Source: an uncultured Verrucomicrobiota bacterium
GTDB taxonomy: Bacteria; Verrucomicrobiota; Verrucomicrobiia; Limisphaerales; UBA9464
Length of the DNA: 64,000 nucleotides
Reading direction: 5' to 3'
Assembly: GCA_903922605.1 (NCBI GenBank)
Contig: CAIXUG010000018.1
Span: forward strand, 1-64,000
Part shown: in pieces, positions 1 to 64,000 of the stretch
Numbering within the stretch: position 1 is the stretch's first letter
Layout of the letters: every line of letters starts with the position of its first letter
Made by a program: the position numbers and the translations under genes
The notes under the pieces: generated by a model
Database searches by the model: none
The model's input: the letters and a program-made list of their open reading frames with translations, nothing else
Told to the model about the DNA's origin: nothing

Positions 1-76
1 CCCGGATCGGCTTCCCGCCGTCCACTTCACGCAGCATCCGGATCTTCTCCTCAGTCGTGTGTCGCTTCCCTTTCAT
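1..76 (-). CDS. IS3-family transposase OrfA, N-terminal fragment
   Basis: An ATG at 76 opens a minus-strand frame that runs off the left edge after 25 codons, starting MKGKRHTTEEKIRMLRE. The K-R-x-T-x-E-E-K-I opening is typical of the helix-turn-helix OrfA (HTH_Tnp_1) of IS3-family elements, which binds the element ends and is normally followed by OrfB, the DDE catalytic subunit made by programmed frameshifting. Only the first quarter of OrfA is visible, so activity cannot be judged. Confidence 0.75.
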   Translation of the reverse strand, partial: MKGKRHTTEEKIRMLREVDGGKPIR

Positions 77-141
77 GGTCTGGCCTTTCTTCGTTGCCCA
101 GACTCTCACTCCTCCTGGCTCAGTTTGGCGAGGTCAGGTCA
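1..141 (-). mobile_element. End of an IS3-family insertion sequence (rest outside window)
   Basis: On the minus strand the receptor reading frame ends abruptly at TGACCTGACCTCGCC, and 65 bases further on a short ORF begins like an IS3-family OrfA. IS3 elements commonly have ends beginning with TGA and a short leader before orfA, so base 141 is the likely terminus. The opposite end, the second inverted repeat and any target duplication lie outside the window. Family assignment rests on the OrfA N-terminus and the TGA-type end; it is an inference from a short stretch. Confidence 0.75.
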
Positions 142-1965
142 GCTCCACTTGGAACCGACCTCATAGAGGGTGGCCTCGTTGCGCAGGTTGGCGTTTGAGA
201 AGTTGGCGTTGCCCGCCGTGGTGTACCCGCCGCCGTTTCCAACGGAACCGACCGGATTCTCGGACCAGTTGTAGGTGAAGTAACTCGAGAGGTCCGGCTG
301 CCACTTGTAAATCAGGCTGGTGTTCACATTGGGCAGGATCACGGTCACCGAGTCGCCAGGCAGGAAACCGGCCGGATCCTTGTAGTCGATGCTCAGCATG
401 TCACCGCGTCCGCCGAACAGCGCGGAGAACTTGTCCGTGATCTTCCAGTCGTGCTGGTAGAACAGCGCGGCGTCCACCGTGTGCGACTCGCCGGAATCGC
501 CGTTGTCCGGCGTGTAGTAACGGCCCGGCCAGCCCGGCACCGGCACCGAGGTGAACTGGCTGGGGAAATAGGCCGCGTTATAGATGTTGATGAAGCTCCG
601 GTCCTTGGTGAGATCCCAGACGTTGGCCGGCTCGCTGTAGAAGTCGTTGAAAGCGCGGACATCCTGATACTTGAAGTCGATGCCGGTGTTGATCGAGTGG
701 TTATCCCGGGTCAGGCGCAGTTCGGTGCGGTTTTCCAGCTCCCAGCTCGGATCGATGATCTCGGAGTAATAATACGGGCTGAGCGTTTCGCGCCGCACAT
801 ACCGGCCGAAGGTGCTGTTGACGATCTGCGTGTCGTCACTGATCCGCAGGGTCTGGATGGCCTGCAGGTTGACGCTGGTGCCGTCCGATCCGTCGGTCGG
901 CAGCCGCAGGCGGCGGTCGATCGTGACGACCGGCCCCAGCGCGATGTGATTGATGTAAGGAAAACCGGACACGACCCAGCGGGAATTTTGCGGGTCAGAT
1001 TGCGGTGCGGGCACGCCGCTGACCACACCGACCGCGGTGCTGCCACCGGGGCCGACGCCGAAGCCCAGCGGATTCCCGCTGGCATCACAATATTGCGGAT
1101 AACCCGCCGCCGGGGCCGGGTTGTCGTTCACACCGGTCTGATACTGCCCGTGGTCGATCAGGGCCTGGGTGGGACGGTTGATGCCGAAGTTTTCGGTGTA
1201 GTCCGCCCGAAAGAATTCCCCGTCCACGAACAGGTCGTACTTGTCGTTCGGCGTCCATTCGAGCGCCGCATAGCCGGCCTGCGTGTGTTTGTAGCCGTCG
1301 TAGTAGTAGCTGCCGGATTCCTCGCCCGCATAGCTCACGCGGTAGGCAAGCGTCTTGGAGATGGGTCCGCCGAAATCGAGCCCCCAGCGATATTGGTCGT
1401 ACATGCCGACCTCGGCAGTGACCTCACCATGGAAGCCGTCGAAGAAAGGCCGCTTGGTGATGAGGTCAACGTAGCCGCCCACATATTGGCTCGGACCGTA
1501 CACGACACCGGCCGGGCCTTTGACGATGTTCACGGACTCGACGGAGTTAAAGTCCACCGGCAGGCCGTTGCCGTTGGAGCTCATACCTACCCGCGAGCCG
1601 TTAATGAAGGTGTCCGCGTACTGGGTGCGGATGTCCGGTGTCGTTGGGGCGCCGAAATTCGAGCGGGTGTAGGAGCTCGAGGTCAGCTTCGAGAACTCGC
1701 GCACGTCATGGATGCTGATCGCATCCATCTGCTCCCGGGAAATGATCGTCACACTGCGGGGAGTGTCGATGATGCTACGGTCGGTCCCGTACACCGAATT
1801 GAACGGCCGGGCCGTGGGCACGACGGTTTCCTCGAGCGGAATGCCTTCGATGACCGTTTTTTCCATCACGCTGGGCGCATTGGTGGTGGATTCGGCATGC
1901 CCGGCAAAACGGGCACTGATGGCGGCGGCGCAGGCGGCCGCAACGATGAGTTGGTGGTTTTTCAT
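139..1965 (-). CDS. TonB-dependent outer-membrane receptor, C-terminus cut by IS insertion
   Basis: Encodes the N-terminal 608 residues of a TonB-dependent siderophore-type receptor. I chose the ATG at 1965 because it gives a signal peptide (MKNHQLIVAAACAAAIS, likely cleaved after AGHA); the frame is open upstream to 2073 but that part looks non-coding. Residues about 50-170 form the plug domain (IDTPRSVTIISREQM, then SVESVNIVKGPAGVVYG and a DLITKRP strand), followed by beta-barrel strands. The family is normally about 700-900 residues and ends in an aromatic residue. Here the frame ends at GSKWS with a stop supplied by the terminal TGA of the IS3 element, so the last barrel strands are missing. 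Probably a non-functional allele. Confidence 0.88.
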   Translation of the reverse strand: MKNHQLIVAAACAAAISARFAGHAESTTNAPSVMEKTVIEGIPLEETVVPTARPFNSVYGTDRSIIDTPRSVTIISREQMDAISIHDVREFSKLTSSSYTRSNFGAPTTPDIRTQYADTFINGSRVGMSSNGNGLPVDFNSVESVNIVKGPAGVVYGPSQYVGGYVDLITKRPFFDGFHGEVTAEVGMYDQYRWGLDFGGPISKTLAYRVSYAGEESGSYYYDGYKHTQAGYAALEWTPNDKYDLFVDGEFFRADYTENFGINRPTQALIDHGQYQTGVNDNPAPAAGYPQYCDASGNPLGFGVGPGGSTAVGVVSGVPAPQSDPQNSRWVVSGFPYINHIALGPVVTIDRRLRLPTDGSDGTSVNLQAIQTLRISDDTQIVNSTFGRYVRRETLSPYYYSEIIDPSWELENRTELRLTRDNHSINTGIDFKYQDVRAFNDFYSEPANVWDLTKDRSFINIYNAAYFPSQFTSVPVPGWPGRYYTPDNGDSGESHTVDAALFYQHDWKITDKFSALFGGRGDMLSIDYKDPAGFLPGDSVTVILPNVNTSLIYKWQPDLSSYFTYNWSENPVGSVGNGGGYTTAGNANFSNANLRNEATLYEVGSKWS

Positions 1966-2138
1966 GAACAGGTTGTTGAAAGCACGACAGCGCGACTGAT
2001 CTCGATGATTGAAATGCGCCGGATTTCTCGTGGCGCACTGAACAAACGGGGGGCAACGCAACGGTCGTGCCATGGTGAGAATCCATCAGAGCCCGACGGT
2101 CACCAAAAGCCACGCATTTTTTGACCGTGGCTGTGGCG

Positions 2139-2948
2139 TTAGGGGGCCAAAGTCACTGTCAGCAGATAGACGCTGGTTGGTCCGCCCTTCTCCGTAACTC
2201 CGCTGATGGCAAGCAGATAGTCACCATCAGCCGGCACCTTGAACTCCAGCAATGAATCCCGTCCCAAGCCGGGACCGTCATCATTGGTCTTCAGGATTCG
2301 ACCCTTGTCGTCATACAGCGTCAGGGAGGCATCCAGCGTGGCCCCAAGGCGTTCGGCCAGAACCTCCGCACGGAGCATCTGGCCGGCCTTCAGTCCGTAG
2401 CGGAACACATCCACATCGGTCGCCGCTTCCAGCGCGCCCCGGATGGTTCGCCCCGGCTTCTGTGCCACGGCATCCCGAAAGCCGTTGTTTGGCTCCAGTT
2501 CGCTGACAATCTGACCGGGCGGTGCGACGAGAATTGGAAAGGACTTCGATTCGCCGACCGGTGTGGTCACGACGAGGGCGACATTGGTGCCGGCGGGCGT
2601 TTCGGCCGGCAGCGTGAATTCGAGTTCCAGCCGCTGGTCACCGACATGGTTGGCGTCGAATCCCTCGATCTTCTTGGCCTCGCCGCTCTCGGTAATTTTG
2701 AGCTCGGGCGGGTTGGCCAGGCCGATGAATTTCACTGTCGGCGAGTTGGTCAGGTTCTGCCCGCGCACTGTAAGCTTCTGGGGCGAACCTGTCTCGACGC
2801 CCAGGGGCAGGAGGATCGCGATTTTCGGCGGCTCGGGCTTCTTCTCCTCCGGCTTCTTGTCTTCGGCGGAAATGGGGAGAAAGAACAGCGAAGACGCGAA
2901 GACGCCAAGGATGGGGACGGACAGATATCTCATCTTGGTTTGGACCAT
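2139..2948 (-). CDS. Secreted protein with PPC (pre-peptidase C-terminal) domain
   Basis: A 269-residue exported protein. The N-terminus is hydrophobic (SVPILGVFASSLFFLPISA) followed by a Lys/Glu/Pro-rich linker. The middle resembles an immunoglobulin-like fold (PQKLTVRGQNLTNSP), and the C-terminal third from about residue 150 is a PPC-type beta domain (ELEPNNGFRDA, then DVDVFRYGLKAGQML and ASLTLYDDKGR). It starts 7 bases after the DUF1501 gene ends, so the three genes back to the DUF1549/1553 gene form one transcription unit. An internal ATG at 2933 is an equally good start. PPC domains are common on secreted PVC proteins; no catalytic role is visible. Confidence 0.8.
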   Translation of the reverse strand: MVQTKMRYLSVPILGVFASSLFFLPISAEDKKPEEKKPEPPKIAILLPLGVETGSPQKLTVRGQNLTNSPTVKFIGLANPPELKITESGEAKKIEGFDANHVGDQRLELEFTLPAETPAGTNVALVVTTPVGESKSFPILVAPPGQIVSELEPNNGFRDAVAQKPGRTIRGALEAATDVDVFRYGLKAGQMLRAEVLAERLGATLDASLTLYDDKGRILKTNDDGPGLGRDSLLEFKVPADGDYLLAISGVTEKGGPTSVYLLTVTLAP

Positions 2949-2954
2949 CAGGAT

Positions 2955-4292
2955 TCAGACGTACAGCTCGTTCACTGCGGAACCCTCGTCCAAGATGCTG
3001 GTTGGCCGGCCCTCGGGGGTGACGATGGTTTTTCGCGGATCAATTCCCAGGGCCTCATAGACCGTGCAACACACGTCGGGAGGACGTACCGGCCGGTCGG
3101 TGACGAAGGCGCCGTCCTTGTCGCTCGCACCGATGACCTTGCCGCCGCGCACGCCGGCGCCGGCGAAGAGAAGTGACCCGGCGCGGCCCCAATGGTCGCG
3201 GCCGGCGTCCTTGTTCACCTTCGGCGTCCGGCCGAACTCGCCCATCACGAGGAGGAGCGTGTCCTTGAGCGAGCCGCGCTCGTCCATGTCGTTGATCAGG
3301 GCGCTCAGGCCCTGGTCGAACATCGGCAGCTTCTTGTCGAGGCTGTCGAAGATCTTCGCGTGATGGTCCCAGCCGCCGAAGTTCACCGTCACAAAGCGCA
3401 CACCGCTCTCGACCAACCGCCGGGCGAGCAGGCAGCTCTGGCCGAACTCATGGTGGCCATACTTGTCGCGTAGCTGGGTGCCTTCCTTCTCGATCGCAAA
3501 GGCATTCTGCGCCTCGGGCGAGAGCACCATGTCGGCCGCCTTCTGCGCGAACTCGTCGTAGGTCGCCATCTGGTCGTTGCCCTTGATGTGCGAGGACAGC
3601 GTGTCCACCGCTTGCAGCAGCGTGCGGCGGCGCTCCAGCACGGCGGGCGTGACCTGCGCGGGACAGGCAAGGTCGCGCACTTTCCAGTCGGCGGCGTTCG
3701 GATCGCCGGCCTTGAACGACTCGTAGCGCCCGCCCAGCCACGCGCTCTTGCCGAGCTCCCAGGTGAAGGACGGGTTCTTGGGCACGGCCACATAGGGCGG
3801 CACCTTGGCGGCGAAGCCCGTCTCATGCGCCACCACCGCACCCATCGCCGGATGGTCGCCGAAGGGCGAGCCGAACTTGCCGGAGAGCACCCAGTTCGTG
3901 GCGGTCTCATGATGATCATTCTCGTGCGTGCCCGAACGGACGAGACAGACCTTGCCCATGGTCTGCGCCATCTTGGGCAACATGTTCCCGATCTTGAGGC
4001 CGGTGACGCTGGTGGAAATCTCGGTGTACTTGCCGCGGATCTCCTCCACCGCGCCGGGCTTGAGGTCAAAGGTGTCATGATGCGACAGGCCGCCACCGAG
4101 ATAGACGAGCAGCACGGATTTGGCGCGCGGCGCTTTCAGCGGGTCGGTGGTGGCGCCCATGGCCTTCTCCCACGACAGCAGGTTGGCCAGCGAAAGCCCC
4201 AGCGGGGCAAGCGCGCCGACCCGGATGAAGTCGCGCCGCGTCACACCGCTGCACAGTGTTGAACGCCGGTTGGAGAGGGAGATGTCGAGCAT
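2955..4292 (-). CDS. DUF1501 domain protein with Tat signal
   Basis: A 445-residue member of the DUF1501 family, related to the alkaline-phosphatase/sulfatase fold and exported by the twin-arginine route. The N-terminus carries the Tat motif TRRDFIRVGALAPLG. Family features include VLLVYLGGGLSHHDTFDLKP, the ENDHHETATNW segment and the C-terminal GEFGRTPKVNKDAGRDHW motif. I chose the ATG at 4292, which leaves 4 bases after the upstream stop; the frame extends to 4313 but would overlap that gene. DUF1501 genes are almost always paired with DUF1549/DUF1553 or DUF1800 genes in PVC and related bacteria. The molecular function of the pair is not established. Confidence 0.92.
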   Translation of the reverse strand: MLDISLSNRRSTLCSGVTRRDFIRVGALAPLGLSLANLLSWEKAMGATTDPLKAPRAKSVLLVYLGGGLSHHDTFDLKPGAVEEIRGKYTEISTSVTGLKIGNMLPKMAQTMGKVCLVRSGTHENDHHETATNWVLSGKFGSPFGDHPAMGAVVAHETGFAAKVPPYVAVPKNPSFTWELGKSAWLGGRYESFKAGDPNAADWKVRDLACPAQVTPAVLERRRTLLQAVDTLSSHIKGNDQMATYDEFAQKAADMVLSPEAQNAFAIEKEGTQLRDKYGHHEFGQSCLLARRLVESGVRFVTVNFGGWDHHAKIFDSLDKKLPMFDQGLSALINDMDERGSLKDTLLLVMGEFGRTPKVNKDAGRDHWGRAGSLLFAGAGVRGGKVIGASDKDGAFVTDRPVRPPDVCCTVYEALGIDPRKTIVTPEGRPTSILDEGSAVNELYV

Positions 4293-4296
4293 AAGG

Positions 4297-6954
4297 TCAG
4301 TGGTTAAAAGCAAACTCCTTCGTGTTCAGCAGCGCCCAGAACAGGTCCGGCAGCGCCTCCTCGGGCTTCGTTTCGCCGAGTGCGGCGAGGAGCCGCTTCG
4401 TCTCGGCCGCCGTGGGTGGCCGGTTCAGCGCGGTGAGGTAAAGCTCCTCGATGACCTGGGGGGTGGCCGGATCGTGCTTCAGCAGTTCACTCAGCCGGCC
4501 ATCCCGTGAGCGGACCTTCTTGGTCATCTCCTCGCCGTTTTGCAGGTGCAGGAGCTGCGGCAGCGTGACGGCCCCGCTGCGTTCGCACGCGCACGCGGTT
4601 ACGCGTTCGCTGCGGCCGAAGAGCGATAGGAAGTAGCTGGTGGTCGTCGGCTCGGGGAGCTGCACGGCGCGCAGGCCGAGCGGAAAGCCCTCGTACCGGT
4701 CCGGCACGCCTGTGGCCGAGCTTACCGCGTCGGCCATCACTTCGGCCGGCAGCCGGCGCGCATAGTAGTGGGAGTAGAAGCGTGTCTCGGTCTCGTTGCC
4801 CGGCAGCGTGCCGGAGCTGAGCTGGTAGGTGCGCGAATTGAGTATGAGCCGCATGACGTGGCGCAGGTCGTAACCACCGGCCACGAGTTCCCGCTTCAGC
4901 AGCGCCCATAGCTCAGGATTCGACGGCGGATTGCTCGCGCGCAGGTCATCCACCGGCTCGACGAGGCCGGTGCCGAGGAAGTGTTTCCAGAGGCGGTTGA
5001 CCATCGCGCCGGAGAAGTATGCATTGTTCGTCGCGGTGATCCAGCCTGCCAGCGCGACGCGTGGATCGGCCCCGCCCGAGAAGTCCATCGCGTGACGGTC
5101 GAGCGGGCGCGCCTCGACGTCGCGGTGCGTGCGCGGCTGCCACGCGTGCGGCTGACGGGTGTGGGCCTCGGTCAACTCGCGCTTTTTGTCCGCATATTCA
5201 CGTTTGCGGTCGGCAAATTCCTTCGTGGCGGACTCGGTGCCCTTGGCTTCGGCCTGCAGCAGTTTCGCCTCGGCGTCCTTCAGCCGTTTCTCCGCCTCCT
5301 CGAGCCGCTGCTGCCGGTCATGCTCGTCGTGGCTGACCGCGAACAGTGTCGTCACACCGGCCGCAGGTTCCTTGCGGTCGAGGGTCAGCCGGTCGAAGAA
5401 CGCGGCGAAGTGGTAGAAGTCATCCTGCGTGTACTTCTCCAGCGGATGATTATGGCAGCGGGCGCAGCCGATGCGAGTGCCCAGAAAGGCCTGCGCCACC
5501 GCATCCGTGACTTCGCTCTCGGTCGGGTTCTTCTCGCCGACCAGATAGGTGTAGTAGCCGATCTGCGGCGTGCTCACCGAATCGCCGCTCGCCGTGAGCA
5601 CATCATGCACGAGGGCGTCCCACGGACGGTTCGCCGCGACCTGATCGTGCAGCCACGTGTGGAACGCGCGGACGTTCTTGGCGCCGCGCACGTCGTGATC
5701 GCGCTCCTTGCGGTTCTGGAACAGGTCGGCGAGCTGGAGCGTCCAGTAATCGGCAAACTCCGGCCGTTGCAACAACGCCTCGACCAGTTTCGCGCGCTTG
5801 TCCTTCGCCGGATTCCCGAGGAACTCACGCACCTCATCCGACGTCGGCAGTGTGCCGAGCGTGTCGAGCATTGCCCGGCGCAGGAAGGTGGCGTCGTCGC
5901 AGCGCGGCGACGGCGGGATGCGCAGGGCCTTGAGGCGGGCGAAGACCGGATCGTCCACCGCGTTCTGGCCGCGCGTGAACTTCCAGTCCTCGATGACATT
6001 GGTGGCCGGAATCGTGATGCGGACAACTTCGACCTGCCCCTGGAAATGCGCCCGCACCGAAGTCGCGCCGGGGCGGAGTGCCTTCACCACGCCCTCGGGT
6101 GTGACCGTCACGGTCGTCTCGTCATTGGAGAAAAACTGCGCCAGCCAGGTGACGTCGCGGGAGTGTCCGTCGGGCCATTGCGCGCGGGCGAGCAGTTGCT
6201 GGGTGTCGCCGGGACGCAGCGTCCGGTCGCCCGGGAGGATCTCCAGCTTCGTCGCGTCGGCCTCCGCGTCGGCGGCCTGTGGACCAGGCGCGCGGGCGGC
6301 AATCCATTCCACCAGCGTGCGGTGATAGCGGGAGCCCTCGGCAAAGCGGACCTTGCCTTCGTGCGGAATGGTTCCGAGCGGCTTGGTGACGAGCAACGAC
6401 TCCTCCGGAACGGCCGGATTGATACGCCGTGCGCCGACGTCGTCGGTGAGCCAGCCAAAATCCAGTTCCGGCGCGTAGCCGCGGAGCGAAAGTTTGAAAC
6501 CGTTCTGCCCGGCAAGCTTCCCGTGACAGGCGCCCATGTTGCAGCCAGCCCGGGTGAGCAAAGGCTCGACGTCCTGCCGGAAGGACGGTGTGAACTGCGT
6601 CTGCGCGTCATGCACCGTGACGGAAACGCGATTGGTCTGGCCGGCAAACACCGTCAGCACCGCCGCTGCGCCGTCGCCGACCGGCCGCACCACGCCATTG
6701 GTGTCCACCGTCAGGATCTTTGGATCGGTGGAAGCAAACTGAGTCCGGCGCGTAACGTCTTCGGAATGGTCCGCAGCAATGACACTTACCAGCAAGCCGT
6801 GGGCGTCGTCCGCCCCGCGCAGTTCGATCGTCGCGGGCAGAACCTGCAGCGTACCGCCGGCCAGAAGCGGCCACGCGGAAAACAGCAGGCCGGCCATTGC
6901 CGCAATGCGCGACGACTGGCCGGTCCGGAATCCCGCTGAACGGGGACGGGGCAT
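4297..6954 (-). CDS. DUF1549/DUF1553 protein with cytochrome-like CxnCH site and Ig-like domains
   Basis: A secreted protein of about 885 residues. The ATG at 6954 is preferred; the longer frame starts with a TTG at 6996. After a signal segment (IAAMAGLLFSAWPLLAGG) comes a bacterial Ig-like domain (residues about 35-115), then FRQDVEPLLTRAGCNMGACHGK, the C-x4-C-H motif typical of this family and resembling a haem site. A second Ig-like domain follows, then DUF1549 (PVFARLKALRIPP, LRRAMLDTLGTLPT) and C-terminal DUF1553 (NRLWKHFLGTGLVEPVDDL). A charged coiled-coil stretch of about 60 residues (EEAEKRLKDAEAKLLQAE) sits between them. It is immediately upstream of the DUF1501 gene, the usual arrangement. 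Confidence 0.92.
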   Translation of the reverse strand: MPRPRSAGFRTGQSSRIAAMAGLLFSAWPLLAGGTLQVLPATIELRGADDAHGLLVSVIAADHSEDVTRRTQFASTDPKILTVDTNGVVRPVGDGAAAVLTVFAGQTNRVSVTVHDAQTQFTPSFRQDVEPLLTRAGCNMGACHGKLAGQNGFKLSLRGYAPELDFGWLTDDVGARRINPAVPEESLLVTKPLGTIPHEGKVRFAEGSRYHRTLVEWIAARAPGPQAADAEADATKLEILPGDRTLRPGDTQQLLARAQWPDGHSRDVTWLAQFFSNDETTVTVTPEGVVKALRPGATSVRAHFQGQVEVVRITIPATNVIEDWKFTRGQNAVDDPVFARLKALRIPPSPRCDDATFLRRAMLDTLGTLPTSDEVREFLGNPAKDKRAKLVEALLQRPEFADYWTLQLADLFQNRKERDHDVRGAKNVRAFHTWLHDQVAANRPWDALVHDVLTASGDSVSTPQIGYYTYLVGEKNPTESEVTDAVAQAFLGTRIGCARCHNHPLEKYTQDDFYHFAAFFDRLTLDRKEPAAGVTTLFAVSHDEHDRQQRLEEAEKRLKDAEAKLLQAEAKGTESATKEFADRKREYADKKRELTEAHTRQPHAWQPRTHRDVEARPLDRHAMDFSGGADPRVALAGWITATNNAYFSGAMVNRLWKHFLGTGLVEPVDDLRASNPPSNPELWALLKRELVAGGYDLRHVMRLILNSRTYQLSSGTLPGNETETRFYSHYYARRLPAEVMADAVSSATGVPDRYEGFPLGLRAVQLPEPTTTSYFLSLFGRSERVTACACERSGAVTLPQLLHLQNGEEMTKKVRSRDGRLSELLKHDPATPQVIEELYLTALNRPPTAAETKRLLAALGETKPEEALPDLFWALLNTKEFAFNH

Positions 6955-7083
6955 CGGAGTGATAATGACCCCAGATGGACCGCCTGCCGAAGCCAAAATT
7001 CAGGCCCGGAGCATAAAAGATTAGGACAAAATGGCGGCCCAGTTTGAGCGCAACGCGGCGGACGGCCACGTCCGCCCAGCCGG

Positions 7084-7325
7084 CCACCGTAGCGCTGAAA
7101 GCGCGTCCGAGTACTGCCTGGGGTGGAGCGAACACAGTGAGCACAGCCCCAGGGATAAGCTCTCCCGATCGGTCTGAGGGCTGAAGGCCCGATCCAACCA
7201 CAATCGACCATGGTGGGACGCGCTTACAGCGCTCGACCTCTTTGCTCGCATAACCTGGGGCTACGCTCGCACGGCTCGCTCCACCCCAGGCATTTCTCGG
7301 ACAGGCTTTCAGCCCGACCGATGGC
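7084..7325. repeat. Long imperfect inverted repeat, about 115-bp arms
   Basis: The whole interval between the DUF1549/1553 gene and the glycosidase gene is a palindrome. The left arm (7084-7200) and the reverse complement of the right arm (7210-7325) share GCTGAAAGC, GTCCGAG and TGCCTGGGGTGGAGCGA in the same order. Each arm also holds its own hairpin closing with CCTGGGG and CCCCAGG (7117-7153 and 7254-7290). It looks like a dispersed REP- or MITE-type element; no ORF within it resembles a protein. The remaining bases 6955-7083 carry no feature I can support. Confidence 0.75.
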
Positions 7326-7334
7326 CACCGCTCC

Positions 7335-8279
7335 TCAATCGCGCGCGCGTGGTTTTCCAAACACCGGTACGCCCTTCGCATCCCACGTGAACGGTTGCGC
7401 GCGGATGCTGCGCTTCTTCCAGCCACCGCCGGATTCATCGATGGCGTGATACACGTTCCACCAGGAGCCGGTGGCATCGTGCACCATGGAGTTGTGGCCG
7501 GGGCCGAAGGTACCGTTGGCCTTGGCGAACACCGGCTGCGGTGACTTCACCCACTGTTTCGGATCGAGCAGATCGCCGCCCTTGAACGTGAGCAGGCCGA
7601 GGCAGTAATCGTCCGTCCAGCTGCCGCTCGCGGAATAGACGATGAACAGGCGGCCATCGCGGATGAGCGGCTCCGGCCCTTCCTGCAGGGGCAGCCCGTG
7701 ACGTTCCCACGGTTGATCCGGCTGCGACAGCAGGACACGCGGCCCGGAGATCGTCGCCGGATCACTCATGGGCGCGAGGTAGAGATTCTGCTGGCCGTCG
7801 TGATTCACCGGCCAACCCGACCACACAAAGAACAGTTTCCCGTCGAACTCGAACGGCGCCCCATCAATCGCCCACAGATCGTTGGTAGCGTCGCCTACCT
7901 TCCCGCGCTCCACGTAAGGGCCGGCGGGATCGTCGCCGACGCTTTCCATGGTGTACATCCGATGGTTCGCATTGGTGCCGTCGTCCTTGGCGTAATAGAT
8001 CCACCAGCGCCCGCGCAGCCAGACGAGTTCCGGCGCCCACACGTTGCAGCACAGCGGCGGCGCGATGGACACCTTCGGCGCGGAGGCCAGGCCGGCGACA
8101 TTCGTCGCCCGGCGCAGCACGAACTCGCGGGCCTGCTCCGACTGGATCAGCAGAAACTCGCCCCGGTGAAAGACCACCGACGGGTCCGCCCCATGCGGCA
8201 AGAGCGGGTTCGGCAGATGCACTTCTTCCGCCCGCACGAGCCCCGCGCAAAGTGTCCAGAATATCAGCCAACGCAACAC
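7335..8279 (-). CDS. Glycoside hydrolase family 43-like secreted enzyme
   Basis: A predicted secreted five-bladed beta-propeller glycosidase of about 315 residues. I chose a GTG at 8279, which begins a clear signal peptide (LRWLIFWTLCAGLVRA). The frame is open to 8456, but those residues do not look coding and would overlap the next gene. GH43-type landmarks are Asp32 in HGADPSVVF (candidate base), WAPEL at 81-85, Asp139 in WAIDGAPFEF (candidate pKa modulator) and Glu200 in LQEGPEP (candidate acid). Members cleave arabinose- or xylose-containing polysaccharides; the exact substrate cannot be read. Encoded downstream of the FAD oxidoreductase on the same strand. Confidence 0.82.
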   Translation of the reverse strand: MLRWLIFWTLCAGLVRAEEVHLPNPLLPHGADPSVVFHRGEFLLIQSEQAREFVLRRATNVAGLASAPKVSIAPPLCCNVWAPELVWLRGRWWIYYAKDDGTNANHRMYTMESVGDDPAGPYVERGKVGDATNDLWAIDGAPFEFDGKLFFVWSGWPVNHDGQQNLYLAPMSDPATISGPRVLLSQPDQPWERHGLPLQEGPEPLIRDGRLFIVYSASGSWTDDYCLGLLTFKGGDLLDPKQWVKSPQPVFAKANGTFGPGHNSMVHDATGSWWNVYHAIDESGGGWKKRSIRAQPFTWDAKGVPVFGKPRARD

Positions 8280-8433
8280 GTGGCCGCACTTTGCCGGAAA
8301 GAATCCTCGGCGTCGCCACCGGTTGTGAAGGGAACCGCAATCAGGGAGCCGTTGATGTACGCGCCAGGGTTTCTGACCGCAATTGCTCGTTTTACCGGTT
8401 CTGATGGCGTGTCGTTTGCCGATGGATTGCGGC

Positions 8434-10146
8434 TCACGCTTTCCAGGCCAGCTCAACGCCCAGCTTCACCAAATCGGCCTGCAATTCGTTGACAGCTTCC
8501 TTGTTGGCCAGGGCCTCGGAAGTTCCGAGCTTCTTTCTTGTGGCCAGCGCCACGGCGGCGCCGGCGGCTTCGCCGATGTTCCACTCGACGGGATGCAGGC
8601 GGTAGCAGCCGTTGGTCACGTGGGAGGTGCCGAGGTTCTTGCAGGCGGGAAGGAGATTCTTCATCCGCACCGGCAACAGCGCCCCAAGGGGGATCTGGAA
8701 CGGGGCGGTCGGGAAGTCGATGTAGTTGTCGCCCGTGCTGCTGGGGTGGAGATCGATCGGGTAGCTGCCGATGCCGACGGTGTCGGCGAACTCGGCGGCT
8801 TTGGCTTCCGTTTCCTTCGTGCCCGTTGCTTGGGCCCGCATGGCCAGGCCGACGTGCTGTTCCAGGACCGTGAAGCGCGCACGGATGCGGCGGGCCTCGC
8901 GCACATAGCAGGCCTTGGCCAGGCCGTCTTCCGTGCCGACGAGATCCTTGCGCAACCGCAGCCCGGGCCAGCCCTGGCCGCCATCGGGACGCGGCACGCC
9001 GGTCTGGAGCCAATAAAGGAGCGAAAGGCTGAGCTGTTTGGCGCCGTCGATGTGCTTCTGGACCATAGCTTCGGGCACGCCGACGAGGTTACCCAGCATG
9101 TAGTCGTTCTGCGGCCAGTTGATGAGCGAGGCGTCACCGGGATAGGTGCCGGGCAGGAAGTTCGCCTTCGCGGCAATGCGGCGGTAGCGCCAGAGATTGA
9201 GCGGAACTCCCGGGGTGTCACCCTCCGGATTGAAGCCGAGGGTTACGGGCATCCGGCGCTGCGGGTGGAAGTAGGTCAGGTCCAGCAGCCGTCCCGGCCA
9301 GGCCGGCGTGAGCTTCGGCACGTGGTGTTTCCAGAAGGCCCAGTCGCGCGGCGGGTCGATGACGTGCTCCTCGCCCGGCACATGGTCGATGATGAAGCAG
9401 GAGACGAACGACTGCTGGTTGGCCGGGCCGGGCCGGGCCGAGGGGTGCAGTTCGCCGGTGCCAGCCTCGGCACCGGTGACGAATTCGGTGCCGGTCAGCG
9501 GCAGAAGATCGCCGAGTTCGGTGGCATCGATGAACCACGGGGCTTCGAGTGAAACATCCCTGCCGGTGCGCAGATTGCGGACCGTGACCTGCTTGACGCG
9601 ATCGGCCTCGGCGACGGCGGAGACAGGCCTATGTTCCCGCAGGATGACCAGCCGACCGTCCGGGACGTAGGGGGCGAGCAGCCCCTCCAGCACGGCGAGC
9701 GCGACGCGGGGTTCGTGGCAGAGCGCGGAGACGGAGCCGCTTCCGGGATTGAGATCCGCCCGGGCTTTGGCGGCGGCGGTCAGCGGGTAGTGGCGCCGGT
9801 AGTAGTCGCGGATGCCGTTGCGGAGTTGCCGGTAGGTCTTGGTGCAGCCGTGCGATTCGATCCACCGATGTTCGTCCGGCGGCACAGCCTGGGACGTGAG
9901 CTGCCCACCGATCCAATCGGTCTCCTCGGTCAGCACGACCTTCAAGCCGCACTTCAACGCGGACAACGCGGCGGCGATGCCTCCAAGTCCACCGCCAATG
10001 ATGGCGACGTCGCACCGGAAACCGCCTTGGCCCAGGCGGCCGGCGACGCGTTCGTCGGCGGCCCGCGCCGAGCCCGTGCCCAAGGAAAGCAGCGGGGCCG
10101 TGGCGGCCAGGGCGGCTCCAAGCTGGACAAAGCGGCGGCGGTTCAT
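8434..10146 (-). CDS. FAD-dependent oxidoreductase, exported
   Basis: A 570-residue flavoprotein of the FAD_oxidored (PF12831) type. The N-terminus has an Arg-Arg-Arg signal (MNRRRFVQLGAALAATA) suggesting Tat export with cofactor bound. The dinucleotide-binding glycines are at 51-56 (VAIIGGGLGGIAAALSALK), followed by VVLTEETDWIGGQLTSQ, which is characteristic of the family. A C-terminal FAD-contact region (LLPACKNLGTSHVTNGCYRLHP) is present. Such proteins are abundant in PVC genomes next to glycosidases and are often presumed to act on sugars or uronic acids, but the substrate is unknown. About 150 bp separate it from the downstream GH43-like gene. Confidence 0.88.
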   Translation of the reverse strand: MNRRRFVQLGAALAATAPLLSLGTGSARAADERVAGRLGQGGFRCDVAIIGGGLGGIAAALSALKCGLKVVLTEETDWIGGQLTSQAVPPDEHRWIESHGCTKTYRQLRNGIRDYYRRHYPLTAAAKARADLNPGSGSVSALCHEPRVALAVLEGLLAPYVPDGRLVILREHRPVSAVAEADRVKQVTVRNLRTGRDVSLEAPWFIDATELGDLLPLTGTEFVTGAEAGTGELHPSARPGPANQQSFVSCFIIDHVPGEEHVIDPPRDWAFWKHHVPKLTPAWPGRLLDLTYFHPQRRMPVTLGFNPEGDTPGVPLNLWRYRRIAAKANFLPGTYPGDASLINWPQNDYMLGNLVGVPEAMVQKHIDGAKQLSLSLLYWLQTGVPRPDGGQGWPGLRLRKDLVGTEDGLAKACYVREARRIRARFTVLEQHVGLAMRAQATGTKETEAKAAEFADTVGIGSYPIDLHPSSTGDNYIDFPTAPFQIPLGALLPVRMKNLLPACKNLGTSHVTNGCYRLHPVEWNIGEAAGAAVALATRKKLGTSEALANKEAVNELQADLVKLGVELAWKA

Positions 10147-10338
10147 GCCTGGAGTTTACACACCCAGAGGGCAAACCCCTCATACAAGTCCAACTCCTCG
10201 CGGCAAGAGGTGGCACCCAGGGCTGCCGCTAAACTGCGTAACAGGCTGGCGACAATGTGATCGCGGACTCTACAAAGGGCGGCGTACGTTTCCGCCCGCC
10301 GCCACTTCTTGAAAGATCGGGCCATTGGCCCGTGACGC

Positions 10339-11604
10339 TCAGAACTTGTTGTTCCGGTAGGCGCCCATCGCGGGGGCGTCGGGGTTCACTTCAGGGCCGA
10401 AGTAACGCAGGGTCACGAGCGGTTCGGTCTCGCTGGTGTTCTCGAAGGTCACGCCGTTCTTCGCGCCGTCCTCCGTGCAGAAGTATTCGTCCTCGGTCAG
10501 CTCATTGAAGCGGATGAGCTTCGGGCTGACCAGCGGCTGGCCGTTGATCTTGCCGGTGCCCTGCACGCAGATGAGGCCGTACGCGCCGGCGTCCTTGATG
10601 GTGCACTTGGTGCCGGGCTCGACGGTCAGCTCCTTGGCGGTGAAGAGCTGTTCGCCATCGACCTTGCCGTACACGATCCAGCGGTCTACGAAGCCTTCCT
10701 TGCGGGTGTCGGCGACGGGGACAGGCTCAAGGTAGTGGTTGTCCTTGAAGTTCGGGTCCACGTTCTTGTCCCAGTCGAGCTGGTCCACAATGAAGTCGAG
10801 GTCCTTGTGCTTGCTCTTGGGCATGTCCTTCACGAGCAGGCTCCAGGGAACCTCGCGGCCCTCGACGAGGTTCTGGTACATGCCGAAGACATCGCTGCCC
10901 CACTGCGGCTCGTAGGTGCAGAGGCTGCCGGGCGCGTGCAGGACGCACGGGTCAATGAGCCAGCCGGAACCGACCTTGAGGCGGTACGCCTTGGAGAGGT
11001 CGAGAATGCCGTTGTCGCCCTTGTTCCAGTTTTCCAGGCACTTGCGGACCTGCGCCTTGGTCGTGCCGGGCTCGAAGCCCATGAACGTGTAGGGGAAATT
11101 GTTGCCGACGTTGTTGTGCTGCGGCGGGAAGTAGTAGCTCTCGGGCTTGCCCTCCTGGCCGACGAGCTTGGCCTGCTTGGCCGACTGGTGCATGTGGTGG
11201 GGGATCGGCCCCATGTTGTCGAAGAACTTCGAGTACACCGGCCACTTGCCGTACTTCTTCCAGATCGCCTTGCCGACGATGTCCGCGCCGCAATCCGCCA
11301 CGGCCTGCTGGAGCGTGAAGCGTTCCTTGCCGACAACGCAGTAGTTCAGGCCCTCGTCTGCGGCGCGGCCCTCATTGGCCGTGACGGTGGTGGAGGCGAA
11401 CCAGCGCTCGTCGATGCCGCCGCGATTCAGACCGTAGGCGTAGGTGTCGTCGGGATGGAGCTTGATGCGCAGGCCGGGCTGGAGGAACGAGCGCGGCACC
11501 CAGGCGGGCGCGAGGCGCAGGAGGCCCCCGGTGCGGGAGAGTTCGGCCCCGACCTTGGCGGCGGTGTTGGACTTGACGGTCTTAAGTTGTTGGACGGTGT
11601 TCAT
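10339..11604 (-). CDS. Cupin-type protein resembling class I mannose-6-phosphate isomerase
   Basis: A 421-residue cytosolic protein. The ATG at 11604 (MNTVQQLKTVKS) is chosen; upstream codons to 11790 overlap the divergent lipoprotein gene and look non-coding. Cupin metal-site features are visible: PIPHHMHQSAKQA with nearby KPESYYFPPQHN, then WLIDPCVLHAPGSLCTYEP, matching the order of the metal-binding His/Glu and the later His of phosphomannose isomerase-like cupins. The C-terminal half holds a second beta-barrel (CTIKDAGAYGLICVQGTGKI). It is divergently transcribed from the lipoprotein gene. Isomerase activity is inferred from fold-level motifs only. Confidence 0.65.
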   Translation of the reverse strand: MNTVQQLKTVKSNTAAKVGAELSRTGGLLRLAPAWVPRSFLQPGLRIKLHPDDTYAYGLNRGGIDERWFASTTVTANEGRAADEGLNYCVVGKERFTLQQAVADCGADIVGKAIWKKYGKWPVYSKFFDNMGPIPHHMHQSAKQAKLVGQEGKPESYYFPPQHNNVGNNFPYTFMGFEPGTTKAQVRKCLENWNKGDNGILDLSKAYRLKVGSGWLIDPCVLHAPGSLCTYEPQWGSDVFGMYQNLVEGREVPWSLLVKDMPKSKHKDLDFIVDQLDWDKNVDPNFKDNHYLEPVPVADTRKEGFVDRWIVYGKVDGEQLFTAKELTVEPGTKCTIKDAGAYGLICVQGTGKINGQPLVSPKLIRFNELTEDEYFCTEDGAKNGVTFENTSETEPLVTLRYFGPEVNPDAPAMGAYRNNKF

Positions 11605-11797
11605 GTGCGGCGATGTTGCGTGAAAGCGTGCCGGGAGGTTAGCGGCAGGCACGGAGCCGCTGCCAACGGAAAACCGCCGGATGAAGATTCCACGAAACTT
11701 TCCGTCCAAGGCCGGGTAATGAAACCCGTAAGGCGCGGTGAAACCAACGGGCCGAAGGGTTTCGGAGGATTTTCCCGCACCGTTCAGCACTCACGAA

Positions 11798-12145
11798 ATG
11801 AAAGCCACCCTGCCCCTGTCGCTCGCCGCGTTTGCCGCCCTGGTGTCCGCCGGCTGTATCCACACCGAGGAAACCGTGACCCGGGATGAGTCCCGCGTGC
11901 CCATCGCCTTTGAAACCGAGGCCGCCGGCCGGATTTTCTACGAAACCCTGAGCAAGCTGCCGGGGAGTGGGCCTTACCGCGAAAGCTCAACGAATGTGGA
12001 GGTCCCGTTCGTCTTTGGACACACCACCAAGACCGTGCACGGCCCGAACACCGCCTTCAACGAGGCCGTGGCCCGTGCCGATACCAACCACGACGGCAAG
12101 ATCACGGAGACCGAGGCCAAGATCTTCGCCGCGCAGGTGAGGTGA
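11798..12145 (+). CDS. Small EF-hand lipoprotein
   Basis: A 115-residue lipoprotein. The ATG at 11798 gives a lipoprotein signal MKATLPLSLAAFAALVSAGC with the lipobox cysteine as residue 20. Near the C-terminus, ADTNHDGKITETEAK is a canonical EF-hand loop (D-x-N-x-D-G-x-I-x-x-x-E), so calcium binding is likely. The middle part is unrecognised. A longer frame from 11738 would add residues before the signal and is rejected. It is transcribed divergently from the cupin gene and convergently with the pseudopilin gene. Confidence 0.75.
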   Translation: MKATLPLSLAAFAALVSAGCIHTEETVTRDESRVPIAFETEAAGRIFYETLSKLPGSGPYRESSTNVEVPFVFGHTTKTVHGPNTAFNEAVARADTNHDGKITETEAKIFAAQVR

Positions 12146-12153
12146 GATAATTT

Positions 12154-12174
12154 CGAGTGCCGAGTTCCGAGTTT
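12154..12174. repeat. Three degenerate heptamers (CGAGTKY)
   Basis: CGAGTGC, CGAGTTC and CGAGTTT follow one another without gap between the convergent lipoprotein and pseudopilin genes. It belongs to the class of short heptamer runs also found around 45.1 and 46.1-46.5 kb, though the unit sequence differs. Confidence 0.5.
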
Positions 12175-12179
12175 TGAAT

Positions 12180-13004
12180 TCACTTCGGAATGGTCGCGTG
12201 ATCCTGCAGCCATTTGAGGTCGGGGTTGCCCGGGAAGAAGCGGAAGTGGTTGGCGCCGTCGATACGTGACTCGCGGATCGTATCCTGGGACATCCACCGG
12301 TGGCTTTCCACGTGCCCGTCGGCGAAAGCCACGTTGCCGCTGTTCTCATGCTCGGCGGAGGGGAAATGGTAGAACAGCCCCGTGTTGCCCCGCAGAATGA
12401 CGAAACCGGGATAGCAGAGGCTGTCGGGCCCCACGTCGAGGAAGGTGAAAATCTGGCTTGGCGAAGCGGGCGCCAGGTCGCTCGCCTTCACGAACGAGAC
12501 GGAGGTGTCGGAGCTGAAGGCGTCCGTCGGTGCGATCCAGCCCAGCCAGTGGTTCAGGGAATAGCTGCGGACCTTGCGCACCATCTGCGTGCCCAGCAGG
12601 AAGGTGAACCGGTCGGCCGGGCACTTGTAGATCGCCGCCGTGGGCATGTAGGACGCAAACGCGGCCACGCTGGTATCCACCAGGTAGCTGCGGTTGGTGA
12701 ACACCTCCGGCTGCAGGTGCTGGTCCCCGAGCACCCAAAGCTTCTGTCCCGCGAGATCGGCCGGCAGCCCGTAGCCGTTCGGCGGCAGGAAGTCAGCGTG
12801 GTCGCCAGTGTAGAGCTGGCCGGCGAGGGCCAGTTGCCGTTCGTTGCTCAGGCATTGCGTGCGAAGAGCCTGCGCCTTGGCGTGTGACAGCGCCGGCAGG
12901 AGCAGCGCGGCCAGGATCGCGATGATCGCGATGACCACCAGCAGCTCGATAAGCGTAAACGCTCCCCGGCCACCGGCATCCTGGCGCTGCCTGCGGTGAA
13001 ACAC
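12180..13004 (-). CDS. Type II secretion/pilin-like protein with prepilin N-terminus (verrucomicrobial pseudopilin)
   Basis: A 274-residue protein with a class III signal: a short basic leader, then [27 protein letters not shown] cut by prepilin peptidase after the Gly, leaving a mature N-terminal Phe and the Glu at position +5. The C-terminal globular part ends with [16 protein letters not shown], matching the His-x(n)-Asp-Gly motif of the very expanded pseudopilin family of Planctomycetes and Verrucomicrobia. Such genes are usually scattered singly, as here. The stop overlaps no neighbour. Function as pilus, secretion or surface filament subunit is unresolved. Confidence 0.92.
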
Positions 13005-13088
13005 GGCGGCAAGGTAGCGATTTTTGTTCCAATGTCAGGAGTGATAGTTCCGCTTTTGGCGGGGCAAACCTCTGGTTACTCTGCGCCC

Positions 13089-14843
13089 ATGGATAAGGAC
13101 CAAGTCGCCGCCATCCTTGTGGAGATCGGCACGCTGCTGGAGCTGAAGGGCGAGAACCCGTTCAAGACACGCGCCTACACCAATGGTGCGCGCACGCTGG
13201 AGGGTCTCACCGAACCGCTGGAAAAGATCGTCGCGGAGAAACGGCTCGGCGAGCTGAAGGGCTTCGGCGACGCCTTGCAGGAGAAAGTCACGACGCTCGT
13301 GACGACCGGCCGGCTGCCCTATTACGAGACCCTGAAGGCGTCGCTGCCGCCCGGTCTCGTCGAAATGCTCGGCCTGCAGGGGGTCGGGCCAAAGAAGGTG
13401 AAGCGGCTCTACGACGAGCTCGGCATCCAGTCCATCGAGCAGCTCGAAGCCGCCTGCAAGGACAACAAGATCGCCGTGCTCGACGGCTTCGGCGAGAAGT
13501 CGCAGGCGAAGATCCTGGAGGCCATCGCGTTCCGGCGGCAGTTCGCCTCGCGGCACCGGCTGGTCGATGCGCTGGTGGTCGCAGACCCGGTCCTCGAATC
13601 GCTGCGCGGGCATCCTGACGTCATCCGTTGCAGCACCGCCGGCAGTTTGCGGCGCTGGAAGGAGGTCATCGGCGACATTGATTTCCTCGTCTCGTCCAAG
13701 AACCCGACGGGTGTGATCGAGTTTTTTGTGAGTCAGCCGGGCATCCACACCGTAATGGCCAAGGGCGACACCAAGGCCAGCGTGCTCTTGGGCGACGGCA
13801 TCCAGGCCGACCTGCGGGTGGTGAGCGATGTGGAGTATCCGTTTGCGCTCGCCTACTTCACCGGCAGCAAGGAGCACAACATCGTCATGCGCCAACGGGC
13901 GATCACGCGCGGGTTGCGGCTCAACGAATACGGCCTCTACCGCAGCAAGGAGGAGACGCGCGACCCCGCGCTGCGCGTGGAATGCCACGACGAGAAGGAC
14001 ATCTTCGCCGAGCTGGGCCTGCCCTACATCACGCCTGAGCTGCGCGAGGATCACGGCGAATTCAAGGCCGGCGAGGCCGACGCCCTGCCCCGCCTCATCG
14101 AGTGGACCGATCTGAAAGGCTCCCTGCACAACCACTCCAACTGGAGCGACGGCCGCAACACGCTGGAGGACATCGCGGCGCACGCGCACGAGCTGGGCCT
14201 CGATTACTGGGCCATCACCGACCATTCGCGCGCCAGCTATCAGGCCAATGGTCTGGACGAGGCCCGTGTGCGCCAGCAGCTCAAGGCCGTCGCGGAGGTG
14301 AACAAGTCGTACGCGGATGAGGGCAGCGACTTCCGCCTGCTCACTGGCACCGAGGTGGACATCCTCAAGGAAGGCCTCGATTTCCCCGACGAGCTGCTCG
14401 CCGAACTCGACGTGGTCGTGGCAAGCCTGCACGTGCCTTCGAGCGATGAGGCGGAGAACACGAAGCGCTTCATCCGCGCGGCGGAAAATCCGTACGTCCA
14501 CATGCTCGGCCACCTGAGCGGCCGCCTGCTGCTCGAACGCGACGCCTACAAGATCAACCAGCACGCCGTCATCGATGCCTGCGCGGCCACCGGCACCTGG
14601 ATCGAGCTGAACGCCTCGCCTTACCGCTTCGATCTCGACTGGCGGCTTTGGAACTACGCCAAGAGCAAGGGCGTGAAGTGCGTCATCAACTGCGACGCCC
14701 ACCGGCTCGAACATGTCCAGTGGCTCCGCCTTGGCACCGGCATTGCGCGCAAGGGCTGGCTCACCAAGGCCGACGTCATCAACACCCTGCCGCTGTCGAA
14801 ACTGCGCGAGGAGCTGGCGAAAAAGCGGGCGATGGCGAAGTAA
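13089..14843 (+). CDS. polX: DNA polymerase/3'-5' exonuclease PolX
   Basis: A 584-residue family X DNA polymerase fused to a PHP phosphoesterase, used in base-excision repair gap filling. The ATG at 13089 begins MDKDQVAAILVEIG, the normal PolX start; the frame is open to 12996 but overlaps the pseudopilin gene. Helix-hairpin-helix segments lie around residues 50-140 (LGELKGFGD, LQGVGPKKVKRLYDELGI). The nucleotidyltransferase signature is GSLRR at 185-189 with Asp196 and Asp198 (GDIDFLV) and a third acid at Asp240. The C-terminal PHP domain from about 340 has the metal-binding HNH at 347-349 and AITDHS. All key residues are present and length is typical. Confidence 0.96.
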   Translation: MDKDQVAAILVEIGTLLELKGENPFKTRAYTNGARTLEGLTEPLEKIVAEKRLGELKGFGDALQEKVTTLVTTGRLPYYETLKASLPPGLVEMLGLQGVGPKKVKRLYDELGIQSIEQLEAACKDNKIAVLDGFGEKSQAKILEAIAFRRQFASRHRLVDALVVADPVLESLRGHPDVIRCSTAGSLRRWKEVIGDIDFLVSSKNPTGVIEFFVSQPGIHTVMAKGDTKASVLLGDGIQADLRVVSDVEYPFALAYFTGSKEHNIVMRQRAITRGLRLNEYGLYRSKEETRDPALRVECHDEKDIFAELGLPYITPELREDHGEFKAGEADALPRLIEWTDLKGSLHNHSNWSDGRNTLEDIAAHAHELGLDYWAITDHSRASYQANGLDEARVRQQLKAVAEVNKSYADEGSDFRLLTGTEVDILKEGLDFPDELLAELDVVVASLHVPSSDEAENTKRFIRAAENPYVHMLGHLSGRLLLERDAYKINQHAVIDACAATGTWIELNASPYRFDLDWRLWNYAKSKGVKCVINCDAHRLEHVQWLRLGTGIARKGWLTKADVINTLPLSKLREELAKKRAMAK

Positions 14844-14980
14844 GCCGGGGGTGCAGGTGAGGAAGGTGGTCGATACGCTTCAAGCGTTTCCGGCCGTGTG
14901 GCAGTGCGTTGACTCCCGCCTCCCAGCGTGGTTTGCAGACGGGCCACTCTCCCTTCGGCTACATCGATTATGGAACAGCT

Positions 14981-16249
14981 CTATCTCCCTGGAATCTTCG
15001 GCGGGGACCAATCGTTGAGCGCGCGTTCGTCGCCGTGGGCAGCGGCGAGGCCGAGCCGTTCCATCACCTCGCCCAGAAAATAGAGCGAGCCGGTCACCAG
15101 CACGAACGGATCGGGCGTAATCAGCTTCAGCGCCTCGGCGACCGAAGCGGCGGCCTTCACCGGACGTCCTGCGCCCGTGACGACGCAAGCGGCGCGCAGT
15201 TCCTCCGCGCTGACGGTGCGTTCGCTCGCGACCGGTGCCGTAACGATGCGGCCGGCGAGCGGCACGAGCGTTCCCACCATCGCGCGCCAGTCCTTGTCGG
15301 CCAGCATGCCGAGCACGAGCGTCGGCCGTTTGCCGGGGAAATGCTGCGCCAGCGCGGCCTGGAGCGCGGCGATGCCGGCGGGATTGTGCGCACCATCGAG
15401 CAGCAGCGTCTGGGCACCGCGTTTCACCAGCTGCAGGCGGCCGGGCCAGCTCACATCCGCCAGCCCGTCGCGGAGCCGCTCGTCACTGACCGGCAGCACG
15501 AACCGCAGCAGTCGCACGGTGGCGGCGGCCAGTGCGGCGTTGGCGCGCTGATGCTCGCCCAGCAGCGGGATCTCGAACCGGAAATTGGCCAACTCCGACG
15601 CGCCGAGCGCGAGAAAAGGCGCATCCAGTTCGCGCGCCTTGTACTCGATGATGGCGCGGGCCTCGGCGTCGTCGGTCGCGGTCAGCACGGGCACGCCGGG
15701 CTTGATGATGCCGGCCTTTTCGCTGGCGATGGCGGCGAGCGTGTTCCCCAGCACGCGCTGGTGGTCAAACGCGATGTTGGTGATGACGCTCACCAGAGGG
15801 GTGACGATGTTGGTCGCATCCAGCCGTCCACCGAGGCCGGTTTCCCAGATCACGAGATCGACCTGCTGCTCCGCGAAATAACGCAGCGCGAGCACGGTGG
15901 TGAACTCGAAGAAGGTCGGCTCCATCCCGGCCGACAGCGCCTTCAGCGCGGCGACGTGGCGCGCGAGGTCCGCGTCCGCGATGGGCACGCGGTTGATCTG
16001 GATGCGTTCGCCAAAGCGGACGAGGTGCGGGGACGTGTAGAGGCCGACCCGGAGGCCGGTGGCGCGGTACACGCTCTCCAGCAGCGCGCAGGTGGAGCCC
16101 TTGCCATTGGTGCCGGCCACATGGATGAACCGCAGCCGCGCCTGCGGATCGCCCGCGAGCGCGGCCAGGCGGCGAGTCGTCTCCAGCCCAGGCTGGAAGC
16201 CGAACATCCGCAGCGAATGGAGGTACGTGAGCGCCTCGTCGTAGGTCAC
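14981..16249 (-). CDS. folC: Bifunctional folylpolyglutamate synthase/dihydrofolate synthase
   Basis: A 422-residue ATP-dependent ligase of the Mur-ligase superfamily that attaches glutamate to dihydropteroate and folates in the cytoplasm. The P-loop is GTNGKGST at 46-53, followed by YTSPHLVRFGERIQIN, a FolC hallmark, and later WETGLGGRLDATNI and LLDGAHNPAG. The length matches the family. It begins 130 bp upstream of and divergent from the dipeptide epimerase gene, and ends about 140 bp from the convergent polX; the interval 14844-14980 shows nothing I can name. Confidence 0.96.
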   Translation of the reverse strand: MTYDEALTYLHSLRMFGFQPGLETTRRLAALAGDPQARLRFIHVAGTNGKGSTCALLESVYRATGLRVGLYTSPHLVRFGERIQINRVPIADADLARHVAALKALSAGMEPTFFEFTTVLALRYFAEQQVDLVIWETGLGGRLDATNIVTPLVSVITNIAFDHQRVLGNTLAAIASEKAGIIKPGVPVLTATDDAEARAIIEYKARELDAPFLALGASELANFRFEIPLLGEHQRANAALAAATVRLLRFVLPVSDERLRDGLADVSWPGRLQLVKRGAQTLLLDGAHNPAGIAALQAALAQHFPGKRPTLVLGMLADKDWRAMVGTLVPLAGRIVTAPVASERTVSAEELRAACVVTGAGRPVKAAASVAEALKLITPDPFVLVTGSLYFLGEVMERLGLAAAHGDERALNDWSPPKIPGR

Positions 16250-16380
16250 GGGAAACAGGTAATCGCGAAATCGCCGGAGGCGAAGCCTGAAGCGGTGTCC
16301 ATCGGCCCAAGCTTGGGCTGCGCCATCGAACCAAACGCGCGTTCGACACCGGCCTATCGCGGTGGTTTCTTCGCCGCGCG

Positions 16381-17430
16381 ATGCAACTGCACTTCCGCCG
16401 TTTCGACCTCGCCCTGCGGCATTCGTGGACGATCTCGCACGACCTCGGGTCGGGCGGCGGCAAATCCGTCTGCCCGGTCGTCTTCGTCGAGCTGACGGAT
16501 GCCCAAGGCCGCCACGGCGTCGGCGAAGGGTCCCCCTCCAGCCAGTACCACGAATCGCACGAGACGGTGTCGGCCTTCCTGCAACGGGTGGATGCCCGCC
16601 GGCTCTCCTTTGACGACATTCCGGGCAGCATGGCCTACCTCGACAGCGTGGCGACGGGCAACTACCCGGCGAAGTGCGCGGTGAATCTCGCGCTGCTGGA
16701 CGGCGCCGCGAAGGCCGCCGGCCAGGCCATTTATGACTTTCTCGGCCTTGGCTTCACCGAGGGCCGGCACGTCACCTCGTTCACCATCGGCCTCGACACG
16801 CCCGAGATGATGGCGCGCAAGACCGCCGAGGCCGCCGACCTGCCGGTGCTCAAGATGAAGCTCGGCAGCCCGCGCGACCGCGACAACTTCGCCGCGGTGC
16901 GCGGCGCGGCCCCGGGCAAACCCATCCGCGTGGACGCCAACGCGGCGTGGCCCACGAAGGAGATTGCGCTGGCGAACATCGAGTGGCTGGCGGCGGATGG
17001 GAACATCCAGTTCGTCGAGCAACCGATGCCGCCGGAACTGCCCGACGCCGACTGGATGTGGCTGAAGGCGCGTTCACCGCTGCCGATCTTCGGCGACGAA
17101 CTGTACCAGAGTCTGGCCGACGCCGACCGCTGCGCCCGGTGCGTCCACGGCGTGAACGTGAAGCTGGTGAAGACCGGCGGCCTCACCGCCGGCAAGGCCG
17201 CGCTCGAAGCCGCCGGCGCCCGGGGCCTGAAGACTATGCTCGGTTGCATGATCGAATCGTCGGTGCTCATCAGCGCCGGCGCGCATCTGGCCGAGCTGAC
17301 CGACTATCTTGACCTTGATGGGAATTTGCTCATCACAAACGACCCTTATGCCGGTGTGCGGACGGAGCGTGGGGTGATGAGTTTCGCCGGGGTAAACGCA
17401 GGCACCGGGCTAAGGCTAGATTTCCGATGA
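16381..17430 (+). CDS. Dipeptide epimerase (enolase superfamily, L-Ala-D/L-Glu epimerase-like)
   Basis: A 349-residue cytosolic member of the muconate-lactonising-enzyme subgroup. Catalytic landmarks are all visible: the KxK pair Lys158/Lys160 (LKMKLGS), metal ligands Asp185 (RVDANAAW), Glu213 (VEQPMP) and Asp239 (FGDELY), and Lys261 in NVKLVKTGG. This pattern fits dipeptide epimerases that interconvert L-Ala-D-Glu and L-Ala-L-Glu during murein peptide recycling; other dipeptides are possible. It is transcribed divergently from folC, with no operon partners downstream. Confidence 0.88.
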   Translation: MQLHFRRFDLALRHSWTISHDLGSGGGKSVCPVVFVELTDAQGRHGVGEGSPSSQYHESHETVSAFLQRVDARRLSFDDIPGSMAYLDSVATGNYPAKCAVNLALLDGAAKAAGQAIYDFLGLGFTEGRHVTSFTIGLDTPEMMARKTAEAADLPVLKMKLGSPRDRDNFAAVRGAAPGKPIRVDANAAWPTKEIALANIEWLAADGNIQFVEQPMPPELPDADWMWLKARSPLPIFGDELYQSLADADRCARCVHGVNVKLVKTGGLTAGKAALEAAGARGLKTMLGCMIESSVLISAGAHLAELTDYLDLDGNLLITNDPYAGVRTERGVMSFAGVNAGTGLRLDFR

Positions 17431-17477
17431 TTCGGAGATAAGATTGGGGGGAATGGCAGCGGGCGAGTCGCCGCCGC

Positions 17478-17515
17478 TCTCCCTCACCCCGGCCCTCTCC
17501 CGCTGGGAGAGGGGG
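17478..17515. repeat. Short palindromic intergenic repeat
   Basis: CTCCCTCACCCCGGCCCTCT followed by CCCGCTGGGAGAGGGGG folds with CCCTCTCCC pairing to GGGAGAGGG. This motif is widespread as a dispersed intergenic palindrome in many high-GC bacteria. It lies downstream of the epimerase gene and could also stabilise its 3' end. The rest of 17431-17702 shows nothing else I can support. Confidence 0.6.
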
Positions 17516-17702
17516 GAATCATCGTCCGCCTTCTAGCAAAAGTCCGAGGTCGGACTGGCCGAAGCATCTTCCGCAACCCGGGAAGCCGCCTGGTTTTCCC
17601 CCGTGGTTTCCGCTCGGGCCACTTTGCCGTCGGCGGCATATTTTATGAAACCGTTCTAATGGGAGACGCCGGCACGCAATGGCAAAAGCCGGCCGGCTCC
17701 GC

Positions 17703-18992
17703 CTACTTCTTTTCGAAGGCCTCGACGAACTTCAGCAGGCCGCGCACGTCGTGGTAGTTGGCCTTCCATTTGTGAGCCAGACCCGTCGCCAGCGGGGTGC
17801 CGTCGGCCTTTACCGATTCGAGCCAGATGCCGCTTTTCGGGTCGGTCTGATATTTGTTCACGAAACTGATCAGCCTGCCCAGCGCCACCGTGTAGGCGGC
17901 GTTGTTCGGCTGGTCGCGGAGGCCTTCGGTCAGTGCCGCGAACATCTCGGCCTGAGCCCACCAGACCTTGGCGGTGTCGGTCGCGGGAGTGTTTTCCATC
18001 CCCCGGTTGTACACGCCACCGAGCTGTTGATCCGTGCCGTTGCGCAGCGTGTGCATCAGGTAATTGTGGAGCTGCGGCCATGATGGTCGCTGGCCCAGCA
18101 CTTCCTCGGCATGCACCATCAGCCAGGCGAATTCGACGTTGGAGCCGTAGTTCAGCCCCGCGCTCTTCGGGCCGCTCAAACGGCGCCAGCCCGGGCTGAA
18201 ATGAAACGCCGCCTGCGCCGGATCCTCCGGAAAGAAGTACAGCTGGTTGAGGGCCAGCGCTTCGGCGAGCGATTCCTTCACGGTTGCGTCCTTGGTTTCG
18301 TCGTAGAGTTCCGTGAACGCCTCCATCAGGTGCAGATGGGTGTTCGCGCCCTTCGCGCCCGCCAGATCCACGATCGCCTCGGGATCGCCCCCGGACAGCG
18401 GTTGCCATTCGCGCGTGAAATGCTCCCGCCAGCCTTGGTGCGCCGGGTCGTGGGCGTGACGCTGGATTTCGCGGTAGAGCTGCAGCGCATCCTCCAGCGC
18501 CACCCGGTCACCGCTGGCCCGGTGATATTCGACGAGGGCGTAGATCACGAAGGACTGGCCGAAGAGCCGCTTGTGGGTGTCGCGCGGTTTGCCGTCGAGC
18601 GTGACACTCCAGAAATAGCCGCCCTGCTCGCGGTCGCGGAAGTGCTCGCGCAGGAACTTCACGCCGTTGGCGGCCGCCTTGAGGTAGTCGCGCTCCTTGG
18701 TGCTGAAACCCTTCCGGTGAACCTGGGAAAACGTCCAGACCATCCGCGCCTGCGTCATGATCTGCTTCTCGCTCGGCACCGAACGGCCCCGCACCGCATC
18801 GTCGGACAGCAGGTAGCCGCCGTGCTCCCAATCCACGGCGGTGTCGTACCAGTAGGGCAGGATCTTCTCGGCGAGCAGATGGCGGTAGTTCGCCGCCTCG
18901 GCCGCCAGATCGGTTGCCGCCATGCGCAGGGGCAACAGGGCGGCCAGCAGGGCCAGTACCAGCCGCAGTGAAAGGCGCTTCACGAGACTCAT
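17703..18992 (-). CDS. Exported AGE-family epimerase/isomerase (N-acylglucosamine 2-epimerase fold)
   Basis: A 429-residue protein with a signal peptide (LSLRLVLALLAALLPLRMAA) followed by an (alpha/alpha)6-barrel of the N-acylglucosamine 2-epimerase/cellobiose 2-epimerase family. Recognisable stretches are YWYDTAVDWEHGGYLLSDD near the start, KRLFGQSFVIYALVEYHRAS, NTHLHLMEAFTELYDETKD and KVWWAQAEMFAAL. These enzymes epimerise the C2 hydroxyl of sugars; a periplasmic location suggests action on oligosaccharide breakdown products. The specific sugar is not deducible. No neighbour supports a pathway. Confidence 0.88.
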   Translation of the reverse strand: MSLVKRLSLRLVLALLAALLPLRMAATDLAAEAANYRHLLAEKILPYWYDTAVDWEHGGYLLSDDAVRGRSVPSEKQIMTQARMVWTFSQVHRKGFSTKERDYLKAAANGVKFLREHFRDREQGGYFWSVTLDGKPRDTHKRLFGQSFVIYALVEYHRASGDRVALEDALQLYREIQRHAHDPAHQGWREHFTREWQPLSGGDPEAIVDLAGAKGANTHLHLMEAFTELYDETKDATVKESLAEALALNQLYFFPEDPAQAAFHFSPGWRRLSGPKSAGLNYGSNVEFAWLMVHAEEVLGQRPSWPQLHNYLMHTLRNGTDQQLGGVYNRGMENTPATDTAKVWWAQAEMFAALTEGLRDQPNNAAYTVALGRLISFVNKYQTDPKSGIWLESVKADGTPLATGLAHKWKANYHDVRGLLKFVEAFEKK

Positions 18993-19070
18993 CGCTGCCC
19001 AGCCTGCGCCGGGTTGGCGCCCGCGGTCAAATTCCGGCCTCGCTGTTGGCGAACAGGCAGCGCTGCGGCA

Positions 19071-19490
19071 TCAAGGCATCGTCTCGGCCCGCACGCGTTT
19101 GATGAGCTCGATCGGAGTAAGGATGGCGACGCCGAAGGGTTTGCCCAGGTCGAGCAAGTCGCGGTCATTGGTCACGAGCACGGCCCCGGCCGCCAGCGCG
19201 GCGGCGAGGTAACGGTCGTCCTTCACATCGCGGCTGCGCTGTTTTCCCAACGGAGCCGGCTCCACGAAATGAGCGGCGGCGGCAAACCAGCCAAGAATCG
19301 GACTCGGATCAATCTCGGGGCGGCGTTCCGCGAGCACTTCCGGCACCCGCTGCCGGCATTCGCTCCACGTCTCTGCGGACAGGATGGCCCTGGCTTGGCC
19401 GAGAGCGACCAATTCGAGCGCGTCCCTGGGATTGCCACACCACCCGATGGCGGAGATGAGCACGCCGCAATCAAAGACGCCGGGAATCAT
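19071..19490 (-). CDS. PIN-domain toxin (VapC-like) of type II toxin-antitoxin module 1
   Basis: A 139-residue PIN nuclease. Acidic active-site candidates are Asp7 (VFDCGVLISA), Glu40/Glu44, Asp91/Asp92 (VKDDRYLAAALAAGA) and Asp109/Asp111 (LVTNDRDLL). PIN toxins cleave RNA when released from their antitoxin. Its ATG overlaps the stop of the upstream antitoxin gene as ATGA, so the two are translationally coupled with antitoxin first, the usual order. RNA target unknown. Confidence 0.87.
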   Translation of the reverse strand: MIPGVFDCGVLISAIGWCGNPRDALELVALGQARAILSAETWSECRQRVPEVLAERRPEIDPSPILGWFAAAAHFVEPAPLGKQRSRDVKDDRYLAAALAAGAVLVTNDRDLLDLGKPFGVAILTPIELIKRVRAETMP

Positions 19491-19774
19491 GGACGAGCCA
19501 GCTGGGCTGCTCGCTTCGTGTCGGCGGCCCGCCCGGCTTTCACCTGGCGTTCGATGTCCTGCTCAATTCCGGGCGTTACCGGATCGCGCGGGAGCGTGGC
19601 CATGATGCCTTTGAACTGCTGGTAGCGTTCCGCCATCTCCTCGCGCAGCAGGGCCCGAAGGCCGGCGCGGACCACGTCACTGGCGTTGCCGTACAATCCG
19701 GAGCGCACCCGCTGCTCAATCTGGGTATCCAGCTCGGACGTCAGCGAGATGTTCCTCGTCTTCGGTCGGGACAC
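19487..19774 (-). CDS. ParD-like ribbon-helix-helix antitoxin of module 1
   Basis: About 95 residues from a GTG at 19774, which has a GGA five bases upstream; the frame stays open to 19954 but the upstream residues look non-coding. The segment NISLTSELDTQIEQRVRSGL then ASDVVRAGLRALLREE matches the CopG/ParD ribbon-helix-helix fold that binds its own promoter and the toxin. The remaining C-terminal half is charged and probably wraps the toxin. A ParD-type antitoxin is more often paired with a ParE toxin; pairing with PIN is less common but known. Confidence 0.8.
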   Translation of the reverse strand: MSRPKTRNISLTSELDTQIEQRVRSGLYGNASDVVRAGLRALLREEMAERYQQFKGIMATLPRDPVTPGIEQDIERQVKAGRAADTKRAAQLARP

Positions 19775-19799
19775 TTTTCCAGGAAGCACTAAAACCCGA

Positions 19800-19826
19800 T
19801 TGGCCTGGCTGGCCTGGTTGGCCGTC
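19800..19826. repeat. Three degenerate nonamers (TTGGCCTGG-like)
   Basis: TTGGCCTGG, CTGGCCTGG and TTGGCCGTC lie head to tail just upstream of the module 1 antitoxin start. A similar pair, TTGGCCTCG and TTGGCCTCT, lies at 39085-39102. No other feature is visible between 19827 and 20035. Confidence 0.45.
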
Positions 19827-20035
19827 TTCCGGGAGTCAAGGGTTCTGTGTGCCCTGACCCGGATGGTCGCGCCGGTTTTTGGCTTCATCGGGCGCGAAGC
19901 TACCATGCTGCCAAAGATTGGCAATGTTTGACTGCATGGACGGTCTGCGACCAATTGCCCTTGGGACGCTTCACGGGATTGGTCGTTGTCCCAGTCTGCT
20001 CTGGGCCTGCTGCTGGCAGGCCGAGGCCAAGGGCT

Positions 20036-20452
20036 CTATTCGGAGGTTTTCAACAGTGTCAGGAAACGGGTCGGGGTGACAATGTCCACGCCCCGCACTT
20101 CACCGAGTGGTAGGAGATGCTTCTTGTCACCCGTTACCAGCCAGCCGGCTTCGGCGGTCACGGCGCACTCGAGCACCATGTCATCGTCCGGATCGGGTGA
20201 TATGCCCGAAAGCCAGACGGTGGGAAACACCAGTTCAGCGGCCTCGGCAAGGGCTGCTGCCCAAGGTGCCGGTTCACGATCCGGATAGTCGGGTCGCAGC
20301 CGCTCCACGATTTCAACATACTCGGCAAGCAGTTCCGGACTGACGGCAGCGATGAACTCACCCCGTGCCCACGCCTCAAGACACCGCCGTGGCGCGCCAT
20401 TCCAGAACGCGGCTGCAACGACGACGTTCGTGTCGAACACGACCGCCTTCAT
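20036..20452 (-). CDS. PIN-domain toxin of type II toxin-antitoxin module 2
   Basis: A 138-residue PIN protein of the putative-toxin family typified by MKAVVFDTNVVVAAAFWNG. Candidate catalytic acids are Asp7, Glu44 (AEYVEIVERL), Asp90/Asp91 (PDPDDDMVLECA) and Asp109 (LVTGDKKHLL). The PDPDDD motif and the VTGDKKHLL ending are characteristic of this subgroup. The start codon overlaps the stop of the AbrB-like antitoxin gene (ATGA), giving translational coupling. Its relatedness to the module 1 toxin is only at fold level. Confidence 0.9.
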   Translation of the reverse strand: MKAVVFDTNVVVAAAFWNGAPRRCLEAWARGEFIAAVSPELLAEYVEIVERLRPDYPDREPAPWAAALAEAAELVFPTVWLSGISPDPDDDMVLECAVTAEAGWLVTGDKKHLLPLGEVRGVDIVTPTRFLTLLKTSE

Positions 20453-20715
20453 TTCTGGGATCGGCGCCGCACGGCACGTGCCTCATGGACCTGCTGGTCC
20501 AGCCGGGTTTCATCGGCGGACGTGAGGGTCGGATGATTTCGCCCGGCGGAGAGCAAGGAGCGCACCCGTGCGGGCGTGAGCGGCTGACGCTTGCGGATCA
20601 CGATCAACCCGTCCGCAAAGCCGATGTCCACCTGATCGCCCTGCTTCAGCCGGGCCTGTTCCCGGAGAGCCTCAGGAATCACCAACTGGCCCTTGCTGGA
20701 AATCGTTGCCGTCAT
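20449..20715 (-). CDS. AbrB/MazE/SpoVT-type antitoxin of module 2
   Basis: An 88-residue swapped-hairpin AbrB DNA-binding protein: TATISSKGQLVIPEALREQA followed by LKQGDQVDIGFADGLIVIRK is the full domain, with a charged tail (residues 50-88) likely to bind the toxin. It precedes the PIN toxin and overlaps it by 4 bases. A perfect short palindrome lies 17 bases upstream of its ATG and is a likely autoregulatory operator. Confidence 0.92.
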   Translation of the reverse strand: MTATISSKGQLVIPEALREQARLKQGDQVDIGFADGLIVIRKRQPLTPARVRSLLSAGRNHPTLTSADETRLDQQVHEARAVRRRSQK

Positions 20716-20731
20716 GACGCGGTAAGATTGG

Positions 20732-20747
20732 ACTTACTGGAGTAAGT
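20732..20747 (-). promoter_or_regulatory. Candidate operator for antitoxin module 2
   Basis: ACTTACTGGAGTAAGT has perfect 7-base arms around a 2-base centre and lies just upstream of the AbrB-like antitoxin start at 20715. AbrB-type antitoxins usually repress their own promoter by binding such dyads. Binding is inferred. Confidence 0.55.
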
Positions 20748-20803
20748 TTCAAGCTGGAAGCGTCGCCTCCGGAGCGATGGCTGAAAGGGAGGGGAAAAAG
20801 AAA

Positions 20804-20880
20804 TGGTCGGGACGACAGGATTTGAACCTGCGACATCTTGGTCCCAAACCAAGCGCTCTACCAGGCTGAGCCACGTCCCG
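20804..20880 (-). tRNA. tRNA-Pro (anticodon TGG)
   Basis: On the minus strand the 5' end CGGGACG pairs with CGTCCCG at the 3' end, followed by discriminator A and an encoded CCA (20806-20804). The D-arm contains GGCTCAGCCTGGTAGAGC, the anticodon stem-loop is CTTGG-TTTGGGA-CCAAG giving anticodon TGG, and the T-arm is CAGGTTCAAATCCTG. All four stems fold normally. It reads the CCN proline codons, mainly CCA and CCG. Confidence 0.97.
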
Positions 20881-20927
20881 AACCGCCGCCACAGTCCACC
20901 GCCAAGGCCGCCGGAGCAAGCCTCTTG

Positions 20928-22721
20928 TCAGCGCAGGGTTTTCAGCCGCTTCAACTGACGGGCCAGATCAGCGTTGGTGGGGTCGCGGCGGACGGCCTCC
21001 TCCATCAGGCTGATGGCCTCGGGGCGGTTGCCTTGGTCGAGCCGGATCTGGGCGAGCGAGGTGCGGGCGAGGTTGTCGTCCGGATCGGCCTGCAGCGCGA
21101 CCGTGAAATGCTCCGCCGCCTCTTCGGGGCGGTTCTGTTCCTGCGCCAGAATGCCCAGGTTGCCGTGGGCGCGCCCGTGGGCCGGATTCGCCTCGACTGC
21201 CCGCTGGAACTCCTCCAGGGCCGGGCCGGTGCGACCTTCCAGCCGGTGGATGACGCCGAGAAAGTAATGGCCCTCGTCATTCGCCGGATCCAGCGCCAGC
21301 GCGTTGGTCAGTGCCTGGAAGGCGCCGGCACGGTCGCCGAGCCCGAGTTTGGCGCGGCCGAGATTCACGAGGGCGACGGCGTTGGTCGGGTTCGCCTTCA
21401 GCCGCCCCTCGTTGTAAACGACGATATCCCGTACGGTTTGCGTGGTGATGGCGCGGTCCAGCGCAATCCGGTCGCGCGCGGTGCGGGGCAGGAGCTGGAA
21501 CCACAGCTCGGCCATCTCGTCGCTGGTGCTCATGCCGAAGCCCACGCGGCGCGGCGGGTTGGAAGGGTTGCGCGGATTGGCCACCGTGTTGTCGAAGACG
21601 AACTTCATCCCGAGTTTCGTCCCGCGCGGCAGGAACACCGGCGTGACATACCGGTAATCGCCCTGCCAGTTGAAGTCCCAGTCCGGGATGGTGAGCAGGT
21701 CGCGGCGCGTCTTGTCCGGCAGCTCGGCCCAGGCCTCGATGCGCCGGCCCAGATAGTGCGTGTGCGGCAGCAGCCCGAGCAGGTCGGCGTCGCCGGGAAC
21801 CACGAATTCCCGGGTGTAAACGAGATTGGACTGTCCCGCCGGCAGGTCGAGGTCGTAAACGTTCAACCCCAGCTTCAGCGGCTGGTTCGTCGCCGGCGAA
21901 TCGGCGAACCACAGGCCCACGCTGGCCTGGATCGCCTCCGGCTTGCCCCCGGGCTGCAGGTGCATCTGCATGACGATGTCCGTGCCCGGGTCCAGCTTCC
22001 AACCCATGCCGGGCGGCAGCGGCAGCGTGCGTTTGCCCGGCTGCCAGCTCAGGAAATAGCCGCCGGGACTGTGTACTTCCGTGGGCGAGTCCATGCCCCC
22101 GAAGCCAACCACGGGATCGGCGGCGTCGAGGCGCTGGATGTCGGCGGTGCGCCCGACGTAAAGGAAGGCGTGATGCACCTGACGCGAACCGGGATGGAAC
22201 TCAAAGGCGCGAATCCAGCGGGGACGGTCCAGCGGCTGCGTGAGCGGCAGCGCGAAATGGCGGTACACGTCGCGCCCGCCCGGCTGGAGCGTGTACGCCG
22301 CCGGCATCTGCGCCACGACATCGGGCGGGCCGAGCTGCCATTCGCCGGGCCAGGTGGGCAGGACCGGCAGATCCTTGGCGTCGCCTTCAGCCAATCCGTC
22401 GGCGAGCCAGGCCTTGAAGACCGCGATCTCCGTCTCGGTGAGCCGCCGGTCGCCGACGAATTCGTTCGTCGGACCCGTGGGCAGCCACGGCGGCATGAAG
22501 CGGCGGCCGGTCACATCGGCGAGATCGGTCGCGTGCTTGCGGCAGTCGGCCAAGGTGAGCAACGGGAACGGCCCGCCCTGGCCCGGCCGATGGCAGGGAG
22601 CGCAGTGCTGAAAGACGATCGGGGCCACGTCGTGGCTGAAGGTGGTGGCCGCCCGGGCCCTTCCCCCCAGACCCAGCATGGTCAGCAGGGCGAGACGGAG
22701 CAGGTGATGGTGAAGCTTCAT
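20928..22721 (-). CDS. Cytochrome c / PHM-like copper monooxygenase / TPR fusion protein
   Basis: A 597-residue exported protein with three parts. After a signal peptide, Cys40-x2-Cys43-His44 (QHCAPCHRPG) is a c-type haem site. Residues about 150-430 resemble the copper type II ascorbate-dependent monooxygenase fold: His183-His184 (QVHHAFLYV), His254 (MQMHLQPGG), the His320-x-His322 pair (LLPHTHYLGRR) and Met403 in STSDEMAELWF match the order of the CuH and CuM ligands of peptidylglycine hydroxylating monooxygenase. Residues about 430-590 are TPR repeats (ALVNLGRAKLGLGDRAGAFQ and similar). The gene overlaps the redoxin gene upstream by 4 bases. Substrate unknown. Confidence 0.85.
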   Translation of the reverse strand: MKLHHHLLRLALLTMLGLGGRARAATTFSHDVAPIVFQHCAPCHRPGQGGPFPLLTLADCRKHATDLADVTGRRFMPPWLPTGPTNEFVGDRRLTETEIAVFKAWLADGLAEGDAKDLPVLPTWPGEWQLGPPDVVAQMPAAYTLQPGGRDVYRHFALPLTQPLDRPRWIRAFEFHPGSRQVHHAFLYVGRTADIQRLDAADPVVGFGGMDSPTEVHSPGGYFLSWQPGKRTLPLPPGMGWKLDPGTDIVMQMHLQPGGKPEAIQASVGLWFADSPATNQPLKLGLNVYDLDLPAGQSNLVYTREFVVPGDADLLGLLPHTHYLGRRIEAWAELPDKTRRDLLTIPDWDFNWQGDYRYVTPVFLPRGTKLGMKFVFDNTVANPRNPSNPPRRVGFGMSTSDEMAELWFQLLPRTARDRIALDRAITTQTVRDIVVYNEGRLKANPTNAVALVNLGRAKLGLGDRAGAFQALTNALALDPANDEGHYFLGVIHRLEGRTGPALEEFQRAVEANPAHGRAHGNLGILAQEQNRPEEAAEHFTVALQADPDDNLARTSLAQIRLDQGNRPEAISLMEEAVRRDPTNADLARQLKRLKTLR

Positions 22722-23329
22722 GGCAGGGCGACCAGATGACAGCCGACGGCGCGCGTTTCGGCGGGTTCGGGCCGCTGCCCGTTGAGCACGGCGGTCAGGG
22801 CCAGCTCCAGGTCGTGCCGGGTCGGTTCGGGCTTGGCCTGGCCGAGCCCGGCATAGCGGTCGTCGATGCGCCCGCGATACAGCACTTCGCCGGTGGGCGA
22901 CACCACAAGCGCGGAGGGCGTGACCTGCACGTTCGCGAGGTGGGAGAGCTTCAGCCCGGGATCACGCAGCGGCAGGCCGGGCAGGGCGTATTCCGTCGCG
23001 TGCTGGCGGACCGAGGCGTCGGTCTCATCGGCGTTGGGATATACAAAGCGGAAGGCGACGCCACGCGGACCGAACGTCTCCTGCAGCCGGCGCAGTTCGG
23101 GGATGGCGCGGTTGGAGATTGGACACTCGTTGGCGAGGAAGACACACACGATGGCGCGGTTCGTGCCCACGGCCAGCGGCCGCACGGAATGACCGCCGAC
23201 ATCCGGCAGCGTGAGCTCCGCCGGGAGAGGTGACGCCTCAGGCGGTCGGGGCGCGGCATGCGCGCTACCTATCAGCGAACCGCCCAGCAGAAGCAGGGGC
23301 AGCAAACGGAACGGGCGGCGATGATTCAT
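22718..23329 (-). CDS. Exported redoxin (AhpC/TSA-like thioredoxin fold)
   Basis: A 203-residue protein with a signal peptide (LLPLLLLGGSLIGSAHA) and a thioredoxin-like fold. The active-site region is IVCVFLANECPISNRAIPEL with the conserved Cys69 and no CxxC partner; another Cys lies near the C-terminus in VGCHLVAL. The cis-Pro segment is VTPSALVVSPTG. Its stop overlaps the start of the cytochrome c/monooxygenase gene (ATGA), so the two are probably made together. In several PVC and acidobacterial proteins these modules are fused in one chain, supporting a shared periplasmic redox function. Confidence 0.85.
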   Translation of the reverse strand: MNHRRPFRLLPLLLLGGSLIGSAHAAPRPPEASPLPAELTLPDVGGHSVRPLAVGTNRAIVCVFLANECPISNRAIPELRRLQETFGPRGVAFRFVYPNADETDASVRQHATEYALPGLPLRDPGLKLSHLANVQVTPSALVVSPTGEVLYRGRIDDRYAGLGQAKPEPTRHDLELALTAVLNGQRPEPAETRAVGCHLVALP

Positions 23330-23368
23330 GGAGGTGCGACGCCAAGGAAGCAGAGCCGCCGCGGCAGC

Positions 23369-24232
23369 TCAAGCCCGGGCGCTGGCCGGGCGAAAAACAA
23401 TGGGCGCGGCGGTCGTGGCGGTGCCCACACCGTTGGTGCTGCCACGCCGGTAGCCGGCGAGATCGAGCGTCACGTGCAGGTAGCCCAGCTCGCGGAAGCG
23501 CGCCGCCACGGTGGCGTACTGGTCATCGGCGAGGAGGCGCGGGATTTCTGCCGGCCCGACCTCGATCCGGGCCAGGTGTCCTTGGGTCAGCTCATGGTGC
23601 CGCACCCGCACGTCGAAAAACCCGAGGTCGCGCAGAAAATATTCCGCCTCCTCAACCATGAGCAGCTTGGCGGGCGTGACGGCCTCCCCGGTCGGGATGC
23701 GCGAGCTGAGGCAGGCCAGCTGCGGCTTGTCGGCGGTGGGCAGGCCAAGGCGGGCGCTCAGCGCGCGGATTTCCGCCTTGGTAAGGCCGGCCTCCTTGAG
23801 CGGGGCACGGATCTGAAACTCGGTGGCGGCCTGGGCACCGGGCCGGTGGTCGCCCACGTCGCTGGCGTTTTCCCCGTAGGCGATCACGGCAAAGCCCTCC
23901 GCACGGGCCAGCGGGATGAGCTCGCTGAAGAGGGCATGCTTGCAGAAGTAGCAGCGGTTCGTCGGGTTCGCGAGGTAACGGTCGTCGGCGAACTCGGCGG
24001 TGTTCACCACCCGCAGCGGAATCTGGAACTGTGCCGCGATCTCCACCGCCTCGCGCAGCTCGCGACGGGGCAGGCTGGGCGAATCGGCGATGGCCGCCAG
24101 GGAGCGTTCCCCAAGCATATCGTGCGCGACCCGCGCCAGCAGCACCGAGTCCACGCCGCCCGAATAGGCGACGAGGCAGGACCCATACTCGCGAAGCAAC
24201 TCGCGGAGGCGGTTGAACTTGGCTTCCAGCAC
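23369..24232 (-). CDS. larE: ATP-dependent sulfur transferase LarE-like (lactate racemase cofactor family)
   Basis: About 287 residues from a GTG at 24232; the frame is open to 24367 but the first 45 residues look non-coding and overlap the O-antigen ligase gene. The PP-loop is VAYSGGVDSVLLARVA. LarE adds sulfur to the nicotinic-acid-derived precursor of the nickel-pincer cofactor. The protein has NRCYFCKHALFSEL (CxxC) and LACLSSRIPTGE, a three-cysteine set like that of LarE proteins reported to use an Fe-S cluster rather than sacrificing one cysteine. No larA, larB or larC is in the window, so an alternative sulfur-transfer role is possible. Confidence 0.85.
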   Translation of the reverse strand: MLEAKFNRLRELLREYGSCLVAYSGGVDSVLLARVAHDMLGERSLAAIADSPSLPRRELREAVEIAAQFQIPLRVVNTAEFADDRYLANPTNRCYFCKHALFSELIPLARAEGFAVIAYGENASDVGDHRPGAQAATEFQIRAPLKEAGLTKAEIRALSARLGLPTADKPQLACLSSRIPTGEAVTPAKLLMVEEAEYFLRDLGFFDVRVRHHELTQGHLARIEVGPAEIPRLLADDQYATVAARFRELGYLHVTLDLAGYRRGSTNGVGTATTAAPIVFRPASARA

Positions 24233-24344
24233 CGAGAAAGAATGGCCGTGAAACGCGGAATGTCTAGCGGTCAACCGGCCGCACCCCGGCGGCGGGTGTT
24301 TGCCGCTTGGGTTTTGAACCGCCTTCCGGCATTGCTTGGGGACA

Positions 24345-25814
24345 ATGGACGCGATGCCCGCACGCACGCCGGCGATCTACCGGCATCTGGACACCGCCTC
24401 GGGCGCCCTGCTGCTGTTCATGACGGTGTGGGCGCCGTGGGCCTTCGGCTGCACCACCTCCTGGGCGATCCGGGTGATGAATGTCGCCAGCTACGCCCTC
24501 GGCCTGCTCCTGCTGGTGAAGTGGATCGTGCGCTGGCGCACGGGCCACACCCCGGCCCGCTGGTCGGAGCCGACACCCGCCGGACGCTGGGTCGTGCGGC
24601 TGCTGGCCTTCCTGTCGGTGGCGATCCTGGCCTACGTGTTGATCGGGGCGCTGAACTACCGGGCGACGGCCAGCTATTCCCGGGCCGGGGTGGAATTCCT
24701 TTACAGCGAGCGATTGCCCATTCCATGGCTGCCCGCCACCTACGATAGGTTGGAGACCTGGCCGACCTTCTGGAACTGGCTGGGCATCGCGCTGTCCTTC
24801 TGGGCGGCGCGGGACTGGGTGCTGGGCAAGTCGCGCCGGGAACGGCGGCAGGAGGACGAGCCAGTGGCCCCGTTCCCCTCGGAACGCCTCACCGTCTGGC
24901 TGTGGACGCTGGTGATCAACAGCTCGCTGCTGGCACTGGAGTGCATCCTGCAACGCCTCGACGGCACGGATAAGCTTCTGTGGCTGGTCAAACCGGCCGC
25001 GGGCAACACCGCCGACTTCCGTTTCGGCCCCTATGCCTACCGGACGAATGCGGCGCAATATTTCAACCTGGTCTGGCCGGTCGCGCTCGGTTTCTGGTGG
25101 GCGCTCCACTCGGCCTACCGCGAGAAGCACGGCCCCCGGGCCAAGCTGGGCGGCGGCGCGCAGGTGCTGCTGCTGCCCTGCACGCTGCTGCTGGCAGCTT
25201 GCCCGATCATTTCCTCGAGCCGCGGCGGGGCCATGATCATGGTGGCCCTGACGGCGGCGGCGGTCCTGGTGGTGCTGCTCGTGCGCGGGTTCAAGGGATG
25301 GATCGGCCCGGTCGGGCTGGGTGCCCTGCTCATCGGGGCCCTCGGTTTCGGCCTGCTGCTCGGCGGGGAAGGGCTGTCGCAGCGCTTTGCGAAAAGCGGC
25401 CTGGACCTGAACGGGCGGGCGGAGATTTATGAGGCGGCGCACCGGATGCTGCCGGACTTCGTGTGGTTGGGGAGTGGGGCGGGCACCTTCCCGTCGCTGT
25501 ATCCCCTCTACCGGGTCCGCACGCAGGACCCCTGGGCAAACTATGCGCACAACGACTGGCTGGAGACCCGGATCACTTTGGGTTGGATCGGGTTGGGTGT
25601 TCTTGTGCTCATGCTGCTCTGCGTGCCCACACTCGCCAGCCAGAACCGGCGGTGGGGCGTATCTGGGGAGTTTACAGCTCTCGTCGGGGTCGCCCTGGCC
25701 GGGATGCTGTCGCACGCCGTGTTTGATTTCCCGTTCCGGATTCATTCCCTGCTGTTTCTGTTCTGTTTCCTGCTTGCCGTGGTAAGTGGCCTAGGACGGA
25801 AACAGGCTTCCTAG
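24345..25814 (+). CDS. O-antigen ligase/Wzy-type integral membrane protein
   Basis: A polytopic inner-membrane protein of about 489 residues with roughly a dozen hydrophobic segments (LLLFMTVWAPWAFGC, LLAFLSVAILAYVLIGAL and others). The Wzy_C-type signature is SSRGGAMIMVALTAAAVL followed much later by NYAHNDWLETRITLGWIGLG, the usual His-Asn region on a periplasmic loop. It would ligate or polymerise surface polysaccharide on undecaprenyl carrier. Starts at 24336 (TTG), 24345 and 24354 are all possible. The next gene downstream, an initiating glycosyl-phosphotransferase, fits the same surface-glycan pathway. Confidence 0.87.
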   Translation: MDAMPARTPAIYRHLDTASGALLLFMTVWAPWAFGCTTSWAIRVMNVASYALGLLLLVKWIVRWRTGHTPARWSEPTPAGRWVVRLLAFLSVAILAYVLIGALNYRATASYSRAGVEFLYSERLPIPWLPATYDRLETWPTFWNWLGIALSFWAARDWVLGKSRRERRQEDEPVAPFPSERLTVWLWTLVINSSLLALECILQRLDGTDKLLWLVKPAAGNTADFRFGPYAYRTNAAQYFNLVWPVALGFWWALHSAYREKHGPRAKLGGGAQVLLLPCTLLLAACPIISSSRGGAMIMVALTAAAVLVVLLVRGFKGWIGPVGLGALLIGALGFGLLLGGEGLSQRFAKSGLDLNGRAEIYEAAHRMLPDFVWLGSGAGTFPSLYPLYRVRTQDPWANYAHNDWLETRITLGWIGLGVLVLMLLCVPTLASQNRRWGVSGEFTALVGVALAGMLSHAVFDFPFRIHSLLFLFCFLLAVVSGLGRKQAS

Positions 25815-25935
25815 GGAACAAAGCCTGCTCGACGGAGCTTGGCGAAACTGCCAAGCTTATCGTTGCGATTGGCTGACCAGCCAAACTGCCTGACCATCCG
25901 ACCGAGTATTTCGCAAAATTGGGCGTATTTTCCCG

Positions 25936-27444
25936 ATGGATACGACTGTTGTCACTTCTCAAGCCAAGCCCGGGCAAACCGGAGCCCGCCGCCGTGGCTT
26001 CCAGGCCAAGATCCGCCAGCACGACATCATCGCGGATGGTGCCACCATGCTCGCGATGGCGGGTGATTTCACGATGATCGCGCTGGGGCTGGTGCTGGGC
26101 TTCTGGCTGCGCTTCAAGTCGGGCATCTTCCCCCACCAGAATACTTGGTGGTCCCGTGGCGACACCAATCCCCCCTCGTTCAGGGAATACGCCGGGATCA
26201 TCCTGGTTGGCGCACTGTTCCTGTTCGCCACGTTCCTGTACCTGAACCTGTACCAGCACCAGACGCTGCTGCGCTTCCGCCGGGTGGCCCTGAAGATTGT
26301 CCAGGGGACGGTCTTCTGGATCTTTGCCTATCTCAGCATGAGCCTGGTGCTGAATTTCACCCCGCCCATTTCGCGTATTTACGTCCTGGCGTCCTTCGTG
26401 ATGGTACTGACCACCCTTTTGCTCTGGCGGGCCCTCTTCCATCGCCTGCTGCGCACCGGCTCCATCGCGCAAGCCCTGCGGCAGAACGTGCTGTTTGTCG
26501 GCTGGAACAAGGATGCGACCCGCATCGCTGAGGGCATCTTTTCCGATACCTATCAGCCCTACCGTCTGGTCGGCTGCGTCCCCGCCCCCGGTGGCCGTTT
26601 TCAGAACCAGCCCCCGCCGGGAACGGTGGTGCTCGGGGACTACAATACGTTGGGCGAATCTATTCAGCGGCATGAGATTGACATTGTGGTGTTGGCCGAC
26701 CTCGAAACCTCCACCGGGGAGGTCGTGGGCCTCACGAACCTGTGCGAGCTGGCCCTGGTCCAGTTCAAGGTCATCCCCTCCTATTTCCAGATCCTGGTCT
26801 CCGGGCTGACCCTCGAATCCATCTCGGGTGTGCCCATCATGGGTGTTTCCGAGCTGCCGCTGGACCGGCTCTGGAACCGCATCATGAAGCGGACCGTGGA
26901 CATCATCGGTGCGCTGGTCGGCCTGTTCCTCTCCGCGCCGATCATCGCGGTTTTCGGCACCGTCATCTATCTGGAATCCCCCGGTCCGATCTTTTACCGG
27001 CAGACCCGCACGGGCCGGAGCGGGAAAAATTTCGCCATCATCAAGCTCCGCTCCATGAAGCTCGACGCGGAGAAACAGGGCGGCGCGCAATGGGCCAAGA
27101 AGCACGATGACCGCCGCCTGCGCATCGGCGCGATGCTGCGGGAGTGGAACCTCGACGAGGTGCCGCAGTTCTGGAACGTGCTCAAGGGCGACATGAGCCT
27201 GGTCGGCCCGCGCCCGGAGCGCCCGGAACTGATCGCCAACTTCCAGTACGAGATCCCGCACTACAACGCGCGCCTGGCCACCAAGCCCGGCATCACCGGC
27301 TGGGCGCAGGTCAACGGCCTCCGGGGTGACACCGACCTCACGGAACGCGTCCGCTACGACCTCCACTACCTCGAAAACTGGAGCCTGTGGCTGGACTTCC
27401 TGATCATGGTCCAGACCTTCTTCAAGCGGGACAACGCCTACTGA
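25936..27444 (+). CDS. Undecaprenyl-phosphate sugar phosphotransferase (exopolysaccharide initiating enzyme)
   Basis: A 502-residue polyisoprenyl-phosphate hexose-1-phosphate transferase of the WcaJ type. Four to five N-terminal membrane segments (MIALGLVLGFWLRFKSGIF, YAGIILVGALFLFATFLYL) precede a CoA-binding-like domain around residues 180-290. The catalytic domain from about residue 310 contains KRTVDIIGALVGLFLSAPII, ESPGPIFYRQTRTGRSGKNF, LREWNLDEVPQFWNVLKGDM and LVGPRPERPEL, all typical of bacterial sugar transferases. It transfers a sugar phosphate to the lipid carrier as the first step of glycan assembly. It follows the ligase gene by 120 bp and may be co-transcribed. Confidence 0.94.
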   Translation: MDTTVVTSQAKPGQTGARRRGFQAKIRQHDIIADGATMLAMAGDFTMIALGLVLGFWLRFKSGIFPHQNTWWSRGDTNPPSFREYAGIILVGALFLFATFLYLNLYQHQTLLRFRRVALKIVQGTVFWIFAYLSMSLVLNFTPPISRIYVLASFVMVLTTLLLWRALFHRLLRTGSIAQALRQNVLFVGWNKDATRIAEGIFSDTYQPYRLVGCVPAPGGRFQNQPPPGTVVLGDYNTLGESIQRHEIDIVVLADLETSTGEVVGLTNLCELALVQFKVIPSYFQILVSGLTLESISGVPIMGVSELPLDRLWNRIMKRTVDIIGALVGLFLSAPIIAVFGTVIYLESPGPIFYRQTRTGRSGKNFAIIKLRSMKLDAEKQGGAQWAKKHDDRRLRIGAMLREWNLDEVPQFWNVLKGDMSLVGPRPERPELIANFQYEIPHYNARLATKPGITGWAQVNGLRGDTDLTERVRYDLHYLENWSLWLDFLIMVQTFFKRDNAY

Positions 27445-27480
27445 ACGGTCTTTGCAGATTGCCGGTCACGAAGTCCGCGA

Positions 27481-27603
27481 GGTTTTGGAGTGCGGTGCTG
27501 CTGCACCGCTTTGGTCGAGGCAAGCGAACGCAACTGGAGCCATAGCTGGCAAGGACACACCCGTCCGTGCAAAGCGCCGGAGCACCGGCGCAGTCCAAAA
27601 CGC
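27481..27603. repeat. Dispersed 120-bp palindromic element, copy A
   Basis: Begins GGTTTTGGAGTGCGGTGCTG and ends GCACCGGCGCAGTCCAAAA, so both ends are near-complementary (TTTTGGA and TCCAAAA). Each end folds on itself (GTGCGGTGCTGCTGCACCGC; GCGCCGGAGCACCGGCGC). The same element is present reversed at 34339-34459. Read as protein the two copies give similar nonsense peptides (CGAAAPLW, AKRRSTGA), which marks it as a repeat, not a gene. Confidence 0.85.
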
Positions 27604-27630
27604 TTCGCGACTCCGTCACCGCCCTTTTGC

Positions 27631-28302
27631 TCAATCCCGGCCGTACACCTTCCGCAGGTTGGAGGCGACAAAGCTGCGGACTGTTCCGTCGGGGGCCTGC
27701 ACCTTCAGCGCGCCGCCCTCAATTTCCACCACGATGCCGGAGTAGCCGCGGATATCCACGTGCTTGCCGAAGGCACATCCGGGGAAATCGCGTTCCCCCG
27801 CATAGGTGCGGATCGCGCGGACGGGAGCGCTGAAATCCGGACGCGTGATGCGCTCGGTGGCCGGCTGGGGCGGGGCGATGGGCATGGGCGTGGGCGTGGG
27901 CACCGGGGTAATCGACCGCCTGGCCGGGCTCGGCGGGCTGGCGGGGCGGTCTGAGGCGGCTGCGGGGTGCGTGGTGGCGGCCGGGTTGCGCGCTTCCGCC
28001 GGCGCCGGCGGCGGTTCCGGCCGGGAACGGTCCATGGGGGCAAACAGTGTTTTGAGCCGGCTGGCATTAAAGCGCTGGGTGACGCGTTCGGCCGAGATCA
28101 CGCGAATCGAGTGGTTGATCACCTCGATGACCACCCCGTCAAAGCCGTGGATGTTCACATGGAGCCCTAGGGCGCACTGGGGCCAGTCGGGCCGCTCGGT
28201 GAACTGCCCGATGGGCACGGCCGGGGTGGAGAAGTCGGGCTGGATGGCCGGCTTCCCTTCCAGGGTGGCGGATACGTTCTCAGGGGACACAGGCAACTGC
28301 AT
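27631..28302 (-). CDS. Unrecognised protein with an internally duplicated beta domain
   Basis: A 223-residue protein of no family I recognise, without a signal peptide or membrane segment. Two copies of a roughly 65-residue unit are clear: residues about 22-88 (PDFSTPAVPIGQF, CALGLHVNIHGFDGVVIEV, RFNASRLKTLF) and about 155-222 (PDFSAPVRAI, CAFGKHVDIRGYSGIVVEI, SFVASNLRKVYG). They are joined by a 60-residue Pro/Ala-rich linker (TPVPTPTPMPIAPPQPA). The pattern suggests a small SH3- or KOW-like barrel. It is divergent from the aromatic-repeat protein and convergent with the sugar transferase. Confidence 0.7.
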   Translation of the reverse strand: MQLPVSPENVSATLEGKPAIQPDFSTPAVPIGQFTERPDWPQCALGLHVNIHGFDGVVIEVINHSIRVISAERVTQRFNASRLKTLFAPMDRSRPEPPPAPAEARNPAATTHPAAASDRPASPPSPARRSITPVPTPTPMPIAPPQPATERITRPDFSAPVRAIRTYAGERDFPGCAFGKHVDIRGYSGIVVEIEGGALKVQAPDGTVRSFVASNLRKVYGRD

Positions 28303-28385
28303 GAGCCGGGTACTCTCGTTGTTCGTGAGCCGATGGTGAAAGATTTTTTACTTGGTCCGGAGGCACAATTCTCCTCGACATCGGC

Positions 28386-28407
28386 ATTTTGGAGAATCTG
28401 CCAAAAT
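28386..28407. promoter_or_regulatory. Dyad symmetry in a divergent promoter region
   Basis: ATTTTGG and CCAAAAT form perfect 7-base arms around an 8-base spacer, in the 320-bp interval between the divergently transcribed duplicated-domain gene and the aromatic-repeat protein gene. It may be a regulator site; nothing else identifies the regulator. Confidence 0.3.
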
Positions 28408-28470
28408 TCCCCCTGTCACCTGCACTCAAGTGCCACCAACAGTGTCCGCCTTGCCCGCCCTTTCCTACTC

Positions 28471-28564
28471 CTAATCATCATCGTCATCGTCATCGCGGAA
28501 AACCCGGTGATTATGATGAAGATGATGATTATGATTATGATTAGGATTAGGATTAGGATTAGGA
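28471..28564. repeat. Hexamer (GATTAN) repeat hairpin, copy 1
   Basis: The left arm is CTAATC-ATCATC-GTCATC-GTCATC; after a short spacer the right arm runs GATTAT-GATGAA-GATGAT-GATTAT-GATTAT and then four GATTAG units. The arms are complementary, so the block can form a long hairpin with slippage-prone hexamer stems. Related runs occur at 35916-35950 and 39112-39188. It lies about 60 bp upstream of the aromatic-repeat protein gene and likely falls in its leader. Confidence 0.75.
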
Positions 28565-28626
28565 AACTGTCACTTCTCCACCCCTTGCATCTGGCCTCCG
28601 TGTCCGCGATTCTCGCCGGCCTTTAG

Positions 28627-30207
28627 ATGCAACGCCGCCTAGCCCTTCTCCTGATCCTCGCCGGGATTCTGTTCCGTGCGGGCGGGCAGGATTTTATCGA
28701 GGCCGGTCCGCTGGTGCATCAGTTCCGGCTCACGCTGGAGCCCGGTGAGCGCGAGGAGTTCCTCGGCCCGTTTGTGAGCACCACCTCCGGCGAGACCAAC
28801 TCGGCATGGGTGTTGGCCCCTTTCGCCTCGCACTACGAGGAGCCGCTGACCGAGCACTCCGAATACGACTTCCTGTATCCGGCCATCACCTATGACCGCT
28901 TCGGCAGCGAATGGCGGCTGCAGATCGCGCAGTTCCTGAATTTCCAGGGTGGGGCCACCCAGGATGGCGAGGTGAAAAAGCGGCGCAGCCTGTTCCCCAT
29001 CTTCTTCTCCCAGCGCTCGACCAATCCCACGAATGATTACTGGGCGCTGCTGCCCTTTTACGGCCATTTCCAGAACCATCTGTTCCGCGACGAGGTGCGG
29101 TTTGTCGCGGCCCCGCTCTACGTGTGGTCCCGCAAGGGGCAGATGGAGACGGACAACTATCTCTTCCCCTTCTTCCACGTGCGCCATGGCGGCGGGGTGA
29201 AGGGCTGGCAGTTCCTCCCGCTCATCGGCCACGAGACCAAGTCCAGCTCCGTGCGCACGAACCTGATCATGGACGAGCCGGAGGTCGTGCCCGGCTACGA
29301 CAAGTGGTTCGCCCTGTTCCCGTTCTTCCATCACGAGAACCTGAACCTGGGCACCACCAACGAGGAGAAGCGCCGCAGCTTTCTGCTGCTCTATAACATC
29401 CAGCGCTCGCCGGCCCGCGACAACACGACGCTGCTCTGGCCGTTCTTCAGCTACACCGATGACCGGGAGAACCGGTTCCGCGAGTGGGGCATGCCCTATC
29501 CCTTCATCGGCTGGGCGCGCGGCGAGGGCAAGCACGCCAACCGCTTCTGGCCGCTGTGGGGCAAGGCCACCAACGCCACGCTCACCACCGACTTCTTCCT
29601 GTGGCCGCTCTACACGCACCGCCACATTCACACGCCCGAAGTGGACCGCGAGCGGACGCGCATCTGCTGGTTTCCCTATACCGAGACGCGGCTGACCAGC
29701 CCGCAGACCGGGGCCGAGCGCCGCCGCCGCGACATGTGGCCGTTCTTCACCTGGCGGCATGAGTTCGACGGCTGCGAACGCCTGCAAGTGCTCTCCATCA
29801 CCGAGGCGGTGCTGCCCGACAACCACGGCATCGAGCGCAACTGGGCGCCGCTGTGGACCTTGTATCGTGCCGAGAAGAACCCCAAGACCGGCGCGGCCAG
29901 CCAGTCGCTGCTGTGGAATTTCTGGCGGCATGACACCCTCAAGGAAACCTCGCGCAGCTCGTTCTTCTTCGGGGTGGTGCGCAGCCGCCGTGAAAAGGAC
30001 GAGCGGCACTGGCGCTTTTTCTGGATGCCTTTCCACGACCTTGCGCCGGCGACAAATGCCCCCGCCATGCCGGCGGCTCCCGCCGTCCCGACCCGGCAGG
30101 GCCAGACCCTTTTCAACCCGCCGGAACATCGCGGTGATGCCTTCGCCCCGAAACCGTCGCGGCTCCAACCCCAATCCCAGCCCGAGAGCGGACTGGTCCA
30201 ACGCTGA
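28627..30207 (+). CDS. Exported aromatic/proline repeat protein of unknown function, upstream of Mla genes
   Basis: A 526-residue protein with a signal peptide (RRLALLLILAGILFRAGG). The mature chain contains about fifteen repeats of a short motif of the form (F/L/W)-(F/W)-P-(F/L/I)-(F/Y/W) every 30-40 residues: YDFLYPAITY, RSLFPIFFSQ, WALLPFYGHF, NYLFPFFHV, WFALFPFFHH, LLWPFFSYTD, RFWPLWGKA, FFLWPLYTHR, DMWPFFTWRH, NWAPLWTLYR. The regular aromatic strands suggest an all-beta barrel or propeller, possibly in the outer membrane. The last 60 residues are Pro/Gln-rich and disordered. It ends 5 bp before lysE and leads the Mla gene set. I know no function for it. Confidence 0.82.
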   Translation: MQRRLALLLILAGILFRAGGQDFIEAGPLVHQFRLTLEPGEREEFLGPFVSTTSGETNSAWVLAPFASHYEEPLTEHSEYDFLYPAITYDRFGSEWRLQIAQFLNFQGGATQDGEVKKRRSLFPIFFSQRSTNPTNDYWALLPFYGHFQNHLFRDEVRFVAAPLYVWSRKGQMETDNYLFPFFHVRHGGGVKGWQFLPLIGHETKSSSVRTNLIMDEPEVVPGYDKWFALFPFFHHENLNLGTTNEEKRRSFLLLYNIQRSPARDNTTLLWPFFSYTDDRENRFREWGMPYPFIGWARGEGKHANRFWPLWGKATNATLTTDFFLWPLYTHRHIHTPEVDRERTRICWFPYTETRLTSPQTGAERRRRDMWPFFTWRHEFDGCERLQVLSITEAVLPDNHGIERNWAPLWTLYRAEKNPKTGAASQSLLWNFWRHDTLKETSRSSFFFGVVRSRREKDERHWRFFWMPFHDLAPATNAPAMPAAPAVPTRQGQTLFNPPEHRGDAFAPKPSRLQPQSQPESGLVQR

Positions 30208-30212
30208 GGCCC

Positions 30213-30827
30213 ATGGATTTCTTCCTGAAAGGCGGCGTGCTCGGTTTTTCGATTGCGGCTCCGGTGGGCCCGATCGGGGTGCTGTGCATCCGTCGCTCCA
30301 TTGCCGAGGGGCGGATGATGGGCTTTCTCTCCGGCCTTGGTGCGGCCACGGCCGATGCGACGTACGGACTGGTCGCAGCGGCGGGCCTCACCGCCATCTC
30401 GGGCTTTCTCGTGCGGCAGCAGTTCTGGTTTGGCCTGATCGGCGGCCTGTTTCTCTGCTGGCTGGGCGTGCAGACGTTCCGGTCCAAACCCGCCGAACAA
30501 TCCGCCAGGGCCAATGCGACCGGCCTGCTTTCCGCCTACGGGTCCACCTTCCTGCTCACGCTCACCAACCCGCTCACGATCCTTTCCTTCGCGGCGATGT
30601 TCGCGGGCGCGGGGTTGGGCGAGGCCGCCGGCAGCGTGTCGGCGGCCAGCCTCGTGGTGGCGGGTGTCTTCACCGGCTCGGCCCTCTGGTGGCTGGTGCT
30701 GAGCTTCACGGCGGGGGCGTTGCGCAGCCGGTTCGACCGGAACTGGCAGTGCTGGCTCAACCGCCTCTCCGGAATCGCCATCGCCAGTTTCGGTTTCTGG
30801 CACTTGTCCAAACTCGTTCTTCGTTGA
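30213..30827 (+). CDS. LysE/RhtB-family exporter
   Basis: A 204-residue inner-membrane protein with five to six hydrophobic segments. The start MDFFLKGGVLGFSIAAPVGPIGVLCIRRSI has the conserved PxGP motif of LysE-type amino-acid exporters, and LTLTNPLTILSFAAMFAGAG the mid-protein NP motif. It would export an amino acid or related small molecule by proton antiport. It sits between the aromatic-repeat protein (5 bp) and mlaE (28 bp), so it is likely in the same transcript, though no functional link with lipid transport is obvious. Confidence 0.9.
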   Translation: MDFFLKGGVLGFSIAAPVGPIGVLCIRRSIAEGRMMGFLSGLGAATADATYGLVAAAGLTAISGFLVRQQFWFGLIGGLFLCWLGVQTFRSKPAEQSARANATGLLSAYGSTFLLTLTNPLTILSFAAMFAGAGLGEAAGSVSAASLVVAGVFTGSALWWLVLSFTAGALRSRFDRNWQCWLNRLSGIAIASFGFWHLSKLVLR

Positions 30828-30855
30828 AACTCTCCCGCAGGATCTGAACTGACCC

Positions 30856-31614
30856 ATGTTTCAAAACCTCGGTGAAATGCTGCTGCTGCTGGCCGCGACC
30901 CTGCGGGCCATCCCGCGCGCGTGGCGCGACCGGCGCAAGGTGGCGGACCAGCTCTTCGACATCGGCAACGCCAGCCTCTTCATGGCCTGCATGCTCTCGC
31001 TCTTCATCGGCGGCGTGCTCGCCCTGCAGACCGGCCCGGTGCTCGTCCAGCGCGGGCTCGGCTCGTCGCTCGGCGGCCTCGTGGCCCTCGGCATGTGCAA
31101 GGAGCTGGCCCCGGTGATGATGGCCGTGCTCATCGCCGGCCGCATCGGCTCCGCCATGGCGGCGGAACTGGGCTCGATGCGCGTGTACCAGGAGATCGAC
31201 GCGCTGCGCACGCTGAACATCGACCCGGTGAACTACCTCGTGATGCCGCGCGTGCTCGCCATCGCCATCGCACTGCCCTGCCTGGTGGTTTTCGCCAACC
31301 TCGTCGGCTGGACCGGCGGCGCGCTGGTCGCGAGCTTCAACGACCGGATTTCGGTCACCTGGTCCGCCTTCTTCGGCAACCTGCGCTCTGTGGTCGAGTT
31401 CACTGACCTCATCAATGGGCTGATCAAGTCGTTCTTCTTCGCGGTGGTGATCGGGGTGGTTTCCTGCCACCAGGGACTCACGACGCTGGGCGGCCCGCGC
31501 GGCATCGGCCGCAGCGTGACCAAGGCCGTGGTCAACTCGCTCGTGCTCATCCTCCTGCTCGATTACGTGCTCACCCGCCTGTTGCTGCCGCTCGACAACG
31601 GCTGGCACTTCTGA
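30856..31614 (+). CDS. mlaE: MlaE-family lipid ABC transporter permease
   Basis: A 252-residue integral membrane protein of the MlaE/YrbE family, the permease of the MCE lipid-transport complex. Conserved features are the ALQTGPVLVQRGLGSSLGGL stretch, KELAPVMMAVLIAGRIGSAMAAELGSMRV and EIDALRTLNIDPVNYLVMPR. It works with MlaF (ATPase) and MlaD (periplasmic MCE ring) to move phospholipid between inner and outer membranes. It ends 3 bases before mlaF begins, indicating tight coupling. Confidence 0.95.
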   Translation: MFQNLGEMLLLLAATLRAIPRAWRDRRKVADQLFDIGNASLFMACMLSLFIGGVLALQTGPVLVQRGLGSSLGGLVALGMCKELAPVMMAVLIAGRIGSAMAAELGSMRVYQEIDALRTLNIDPVNYLVMPRVLAIAIALPCLVVFANLVGWTGGALVASFNDRISVTWSAFFGNLRSVVEFTDLINGLIKSFFFAVVIGVVSCHQGLTTLGGPRGIGRSVTKAVVNSLVLILLLDYVLTRLLLPLDNGWHF

Positions 31615-31617
31615 CGC

Positions 31618-32382
31618 ATGAACGCCCCCGCTTCCAAGCCATCCGCCACCGGGCTTCCGGTCGCCATCCGCGACCTGCGCAAATCGTTCGGCGACCAGCC
31701 GGTGCTCAAGGGCGTGTCCTTTGACATCCGCGCCGGCGAGGTCTTTGTGCTCATGGGGCCGAGCGGCTCCGGCAAGTCCGTCTTCCTCCGGCACCTCATC
31801 GGCCTGGAGACGCCGGATGGCGGGGAGATCCGCATCGGCGGGGAACTCGCGACCAGCGAGGACATCGGTTCCAAGTTCCATCTCGCGATCGTGTTCCAGA
31901 GCGGCGGCCTGCTGAACTCGCTCACGGTCGCCGAGAACGTCGGCCTCTACCTCACCGAGCACCGCCTGAAGCCACAGGAGGAAATCGACCGGATCGTGAC
32001 CGAGAAACTGGCGCTGGTGAAACTCGACCCCGGGGTGGCCGCCCAGTTTCCGAACGAGCTTTCCGGCGGCATGCGCAAGCGCGTCGCCATCGCCCGCGCG
32101 CTGGTGGGCGATCCGCAGCTGGTCCTCTTTGACGAGCCTACGAGCGAGCTGGACCCGTTGGTGGCGCTGACCATCGGCCGCGAGATCCTGAACCTGAACG
32201 AACGCACCGGCGCCACCTGCGTGGTGGTGACGCACGACCGCGACCTCGCCTTCGGCATCGCCGACCGCATCGGCTTCCTGAACGAGGGCGAACTGGTCGT
32301 GCTCGGCACGCCCGCGGAGATCCGCGCCAGCCCACATCCCCTGCTGCAGCAGTTCCTGGCGGCCGACTTCCATCCCCAATGA
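31618..32382 (+). CDS. mlaF: MlaF-family lipid ABC transporter ATP-binding protein
   Basis: A 254-residue ABC ATPase. The Walker A is GPSGSGKS at 47-54, the signature LSGGMRKR begins at 148, Walker B LVLFDE spans 168-173, followed by TSELDP and the switch histidine in VVVTHDRD. The LSGGMRKR signature (Met-Arg-Lys after SGG) is typical of MlaF and plant TGD3 relatives. Length and motif order are normal. Located between mlaE and mlaD. Confidence 0.95.
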   Translation: MNAPASKPSATGLPVAIRDLRKSFGDQPVLKGVSFDIRAGEVFVLMGPSGSGKSVFLRHLIGLETPDGGEIRIGGELATSEDIGSKFHLAIVFQSGGLLNSLTVAENVGLYLTEHRLKPQEEIDRIVTEKLALVKLDPGVAAQFPNELSGGMRKRVAIARALVGDPQLVLFDEPTSELDPLVALTIGREILNLNERTGATCVVVTHDRDLAFGIADRIGFLNEGELVVLGTPAEIRASPHPLLQQFLAADFHPQ

Positions 32383-32443
32383 CGCCGCGCCAACACCCTT
32401 TGCCCATTTTCCGTTTTCCCGCTAAATTCTGATCCGAGACGCC

Positions 32444-33436
32444 ATGAAAAACTCCCTTGAAACCCGGTTGGGCCTTTTCTTCGCCCTGGTGGTGATCGCC
32501 GCGCTGCTGCTGCTGGAAATGATCGGCAGCGGCGGGCTGTTCTCCCACGGCAAGCCCGTGCGCGCGCAGTTCACCTCCGCGCGCGACCTGAAGGTGGGCG
32601 ATCCCGTGAAACTCGCCGGCGTTAGCGTGGGCCGCGTGAAGTCCATCAAGCTGAAGTCGGGCAAGGTCGAGGTGACCATGAACGTGGACCCTGACGCCGA
32701 GGTGCACACCGACAGCCTCGCGACGGTGCAGTTCACCGGCCTGATGGGGCAGAACTTCGTGGCGCTCACCTTCGGGAGCGAGAAGGCGCCCCTCGCCGAC
32801 AGCAACACGGTGCTGGAGTCCAAGGAGCAGCCCGACCTCGCCACCATCATGGCCAAGCTCGACGCGGCCGCCGACGGCGTGCAGAACATGACCAAGAGCT
32901 TCAGCGGCGAGGAGTTCAGCAAGCTGCTCGGACCCTTCACCGACTTCCTCAAGCAGAACCAGCCCAAGCTCGCGGCCATCCTCGGCAACATGCAGAACAT
33001 CTCCACCATGATTGCGGAGGGCAAGGGCACCATCGGCAAGCTGGTCATGGATGACACGCTCTACCAGACCGCTCTTTCCACCGTCACCAACCTGAACTCC
33101 GCCGTGGCGGACGTACGCCCGTTGGCCGAGGACGCCAAGGCCACCGTGGCGGAGGCGCGCCAGATGATCGCCAGCGTCAACCGGGGTGAGGGCACCGTCG
33201 GCAAGCTCATCAAGGACGAGAAGCTCTACTCCGAGACCGCAGTGGCGATGACGAACCTCAAGGAGATCCTCCAGAAGATCAATACGGGCAACGGCACGGT
33301 CGGCCAGCTGGTGAACGACGGCGCCTTCCTGAAGAACGTGAAGCTCACCCTGCAGAAGGTGGACAAGGCCACCGAGGGCCTGGAAGACACCGGCCCCCTC
33401 ACCGTGCTCAGCTCGGTGATCGGCAATTTGTTCTAA
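32444..33436 (+). CDS. mlaD: MlaD-type MCE protein
   Basis: A 330-residue protein anchored by one N-terminal membrane segment (GLFFALVVIAALLLLEMIG) followed by the MCE domain (ARDLKVGDPVKLAGVSVGRV, VQFTGLMGQNFVALTFG). The C-terminal 180 residues are predicted helical and include repeats of the type GKGTIGKLVMDDTLYQ, GEGTVGKLIKDEKLYS, GNGTVGQLVNDGAFLK, common in MCE proteins of this size. It forms the periplasmic lipid channel of the Mla complex. MlaB and MlaC genes are not in the window. Confidence 0.93.
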   Translation: MKNSLETRLGLFFALVVIAALLLLEMIGSGGLFSHGKPVRAQFTSARDLKVGDPVKLAGVSVGRVKSIKLKSGKVEVTMNVDPDAEVHTDSLATVQFTGLMGQNFVALTFGSEKAPLADSNTVLESKEQPDLATIMAKLDAAADGVQNMTKSFSGEEFSKLLGPFTDFLKQNQPKLAAILGNMQNISTMIAEGKGTIGKLVMDDTLYQTALSTVTNLNSAVADVRPLAEDAKATVAEARQMIASVNRGEGTVGKLIKDEKLYSETAVAMTNLKEILQKINTGNGTVGQLVNDGAFLKNVKLTLQKVDKATEGLEDTGPLTVLSSVIGNLF

Positions 33437-33515
33437 ATATGACTACCTAGGGCTGGACACGCGGTCCGGTCTGCGGATAGTTCGCGCCCGAGAGGCAACC
33501 GAAAGTAATCCGCGC

Positions 33516-34154
33516 ATGGTTCGCTATACGCTCCGGGGTATGACTCACCCCCTCGAACATGAGTTGCACAGCGGTTTGAACACCGTGGGGCGGAACCCGA
33601 CCAACGAGTTCCGCATCTCGGACGCCAGCGTCTCCAGTTTCCACGCGGAAATCACCGTGCTGGAAGGCGGGACCGGCGTCACCGTCCGCGATCTCCAGTC
33701 CACGAACGGCACCTTCATCGACAGCAGCCCGGTCGAGGAGGCCGTCATCCGGCCCGGTCAGACGCTCCAGATCGGGGCGGTGGAGCTTCGGCTCGAGATG
33801 GAGCAGTTCGAGATCAAGGTCCCGTTGCCCTCCGCGCCCAAGGTCGCCCAGCCTGCCGGCATCGTGCAGGCGCTGCCCGACGGCACCTTGGCCTGTTCCC
33901 GGAATCCCTCGCTACCGGCCACCCACCACGCCACCCACGGTTGCGCCGCGGTGGTGAAATGCCCCGGCGTCTTCAACATCGCGAGCCTGCGCGCGATGAA
34001 GCTCTCCGGCGGCACCGCCGGCCTGCTGCTCTTCTGCCCCGACTGCAACGCCAAGTGCGAGCCGCTGCCCGGGGTCAGCGACAGCGTCGCCGTGAAGAAA
34101 AAGGGCCTGTTCTCCCGGCTCACCCAGACAATCCAGATCGGCTGGAAGAAGTGA
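33516..34154 (+). CDS. FHA-domain protein with cysteine-rich C-terminal part
   Basis: A 212-residue protein. Residues 1-100 form a forkhead-associated phosphothreonine-binding domain: NTVGRNPTNEFRISDASVSS then FHAEITVLEG and DLQSTNGTFIDSS hold the conserved GR, S-x2-H and NGT residues. Residues about 130-190 contain CSRNP, HGCAAVVKCPGVF and FCPDCNAKC, a set of Cys/His that may bind zinc. A basic amphipathic end (LFSRLTQTIQIGWKK) follows. It is 80 bp after mlaD and may be the last gene of that unit; no kinase is nearby. Confidence 0.85.
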   Translation: MVRYTLRGMTHPLEHELHSGLNTVGRNPTNEFRISDASVSSFHAEITVLEGGTGVTVRDLQSTNGTFIDSSPVEEAVIRPGQTLQIGAVELRLEMEQFEIKVPLPSAPKVAQPAGIVQALPDGTLACSRNPSLPATHHATHGCAAVVKCPGVFNIASLRAMKLSGGTAGLLLFCPDCNAKCEPLPGVSDSVAVKKKGLFSRLTQTIQIGWKK

Positions 34155-34338
34155 GACGGTGCTCAATGCGGGCGCCCCGGGTGTCTCAATCCGTCTCCGC
34201 TAACCCCGGCGTGCGCTTTCGCAAAAAACAGACGGCAATTCTGCCTATCCATGAACCTGTCTTCCTTCCGGGGACGCAACGCGGTCTGACAGAGAGAGGG
34301 AAGTCTCCGACTTGGATGCCGGCATGGGCGACGCTCCA

Positions 34339-34459
34339 GCGTTTTGGAGTGCGCCGGTGCTCCGGCGCTTTGCACGGGCGGACGCCTCTTTTCCCGGTAG
34401 CGTTCGGCTGCCGTTTGCCACCTCGCAACGCGGCGCGGCAGCGCCGCACTCCACAACGC
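34339..34459. repeat. Dispersed 120-bp palindromic element, copy B (reversed)
   Basis: Starts GCGTTTTGGAGTGCGCCGG and ends GCACTCCACAACGC. Its reverse complement aligns with copy A at 27481-27603 along both ends (GGAGTGCGGCGCTG and GTGCAAAGCGCCGGAGCACC), with a divergent middle. It fills the gap between the convergent FHA and sugar-dehydrogenase genes; the remaining bases 34155-34338 and 34460-34510 carry nothing I can support. Confidence 0.85.
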
Positions 34460-34510
34460 TGGCGCGCCCAATGAATGCCCCGAGACGTTTGCCTGAACGA
34501 ACTGGCCGGC

Positions 34511-35851
34511 TCAGTTCGCCGCCGCCCGCTCCTCAGGCACGATCTTCCAGATCTTGCCCCGGCCCGGTGTGAGCGTGGTGGAGCCGTTCGTCAGCACATA
34601 GACCTCACCGTCGTTGTCCTGACCAAACGCAGTCACACAGCCGAAGAATTTGCCCGCCCCGCTCACCCGCAGCGGTTCCACCGCCCACTGGCCCTTGCCA
34701 GCGGCCGGCCGTCGCGCAACGAAGAGCCGGCCCTGCGGCTGCCCCTGGGTGCCCGACCAGTCGCCGTAGATGTAATGGCCGGTGAATTCGGGCATCGCCT
34801 TGCCCCGGTACACGTAGCCGCCCGTCACGCTGCAACCGAGCGCCTCGGGATCCTGGTGCCAGCCGCTGATGTTCTTGTACACCGCGATCGGGTCGATCAG
34901 GGGCTCGCCGCGCAACCCCTTTTCGGCCTTGGGTTCGGAAGGCGGGAGTTCCGGGTGCTCCCGGTTCATGCCGTCAAAGCCCTCGCGCAGCGGCCAGCCG
35001 TAATTGCCGCCCTTGGCGATGATGTTCACTTCCTCCCAGCGCATCTGGCCGACATCGCCTTCGTAAAGCTCATGGTTGCCGCCCTGATCGAACGAAATCG
35101 CCCAAGGGTTGCGAATGCCGTAGGCGTAAATTTCCGGCCGGCCCTCCTTGCCATTGGCAAACGGGTTGTCGCGGGGGATGACATACGCCCGGCCGGTCTG
35201 GGAATCGGCCGAGTTCACGTCGATGCGGAGAATCTTGGCGAGCAGGGTGTGGAGATTCTGGCCGTTGCCTTCGGGCACGTGACCCAGGCCGATGTCGCAG
35301 CCCTTCGGCCCGCCGCCGTCGCCCACGGAAATGTAGAGGAAACCGTCGGGCCCGAACGCAATCCGGCCGCCGTTGTGGTTGAAGTACGGCTTGTCCACCT
35401 CGAGCACGATCGTTTCCGAGGCCGGATCCACCTTCAGCGGCTCGGCGGCGGGCAGCGTGAATTCGCTTACCCGCAGCGTGCAGTCGTACTCCGCCGGCGC
35501 GCTCGCGCGGCGAGGGGCGGTGTAGCAGGCGAAGAGCCGGCGATTCCTGGCGAATTCCGGATGCAGCGCCAGGCAGAGCAGGCCGCGTTCGTCGAAGGAA
35601 TTCTGGTTGATCGCCGAGAGCACGCCCCGGAGGTCCGCGACCGGCGTCTCGGTCAGTCCGCCTCCGGCCTTCATCAGGCGGATGTAGCCGACCTGGTCGG
35701 CCACGAGCGCCCGGCCATCGGGCAGCGGCACGAAACTCACCGGCTCAACCACGCCGTCGCCGACGAGCTTGAGCGAGACATGGGCGGGCTCGGCCTGGAC
35801 CGAGACGGAAACGGCCAGGGCGGCCGTCAGCAGCAGTGCGGGAATTTTCAT
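34511..35851 (-). CDS. PQQ-dependent sugar dehydrogenase-like secreted protein
   Basis: About 446 residues; the ATG at 35851 begins a signal peptide MKIPALLLTAALAVSVSVQA, while the frame open to 36067 is non-coding upstream. It is a six-bladed propeller of the soluble glucose/sorbosone dehydrogenase type: PLPDGRALVADQVGYIRL, DERGLLCLALHPEF, FNHNGGRIAFGPDGFLYISV with GDGG, YGIRNPWAISFD and EVNIIAKGGNYGWPLREG are family landmarks, including the His/Arg that contact PQQ and calcium. It would oxidise sugars in the periplasm. No PQQ biosynthesis genes are in the window. Confidence 0.9.
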   Translation of the reverse strand: MKIPALLLTAALAVSVSVQAEPAHVSLKLVGDGVVEPVSFVPLPDGRALVADQVGYIRLMKAGGGLTETPVADLRGVLSAINQNSFDERGLLCLALHPEFARNRRLFACYTAPRRASAPAEYDCTLRVSEFTLPAAEPLKVDPASETIVLEVDKPYFNHNGGRIAFGPDGFLYISVGDGGGPKGCDIGLGHVPEGNGQNLHTLLAKILRIDVNSADSQTGRAYVIPRDNPFANGKEGRPEIYAYGIRNPWAISFDQGGNHELYEGDVGQMRWEEVNIIAKGGNYGWPLREGFDGMNREHPELPPSEPKAEKGLRGEPLIDPIAVYKNISGWHQDPEALGCSVTGGYVYRGKAMPEFTGHYIYGDWSGTQGQPQGRLFVARRPAAGKGQWAVEPLRVSGAGKFFGCVTAFGQDNDGEVYVLTNGSTTLTPGRGKIWKIVPEERAAAN

Positions 35852-35915
35852 TGGTGAACGGGCGCACGATAAGCAGCTTTGGCCGGATGGGAAGGGGCGA
35901 GTTGCCGGCCTGTAT

Positions 35916-35950
35916 CCTAATCCCAATCTTAATCTTCCTCGTAATCCTGG
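35916..35950. repeat. Hexamer (GATTAN) repeat run, copy 2 (single arm)
   Basis: CTAATC-CCAATC-TTAATC-TTCCTC-GTAATC-CTGGTC read head to tail; this is one arm of the element seen complete at 28471-28564 and 39112-39188. It lies in the 340-bp interval between the divergent sugar dehydrogenase and rhodanese genes, in which I see no other feature. Confidence 0.65.
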
Positions 35951-36192
35951 TCGCGGGACACAGGTGGACTGGTCAGGCCGCAGCCAGTTGGCGGCGGCCC
36001 ATGCCACCTTGCGCCGGCCAGAAAATGGATTTGCACAAGCCACCGTCCCGACTACCTGTTTCAGCATTCCAGGCCGCGCGGGTCAGCTGCGCGGATCGCC
36101 ACTGAAGCGGCTTGCAAATAAGGTCGCCGGTGGTCGCCGACCTCAGGGTTGAGGCCGGGAAAACTGAAACGCACCGTGATCAAAACGACACC

Positions 36193-36579
36193 ATGAAAAA
36201 GCTGTTCGCCCTGTTCGCCACCCTGCTGCTCGCCGGTTCCGCCTTCGCTGCGGAGTTTCCCGACATCACGATTTCTGAGGTTAAGGAACTCGCCCTGTCG
36301 AAGAAGGCCGTGATCATCGACGTCAACGGCACCGAGTCGTATGCCAAGGGACATGTCCCCGGCGCGCTCGATTTCGACGTCATCGAGAACAATTTTGCCA
36401 AGGCCCTGCCGGCGGACAAGAACACCCTGATCATCGCCTATTGCGGCGGACCGCAGTGCAAGGCCTATCAGGAGGCCGCCAAGGCCGCGGAGAAGCTCGG
36501 CTACAAGAACGTGAGGCACATGTCCGCCGGCATCTCCGGTTGGAACAAGGCCGGTGCGCCGACCGAAGCGGCCAAGTAA
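36193..36579 (+). CDS. Exported single-domain rhodanese
   Basis: A 128-residue protein with a signal peptide (MKKLFALFATLLLAGSAFA) and one rhodanese domain. The domain has VIIDVNGTESYAKGHVPGAL and the active-site loop IAYCGGPQCKAYQEA with catalytic Cys as the first residue of CGGPQC. A second Cys lies five residues on. Periplasmic single-domain rhodaneses carry persulfide sulfur or act in redox relay; the substrate is unknown. Start chosen at 36193 because upstream codons do not form a signal. A strong terminator follows 20 bp downstream, so it is monocistronic. Confidence 0.9.
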   Translation: MKKLFALFATLLLAGSAFAAEFPDITISEVKELALSKKAVIIDVNGTESYAKGHVPGALDFDVIENNFAKALPADKNTLIIAYCGGPQCKAYQEAAKAAEKLGYKNVRHMSAGISGWNKAGAPTEAAK

Positions 36580-36598
36580 GCTGGACTCATTTTATCAG

Positions 36599-36634
36599 AC
36601 GGGCGTCCTCGCAAAGGACGCCCGTTTTGCGTTT
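36599..36634 (+). terminator. Rho-independent terminator after rhodanese gene
   Basis: ACGGGCGTCCT pairs perfectly with AGGACGCCCGT around the 5-base loop CGCAA, followed by TTTGCGTTT. The 11-bp GC-rich stem and T-rich tail lie between the convergent rhodanese and ligA genes. Confidence 0.88.
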
Positions 36635-36671
36635 CCACCCGGAAGTTCCGATCGGAACCGGCGCTGACGGC

Positions 36672-39188
<2,517 letters not shown>

Positions 39189-39272
39189 AAACAACCAATC
39201 CTCCTTGCCCGCTTGACCACCTCGCGCGACGGGCGGACGCTTCCATGCACTCCCCTTGAGAAGTGCTGCGGC

Positions 39273-40154
39273 ATGAACTCCTTCGCCGATCCATTGCCCG
39301 TCGTGCTCGTGACCGGTGCCAGCTCCGGGCTGGGACTGGCCATCGCGCGCCAACTGTCCACGCTGCCCTACCGCCTCGTGCTTACGGCCCGGGAAGGTTC
39401 CATGGGCCGTTTCACTGCGGCGGGGATCACCGCCACTGACCGAATTCACCTGTTGCCGTTGGAGGTGGCGGAATCCGCGCAACGGGAGGCCGTCATCCGC
39501 GAGATTGAGCGCCGCTGGGGCGGGGTGGATGTCCTCATCAACAACGCCGGCATTGCCTACCGGGCCGTGGCCGAGCACTGGGACGACGCGGCCTGGCGCG
39601 ACATCATGGAGGTGGACGTGCGCGCGCCGCTCGATCTCGCGCGGCTCGTGTTGCCCGGGATGCGTGAGAAGCGGGCCGGGCGCATCCTCAACGTCTCCTC
39701 GGTCGGCGGCATGATGGCGATGCCCACCATGTCGCTGTACAGCGCGGCGAAATTCGCGCTCGAAGGGGCCTCGGAATCGCTGTGGTACGAGGTACGGCCG
39801 TGGGGCGTACATGTGTCGCTCATCGAGCCGGGGTTCATCCGCTCCGACTCTTTCCGCAACACGCGGTTCACGCAGCGGAGCTTCGCGGCGGCGATGGATC
39901 ACCACGATCCCTACCACGCGCATTACCAGTACATGGCCGCCTTCATCGAGCGCATGATGGAGCGCACCGTGGCCACGCCCGAACGGGTTTCCGCCCGTGT
40001 GGTGAAAACCCTCCACCAGCGCAACCCGCCCCTGCGCGTGTACGCCACGCCCGACGCCCACCTCTTCGCGCTGCTGCGCCGCCTGCTGCCGCGCGGGATG
40101 TACCACTGCGTGCTTTACCGCGCCCTCCCGGACGTGCGGCGGTGGGGAGGGTAA
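39273..40154 (+). CDS. Short-chain dehydrogenase/reductase (SDR)
   Basis: A 293-residue classical SDR from the ATG at 39273 (the frame is open from 39213). The NAD(P)-binding motif is TGASSGLG at 14-21, NNAG begins at 90, the catalytic triad is Ser143 (NVSSVGG), Tyr156 and Lys160 (YSAAK). The C-terminal half contains WGVHVSLIEPGFIRSDSF. Substrate is unknown; proteins of this length often act on fatty acyl, retinol-like or sugar substrates. No operon partner. Confidence 0.92.
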   Translation: MNSFADPLPVVLVTGASSGLGLAIARQLSTLPYRLVLTAREGSMGRFTAAGITATDRIHLLPLEVAESAQREAVIREIERRWGGVDVLINNAGIAYRAVAEHWDDAAWRDIMEVDVRAPLDLARLVLPGMREKRAGRILNVSSVGGMMAMPTMSLYSAAKFALEGASESLWYEVRPWGVHVSLIEPGFIRSDSFRNTRFTQRSFAAAMDHHDPYHAHYQYMAAFIERMMERTVATPERVSARVVKTLHQRNPPLRVYATPDAHLFALLRRLLPRGMYHCVLYRALPDVRRWGG

Positions 40155-40176
40155 ACCCTCCAATTCGGCGCGTACG

Positions 40177-40677
40177 TTACTTGCCCGTCTGCATGGAGGA
40201 ATTCACGAGTTTCCGAAGCTCCACCAACTCGACTGCCTGGGTGAAGCCCGGTTCGTCGGTGGTGGGAATGTATTTGGGAAAGATTATTTCCGACCAAAAG
40301 CTTGCATAAGGTTTTGATCCGGCAGTCCTGATTGGCATTCGGCCACGTCCCTCCCCGGAGATCTGGTAGGCGTGAGTCTTTTTGTCCTCGATAAGAAAGA
40401 GGACGAAGGTTTCACCCTTTTGAGCCGTTGAGCTATCGCAAGTCCACGTCGGTGAAGCGAGAAACCTGACCGCCTCTTGGGAAGCGCCCTTCCAAACCTC
40501 GGTGACGTTGGCCTTGGCGTATTTTTTGCCAATGAGCGGACGGGTCACCGATGACACTTTGGCGACCACTATCAGGTCACTTTGCCTGACCAGCTCTTCA
40601 AAAGGAATCCGGGCGACCTTGCCGAGCACCTGTGACGCAGTGCCCAGTGCGAGCAATACGGCAAGCAGGGTGCGCAT
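40177..40677 (-). CDS. Small exported protein of unknown function
   Basis: A 166-residue protein with a signal peptide (TLLAVLLALGTASQVLG). The mature part (FEELVRQSDLIVVAKVSSVT, VTEVWKGAS, KGETFVLFLIED) has the pattern of small secreted beta-barrel proteins in which a potential carrier of substrate is never assigned. Composition is more AT-rich than its neighbours. It is convergent with the SDR gene. I do not recognise the family. Confidence 0.6.
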   Translation of the reverse strand: MRTLLAVLLALGTASQVLGKVARIPFEELVRQSDLIVVAKVSSVTRPLIGKKYAKANVTEVWKGASQEAVRFLASPTWTCDSSTAQKGETFVLFLIEDKKTHAYQISGEGRGRMPIRTAGSKPYASFWSEIIFPKYIPTTDEPGFTQAVELVELRKLVNSSMQTGK

Positions 40678-40726
40678 GGTCGGCCAACTCCCGGCGCCCG
40701 GCTCAGGCCTCTAACTGTTTCGCCGG

Positions 40727-40984
40727 TTAATCTGACTTTTTCCGCAATTCCTTAACCACGGCACTGCCCAGCATATAATAGAAAAGCGACACGAAGAAAA
40801 TCACGCCGAAACACACCGGAGCAATGATGGGCTCGAGGCCGGACATCTGCCCTTTGCCGCACCAATACAAAGCGAGCGGGGCAAATGTGATGGCGACGCC
40901 CTGCAATGCCGCGATCACGAAAAAAAACGGTGACTGCGCAAACCTCCGCTGGCTGGGGTGGATTTGGACGGCGACTTTATCCAT
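40727..40984 (-). CDS. Small two-helix membrane protein of unknown function
   Basis: An 85-residue protein with two hydrophobic segments, FFFVIAALQGVAITFAPLAL and IIAPVCFGVIFFVSLFYYML, and a basic C-terminal tail (VKELRKKSD). No family recognised. It lies between the unknown secreted protein and the cysteine desulfurase, all on the minus strand. Its lower GC content resembles the preceding small gene. Confidence 0.55.
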   Translation of the reverse strand: MDKVAVQIHPSQRRFAQSPFFFVIAALQGVAITFAPLALYWCGKGQMSGLEPIIAPVCFGVIFFVSLFYYMLGSAVVKELRKKSD

Positions 40985-41043
40985 ATATTCTCGCGGTGTT
41001 ATCAGTCTGACTCAAAATCAACGCCCGAGCCGAGCAGTGTCGC

Positions 41044-42315
41044 TCAGGCGGCTACCGTTTCCTCTTCCCTCTTCGCCTCGGCGAGGTCGGTTTCGTGCTT
41101 TTCGCGGGCGGCCTCGATGTCGTAAGTTTCGTTGTCCGGGTGTTCCGGATTGAGCGGCGAGATGTCGCGCAGGCGCTGGATCAGGCCGGGCAGGTGCTTG
41201 ATGAGGTAATCCACCTCTTCCTCGGTGTTGTAGATGCCGAGGCTGAAGCGCACCGAGCCGCGCGCGCGCATCGGCGGCAGGCCCATCGCCATCAGCACGT
41301 GCGAGGGGGCGAGCGAGCCGGTGGTGCAGGCCGAACCGCTGCTGGCGCAGATGCCCAGGCCATCCAGCAGGAGCAGGATTGCCTCGGCCTCCACGAAATC
41401 GAACGCGATGTTCGCCGTGTTGGGCAGGCGGTGCTCCTTGTTGCCGTTGCGGACGGTGTTGGGGATGTTCGTGAGGATGAAATTCTCCAGCCGGTCGCGC
41501 AGGGCACGCACGCGGGTGTTCTCATCGTGCAAGGACGCGACCGCCAGATCGGCCGCCCGGCCAAAGGCGACGATGTTCGCGACGCTCTCGGTGCCGCCGC
41601 GACGGCCGCGCTCCTGGTGGCCGCCGATGAGGTAGGGCTGAAACTTGGTGCGCCGCTTGATGTAGAGCATCCCGACGCCCTTCGGCGCGTGGAGCTTGTG
41701 GGCGCTGAGGCTGAGGAAATCGACCCCCAGCTCCTTCACGTCGATCTTGAGCTTGCCCGGCACCTGCACGGCGTCGGTGTGGCAGAGCACGCCCTTGCTG
41801 CGGCAGATCGCGGCGATCTCGGCGATGGGGAAGATCACCCCCGTCTCGTTGTTCGCCATCATCACGGAGACGATGGCCGTGTCGGGCCGGATGGACTTTT
41901 CCAGCAGATGCACGTCGAGCGAACCGTCGCTCTCCACCGGCAGGTAGGTGACGTCGTAGCCCTTTTTCTGGAGGAATTCGCCGAAATTGATGTTCGCCGA
42001 GTGTTCGACCTTCGTCGTGATGACGTGCTTCTTGCCCGGGTTCATGAACAGCGCGCTGTTGATGGCGCTGTTGTTGGACTCGGTGCCGCAGCTCGTGAAG
42101 ACGACTTCCTTCGGATCGGCGTTGATGAGCGCCGCGACCTGTTCGCGGGCCTTTTCGACGTGGCCGTGGACCTGCGCGCCGAACGCATAGGCGCTGGAGG
42201 GATTGCCCCAGAAATCGCGGAGGAAAGGGATCATGGCGTCCACGACCTCGGGCGCCACCCGGGTGGTGGCGTTGTTGTCGAAGTAGTAGACATGTTTCGG
42301 TTCGGACTGGCTCAT
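41044..42315 (-). CDS. Cysteine desulfurase (NifS/IscS type)
   Basis: A 423-residue PLP enzyme that removes sulfur from cysteine for Fe-S cluster and thiolation pathways. Start chosen at 42315 (MSQSEPKHVYYFDNNATTRV). His105 (VEHSA), Asp181 (CHTDAVQ), the PLP Lys207 (SLSAHKLHAPKGVG) and catalytic Cys330 in ASSGSACTTG are all present; this ordering matches group I (NifS/IscS) enzymes. The tail from 400 is highly charged (EAAREKHETDLAEAKREEE). It faces the cys operon across a 340-bp divergent region, placing two sulfur pathways side by side. Confidence 0.93.
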   Translation of the reverse strand: MSQSEPKHVYYFDNNATTRVAPEVVDAMIPFLRDFWGNPSSAYAFGAQVHGHVEKAREQVAALINADPKEVVFTSCGTESNNSAINSALFMNPGKKHVITTKVEHSANINFGEFLQKKGYDVTYLPVESDGSLDVHLLEKSIRPDTAIVSVMMANNETGVIFPIAEIAAICRSKGVLCHTDAVQVPGKLKIDVKELGVDFLSLSAHKLHAPKGVGMLYIKRRTKFQPYLIGGHQERGRRGGTESVANIVAFGRAADLAVASLHDENTRVRALRDRLENFILTNIPNTVRNGNKEHRLPNTANIAFDFVEAEAILLLLDGLGICASSGSACTTGSLAPSHVLMAMGLPPMRARGSVRFSLGIYNTEEEVDYLIKHLPGLIQRLRDISPLNPEHPDNETYDIEAAREKHETDLAEAKREEETVAA

Positions 42316-42430
42316 AAACGGCAAAATCAAAGCGGACGAAAAGACTCCGGTAAGCTAAGCCGTGGCAAAACATGCGCAAGACACGAAATCCGGCGTGCTT
42401 GGCTGGCTCTCCCTTGAAAACCCGGCGCAA

Positions 42431-42506
42431 GGTGGGGCGAGCGTCCTCGCGAGCCGCTGCGGCCTAGGTCTGGGGTAGCCCGGCTCGCGGGGACGCTCGC
42501 CCCACC
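42431..42506. repeat. Inverted repeat with 26-bp arms
   Basis: Left arm GGTGGGGCGAGCGTCCTCGC and continuing GAGCCG is complementary to CGGCTCGCGGGGACGCTCGC and CCCACC at 42481-42506, with one mismatch in 26 and a 24-base centre. It lies in the divergent region between the cysteine desulfurase gene and cysI. The rest of 42316-42655 holds both promoters but I can name no box in it. Confidence 0.8.
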
Positions 42507-42655
42507 GGGCTCCCTTCAATCTGAAAAACTTGGCTGTTTCATTTTTCCACGGCTGCGATTTGCTTACCGTTCTCGGGTGAGTGAACGCCAGAAATGCCAT
42601 TGACCGGCCTCCGCTGTGAGTTAAGATACTCATCCTTTGTGACACGCTAATGATT

Positions 42656-44356
42656 ATGTCTGCGACCGCTCCAGTATCCATTGCCCCGCCCGGCGCCAAG
42701 CCCTCCCGCAACGAAGAGCTGAAGACCGCCATCCCGACCCTCGCCGGCAACCTCGCCGCGACCCTGAACGACCCGAGCGCCCTCTGCTTTTCGGCGGACG
42801 ACGAGCAGTTCATGAAATTCCACGGCATCTACCAGCAGGATGACCGCGACCTGCGGAAAACGGGGAAGCACTACATCTGGATGATCCGTGGGCGCATCCC
42901 CGGCGGCGTGCTCAGCTCGCGGCAGTATCTGGTCTATGACCGCCTCGCGAAGAACTACGGCAACCAGACCCTGCGCATCACCTCGCGCCAGAGCTTCCAG
43001 TTCCACGGCGTGGTGAAGTCGGGCCTCGGGCCGCTCATGAAGCAGCTCAACGAGGCGATGATGGACACCATCGCGGCCTGCGGCGACGTGAACCGCAACG
43101 TGATGGCCCCGCCCGCCCCGGCCCGCAACGGCCTGCAGGCGCAGGTGCTTGCCGACGCCAGCCGCGTTTCGCTCGCGCTCGCGCCGAAGACGAAGGCGTA
43201 TCACTCCATCTGGGTCGAAGGCGTGCAGCTCGACCTCAGCGCGCCGGAGAACAAGGACTTCGTGGACCCGCTCTACGGCCAGACCTATCTGCCGCGGAAG
43301 TTCAAGACCGCCTTCGCCATCCAGCCGACGAACGACGTGGACATCCTCACGAACTGCCTCGGCTACATCGCCATCGAGGAGGACGGGAAGCTCCTTGGTT
43401 ACAACCTCACGGTCGGCGGCGGCCTTGGTCGCAGTCACGGCAACGAGGAAACGTTTCCGCGCATCGCCGATGTCATCGGGTTCATCACGCCTGAGCAGCT
43501 GATCGAGGTGTCGCAGAACGTGCTGAAGATCCACCGCGACTTCGGTGACCGCACTAACCGCAAGCACGCCCGGCTCAAGTACGTGCTCGAGGAAAAGGGC
43601 GCGGCCTGGTTCCGCGAGGAACTCGAAACGCGCCTCGGCTACAAGCTGCCCGATGCGAAGCCCTTCAAGTTCGAGAAGCAGGGCGACCACTTCAACTGGG
43701 ACACGGCCGCCGACGGCACGAAGTTCCTCGGCCTGTATGTAGAGGCCGGCCGCATCAAGGACAAGGACGGCTACCGCCTGAAGACCGCACTGGTGAAGAT
43801 CGCGGAGCAGTTCAACCCGGAGTTCCGCCTGACACCCTCGCAGAATGTGATTCTCGCGAACATTGCCGCCGCTGATCAGGCTGCGGTCACGCAGGTGCTC
43901 GCCGATCACGGCATTCCGGTCACGAACCAGGCCACGGCCATCCGCCGGGCCTCGATGGCCTGCCCGTCCATGCCCACCTGCGGCCTCGGCCTCGCCGAGA
44001 GCGAACGCTACCTGCCGGCGCTGATGACGAACATCGAGGGCCTGCTCGCCGAGGTCGGCCTGTCGGAACAGGAGATCATCATCCGCATGACCGGTTGCCC
44101 GAACGGCTGTGCCCGTCCCTACATGGCGGAGATCGGCTTCGTTGGCAAAGGCCCCGGCCGCTACCAGCTATATCTCGGCGGCAACGAGGCCTGCACCCGC
44201 CTCAACCGTCTTTACAAGGATGTCGTCAAAGACCCGGAGATCATCAACGAACTGCGCCCGCTCCTGACGCGTTACGCGCAGGAACGCGTGGGTGCCGAGC
44301 GCTTCGGCGACTGGGTCGAGCGGACGGTTTGGAAGGAAGCGTCCGCCGCCAACTGA
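42656..44356 (+). CDS. cysI: Assimilatory sulfite reductase haemoprotein (nitrite/sulfite reductase family)
   Basis: A 566-residue sirohaem/[4Fe-4S] enzyme that reduces sulfite to sulfide with six electrons. The cluster ligands appear as Cys-x5-Cys (ACPSMPTCGLGLAE) and Cys-x3-Cys (TGCPNGCARPY) near residues 436-485. Substrate-side residues TLRITSRQSFQFHGV and RKHARLKYVLEE fit the family. A nitrite reductase is a formal alternative, but the following cysH, cysD and cysN genes argue for sulfite. No flavoprotein CysJ is present, so electrons may come from ferredoxin. ATGs at 42650 and 42656 are both possible starts. Confidence 0.93.
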   Translation: MSATAPVSIAPPGAKPSRNEELKTAIPTLAGNLAATLNDPSALCFSADDEQFMKFHGIYQQDDRDLRKTGKHYIWMIRGRIPGGVLSSRQYLVYDRLAKNYGNQTLRITSRQSFQFHGVVKSGLGPLMKQLNEAMMDTIAACGDVNRNVMAPPAPARNGLQAQVLADASRVSLALAPKTKAYHSIWVEGVQLDLSAPENKDFVDPLYGQTYLPRKFKTAFAIQPTNDVDILTNCLGYIAIEEDGKLLGYNLTVGGGLGRSHGNEETFPRIADVIGFITPEQLIEVSQNVLKIHRDFGDRTNRKHARLKYVLEEKGAAWFREELETRLGYKLPDAKPFKFEKQGDHFNWDTAADGTKFLGLYVEAGRIKDKDGYRLKTALVKIAEQFNPEFRLTPSQNVILANIAAADQAAVTQVLADHGIPVTNQATAIRRASMACPSMPTCGLGLAESERYLPALMTNIEGLLAEVGLSEQEIIIRMTGCPNGCARPYMAEIGFVGKGPGRYQLYLGGNEACTRLNRLYKDVVKDPEIINELRPLLTRYAQERVGAERFGDWVERTVWKEASAAN

Positions 44357-44370
44357 TCCAATTAAGTCTT

Positions 44371-44405
44371 CCGCGTGAGGCTCACTAAGCCCCACGCGGA
44401 TTTTC
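44371..44405 (+). terminator. Hairpin with T-rich tail between cysI and cysH
   Basis: CCGCGTGAGGCT pairs with AGCCCCACGCGG with one mismatch around the loop CACTA, then ATTTTCCC. It resembles an intrinsic terminator or attenuator. cysH begins 20 bp later, so complete termination would require a separate promoter; partial read-through is more likely. Confidence 0.6.
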
Positions 44406-44425
44406 CCATTTAGCTGCTGATTCCC

Positions 44426-45097
44426 ATGACTCCTGAACAAATCGCCCAGGCCAATTCCGACCTGCACGGCAAGTCCGCCTTGGAAGTTGTCCGGTGGGCC
44501 ATCGCCCAGGCCGGCGGACGTGCCATTGTCTCCACCAATTTCCGGCCGTACGAGGCCGTGCTCCTGCACCTCGTTACGCAGGTGCAGCCGGACATCCAGG
44601 TGCTCTGGGTGGACCACGGCTACAACCGTCCCGCCACCTATAAGCACGCCGAGGCGTTGAAGGCGCAGCTCAAGCTGAACATCAGGGCCTTCGTGCCGAA
44701 GCTCACCGCCGCGCATTACGACGCGGTCTTCGGTGGCATGCCCGAGCCGACCCCCGAGAACGAGGAACTCATCAAGGCCTTCAGCACGACCATGAAGCTG
44801 GAGCCCTTCCAGCGCGGCATGCGCGAACTTGCCCCGACCGTCTGGCTCACCGCGCTCCGCAAGGTGCAGAACCCGAACCGCGCCGGTCTCGATATCGTCT
44901 CGCACGATGGCAATTTCGGCTCCCTGAAGGTCAGCCCCGTCTTCCACTGGAGCGACGCCGAGATGGAAGCCTACCTCGCGCAGCACAACCTCCCGAACGA
45001 GTGGGATTACTTCGATCCCGCCAAGGCCGACGAGAAGCGCGAATGCGGCCTGCACGCGGCCTGGGGCGGGAAGGCGGTCGGCGGCAAGAGCAACTAG
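44426..45097 (+). CDS. cysH: Phosphoadenylyl-sulfate reductase CysH-type
   Basis: A 223-residue PAPS/APS reductase producing sulfite. The PP-loop-like segment is AIVSTNFRPYEAVLLHLV, followed by VLWVDHGYNRPATYKHAE, and the active-site cysteine is in KRECGLHAAW near the C-terminus. This is the only cysteine in the protein; the paired Cys-Cys ligands of [4Fe-4S] APS reductases are absent, so the sequence favours a cluster-free PAPS reductase needing thioredoxin. It is the second gene of the cys cluster. Confidence 0.9.
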   Translation: MTPEQIAQANSDLHGKSALEVVRWAIAQAGGRAIVSTNFRPYEAVLLHLVTQVQPDIQVLWVDHGYNRPATYKHAEALKAQLKLNIRAFVPKLTAAHYDAVFGGMPEPTPENEELIKAFSTTMKLEPFQRGMRELAPTVWLTALRKVQNPNRAGLDIVSHDGNFGSLKVSPVFHWSDAEMEAYLAQHNLPNEWDYFDPAKADEKRECGLHAAWGGKAVGGKSN

Positions 45098-45159
45098 CAG
45101 ATCGCAGTTGGGAGATGGGGCACTTTGGCCGCCAACTCCCAACTGCCAACTCCCATCTT
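45097..45159. repeat. Heptamer repeat hairpin between cysH and cysD
   Basis: GCAGATC-GCAGTTG-GGAGATG read forward, a 14-base spacer, then CCAACTC-CCAACTG-CCAACTC-CCATCTT. The left and right blocks are complementary (GCAGTTGGGAGATGG against CCAACTCCCAACTGC), so the block can fold. The same heptamers bracket the four-helix-bundle gene at 46105-46132 and 46509-46536. Confidence 0.8.
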
Positions 45160-45165
45160 CTTTCC

Positions 45166-46104
45166 ATGTCCTCTTACCAACTGGATCATCTTCAATATTT
45201 GGAGACCGAGGCCATCCACATCATGCGTGAGGTGGCGGCAGAGTTTGAGCGGCCCGTGCTCCTCTTCTCCGGCGGCAAGGATTCCATCTGTCTGCTACGG
45301 CTCGCCGAAAAGGCCTTCCGGCCCTCGGACCTGCCGATGCCCTTCCTCAACGTCGAAACCGGCCACGAGTTTCCGGAACTGATCGAGTTCCGTGACCGCC
45401 GTGCGAAGGAGCTCGGGGCAAAGCTCATCGTCCGCACCGTCGATCAGGCCATCGCCAACGGCACGGCGATGGTTGCGCCCGGTGAGATCAGCCGTAACAA
45501 GCTGCAGATCCCCGTGCTGCTCGGCGCCATCGAGGAGTTCCGCTTCGATTGCGCCATCGGTGGCGCACGGCGCGACGAGGAGAAGGCCCGCGCCAAGGAG
45601 CGCTTCTTCAGTTTCCGCGACGGCTTCGGCCAATGGGATCCGAAGAACCAGCGGCCCGAGATCTGGAACGTGTACAACGCCCGCCTCAATGCCGGCGAAA
45701 ACATGCGCGTCTTCCCCCTCTCCAACTGGACAGAGATGGACGTGTGGGAATACGTCCGCCAGGAAAAGCTGGAGGTGCCAAACATCTATTTCAGCCACCG
45801 GCGGGACTGTTTTAGGCGGGGCGGGCAATGGCTGCCCGTGCCGCCGCCGCACACCGATCCCACCAAGCCCGATCCGTACGAGGGCGCCCGGCCCAAGCCG
45901 AACGAGAAGCGCGAGACACTCGTCGTGCGCGTCCGCACCATCGCGGACATGATCAGCACCGGCATGATCGAGTCGCCCGCCGACAGCGTCGACGACATCA
46001 TCGGCGAAGTCTCCGCCGCCCGCGTGACCGAGCGCGGCACCCGCGCCGACGACAAGGCCAGCGAGGCCGCGATGGAAGACCGCAAGAAGGCGGGATATTT
46101 TTAA
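45166..46104 (+). CDS. cysD: Sulfate adenylyltransferase subunit CysD
   Basis: A 312-residue ATP sulfurylase catalytic subunit making APS from sulfate and ATP. The ATG at 45166 (MSSYQLDHLQYLETEAIHIM) is the normal start; the frame open to 45001 overlaps cysH. The PP-loop is SGGKDS at 35-40, and GGARRDEEKARAKERFFSFR and LSNWTEMDVWEYV are family signatures. It needs CysN as GTPase partner; normally the two genes are adjacent, but here a four-helix-bundle gene separates them. Confidence 0.96.
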   Translation: MSSYQLDHLQYLETEAIHIMREVAAEFERPVLLFSGGKDSICLLRLAEKAFRPSDLPMPFLNVETGHEFPELIEFRDRRAKELGAKLIVRTVDQAIANGTAMVAPGEISRNKLQIPVLLGAIEEFRFDCAIGGARRDEEKARAKERFFSFRDGFGQWDPKNQRPEIWNVYNARLNAGENMRVFPLSNWTEMDVWEYVRQEKLEVPNIYFSHRRDCFRRGGQWLPVPPPHTDPTKPDPYEGARPKPNEKRETLVVRVRTIADMISTGMIESPADSVDDIIGEVSAARVTERGTRADDKASEAAMEDRKKAGYF

Positions 46105-46132
46105 GCAGATAGGAGATGGGAGTTGGCAGATG
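46105..46132. repeat. Heptamer repeat left of the four-helix-bundle gene
   Basis: GCAGATA-GGAGATG-GGAGTTG-GCAGATG follows the cysD stop codon directly. The GGAG of this repeat serves as Shine-Dalgarno and the ATG of the last unit is the start of the downstream gene, so the repeat supplies translation signals. GGAGATGGGAGTT recurs inverted downstream. Confidence 0.8.
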
Positions 46133-46510
46133 GCTACCAAGATCAACGCGTTCGAGGAACTGGAGGCCTGGAAGGTCGCCAGGGAATTGGTGCGCCTTGT
46201 TTACGAGTGCTTTCGTCGCCCACTCGCGGCCAAGGATTTTGGCCTGAGAGATCAGGCACAGCGCGCTGCCGTGTCCGCCATGACCAATGTCGCTGAAGGC
46301 TTCGAACGCGTTCACTCCTTGGAAAGACTGCAGTTCTACAATATTGCCCGCGCCTCTTGCGGCGAGGTTCGCTCACTCTCCTACATAATGCTCGATGCCG
46401 GCTATCTCTCTGCCGATGAGCAACAGCAACTGCTATCCTTGGTCTCGCAAACTGGCCGCCTGATCTCAGGCCTCATCCGCTCCACCCGGCTGCGAACTGC
46501 ATCCGCCTAA
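46130..46510 (+). CDS. Four-helix-bundle protein (23S rRNA-intervening-sequence/Avd family)
   Basis: A 126-residue protein of the S23/IVP family: INAFEELEAWKVARELVRLV opens helix 1, then FGLRDQAQRAAVSAMTNVAEG with the conserved R-x2-A-x3-I/A-N-I/V-AEG motif, RVHSLERLQFYNIARASCGE, and a last helix. Relatives are encoded inside 23S rRNA intervening sequences in some bacteria, act as the Avd accessory protein of diversity-generating retroelements, or occur as stand-alone genes. It sits between cysD and cysN, flanked by inverted heptamer repeats. No reverse transcriptase or rRNA is in the window; function here is unknown. Confidence 0.88.
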   Translation: MATKINAFEELEAWKVARELVRLVYECFRRPLAAKDFGLRDQAQRAAVSAMTNVAEGFERVHSLERLQFYNIARASCGEVRSLSYIMLDAGYLSADEQQQLLSLVSQTGRLISGLIRSTRLRTASA

Positions 46511-46536
46511 CTCCCATCTCCGATCTCCCATCTCCT
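46509..46536. repeat. Heptamer repeat right of the four-helix-bundle gene
   Basis: AACTCCC-ATCTCCG-ATCTCCC-ATCTCCT overlaps the stop codon of the four-helix-bundle gene and ends 4 bases before cysN. Its reverse complement contains GGAGATGGGAGTT, identical to the left repeat, so the gene is bracketed by an inverted repeat. Confidence 0.8.
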
Positions 46537-46540
46537 TACG

Positions 46541-47854
46541 ATGTCCGCCCCCCATCCCATCGAGCTGCTCCGCTTCAACACCTGCGGCAGCGTCGACGAC
46601 GGCAAATCCACCCTCATTGGCCGGCTCCTTTATGACTCCAAGAACCTCATGGAGGACCAGTTGGAGGCGTTGGAGCGCTCCGCCGACATCACCGGAGGCG
46701 GCCAGATCAATCTCGCCAACCTGACCGACGGCCTCCGTGCCGAGCGGGAGCAGGGCATCACGATCGACGTGGCCTACCGCTACTTCGCCACGCCGCGTCG
46801 CAAGTTCATCGTGGCCGATACCCCGGGGCATGTGCAGTACACACGCAACATGGTCACGGGCGCCTCGACGGCAAACCTCTCCATCGTGCTCGTCGATGCG
46901 CGCCAGGGCGTGATCGAGCAGTCGCGCCGGCACACCTACATCGCCTCGCTGCTGCGCATCCCGCACCTCGTCATCGCGGTGAACAAGATGGACCTCGTGG
47001 ACTGGAGCAAGGAGCGGTTCCTCGAGATACGTGACAATTTCGAGTCCTTCCTGCCCCGGCTCGACATGAAGGATGTGAAGTTCATCCCGATGAGCGCGCT
47101 CAACGGCGACAACGTCGTCGATGCTTCGAAGCACACGCCCTGGTACGTCGGCCCGACGTTGCTCGGCCACCTGGAGGATGTGCATATTGCCAGCGACTGG
47201 AACCTGCAGGGCTTCCGCTTCCCGGTGCAGTGGGTGAACCGCCCCAACAACCCGCGCGATCCGAAGCTGCACGACTTCCGTGGCCTGAGCGGCCAGATCG
47301 CCGGTGGCACCGTGAAGGTCGGCCAGAAGGTCATGGTGCTGCCCAGCGGACTGAAGAGCACCGTGAAGGAAATCTGGACCTATGGCGGCCCGCTCCAGGA
47401 GGCCTTCTGCCCGCAATCGGTCACCCTGGTGCTGGAACACGATCTCGATATCAGCCGGGGCGACATGGTCGTGGGCCTCGACTCCATGCCCGGCGCGAAC
47501 ACCGAGCTGCACGCCCGCATTGCCTGGATGCATCCGCGCCCGCTTCAGCGCGGGAAGAAGTATTTCCTCAAGCACACCACGCAGACCGTGCAGGCCGTGG
47601 TCACCTCGCTGGAAAACCGCATCGACATCCACACCTACGAGCCGCAGCCCGAGCCCGCCGAACTCACGATGAACGATATCGGCGAGATCCGCCTGAAGGT
47701 CTCCAAGCCGCTGGTCTTCGACGGCTACGCGACGAACCGGCTGACCGGCTCGTTCATCCTCATCGAGCAGGGCACCAACGCCACCGTCGGTGCCGGCATG
47801 CTCAACCCGCCGCTGGAACCGGTGAAGCCGGAGTACAACGACTTCGCGATCTGA
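46541..47854 (+). CDS. cysN: Sulfate adenylyltransferase large subunit CysN (GTPase)
   Basis: A 437-residue EF-Tu-like GTPase that powers APS synthesis by CysD. G1 is GSVDDGKS at 16-23, G3 DTPGH at 93-97, G4 NKMD at 148-151; EREQGITIDVAYRYF and the beta-barrel domains follow. No C-terminal APS-kinase (CysC) domain is fused, as the protein ends with the domain-3 barrel. Only heptamer DNA and no clear Shine-Dalgarno lies before its ATG. Confidence 0.96.
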   Translation: MSAPHPIELLRFNTCGSVDDGKSTLIGRLLYDSKNLMEDQLEALERSADITGGGQINLANLTDGLRAEREQGITIDVAYRYFATPRRKFIVADTPGHVQYTRNMVTGASTANLSIVLVDARQGVIEQSRRHTYIASLLRIPHLVIAVNKMDLVDWSKERFLEIRDNFESFLPRLDMKDVKFIPMSALNGDNVVDASKHTPWYVGPTLLGHLEDVHIASDWNLQGFRFPVQWVNRPNNPRDPKLHDFRGLSGQIAGGTVKVGQKVMVLPSGLKSTVKEIWTYGGPLQEAFCPQSVTLVLEHDLDISRGDMVVGLDSMPGANTELHARIAWMHPRPLQRGKKYFLKHTTQTVQAVVTSLENRIDIHTYEPQPEPAELTMNDIGEIRLKVSKPLVFDGYATNRLTGSFILIEQGTNATVGAGMLNPPLEPVKPEYNDFAI

Positions 47855-47963
47855 GGCGTTGGCCACCCGGCCAAACGTGCGGGCTGACTTTTCCGGCACC
47901 GTGTGCCAGTTTGCATGTGTGACAGCGAACTCCGCCGAGCTTGCTCCGGTTTCCTGGACGCGG

Positions 47964-48530
47964 ATGATCCGCGCCGTGGAAAAGGTTCGCGAACGCCTGT
48001 TACGCGCCGCCCGCGCGCTCGAAGCCGCTGGCATCCCCTATGCCATCGCCGGGGGTAACGCGGTCGCGGCCCACGTCTCGCGGGTGGATGAAGCCGCCGT
48101 CCGTACGACCCGCGACGTCGATATTCTTTTGCGTCGTTCCGACTGGGCGGCAGCGACCCGCGCCTTGGAGCAGGGGGGCTTTACGTATCGCCACGTGACC
48201 GAACTGGGCATGCCCGGTGGCCTGGAGGCCTTCCTCGATGGCCCCGAGGCCAGCGTTCGCGACGCCCTGCACATCGTCCCGGCTGGGGAAAAAGTGCGGC
48301 CCGACAATCTGCTGGCCACTCCCGATGTGACCGAGTCGGAGGCCGGCGACCAATTCCGACTCGTGACCCTGCCGGCCCTTGTGCGGATGAAGCTGGTCGG
48401 CTTCCGCGACAAGGATCGGACGCATCTTCGCGACCTGATTGAACTAGGCCTGCTGAATGCTTCGTGGTGTGAGCGCCTGCCCCAGGCCTTGGCCGCCCGG
48501 CTGCAAGTGCTGCTGGAAAATCCGGAATGA
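47964..48530 (+). CDS. Nucleotidyltransferase-fold protein
   Basis: A protein of about 188 residues from the ATG at 47964; a TTG at 47859 would add 35 weak residues. GIPYAIAGGNAVAAHVS followed by TTRDVDILLRRSDW gives the GG and D-x-D elements of a minimal nucleotidyltransferase, as in AbiEii-like and other stand-alone families. The C-terminus (VTLPALVRMKLVGFRDKDRTH LRDLIELG without the break) is typical of these proteins. It overlaps the following TPR lipoprotein gene by 4 bases. Not related to sulfate assimilation by sequence; its substrate is unknown. Confidence 0.75.
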   Translation: MIRAVEKVRERLLRAARALEAAGIPYAIAGGNAVAAHVSRVDEAAVRTTRDVDILLRRSDWAAATRALEQGGFTYRHVTELGMPGGLEAFLDGPEASVRDALHIVPAGEKVRPDNLLATPDVTESEAGDQFRLVTLPALVRMKLVGFRDKDRTHLRDLIELGLLNASWCERLPQALAARLQVLLENPE

Positions 48531-49330
48531 ACCTAGCACCCAGGTTCCGCCGTTGGGGCTTCGCCACTCTTACGCTTCTCCTGCTGACGGCTTTGGTAGG
48601 CTTTGCGGGTTGCCGCCAGAAAACCGAGGGCCGTGACGCGGCGGCGAACAACGCCTCCGGGACCTCGGAATGGCAGGCCCCCGCATCCCCGGGCATTCCG
48701 CCTGAGGCCAAGGCCCTGCACGAAAAAGCCCGTATTCTGGGCGAACGGGGCGCCCTCAAACAGGCCATCGAACTCCTCGATCAATCTTCCGTCTTGGCAC
48801 CGACGTGGCCGTATCCGCTCTACGACAAGGCCTACACGCAGCTTCTCAGCGGCGATCCTGAAGGCGCATTGGCCAGCTACCAGAGCGTGGACCGGTTGGC
48901 GCCCGAGGGATTTTTCACCACCAAGACGGCCGTCTGGTCGCTCACGCGGGAGCAGGCCGGCACTTTCCCGAAGGGCACCTACCAGACCTATCTCCAGATC
49001 GAATGGGCAAAGTCCGACGCGGAGAAGCGACAAATCGTGGAGGACCTGCTGAAGCGGGTTCCGACCTTTGCTCCGGCCTGGAAGGAATCGGCCCTGTTGC
49101 AGGAAGCACCCGAAAAGCGTCTCGCCGATTTGGAACACGGCCTGGGCCTCGCCCCGGATGCGGAAACCGAGGGCCTGCTCACGCTCAACCGGGCCACTAC
49201 GCTGGACTCCCTCGGAAAGCGCGACGAATGCATCAGGCTCCTGAGCAGTCTGGCCCAAGCCACCAACTCAACCGTTGGAACCAAGGCCCTGGCCAAAGCC
49301 ACCCTCGCCATGGTTTTGGAGAAAAAGTAA
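48527..49330 (+). CDS. TPR lipoprotein
   Basis: A 267-residue lipoprotein: WGFATLTLLLLTALVGFAGC ends in a lipobox cysteine (residue 29). The mature part carries tetratricopeptide-like helices (KARILGERGALKQAIELLDQ, YPLYDKAYTQLLSGDPEGAL) and a C-terminal set (RADEC-like helices ending ALAKATLAMVLEKK). Such proteins serve as scaffolds in the periplasm or envelope. The ATGA overlap with the upstream nucleotidyltransferase gene suggests coupling, with no evident functional link. Confidence 0.82.
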   Translation: MNLAPRFRRWGFATLTLLLLTALVGFAGCRQKTEGRDAAANNASGTSEWQAPASPGIPPEAKALHEKARILGERGALKQAIELLDQSSVLAPTWPYPLYDKAYTQLLSGDPEGALASYQSVDRLAPEGFFTTKTAVWSLTREQAGTFPKGTYQTYLQIEWAKSDAEKRQIVEDLLKRVPTFAPAWKESALLQEAPEKRLADLEHGLGLAPDAETEGLLTLNRATTLDSLGKRDECIRLLSSLAQATNSTVGTKALAKATLAMVLEKK

Positions 49331-49384
49331 GGTCGGGCGCATCAGCTTCCCGCGTCTCCTATCGGCTTTACCTCGCTAACGTCC

Positions 49385-50326
49385 ATGAATGCGAAATTCG
49401 CCACGACGGCTTCCTTGCTTCTCTGCATGTTCGTGCTTTGGCGGGCAACCGGCGCGGGCGATCCGCAGGTGATCGGGCTTTGGCCGGGCACGGCTCCGGA
49501 TGAGTCGGGTACCATCGGTCCCGAAAGGGTCCGCATGTCGCCGAAGACCGACCGCAAACGGCATGAGGTCACCGAGCCAACGCGGCTCATCACCGGGGTC
49601 ACCCAGCCGACGATCACCATCCGCCGGCCGGCGAAGGAAAAGGATACGGGAACCGCGCTGCTCATCTGTCCCGGTGGAGGCTACTGGGATCTCTACTGGC
49701 AGCTGGAAGGCGAGGAAGTGGCCGACTGGGCCAACTCGCTCGGAATGACCGGCGTCATCCTGAAGTACCGCGTGCCGCGCCGGCCCGGTGAAATCGAGCG
49801 CGAACCGGCGAAACGCCCGTTGCAGGATGCCCAGCGCGCGATCCGCCTGCTCCGGAGCCACGCCACCGAGTGGGGCTTGAATCCGCAGCGCATCGGTATT
49901 GTGGGCTTTTCGGCGGGCGGACATCTGGCCATCGCGACCGCCACGGGCTTTGACCAGAGCAGTTACGCGCCGGTGGATGCCGTGGACCAGCTCAGCAGCC
50001 GGCCCGACTTCGCGATCTTGGTCTATCCCGGCTACCTCAGGAACCTCGACAAACCGGAACTCGCCGCCGGCATCCGCGTGCCCACCAACACCCCACCGGT
50101 GTTCCTGGCGCATGGTGGCGCTGATATCGTCAGCAGCCCGGAAAACAGCGTGGTGATGTACCTCGCCCTGACGCGTGCCGGCGTGCCATCCGAACTGCAC
50201 GTCTATGCCGGGGCCACACATGACTTTGGCGTTCGCCCCAGCGACCAGCCCTGCTCCACCTGGACGGACTCATGCGCCCAATGGCTGCGGCATCAGGGAC
50301 TGCTCCCGCCGCCCACGAAGCCGTGA
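49385..50326 (+). CDS. Secreted alpha/beta-hydrolase (acetyl-xylan-esterase-like)
   Basis: A 313-residue hydrolase with a signal peptide (ATTASLLLCMFVLWRATGAG). The oxyanion region is LLICPGGGYW, the nucleophile elbow is GFSAGGHLA (Ser), the acid is Asp in LAHGGADIVSS, and His is in GATHDFGVRPS; this order fits BD-FAE-type and acetyl xylan esterases of the polysaccharide-degrading PVC bacteria. It probably removes acetyl groups from plant or algal glycans. No adjacent glycosidase. Confidence 0.88.
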   Translation: MNAKFATTASLLLCMFVLWRATGAGDPQVIGLWPGTAPDESGTIGPERVRMSPKTDRKRHEVTEPTRLITGVTQPTITIRRPAKEKDTGTALLICPGGGYWDLYWQLEGEEVADWANSLGMTGVILKYRVPRRPGEIEREPAKRPLQDAQRAIRLLRSHATEWGLNPQRIGIVGFSAGGHLAIATATGFDQSSYAPVDAVDQLSSRPDFAILVYPGYLRNLDKPELAAGIRVPTNTPPVFLAHGGADIVSSPENSVVMYLALTRAGVPSELHVYAGATHDFGVRPSDQPCSTWTDSCAQWLRHQGLLPPPTKP

Positions 50327-50350
50327 GGTGGAACGGATGGACGACTCCGT

Positions 50351-50584
50351 TCAGCCCTCAGCCAGTCCAATCGCCTCCACAGGGCAGCCCTGCATTCCTT
50401 CCATGGCTTGGGTGCGTTCCATTTCGGTTTCGGGCTGATGGAAGACGACGCTCGAACTGAGATCGGCGTCACGACGGAAAACTGTCGGGGCGAATTCCCG
50501 GCACATGTCGCAATCGATGCACTCGCTGGTGACGAAGAACGGTCCCGGCACATTTTCCGGGAGCCGCAAACTGGGCGTGGCCAT
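50351..50584 (-). CDS. Small [4Fe-4S] ferredoxin
   Basis: A 77-residue protein from the ATG at 50584; the frame is open to 50752 but crosses the divergent lysR start. ECIDCDMCREFAPTVF gives Cys-x2-Cys-x2-Cys, and the fourth ligand is Cys in QGCPVEAIGL near the C-terminus, a single-cluster ferredoxin pattern. It would carry electrons to an unknown partner. It is divergent from the LysR gene, with a palindrome between them, so LysR may regulate it. Confidence 0.88.
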   Translation of the reverse strand: MATPSLRLPENVPGPFFVTSECIDCDMCREFAPTVFRRDADLSSSVVFHQPETEMERTQAMEGMQGCPVEAIGLAEG

Positions 50585-50698
50585 GGTAATTTCTTTCACT
50601 GCGTTTGTTGGCGGCCAGAAGGACAACCGTTCTCCGGAACAGCCACGAACCCCCGGCCTGACTCGGAAACAGTGCGGGCGCATGAGCATTGCGTGAAA

Positions 50699-50724
50699 TG
50701 CATTAGTCTGTTGAGACTGATGCA
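50699..50724. promoter_or_regulatory. Candidate LysR-type operator
   Basis: TGCATTAGTCT and AGACTGATGCA form 11-base arms with one mismatch around the 4-base centre GTTG, ending 8 bases before the lysR start and 115 bases from the ferredoxin start. LysR-type regulators commonly bind such interrupted dyads in divergent promoter regions. Confidence 0.6.
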
Positions 50725-50732
50725 GGTTCAGC

Positions 50733-51650
50733 ATGAATGAATTCCTGACCAAAGTTCCGTTCGACCTCTACGAATTGAGCCTGTTCCGCCTCGTGGCCGA
50801 GCTGGGCAGCTTCACCAAAGCGGGACAGAAGGCGGGTCTGGGCCAGAGCGCCATCACCCGACAGATCCGGGGCATGGAGGAGCAGTTGGGCGTCGCCCTG
50901 TTCGAGCGGACGACGCGGCAGGTGAACCTCACGTCTGCGGGCAGGCTGCTCTACGAGAAATCCACGCCCATTCTCGCCGCGACCGAGGCCACGCTGAAGC
51001 AGCTCCGCGAGGAGTTTCATCTGGTCCCGCAGACCCTGCGGATCGGGGTGGCCCGGAGCATTGGCCTGGCCTATTACCCGGGCTTTTTTTTCGCGTTCCG
51101 CAAGCGGCAGCCAGCCGTTCAGTTGCAAGTGGTGCAGCTCACGAGCCGAGAGATTTTGGAAGCGGTCGAGGCCCGGACACTGGATGCCGGCCTGCTTTCT
51201 CCGCCCCGACGTCTGCCCAGTGCGCTCGCGATCACTCACCGGTTCGCTGATGAGTTCACGCTGGTCGTGCCCCCTGATTTAAAACTGCCGCGCGATTTGG
51301 TTTCCGCCAGCGTCCGCACCCTCCGAAAGCTGCTGGCCGGAGAACGCTGGCTGCTGATCGATGCGCAGGGGGAAACCGGACGGACACTCCGGCACTGGCT
51401 CGCCGCTCAGGACTGGCCTATCGAGCCCGCCATGGAGTTGGACAGCTTCGACGTGATCGTGAACCTCGTCGCGCTCGGCCTGGGCGTGAGCCTGGTTCCC
51501 CATCGTGTGCTCGCGCTCTATGGCGAGCGGAGACGCATCCGCCGCATCAACCTCCGACCGCGCTTCACGCGCGAGCTCGCGGTTGTGGTCCGCAAGAACC
51601 GCCAGCAGCCCGAGCCCCTCGCCTCATTCATCGACTGCGTGCTGTTCTGA
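50733..51650 (+). CDS. LysR-family transcriptional regulator
   Basis: A 305-residue regulator. The N-terminal winged helix-turn-helix is ELSLFRLVAELGSFTKAGQK then QSAITRQIRGMEEQLGVALF and ERTTRQVNLTSAG, classic for LysR. The C-terminal effector domain resembles the periplasmic-binding fold (LRIGVARSIGLAYYPGFFF, LGLGVSLVPHRV). The co-inducer is unknown. It is divergent from the ferredoxin gene and convergent with the cyclophilin gene. Confidence 0.93.
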   Translation: MNEFLTKVPFDLYELSLFRLVAELGSFTKAGQKAGLGQSAITRQIRGMEEQLGVALFERTTRQVNLTSAGRLLYEKSTPILAATEATLKQLREEFHLVPQTLRIGVARSIGLAYYPGFFFAFRKRQPAVQLQVVQLTSREILEAVEARTLDAGLLSPPRRLPSALAITHRFADEFTLVVPPDLKLPRDLVSASVRTLRKLLAGERWLLIDAQGETGRTLRHWLAAQDWPIEPAMELDSFDVIVNLVALGLGVSLVPHRVLALYGERRRIRRINLRPRFTRELAVVVRKNRQQPEPLASFIDCVLF

Positions 51651-51654
51651 CCTG

Positions 51655-52785
51655 TCACGGTTCGAACTTGAAAATCAGCCCGTCGAGAACTGCATCGGTC
51701 CAGAGCTTGAGCTTCTGGTTTTCCGGGACGGGCTTGTCGGCCGGTGCGTGTTGGACGGCGTAAGCAATGGCGGCATCGGCCTTGGCCCGCGCCTGGGCGA
51801 AAAAGGCCTGCTTGGCCTCGTGCAGCTCCAACTGTTTGACCGAACCGTCGGCTGCCACGGAGCCTTTCTCGAAGGTCGTCAGCCAGGTGTCGCCCACCCA
51901 GAGCCGCCACTCCTTGAGATCGTCAAAATAGATCGCCAGCGCCCCTTCCTTCGCGACGCCCAGGAGCTGCGCCTGCTCCTTCAGGTAACGGCCAAGCTGG
52001 TTGCTTTCGAGACCCGCAGGCGCATGGGCGAGCACGCGCGCGAAGAGTCTGCGGCCGGTCGCGCGCTCGAAGTTGGCGAGCTTGAAGTTGAAATGCTTCG
52101 CCCGCGCCGGATCGGTCGGGAGCAGCCTGTCCGGATCGTCAACGTGCGCCTTGGGGCCCGGTTCGGGCAGGCCGGCATAGCGCTTCGCCTTCGCGGAGAG
52201 CTTGGCGAAGGTCGCTTCATCCGCCTTGAACGCCTGCGCCGCCGCGCCGATGCGGAGGATCTTCACCCGCATCGTGTCGCCCTGCCGGATCTGCGGCAGC
52301 ACTTCCTGTCCGCGCACCACGTGGCCGAAGACGCTGTGGAGATAGTTCAGCCGGGGTGTCTCCCGCAGCATGAAGCACCACTGCGAGCCGTTGGTGTCGG
52401 GACCGTCGTTCGCCATCTGCATGACACCGGCGGAATCATGGCGCAGGCCGGGCACGAATTCGTCGGGGAAGGAGTAGCCCGGTCCCCCATCGCCCGTGCC
52501 GGCCGGGTCGCCGCCCTGTGCGACAAAATCGGGGACGACCCGATGAAACGTCAACCCGTCGAAGAACGGCTTGCGTGGTTGGGGCCCGAGTGTGCCTTCG
52601 GCGAGTCCAACGAAGTTGGCTACCGTGAGCGGGGCCTTCGGGTAATGCAGCTCACCAATGACGACGCCCCGGGGCGTGGTGACTTCGGCGTAAAGCCCGT
52701 CGGGCAGGGCGGGTGCCGACGATTCGCCGGAGAGACGAATGACGATCGCCCAAAGGAGGAGTGACCACACGAAGGCGCGCTTCAT
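51655..52785 (-). CDS. Exported cyclophilin-type peptidyl-prolyl isomerase with C-terminal extension
   Basis: A 376-residue protein with a signal peptide (AFVWSLLLWAIVIRLSG). Residues about 30-180 are a cyclophilin domain with FHRVVPDFVAQGGDP (Arg82 as catalytic Arg; QGGD at 90-93), MQMANDGPDTNGSQWCFML and FGHVVRGQEVL. The C-terminal 190 residues are helical and unusual for a cyclophilin, with TWLTTFEKGSVAADGS. It would catalyse proline isomerisation in periplasmic folding. It is monocistronic, with a repeat upstream. Confidence 0.88.
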   Translation of the reverse strand: MKRAFVWSLLLWAIVIRLSGESSAPALPDGLYAEVTTPRGVVIGELHYPKAPLTVANFVGLAEGTLGPQPRKPFFDGLTFHRVVPDFVAQGGDPAGTGDGGPGYSFPDEFVPGLRHDSAGVMQMANDGPDTNGSQWCFMLRETPRLNYLHSVFGHVVRGQEVLPQIRQGDTMRVKILRIGAAAQAFKADEATFAKLSAKAKRYAGLPEPGPKAHVDDPDRLLPTDPARAKHFNFKLANFERATGRRLFARVLAHAPAGLESNQLGRYLKEQAQLLGVAKEGALAIYFDDLKEWRLWVGDTWLTTFEKGSVAADGSVKQLELHEAKQAFFAQARAKADAAIAYAVQHAPADKPVPENQKLKLWTDAVLDGLIFKFEP

Positions 52786-52868
52786 GGCGACCAGAATGCT
52801 GGAAACTGGTGGCTGGACCCATCAAAGAATCGCCAACGATCTCCTCGAAGAGAGAGGCGCGGCGCGGC

Positions 52869-53004
52869 TGTAGCGCAGGTTTGCAACCTGCTGTATCGCC
52901 GATTTTCAATCGGCACCGGGTGGAATGCTAGTACGCCCCCGGGAAATCCTGTTGCCGGTGCGGGTTGCAAACCCGCGATACAGCAGATTGCAAATCTGCG
53001 CTAC
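52869..53004. repeat. Palindromic repeat of four small hairpins
   Basis: The left arm (52869-52920) carries GCAGGTTTGCAACCTGC and GCCGATTTTCAATCGGC; the right arm (52953-53004) carries GCGGGTTGCAAACCCGC and GCAGATTGCAAATCTGC. The two arms are also inverted relative to each other (GTAGCGCAG at one end, CTGCGCTAC at the other). It fills most of the gap between the cyclophilin gene and the RRM gene. Confidence 0.82.
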
Positions 53005-53071
53005 TTCCAGAAGCCCGAAGCCGGCTGGCAACCCCACCAAAGAATCGCCCCGCCTCCCGGAATCAGGGCAC

Positions 53072-53105
53072 AAAAAAAAGCAGAGGTGGGCGAACCCACC
53101 TCCGC
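53072..53105 (-). terminator. Rho-independent terminator of the RRM gene
   Basis: Read on the minus strand, GCGGAGGTGGGTTCGCCCACCTCTGC is followed by eight T residues. GAGGTGGG and CCCACCTC pair around the stable TTCG loop. It lies 32 bases after the stop of the RRM gene. Confidence 0.92.
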
Positions 53106-53137
53106 AATGAAATCGTAATTAAGCGCGAAGCCTAATC

Positions 53138-53533
53138 TTAGTAACGGCCGCCGCCGCCGCCGCCACCGTAGCCGCCACGGCTGCCACGGTCGCCGCCACG
53201 GCCACCGCCGCCGCCGCTACCGCCACGACCGCCGCTGAAGCCGCCGCCGCCGCCACCGCCGAAGCCGCCGGTGCGGGGCCGCTCTTCCTTCGGACGAGCC
53301 TCATTGACCGTGAGTGCACGGCCGTCGAGCTGCGCGCCGCTCATGGCCGCGATCGCCGCCTGGGCAGCCTCGGGGGTGTCCATGGTGACGAAGGCGAAGC
53401 CGCGGGAACGACCGGTCTCGCGGTCGAGCATCAGCGCCACTTCGACGACAATGCCGTGCTGGGAAAAGGCGTCCTGGAGCTGGTTCTGTGTGGTGTTGAA
53501 GGAAAGGTTTCCGACGAACAATTTGGTACCCAT
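53138..53533 (-). CDS. Glycine-rich RRM RNA-binding protein
   Basis: A 131-residue protein. Residues 3-80 are one RNA-recognition motif, with RNP2 LFVGNL at 5-10 and RNP1 RGFAFVTM at 44-51. The tail from about 90 is almost pure Gly/Arg ([20 protein letters not shown] and on), as in bacterial cold-induced Rbp proteins and plant glycine-rich proteins. It binds RNA in the cytoplasm. A leader of about 230 bp without another ORF precedes it, and it has its own terminator. Confidence 0.95.
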
Positions 53534-53824
53534 AGTGATGTTTGCTTTGTACTGCCGGCCTGCTGCTAGTCTCGAACTGTTCCCGACTGTCGGGTTTCAA
53601 ATCATCACTGAAACGGGTTCAACTGAAGATCCACCAAGTACCGAAGCGCATGCCGTCTGACGGTTAGCGGGGGCACAATGCCTGTCTGGCCGCCAGTAAC
53701 AAGTTATTTTACTGACCCCCATCCTGGTCGGTCGCGGCGCGCCCGGGCGACTTAGGCATCTTCAGATCCCGTTTTCGCGGTGTTGAAGGTCGCCGGCGCA
53801 CCCTGTTTTCGCTACGTTGCGCGC

Positions 53825-54271
53825 GTGTTCAAAGTTTACGCCTACGCCGGGTGCGACACCTGCCGGAACGCCCTGAAATTTCTCAAGGAACGCGGAATCA
53901 GCCCCGAGGTGATCCCCATCCGCGAGCAGCCGCCGACCCGCGCCGAGCTGAAGCGGATGCTGGCCCTGCAAGCGGGCGCGATCCGTAAGTTGTTCAACAC
54001 CTCCGGGCAGGATTACCGGGCGCTCGGCCTCGGTGCCAAGCTCCCGACACTCACCGAGGCGGCTGCGCTCGACCTGCTCGCTCAGAACGGAAACCTCGTG
54101 AAACGGCCCTTCGTGCTCACCCGGACCGGCGGTACCGTCGGTTTCAAGCCGGAGGAATGGGAAAAGCTGGTTGCGGATAAGGCCTGTGCTTCGGGGGGGA
54201 CTAGAAATGAAACGCGACAATCCCGGCCATGCGGCACCTCCACACGCTCGCCCTCGCTGAGAAGAAGCTAA
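53825..54271 (+). CDS. ArsC/Spx-family thioredoxin-fold protein
   Basis: About 148 residues from the GTG at 53825, giving VFKVYAYAGCDTCRNALKFL; an ATG at 53780 adds 15 residues. The Cys-x2-Cys is at GCDTC and the family features LFNTSGQDYRALGL and KRPFVLTRTGGTVGFKPEEW follow. This is the YffB/Spx-ArsC group, with reductase activity uncertain. The last about 27 residues after VADKA look unrelated, because the frame passes a seven-G tract and runs on; a natural stop exists one base out of frame just beyond it. Confidence 0.85.
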   Translation: MFKVYAYAGCDTCRNALKFLKERGISPEVIPIREQPPTRAELKRMLALQAGAIRKLFNTSGQDYRALGLGAKLPTLTEAAALDLLAQNGNLVKRPFVLTRTGGTVGFKPEEWEKLVADKACASGGTRNETRQSRPCGTSTRSPSLRRS

Positions 54272-54280
54272 TTCCCGCCG

Positions 54281-54871
54281 TCACGTCGGGACAGCGCGAG
54301 GTGATAAATGGACGCGAAGCCTCCATCGCCGTAACGTCGCGACCACTTTCTGATCCAGTCCGGGATGGAATAGGCCAACCGGCGAATAGCCCCGACGGAT
54401 TGCCAGCCAACCGGTGGCGATGATCGCGATCAGGGTGATCAGCAGGTTCTGCCATGAATCGAGCCGCCACTGGTGGGACCAGGTCCAAAATGGCGTCGCG
54501 GCCCACGGCCAGAAATAGCGGATGCCCCAGAGCTCGCCGTCCGGACCGCCTGATCCCAGCAGGTCGCAGAGCAGGTGCAGGTGGAAGGACACGGCAGCGA
54601 GGGCAGCGGTGATCCACCGTCGCCGACCAATGGCCAGCGCGACCAGACTGACGAGCAAAGCCGCCAGGGCATTGTGGGCCAGCACGTGGTGAAAATCGAT
54701 CCACCAACGATGCGGCGTGGCCGGGTCAGGCCAGAAGAAGTCGGCGATGATTCCCAGCCCATCCACGTCTGGCGCGATTCCGGCGAGCGTGACTATGGCG
54801 CGATCTCGGCGGGGCAGTTCGCAGGAGTTGGCGACCAACCAGCCCAGCAAGGCATGTGTTCCCGGAGGCAC
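54281..54871 (-). CDS. YdjM-like membrane-bound metal-dependent hydrolase family protein
   Basis: A 196-residue membrane protein of the DUF457/YdjM family with three to four hydrophobic segments. Conserved metal-ligand-like residues are GTHALLGWLVA, IAPDVDGLGII, DFHHVLAHN and FHLHLLCDLLGS. The family is presumed hydrolytic; E. coli YdjM is an SOS-regulated inner-membrane protein. No LexA site was identified here. Convergent with the ArsC-like gene. Confidence 0.85.
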   Translation of the reverse strand: MPPGTHALLGWLVANSCELPRRDRAIVTLAGIAPDVDGLGIIADFFWPDPATPHRWWIDFHHVLAHNALAALLVSLVALAIGRRRWITAALAAVSFHLHLLCDLLGSGGPDGELWGIRYFWPWAATPFWTWSHQWRLDSWQNLLITLIAIIATGWLAIRRGYSPVGLFHPGLDQKVVATLRRWRLRVHLSPRAVPT

Positions 54872-54939
54872 GCAGTGTTAACACCGTCTGTCTGGGGCCG
54901 TTGCAGGCTTGCTTGCCGAAACGCGTTCCTTGCTCTCGG

Positions 54940-55485
54940 TCAGGGTTGGATCATAGCGGCTTGCAGCCGTCGCGCAGCTTCCTTGCCCACTTCGTGATCG
55001 TACCTGCCTAGGCTGATGCTTTGGAATTTCAGTCCCGATCTGGTGGTGATCCATGAGGATCCGACTGTCGATCTTCCTGCCCTATGTTCTTCAAAATCGG
55101 CACCCAACAAAGCAGATCTTGGAATGGATGTGGGATTCACCGGCCAGACATGAAGCAACTCAATCTTATCGGGTCTGATACGAAATCCATAAATTTTTGA
55201 AAAGTGCTCCATGCAGGGAAAGCGAAGCATGAGGAAAGCAGCGATCCACAAGACCGTATAGAAGGGCAGTGGAATGGCCGCGTATTGTCTCCCCTTATAT
55301 TTCTTGCCATCGAGCCGAACCCACGACACCCAAATTAGGAAAAAGACGAAAATCAGCGCGAGCAAAAGATACCCATAGGCCCAATACGGCGCGTCCCGTT
55401 TAAGGATGAATTCTTCTGCGGTTTGAATGCGTGGGGCTGGCATGTGCGGCCCATATTCCAAATGGCCCGGCGTATTTCCGCACAT
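54940..55485 (-). CDS. Membrane protein of unknown function
   Basis: A protein of about 181 residues (start at 55485, or at the Met at 55443 giving MPAPRIQTAEEFILKRDAP). Two hydrophobic segments (YWAYGYLLLALIFVFFLIWV and PFYTVLWIAAFLMLRFPC) are followed by a soluble part of about 90 residues (IYGFRIRPDKIELLHVWPV) resembling a pleckstrin-like or bPH-type domain. Family not recognised. Base composition is more AT-rich than the neighbours, as for the other small unknown genes. Confidence 0.6.
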   Translation of the reverse strand: MCGNTPGHLEYGPHMPAPRIQTAEEFILKRDAPYWAYGYLLLALIFVFFLIWVSWVRLDGKKYKGRQYAAIPLPFYTVLWIAAFLMLRFPCMEHFSKIYGFRIRPDKIELLHVWPVNPTSIPRSALLGADFEEHRAGRSTVGSSWITTRSGLKFQSISLGRYDHEVGKEAARRLQAAMIQP

Positions 55486-55573
55486 GGAACCGGAATTTGA
55501 AATTCCAACCTTTTCGTCCCTCGAAAAGGCTGGTGCGAAGTGAACTGCTCACCGTGAGATTTCGGGCGACGCG

Positions 55574-58500
55574 CTATTTTCCCGACCGTTGTGAGAGCAG
55601 AAATGCCAGGAGTTGGTTGAACTGGGCCGGCGGAATGGTCTCGCTGAAGTTTTCCGGCATCAGGGACTGCTCGCTTTCCTTGCGTTCGGTCACGTTGGCC
55701 TTCTTCACGGAGAACTCCTTGCCGGTGGAGTCGGCGAAGACCAGCAGGTCGCCATCCTCACGGCGGAAGAGGCCACTGACCACGTCGCCATCCTTGAGGC
55801 TCACGATGGTCTGGCGGAAGGCGCGGTCCACGTTGCGGTTCGGGTCGAGCACGTCCTCGCACAGCCGCTCGAGGCCGCGATTGCCGATGCCCGTGAGCTG
55901 GGGCCCGACGAGCCCGCCCTTGCCTTCGATCTGATGGCACACGGCGCAGTTCTGGGTGAAGACGCGCTCGCCCTCGGCGACACTGGCACTGGCGCCGGCG
56001 TAGGCGGCCCGCCGTTCGGCAATGAGCCGGTCGCGGGCCTCGTCACCGGGGGGAAGATCCTTCGTGAGCTTCGTCAGGCGTGCTTCCCAGTCGGTCGGCT
56101 TCACGGCCTGCAACCGGTTCTTCATACCCACGGACTGGAGTAGCCGTGGCGAGATCACGCCCTGTTCGATAGCCCCCAGCAAGGCTTCCGCACCTTCCTT
56201 GCTGCCGGTTAGCGCGGTAGCCCATCGCGCCTGCAAACGGTTCGGCGCAGCCTTCATGGCTGTAATGACGGCGGCGCGGGCCGGTTCGGAATTCAGCTCC
56301 GCCAAGGTCGTGCCGATGCGCTCGCGCACGACGATGGGCTGGCTGCCGTCGGCCAGCACGGGCGCAAAAGCGGCGGTGGCCTGATCCGGCGCGAGCGTGG
56401 CGAACGACTTCGCCGCCGTGGCGCGCACCTCGGGATCGCCGCGATGCAGCGCGACGTCACGCAGGCGCGGGGCAACATCCTTCAACCCGAGCCGGGCCGC
56501 GAGATCGGCGGCACCGGCGGCGCGTTCCGCGAGTCCGCGGGGGGAGACGGTGGGCATGGTCAGGCCGCCTTCAAAAGCGCCGAGGGCGATCCAGGCATAG
56601 GCGGTGCCGGTGTCGGCGTCAGTGGCTTCGAGATAAACCTGCTTCCCAGCGGAGCCGCTGGTGTTCCACGTGACCTTTTGGGCGACGTCATTGCGCGGCG
56701 GCCAGGCCTCGAAGAGCACGGCGTCGGTCTGTGCGTCGCGCAGGCGGACGACGTTTTTCTTCTGCACGGGCTTATCGGGAGAACCATCGTGACCGCAGAA
56801 CCAGAAGCTGAACGACCCGCCCGCCGTGAACTCCGGCGACCGCAGCGTGCCGGTGAGCGGCTCGCCACGGACGATGCTGGAGAGCACCCGGAACTTCTGA
56901 CCGTCAGAACGGCTGCGTTCCTGGAAATCCCATGGATTTTCGGTCGGTGCGGCTTCGAGCGGGGTGTTGGCCCAGCCGGCGGCGGCGCTGGCATCGGCGC
57001 TCAGGAGCTTGCCGGCGAGTTCCGCACCCCATTCCCGAAGGGCGGTGGGCAGGGCGATACCCCGCTGGCTCAGCCCCTGATCCACCGACTTGAAGAGCAC
57101 GAGCTGGAAGTCGGGCTGCGTGGCAAACCGCGCCCGCACCAAGGCCGCGAGGCGGGGCAGCTCGGTTTCGGGCGCATAGCGGGCGATGTGCTTCAGCATG
57201 TCGGCGTTCGCGTCGCCCGATTTGGCGCGCTCGATTTCGCCCAGCAAGAACGTGGCGGCCGGGGCCGAATCCACGGCGGCGGCCACGTCCGACAGCGCGG
57301 CGCGATCCGGGTCAGACCAGTCGTTTTTCGCCACCACCTGCTGGAAGATGTCGGCGTGGTTCAGGTGGTCGCGGATGACCTTGCGGACCACGTAGAGCAG
57401 GTGGGTATCCTCGGCGGGAACCTTGGCGCGCAGGTCCAGCAGCGGACGCAAATTGCCAAAGACGGGATGGGCTCCGAGCGCTTCGGCGGCGCAACGCCGG
57501 ACGAGGGCGTCCGGATCATTGAGCAGCAGCTTCCTGGTGGTTCCGGCAACACGATCATCCCAAGCAGCCTGCTCCCGGAGGATGCGGAGCGCGTGGGTGC
57601 GCACGAGCGCATCCGGATGCCCCAAGGCTGCGAGGATTTTCCGTTCGTCGCCGCCCAGCCGGTGCACCAGCCACAGGGCGTGAACCGTCTGGAACGAATT
57701 CTTGGTCGTGCCCAGCAGGCTCTCAATTTTGCCCAGTGCCGGTTTGCCGAACCGGTCCTGAATCTCGTTCATCGCCAGGATTCGGCGCGTGAGGTTCGGC
57801 GAGCCGAGCTCGGCGATCAGTCCGTCGAGACCCTGCTGAAGCGCGACCGGATGCAGCTTCGCCTGGCCGTCCGTGCCCTTGTACACGACGCGCCAGATGC
57901 GGCCGTGATCGTGGTCGCGGCCGGGATGCGAGAGCGGCACCTCGTAGTGGCCGATGATGCGGTTGTAGAAGTCGGCGATGTAAAACGCGCCGTCGGGCCC
58001 GAGCTGGTTGTCGACCGGACGGAACCACGGGTCCGTGGTGGACATGAAGTCAGGCTGCTCGATGGCCTTCGGGGTGGAGCCTTGGAAGACAAAACGGTCG
58101 CGGTTGATGCGGCTCGTCATCACGTTGCCGAGGAAGAAATTGTCCTGATATTCCGCCGGCCAGAGGTTGTCGCTGTAATAGACCGCGCCGTCGATCGCGG
58201 TGCTGCCGTGCAGGTGCTCCATCAGGGTCGGCGCGTAGCCGAGGCCGTCGTGCGGCTTGCCGAAGCTCGGATAGTAGCCGCCGTCGATGAGCTGGTAGAT
58301 CGGCCCGCTGTGGCAGTCGCTGGAATAGAGGTTGCCGCGCGCGTCCCACGCAAGGCCGAAGGGGTTCACCTGCCCGTGCGTGTGCTGCTCGATATGCGAG
58401 CCGTCCATCCGCATCCGGTAGGTGTTGCCGGAGTTGAGATCCACATGGCTGCCGTCGGGCGCGGTGACGTGCGAGTCGTTGTTGAAGCCGTGCGTCGCGT

Positions 58501-59068
58501 ACAGCCAGCCGTCGAAGCCGCGCCGGAAGCTCGCCTGCATCCCGTGCGTGTCGCGGCTCACGTCAAACGGGCCGAAAAGCTGCGTGCGCTTGTCCGCCTT
58601 GCCGTCGCCGTCGGTGTCCTCCAGCAGCCAGATGTAGGGAATGCTCCAGACGATGGCCTTCCAGTGGCGGTCATCGGTCCGGAAGGGATACACGCCGATG
58701 GGAACGTTCAGGCCGTCCGCAAACTGGGTGACCTTGCGGGCGTGTCCATCCGGGCCGAAATCCTCGAAAATCATCAGCCGGTCACGGCCGGGCCGGTCCT
58801 TCGCGGGGAAGGGATACTCCACGCTCGTGGTGACCCAGAGCCGGCCTGTCGCGTCAAACTGCAGGTTCATCGGCTTGTTGATGTCCGGCTCCGAGCCGAC
58901 GAGCTGGATCTCGAAGCCGGGCGGCAGGGTGAACTTGGCCCGCTGCTCCGCCGTGGAGAGTGGCGGCGTGGTGCGGATGTTGAGGTCGAACTCGTCCTCC
59001 GCCAGCAGGGAAAGGCCGAGGGCGAACGGCGCAATGAGCGCGAGCGTGAGATGATGACGGACTTGCAT
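55574..59068 (-). CDS. PVC-type haem-binding propeller protein with HEAT-like repeats and C-terminal cytochrome c site
   Basis: A 1164-residue exported protein; start at 59068 gives a signal peptide (LTLALIAPFALGLSLLA). Residues about 30-420 form a PQQ-dehydrogenase-like beta-propeller (FTLPPGFEIQLVGSEPDINK, GTNVPIGVYPFRT-like, FGLAWDARGNLYSSDCHSGP, DGAFYIADFYNRIIGHYEVP). A HEAT-like helical part follows (about 440-760). Then comes a carbohydrate-binding-like beta domain, more helices, and a haem site Cys1041-x2-Cys-His1045 (NCAVCHQIEGKGG) with a C-terminal tail typical of the family. Such proteins are hallmark secreted proteins of PVC bacteria; substrate unknown. Confidence 0.93.
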   Translation of the reverse strand: MQVRHHLTLALIAPFALGLSLLAEDEFDLNIRTTPPLSTAEQRAKFTLPPGFEIQLVGSEPDINKPMNLQFDATGRLWVTTSVEYPFPAKDRPGRDRLMIFEDFGPDGHARKVTQFADGLNVPIGVYPFRTDDRHWKAIVWSIPYIWLLEDTDGDGKADKRTQLFGPFDVSRDTHGMQASFRRGFDGWLYATHGFNNDSHVTAPDGSHVDLNSGNTYRMRMDGSHIEQHTHGQVNPFGLAWDARGNLYSSDCHSGPIYQLIDGGYYPSFGKPHDGLGYAPTLMEHLHGSTAIDGAVYYSDNLWPAEYQDNFFLGNVMTSRINRDRFVFQGSTPKAIEQPDFMSTTDPWFRPVDNQLGPDGAFYIADFYNRIIGHYEVPLSHPGRDHDHGRIWRVVYKGTDGQAKLHPVALQQGLDGLIAELGSPNLTRRILAMNEIQDRFGKPALGKIESLLGTTKNSFQTVHALWLVHRLGGDERKILAALGHPDALVRTHALRILREQAAWDDRVAGTTRKLLLNDPDALVRRCAAEALGAHPVFGNLRPLLDLRAKVPAEDTHLLYVVRKVIRDHLNHADIFQQVVAKNDWSDPDRAALSDVAAAVDSAPAATFLLGEIERAKSGDANADMLKHIARYAPETELPRLAALVRARFATQPDFQLVLFKSVDQGLSQRGIALPTALREWGAELAGKLLSADASAAAGWANTPLEAAPTENPWDFQERSRSDGQKFRVLSSIVRGEPLTGTLRSPEFTAGGSFSFWFCGHDGSPDKPVQKKNVVRLRDAQTDAVLFEAWPPRNDVAQKVTWNTSGSAGKQVYLEATDADTGTAYAWIALGAFEGGLTMPTVSPRGLAERAAGAADLAARLGLKDVAPRLRDVALHRGDPEVRATAAKSFATLAPDQATAAFAPVLADGSQPIVVRERIGTTLAELNSEPARAAVITAMKAAPNRLQARWATALTGSKEGAEALLGAIEQGVISPRLLQSVGMKNRLQAVKPTDWEARLTKLTKDLPPGDEARDRLIAERRAAYAGASASVAEGERVFTQNCAVCHQIEGKGGLVGPQLTGIGNRGLERLCEDVLDPNRNVDRAFRQTIVSLKDGDVVSGLFRREDGDLLVFADSTGKEFSVKKANVTERKESEQSLMPENFSETIPPAQFNQLLAFLLSQRSGK

Positions 59069-59286
59069 GGGGCTGATGGACGCAGAGCCTAGCGACGAAT
59101 TCGACCGACGGAAGGCCGAAGCGCGTTGCGTGGCGAGATTTTGCGATCGCAGAGCCGTCGTGATTACCCGAGGTGTTCGCCACCAAGAGGCGCTCCCAGA
59201 TGTTCCGTGTGCCTCATTTTTGTTCACAACTCGGGTGCTGGGGTCGGCGTTTAGAATTCAAATCTGCGTCAGTGTTTTCATCCGAA

Positions 59287-59640
59287 TCAAATAATTCTGG
59301 GCACTCCCGGCACGCGGTCGTCGAGGCTCTCGCCAATAAGAATCAGTCCCAAGACCATTTCCAATTGATTCGCCATACCCTCAAGAGTGGCGGTTTCACC
59401 GCGGAAATAAGGGGCTTCATTCCTCAAGATTCGCATACCTGTGTAAATCTCGTTAAGCAAAGACTTGGGCACGAGATCATGGCCCTTTAAAGCCTTAGCA
59501 AACGCCTTCACGGCGTTGGAGAGTTCCTCAAACGCATCACGTTTGATTATCCTCGTCGTTTGGAGCGGAACAAAAAACTTTGTAACGGCTTCGCGGATTG
59601 CGTGACCATGAACTGTTGTAATGTCTTCAATGCTATTCAT
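59287..59640 (-). CDS. Small alpha-helical protein of unknown function
   Basis: A 117-residue protein, predicted wholly helical (AIREAVTKFFVPLQTTRIIK, AFEELSNAVKAFAKALKGHD, NQLEMVLGLILIGESL). No signal or membrane segment and no family recognised. Its GC content is lower than the neighbours, consistent with recent acquisition. It is separated from the PVC haem gene by about 220 bp with no other ORF. Confidence 0.55.
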   Translation of the reverse strand: MNSIEDITTVHGHAIREAVTKFFVPLQTTRIIKRDAFEELSNAVKAFAKALKGHDLVPKSLLNEIYTGMRILRNEAPYFRGETATLEGMANQLEMVLGLILIGESLDDRVPGVPRII

Positions 59641-60250
59641 TTCAATGGCCCAAGGATTGCGTTAGGGAGAGTCTGGTGATAAACAATAGCGTCTTCTGCC
59701 CAGAAAAAATGCCAAAATGGCAAGCTCTGGACACCTTTGGCTCGAGGCACAGTTTGCCAAACCTGAATTCGAAGCGATTAAACCTTATCAACGCCGATTG
59801 CAATTGCTGCATTTCCGCTGACGAACGCCTGTGCCAAGCAAGTTGAGATGGCGTCGAGATCCAGAGTCGATTCAGGCTGGCGACTCTAGGGCCTTGGCTT
59901 TCTTGGCAACATGCTCTGCCGCCGGCCTCGTGCCGTTTGGAGTTTTGGCTGTTAGCTTGTGTCAGGAAGCCGCTCTCCGACCGGCGTAGGGATGGCTGGG
60001 CGCTCCTTACGCCCTTCGGCGAATTGCCAGAAAACGCCGCCGGGTGGAAGGATCACACCCATCAATCCGCAGTCCGTGAGCGGAAAAATCCCGAGCCGTA
60101 AATGGGCCAAAAGTTGCGTGTAATTTCGCCGCCCCATTTCCGGCAATAGGGGGTTAAGAACAATAATAATGCCGGTCAAATGGCCATCGAGCGACTCCGC
60201 CCCAGGGCGAGGTGTCGCTGGCCCCAAGGTGCCGGCAGCATTCCAGACCT
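59641..60250. other. Sparse, relatively AT-rich intergenic region
   Basis: Six hundred bases without a credible gene; short ORFs on both strands lack any family pattern. It contains CCCCATTTCCGGCAATAGGGG near 60134-60154, where CCCC and GGGG could close a small hairpin, and AATAATAATG just after it; this may be the leader of the DUF1800 gene. I see nothing else in it. Confidence 0.4.
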
Positions 60251-63094
60251 ATGACGACATATCCATCGCGCCCGATTTCCAAAATGGTGCTGACTGCGGC
60301 GACGTGGCTCGCCGCGCTGCTCTCCGTGCTGACCCTGGGCCTGACCCAGGCCCAGGTGGCCGGCCCGATGGATGTCTGGCCGGCCAACAGCTCCGTCGAG
60401 CTTGGCGCCACGACGCAGTTCGGGGCCTACGTGCCGATCAGCCCCAACACGATCACCTGGTCGGTGAACGGCAAAATCGGTGGCGACTCCACAATGGGCA
60501 CGATCACGCCCGCCGGCCTCTATCAGGCTCCGGCCATCGCCCCGACCAACAACGTGCTGACCATCAAGGCGCAGAGCACGGCGTTCCCAACCTCCTTCAA
60601 GACCACCACGCTGACGGTTACACGGCCCTATCCGTGGACGTGGAGCGTCGCGCCGGCGAGCCTGCAAGTGGGCAACTACTCGGTGAGTTTCAACGGCAGC
60701 GGTTATGCCCCCGATTCGGTGGTGCAGGCCAACGGCGTGGACCTGCCGACGACCTATTTCTCGAAGACAAAGGTGACCGCGACGGGCGTGGCCGCGGCCC
60801 CGGGCACGATCAACTTCGCCGTGCGCCAGCCCGGACCGGGTGCGGTCACTGGTAACAGCGTCTCCGCGACCGTAACCGCCGTGACGATCACGGTGACCGT
60901 TGCCCCGACCTCCGCGTCGGTGCAGCTCGGCAATTCCCAGGCTTTCACCGCCACGGTTGCCGGCAACGCCAACAAGTCGGTCACCTGGTCGGTGGTCGGT
61001 GGCGCGGCCAATGGCACCATCACGGCTGGCGGCGTTTACACCGGGCCGGCGGCCATGCCCGCCTCGCCGACGGTGACGGTCCGCGCGACTTCGGTGGCCA
61101 ATTCCTCGGTGTTCGCCAATGCCACCGTGACGCTCACCACCCCGCCGGTCGTGACGGTCGCGGTCCTGCCCACGAGCGCCTCGGTGCAGCTCGGCGCCAC
61201 CAAATCGTTCACCGCCTCGGTGGTGGGCAGCCCCAACACGTCGGTGACATGGTCGGTGGTGGGCGGGGCGGCCAACGGTTCGGTCACTTCCGCCGGCGTC
61301 TTTACCGCGCCGGCAGTCATGCCTTCCCCGGCGACCGTGATCGTCCGCGCCACGTCGGTCGCCAACGCGCTTTCTCACGCCGATGCCACGGTGACGCTGA
61401 CGCCGGTGCCGGTCACGGTGACGGTGGCCCCTGGAACCGCGACGGTGCAGATCGGCAATGCGAAGACCTTCATCGCCACGGTCACAGGTTCGGCCAACAC
61501 GGCTGTGACCTGGTCGGTGGTGGGCGGTGCGGCGAACGGCACGATTGATTCGACCGGAGCCTACGTGACACCCGGTACGATGCCGGCCTCGCCGACGGTT
61601 ACGGTGAAGGCCACTGCGGTGGCCGATCCCACGGTCAGCGGCAACGCGGTCGTGACCCTGACGCCGCCGGTGGATTATTCGGCGCTGCTTTCAGCCGCGC
61701 GGTTCCTGGAGCAGTCCTCGTTCGGGCCAAACGACGCCACTCTTGCGCAGGTGCAGCAGATGGGGATTCCCAGCTATCTTGCCCAGCAGTTCTCGCTGCC
61801 GGCGACGGTCATACCGGTACCGGCCGACAATTCCGTGGGCACGCTTCAGCAGTGGCAGCTCTACACCTTCGGCACGGCCCCGGACCAGTTGCGTCAGCGC
61901 GTCATCTACGCGCTCAGCCAGATCATTGTCGTGTCGGCCGACAAGAACATCTACGCCGACGCCATGCTTCCGTGGATGAACGCGCTGAGCCAGAACGCCT
62001 TTGGCAACTACAAGAACCTGCTGCGCGACATCTCCAAGAGCCCCGCGATGGGCAAGTATCTCGACCTCGCCAATTCGACGAAGCCGGGCCTGGGCGGTGG
62101 CGCGAATGAGAACTACGCCCGGGAGCTGATGCAGCTCTTCACCATCGGCCTCTGGCAACTCAACCAGGACGGCTCGCAGAAGCTCGGTTCCGACAACCTG
62201 CCGATCCCGACCTACGACCAGAGCACCGTGGCCCAGGTGGCGCTGACCTTGACCGGCTGGACCTACGCGCAGCCGCCCGGTGGCAACGTCTATGAGTGGC
62301 AAGGCGCGCCGATGGTGGAGGTGCCGGGCAACCACGATCTCACGCAGAAATCCGTCCTCGGCCAGATCATTCCCGCCGGCCAGAGCCCGTCCCAGGATCT
62401 GGAAAGCCTGCTCACCATCCTGATGAACCACCCGAACATGGCGCCGTTCATCTCCACGCGGCTGATCCGGAGCCTGGTGACCAGCAACCCCACGCCGGGC
62501 TATGTCCAGCGGGTGGCCGGCGTGTTCAGCGCCACCGGGGGCGACCTGAAGGCGACCATCACGGCCATCCTCACCGACTCCGAGGCGCGCAACGACGTGC
62601 CGACCGCCACGTCGGGCCGGCTGAAGGACTCGATCCTGCACACCTGCGGCTTCCTGCGGGCGCTGAACGGGCACTTCAACAACCCGGAGGGGCTCACCTA
62701 CGAGTTTGACTACATGGCGCAGTCGCCGCTGGACGCGCCCTCGGTCTTCAGCTGGTTCTCGCCGTTGTATCATGTGCCAAAGAGCCCGTTGTTCGGCCCC
62801 GAGTTCCAGATCTACACGCCCACGGAGGCGACCCTGCGGGGCAACCTGTTCGAGTTCTTCCTCAGCCAGACGGGCACCGACTTCACGCTGGACCTCTCGC
62901 CCTACCAGGCCTTCGGCAACGACATGCAGGGGCTGGTCGAGCTGGTAAACCAGAAGCTGCTCTATGGCCAGATGCCGGCCGCGATGAAGCAGGCTCTCAT
63001 CACGGCGGCGGCCCCCGGCTACGACGCCAAGACCCGCATCGAAACCGCGATCTACCTCACCGCGCTCAGCGGTTACTACGCCGTCCAGCACTGA
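60251..63094 (+). CDS. DUF1800 protein with three tandem Ig-like repeats
   Basis: A 947-residue exported protein from the ATG at 60251 (signal VLTAATWLAALLSVLTLGLT). After an unusual N-terminal domain, three nearly identical Ig-like (Big/BACON-like) repeats of about 87 residues each cover 60890-61670 (units starting VTVAPTSASVQLGNSQAFTA, VAVLPTSASVQLGATKSFTA, VTVAPGTATVQIGNAKTFIA). The C-terminal half is DUF1800: ARFLEQSSFGPNDATLAQVQ, LDLANSTKPGLGGGANENYA and RELMQLFTIGLW are family motifs. DUF1800 is normally encoded next to DUF1501, as here. Function unknown; probably surface attached. Confidence 0.94.
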   Translation: MTTYPSRPISKMVLTAATWLAALLSVLTLGLTQAQVAGPMDVWPANSSVELGATTQFGAYVPISPNTITWSVNGKIGGDSTMGTITPAGLYQAPAIAPTNNVLTIKAQSTAFPTSFKTTTLTVTRPYPWTWSVAPASLQVGNYSVSFNGSGYAPDSVVQANGVDLPTTYFSKTKVTATGVAAAPGTINFAVRQPGPGAVTGNSVSATVTAVTITVTVAPTSASVQLGNSQAFTATVAGNANKSVTWSVVGGAANGTITAGGVYTGPAAMPASPTVTVRATSVANSSVFANATVTLTTPPVVTVAVLPTSASVQLGATKSFTASVVGSPNTSVTWSVVGGAANGSVTSAGVFTAPAVMPSPATVIVRATSVANALSHADATVTLTPVPVTVTVAPGTATVQIGNAKTFIATVTGSANTAVTWSVVGGAANGTIDSTGAYVTPGTMPASPTVTVKATAVADPTVSGNAVVTLTPPVDYSALLSAARFLEQSSFGPNDATLAQVQQMGIPSYLAQQFSLPATVIPVPADNSVGTLQQWQLYTFGTAPDQLRQRVIYALSQIIVVSADKNIYADAMLPWMNALSQNAFGNYKNLLRDISKSPAMGKYLDLANSTKPGLGGGANENYARELMQLFTIGLWQLNQDGSQKLGSDNLPIPTYDQSTVAQVALTLTGWTYAQPPGGNVYEWQGAPMVEVPGNHDLTQKSVLGQIIPAGQSPSQDLESLLTILMNHPNMAPFISTRLIRSLVTSNPTPGYVQRVAGVFSATGGDLKATITAILTDSEARNDVPTATSGRLKDSILHTCGFLRALNGHFNNPEGLTYEFDYMAQSPLDAPSVFSWFSPLYHVPKSPLFGPEFQIYTPTEATLRGNLFEFFLSQTGTDFTLDLSPYQAFGNDMQGLVELVNQKLLYGQMPAAMKQALITAAAPGYDAKTRIETAIYLTALSGYYAVQH

Positions 63095-63130
63095 ACTTTT
63101 GTCAGGCCAACTCCAACGAGACTCCACGCC

Positions 63131-64000
63131 ATGAACCAGCACTACATTTCCCGCCGCAGCCTGCTCAAGAGCATCGGTGCCACCGCGATGCTCACCCGCT
63201 TCGGCCTGATGAACGCGTTCGCGCAGGCCAATCCGCCCGACTACAAGGCGCTGGTCTGCATCTTCCTCGTGGGCGGCAACGACGGCCACAACACGATCGT
63301 CCCGCTCACGCAGTCGCAGTTCAACGCGTACAAGGCGGCCCGCGGCACGCTCGCCCTGCCGGACAGCAACGGCCCGCTGCTGCCCATTCAGACGCCGGAC
63401 GGCACGCCGTACGCCTTCAACAACGGCCTCTCGGCCATCCACCCGCTCTGGGCGCAGGGCCGGCTCGGCGTGCTGGCCAATGTCGGCATGCTGGTGAAGC
63501 CCACTTCGCGGCAGCAGTTCATCACCAACGCCGTGCCCGTGCCCACGAACCTCTTCTCGCACGCGGACCAGATCCAGCAGATGCAGGCCGCGATCCCCTC
63601 GTCCTCCGCCGGCACGGGCTGGGGTGCGCGGGCGGCGGACATGGTGGCCGGGCTGAACGTGGGCTCCGCCTTCCCGGCGGCCATCTCCTGCGCAGGCCCG
63701 GCGCTCTTCTGCACCGGCAACATCGTGCAGTCCGCGAGCCTGCTGCCCGGCTTTGACCTGGATCCCTCCGGCTTCAGCCTCTGGCCCGCCTCGGCGACCA
63801 CCGGCCGGGTCAACGGCCTGCAGCAGGTCCTGCAGTTCGACAGCGGCCTCGCGTTGGTGCAGGCCGCCAACAAGGTCCGCCAGGACGCGCTCGACCTGAA
63901 CGCACTCATGCGCGGCGGCACCGCCACCCTCACCACCGCCTTTCCGGGCACCAGCCTGGGCGACCAGCTCCAGCAGGTGGCGAAGCTCATCAAGCTGCGC
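63131..64000 (+). CDS. DUF1501 domain protein, N-terminal part (continues past window)
   Basis: Opens at the ATG 63131 (MNQHYISRRSLLKSIGATAM), with a Tat-like RRSLLK signal ending NAFAQA, 36 bp after the DUF1800 stop. It continues uninterrupted through the right edge, giving 290 codons. ALVCIFLVGGNDGHNTIVPL and LSAIHPLWAQGRLGVLANVG are characteristic of the DUF1501 subgroup that partners with DUF1800. This copy differs clearly from the one at 2955-4292, which belongs to the DUF1549/1553-linked subgroup. Confidence 0.95.
   Translation, partial: MNQHYISRRSLLKSIGATAMLTRFGLMNAFAQANPPDYKALVCIFLVGGNDGHNTIVPLTQSQFNAYKAARGTLALPDSNGPLLPIQTPDGTPYAFNNGLSAIHPLWAQGRLGVLANVGMLVKPTSRQQFITNAVPVPTNLFSHADQIQQMQAAIPSSSAGTGWGARAADMVAGLNVGSAFPAAISCAGPALFCTGNIVQSASLLPGFDLDPSGFSLWPASATTGRVNGLQQVLQFDSGLALVQAANKVRQDALDLNALMRGGTATLTTAFPGTSLGDQLQQVAKLIKLR

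Follow-up and report, generated by a model that had tools for sequence, protein, structure and literature searches.

Several described systems resemble the locus analysed here. One is the intervening sequence (IVS) in the 23S rRNA of Coxiella burnetii, an element of 428 nt that contains an S23p ORF between 28-bp inverted ends, has three to four tandem heptamers, variable in copy number, before the start codon and is cut within its stem by RNase III in vitro (PMC4990558). Degenerate tandem heptamers are also known as heptameric SSRs or STRRs, mostly intergenic, from Calothrix/Nostoc, Xanthomonas and Beggiatoaceae; examples include GGGAATC of Xanthomonas and GGGGA(T/C)T of Nostoc (PMC4692102) and TAACTGA of Beggiatoaceae and cyanobacteria (PMC4679880). 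Inverted pairs have been reported among the Xanthomonas repeats too (PMC4692102), but these repeats were never tied to a gene. In the REP/RAYT system, a single gene for a Y1 tyrosine transposase lies between inverted dispersed repeats, and many copies of the repeat, which is a palindrome, are geneless (PMC2817692). Proteins of the S23/IVP four-helix-bundle (4HB) family, PF05635, have been reported near CRISPR loci (PMC10910872) and in DGRs (PMC10053308), where the family member Avd accompanies a reverse transcriptase.

The window, that is, the whole 64,000-nt stretch of DNA analysed, comes from an uncultured verrucomicrobial bacterium and carries a PF05635 gene in an operon of sulfur assimilation genes, in which profiles identify CysD, CysN and CysH as its neighbours. 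The features of the locus are the following:

44426..45097, plus strand: cysH, host operon (ORF and profile)
45097..45160, no strand: gene-less hairpin of the window unit heptamers at the cysH-cysD junction (sequence)
45166..46104, plus strand: cysD, host operon, upstream neighbour (ORF and profile)
46105..46132, plus strand: upstream arm of four tandem heptamers, GCAGATA (46105-46111), GGAGATG (46112-46118), GGAGTTG (46119-46125) and GCAGATG (46126-46132)
46130..46510, plus strand: 4HB gene, S23/IVP, PF05635, TIGR02436, 126 aa (ORF, profile and fold matches)
46509..46536, minus strand: downstream arm of four inverted heptamers, AACTCCC, ATCTCCG, ATCTCCC and ATCTCCT
46541..47854, plus strand: cysN, host operon, downstream neighbour (ORF and profile)

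A sequence-only reading of this DNA had described a 432-bp block of four heptamers, a 4HB gene and four inverted heptamers that fills the gap between cysD and cysN, and this description proved exact. The cysD stop codon TAA occupies 46102-46104 and the upstream arm begins at the next base; the downstream arm ends 4 nt 5' of cysN, the ATG of which is at 46541. As had also been proposed, the repeat itself supplies the translation signals: the ATG of the cassette gene (46130-46132) lies within the last upstream heptamer, with an SD-like GGAG 7 nt 5' of it, and on the other side the downstream arm overlaps the stop codon. A repeat search found the arms to be complementary over 23 nt at 87% and over 18 nt at 94%. 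The 15-mer GGAGATGGGAGTTGG, with at most 3 mismatches allowed, occurs 16 times in the window versus 2.1 expected, a count reached in 0 of 100 shuffles, and 11 of the 16 occurrences fall in 45097-45160 and 46105-46535. The predicted RNA fold of the block pairs the two arms as an outer stem (z -2.9, with no shuffle equally stable); an Rfam search of the sequence returned nothing of note.

The assignment of the window protein to the S23/IVP family, made in the sequence-only reading, is borne out by profiles (PF05635, 94.2 bits against a cut-off of 33.8, 7e-27; TIGR02436, 89.1 bits against a cut-off of 24, 2e-25). The AlphaFold (AF2) model has a mean pLDDT of 92, and Foldseek matched it to the four-helix folds of 2GSC (Xcc0516; E 3e-6, TMq 0.80), the sole sequence relative in the PDB, and 2RLD (BT_0352; E 4.5e-4), as well as to Avd (4DWL/8UB7), with which it shares the fold at 9-10% sequence identity. 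Avd forms a pentamer, in agreement with the five chains listed in each of 2GSC and 2RLD, and by homology the window protein should be a pentamer as well. The only ORF enclosed in the cassette is the PF05635 gene, with no transposase or reverse transcriptase beside it; in this the cassette differs from REP/RAYT, from which it is further set apart by its repeat, a tandem heptamer array with a unit that differs from cassette to cassette. With the 23S rRNA IVS it shares an S23-type ORF, a length of about 430 nt, complementary ends of about 28 bp, a hairpin RNA and heptamers before the start codon. Whereas the IVS lies inside 23S rRNA, however, the window cassette lies between cysD and cysN, outside any rRNA helix, and has its own repeat unit, with heptamers on both sides rather than upstream as in Coxiella (PMC4990558). 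By analogy, the window element would be the same kind of thing as the Coxiella IVS, placed in an mRNA.

The genome that contains the window has eight PF05635 genes, and a single heptamer common to all of them was considered and rejected, as the window unit, GSAGWTG, is near just one of the eight. At first this seemed a refutation; when the flanks were read for repeats of any period, the pattern emerged. Inverted short-period arms are present at 8/8 of the genes by inspection and at 6/8 under a strict criterion, the units being GGAGACA, the 8-mer GTGAGCCA, GGAGATG, the 6-mer TTAATC, GGATGAA, AATGAAA, ATTTACG and GCGAACA. The family occurs in 28 of the 39 genomes of the window's order. When the upstream flank was compared with the reverse-complemented downstream flank, 55 of 97 scorable genes of the order exceeded the 99th percentile of displaced windows, and when inverted similarity and periodicity were both required, 69 of 95 genes in 28 genomes qualified, versus 0.1% of 6000 random blocks. 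Period 7 is predominant in these cassettes (2% in controls). The check proposed in the sequence-only reading, for the same heptamers beside such genes in related genomes, thus found arrays there, but each cassette has its own unit.

The same anatomy extends far beyond the order. The 80 loci obtained in a genome scan come from about 20 named phyla and include cyanobacteria, alphaproteobacteria, Acidobacteria, Bacteroidota, Clostridia, Planctomycetes, Patescibacteria and Chloroflexi as well as an archaeon; the sample is skewed to the SIPANIAEG subgroup, since a narrower alignment was used for the scan because the broad one had no conserved stretch to scan with. Among these, 59/80 exceeded the 99th percentile of displaced windows, and 55/80 carried an array of period 7 in one or both flanks, versus 2.6% of control windows. 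Arms were found on 19 of 25 viral contigs, and like anatomy was seen at most of the sampled cyanobacterial plasmid loci and on a Riemerella plasmid, a set with cassettes within nrd, cas and cmr operons. Clear arms are absent from a quarter to a third of PF05635 genes. Of the 145 cassettes whose arms are periodic, 108 have a period of 7, 23 one of 8 and 11 one of 6; the unit, which varies between cassettes and agrees between the two arms of one cassette, follows the motif NNNYAGK (information 2.51 versus at most 2.08 in permutations). The window cassette is therefore one case of a general rule, a very widespread class of cassettes. That an ordinary gene just has purine-rich flanks of SD-like and linker sequence would agree with the G-richness of the upstream arms (G exceeds C in 93 cassettes, the opposite holding in 13), but this reading by chance is refuted by the rate of 0.001 at which random blocks have matching periodic inverted flanks, and with the inverted match, the period of 7 and the recurrence across phyla its probability is practically negligible.

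Within CRISPR operons, 4HB cassettes were observed between cas6 and cas4 and between cas10 and cmr3 (L121, L124, L125), and the published CRISPR linkage of the family may reflect incidental insertion. In one of these, on a Pseudanabaena plasmid (L121, 4HB CDS 1513-1872 between cas6 and cas4), the long GCTAAAA/GCCAAAA arrays are direct, not inverted.

The relation between the repeat unit and the protein can be followed across cassettes at different sites. Unit similarity is 5.6 at a protein identity of 0.25-0.35, stays at this baseline (5-6) below 45% identity and rises to 10.2 at 55-70% and 17.4 above 70%; at protein identities of at least 0.6, none of 200 permutations of the arms equalled the observed unit similarity. 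For example, a cassette of Acidobacteria (L161) and one of Phormidium (L163), with 67% protein identity, both have GGGAGT-type units, and GGAGTCA-type units are common to cassettes of the window's order and of Aulosira, Nostoc and Trichormus at 60-72% protein identity. Since unit similarity tracks protein similarity at different sites, the gene and its arms travel together; such covariation is predicted by a cassette that moves with its ends and cannot be explained by inheritance at a fixed site. It also makes the arms likely binding sites of the protein, and comparison of the sequences thus makes self-recognition of the arms by the cassette protein probable. When cassettes at the same site in different species were paired, the two arms within a cassette proved more alike than the upstream arm of one orthologue and the downstream arm of the other in 46/46 pairs with less than 70% protein identity; counted by site group, this held for 15 of 18 (p=5e-4). 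The concerted arms reflect either mutual correction or a common constraint, e.g. pairing or protein recognition; an equal result would arise if the two cassettes of a pair had inserted at the site independently, as may be the case for some pairs.

Heptamer arrays are, at the same time, frequent where no 4HB gene is found. A 0.86 Mb sample of the genome that carries the window contains 27 strict period-7 arrays (about 31 per Mb) versus 0-1 for periods 5, 9, 10, 11 and 13, an excess of tandem degenerate heptamers of the kind by which heptameric SSRs and STRRs are recognized. At a looser setting, the sample holds 57 solo arrays outside cassettes versus a handful of cassettes; some arrays lie inside genes, and some form gene-less hairpins with loops of 34-56 nt. 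Comparison of genomes G000 and G004 found the same unit in most arrays and a different unit at some sites. Two such switches at fixed sites between congeners were seen on one contig of G000 (C62:31559-31600 and C62:32243-32280, or 11559-11600 and 12243-12280 of L265), and the switch sites of this contig include an array in a glycosyltransferase-like reading frame, with AGCTCAA versus GGGGAAC. The same contig has a palindromic repeat of about 290 bp (L265:15481-15785), CCCTCACCCCGGCCCTCTCCC...GGGAGAGGG, which is dispersed, with some 40 copies in G004 and parts in the window near 17459-17530, and is unrelated to the heptamers.

Because solo arrays far outnumber cassettes and geneless arrays are exchanged at fixed sites, arrays may behave independently of the gene. 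One could thus suppose that heptamer arrays are an independent class of repeats, comparable to the cyanobacterial STRRs, which are inserted and swapped by recombination and in or between which 4HB genes merely land; a density of about 31 per Mb with most arrays geneless, the gene-less hairpins and the unit switching in situ at sites without the gene would all suit this explanation. It is nevertheless unlikely, given that unit and protein covary at different sites, that 21 of the 57 solo arrays have a unit matching that of one of five resident cassettes, versus 11 of 117 foreign arms (p=4e-5), and that inverted pairs enclosing a block of 4HB size are hardly seen except at 4HB genes. The question raised in the sequence-only reading, whether heptamer runs are equally common at junctions without such genes, thus receives a divided answer: runs do occur there, while inverted pairs belong almost entirely to the 4HB genes. 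For the cassette reading, gene-less hairpins and solo arrays would be non-autonomous or decayed forms.

Occupied and empty sites bear directly on movement. The cysD-cysN junction is occupied in G000, G004, G001, G006 and G007, and also in G026, from another family; it is empty in G005, G008, G010, G012 and G033, and in G002 and G003 it contains other sequence without a 4HB gene. The proposed search of this junction for empty sites in close relatives therefore gave both occupied and empty junctions within one genus. In three of the occupied junctions (L134, L136 and L135 of G001, G006 and G007, respectively), the downstream array is translated as an additional N-terminus of CysN, e.g. MSNSSPISDLRSPISQSPAPVELLRF. 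A sister cassette (L007) lies between what are read here as sdhA and sdhB, in a gap of 485 nt that measures 28 nt in G002 and G003; no target-site duplication was seen at this empty site. At the sdhA-sdhB junction of G004 (L288, G004:C19), the downstream (outer) arm of a former cassette is kept and two other genes, one ORF6N-like by eye, have taken the place of the interior.

At the cysH-cysD junction, a complete 4HB cassette is present in G001 and G007; its unit differs from that of the window hairpin at 45097-45160, which is probably a miniature or decayed cassette. Genome G027 holds several cassette copies of about 550 bp, 86-91% identical, in unrelated places and in some cases with stop codons. 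Four of them (L093, L102, L111 and L328) have about 60 bp of common sequence 5' of the upstream arm, which might be a promoter belonging to the element. The sequence-only reading had offered mobility as plausible, and on genome comparison the mobility of the cassette now appears well supported by the empty sdhA-sdhB site, the dispersed copies and the gene-less hairpins at the same junctions. Its idea of a minimal cassette, similar to an IVS, that leaves the operon intact is likewise supported by the occupied and empty cysD-cysN junctions, the sdhA-sdhB empty site, the joint travel of gene and arms and the anatomy of the Coxiella IVS.

The orientation of the cassettes is strongly biased, 83 being sense to both neighbours and 14 antisense to both (p=4e-13). 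This bias, the G-rich upstream arm that provides the SD and start codon and the retention of the cys cassette in several species could also point to a domesticated autoregulator of the host operon, no longer mobile today, which would act on translation or decay of the mRNA by binding its heptamers. Such a regulator is quite unlikely in view of the patchy presence, the empty sites and the unrelated host operons, as well as antisense cases, e.g. nrdB-nrdA (L113), and dispersed copies with stop codons. A further possibility, suggested by the common fold of the window protein and Avd, is a DGR- or retroelement-like route in which the protein would be the Avd-type partner of a reverse transcriptase, and the latter would copy the hairpin RNA back into DNA. 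It is very improbable: DGRs have a reverse transcriptase, and no RVT_1 was found in the 8 genomes of the window's genus, which hold 44 PF05635 genes, which argues against this route.

The reading preferred here, to which we give a probability of roughly 70%, is that the window block is a mobile IVS-like cassette in which a cassette-specific repeat of about 7 nt forms an inverted array on either side of an S23/IVP 4HB gene. The gene would spread together with its arms, both into gaps between cistrons and into rRNA, where the result would be the classical IVS. In a polycistronic transcript, the two arms would base-pair to give a long stem that leaves the ORF in the loop, and, by analogy with the rRNA IVS, the stem would be a substrate of RNase III, so that such processing of the cassette RNA is plausible and the flanking cistrons would stay usable. 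An mRNA-borne element might be tolerated because cutting between cistrons would be harmless. The arms would most likely be bound by the encoded protein, and such binding would explain both the joint change of unit and protein and the lasting likeness of the two arms. Points that speak against this reading are the lack of a transposase or reverse transcriptase in the cassette and of RVT_1 in the genus, the failure to establish a target-site duplication, the PF05635 genes without clear arms, the great number of solo arrays and the exchange of geneless ones at fixed sites, the direct arms of L121 and the additional 60 bp or so in the G027 copies.

Heptamer arrays, rRNA IVSs with upstream heptamers and PF05635 genes at CRISPR loci and in DGRs are each already in print. 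In the literature covered, to which subscription journals and preprints contributed scarcely, only the Coxiella IVS paper, with its upstream heptamers, connects PF05635 genes with heptamer arrays. The placing of PF05635 genes, across phyla and within ordinary operons, between two inverted arrays of a heptamer of their own is apparently undescribed. More broadly, and tentatively, at somewhat less than even odds, S23/IVP 4HB genes may be minimal mobile elements spanning the phyla, with terminal inverted repeats that consist of self-specific heptamer arrays and are recognized by the element's own protein, and with movement that requires no known transposase or reverse transcriptase; rRNA IVSs and the SSRs/STRRs of cyanobacteria (possibly also of Xanthomonas and Beggiatoaceae) would then be their rRNA-borne and non-autonomous forms.

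Two old puzzles may thus be one, namely the function of the S23/IVP family, unknown although structures were solved in 2006-2007, and the origin of bacterial heptameric repeats, noted in Calothrix around 1990 and in Xanthomonas, Nostoc and Beggiatoaceae in 2015. As the 4HB gene lies between inverted arrays of its own heptamer, both puzzles become open to binding assays with matched and mismatched arms. The finding would carry the biology of rRNA IVSs over to ordinary operons; it also points to a mobile element that has one gene of about 120 codons, and this class of cassettes may be a link between rRNA IVSs and the still unexplained heptamers repeated in the genomes of cyanobacteria and other bacteria.
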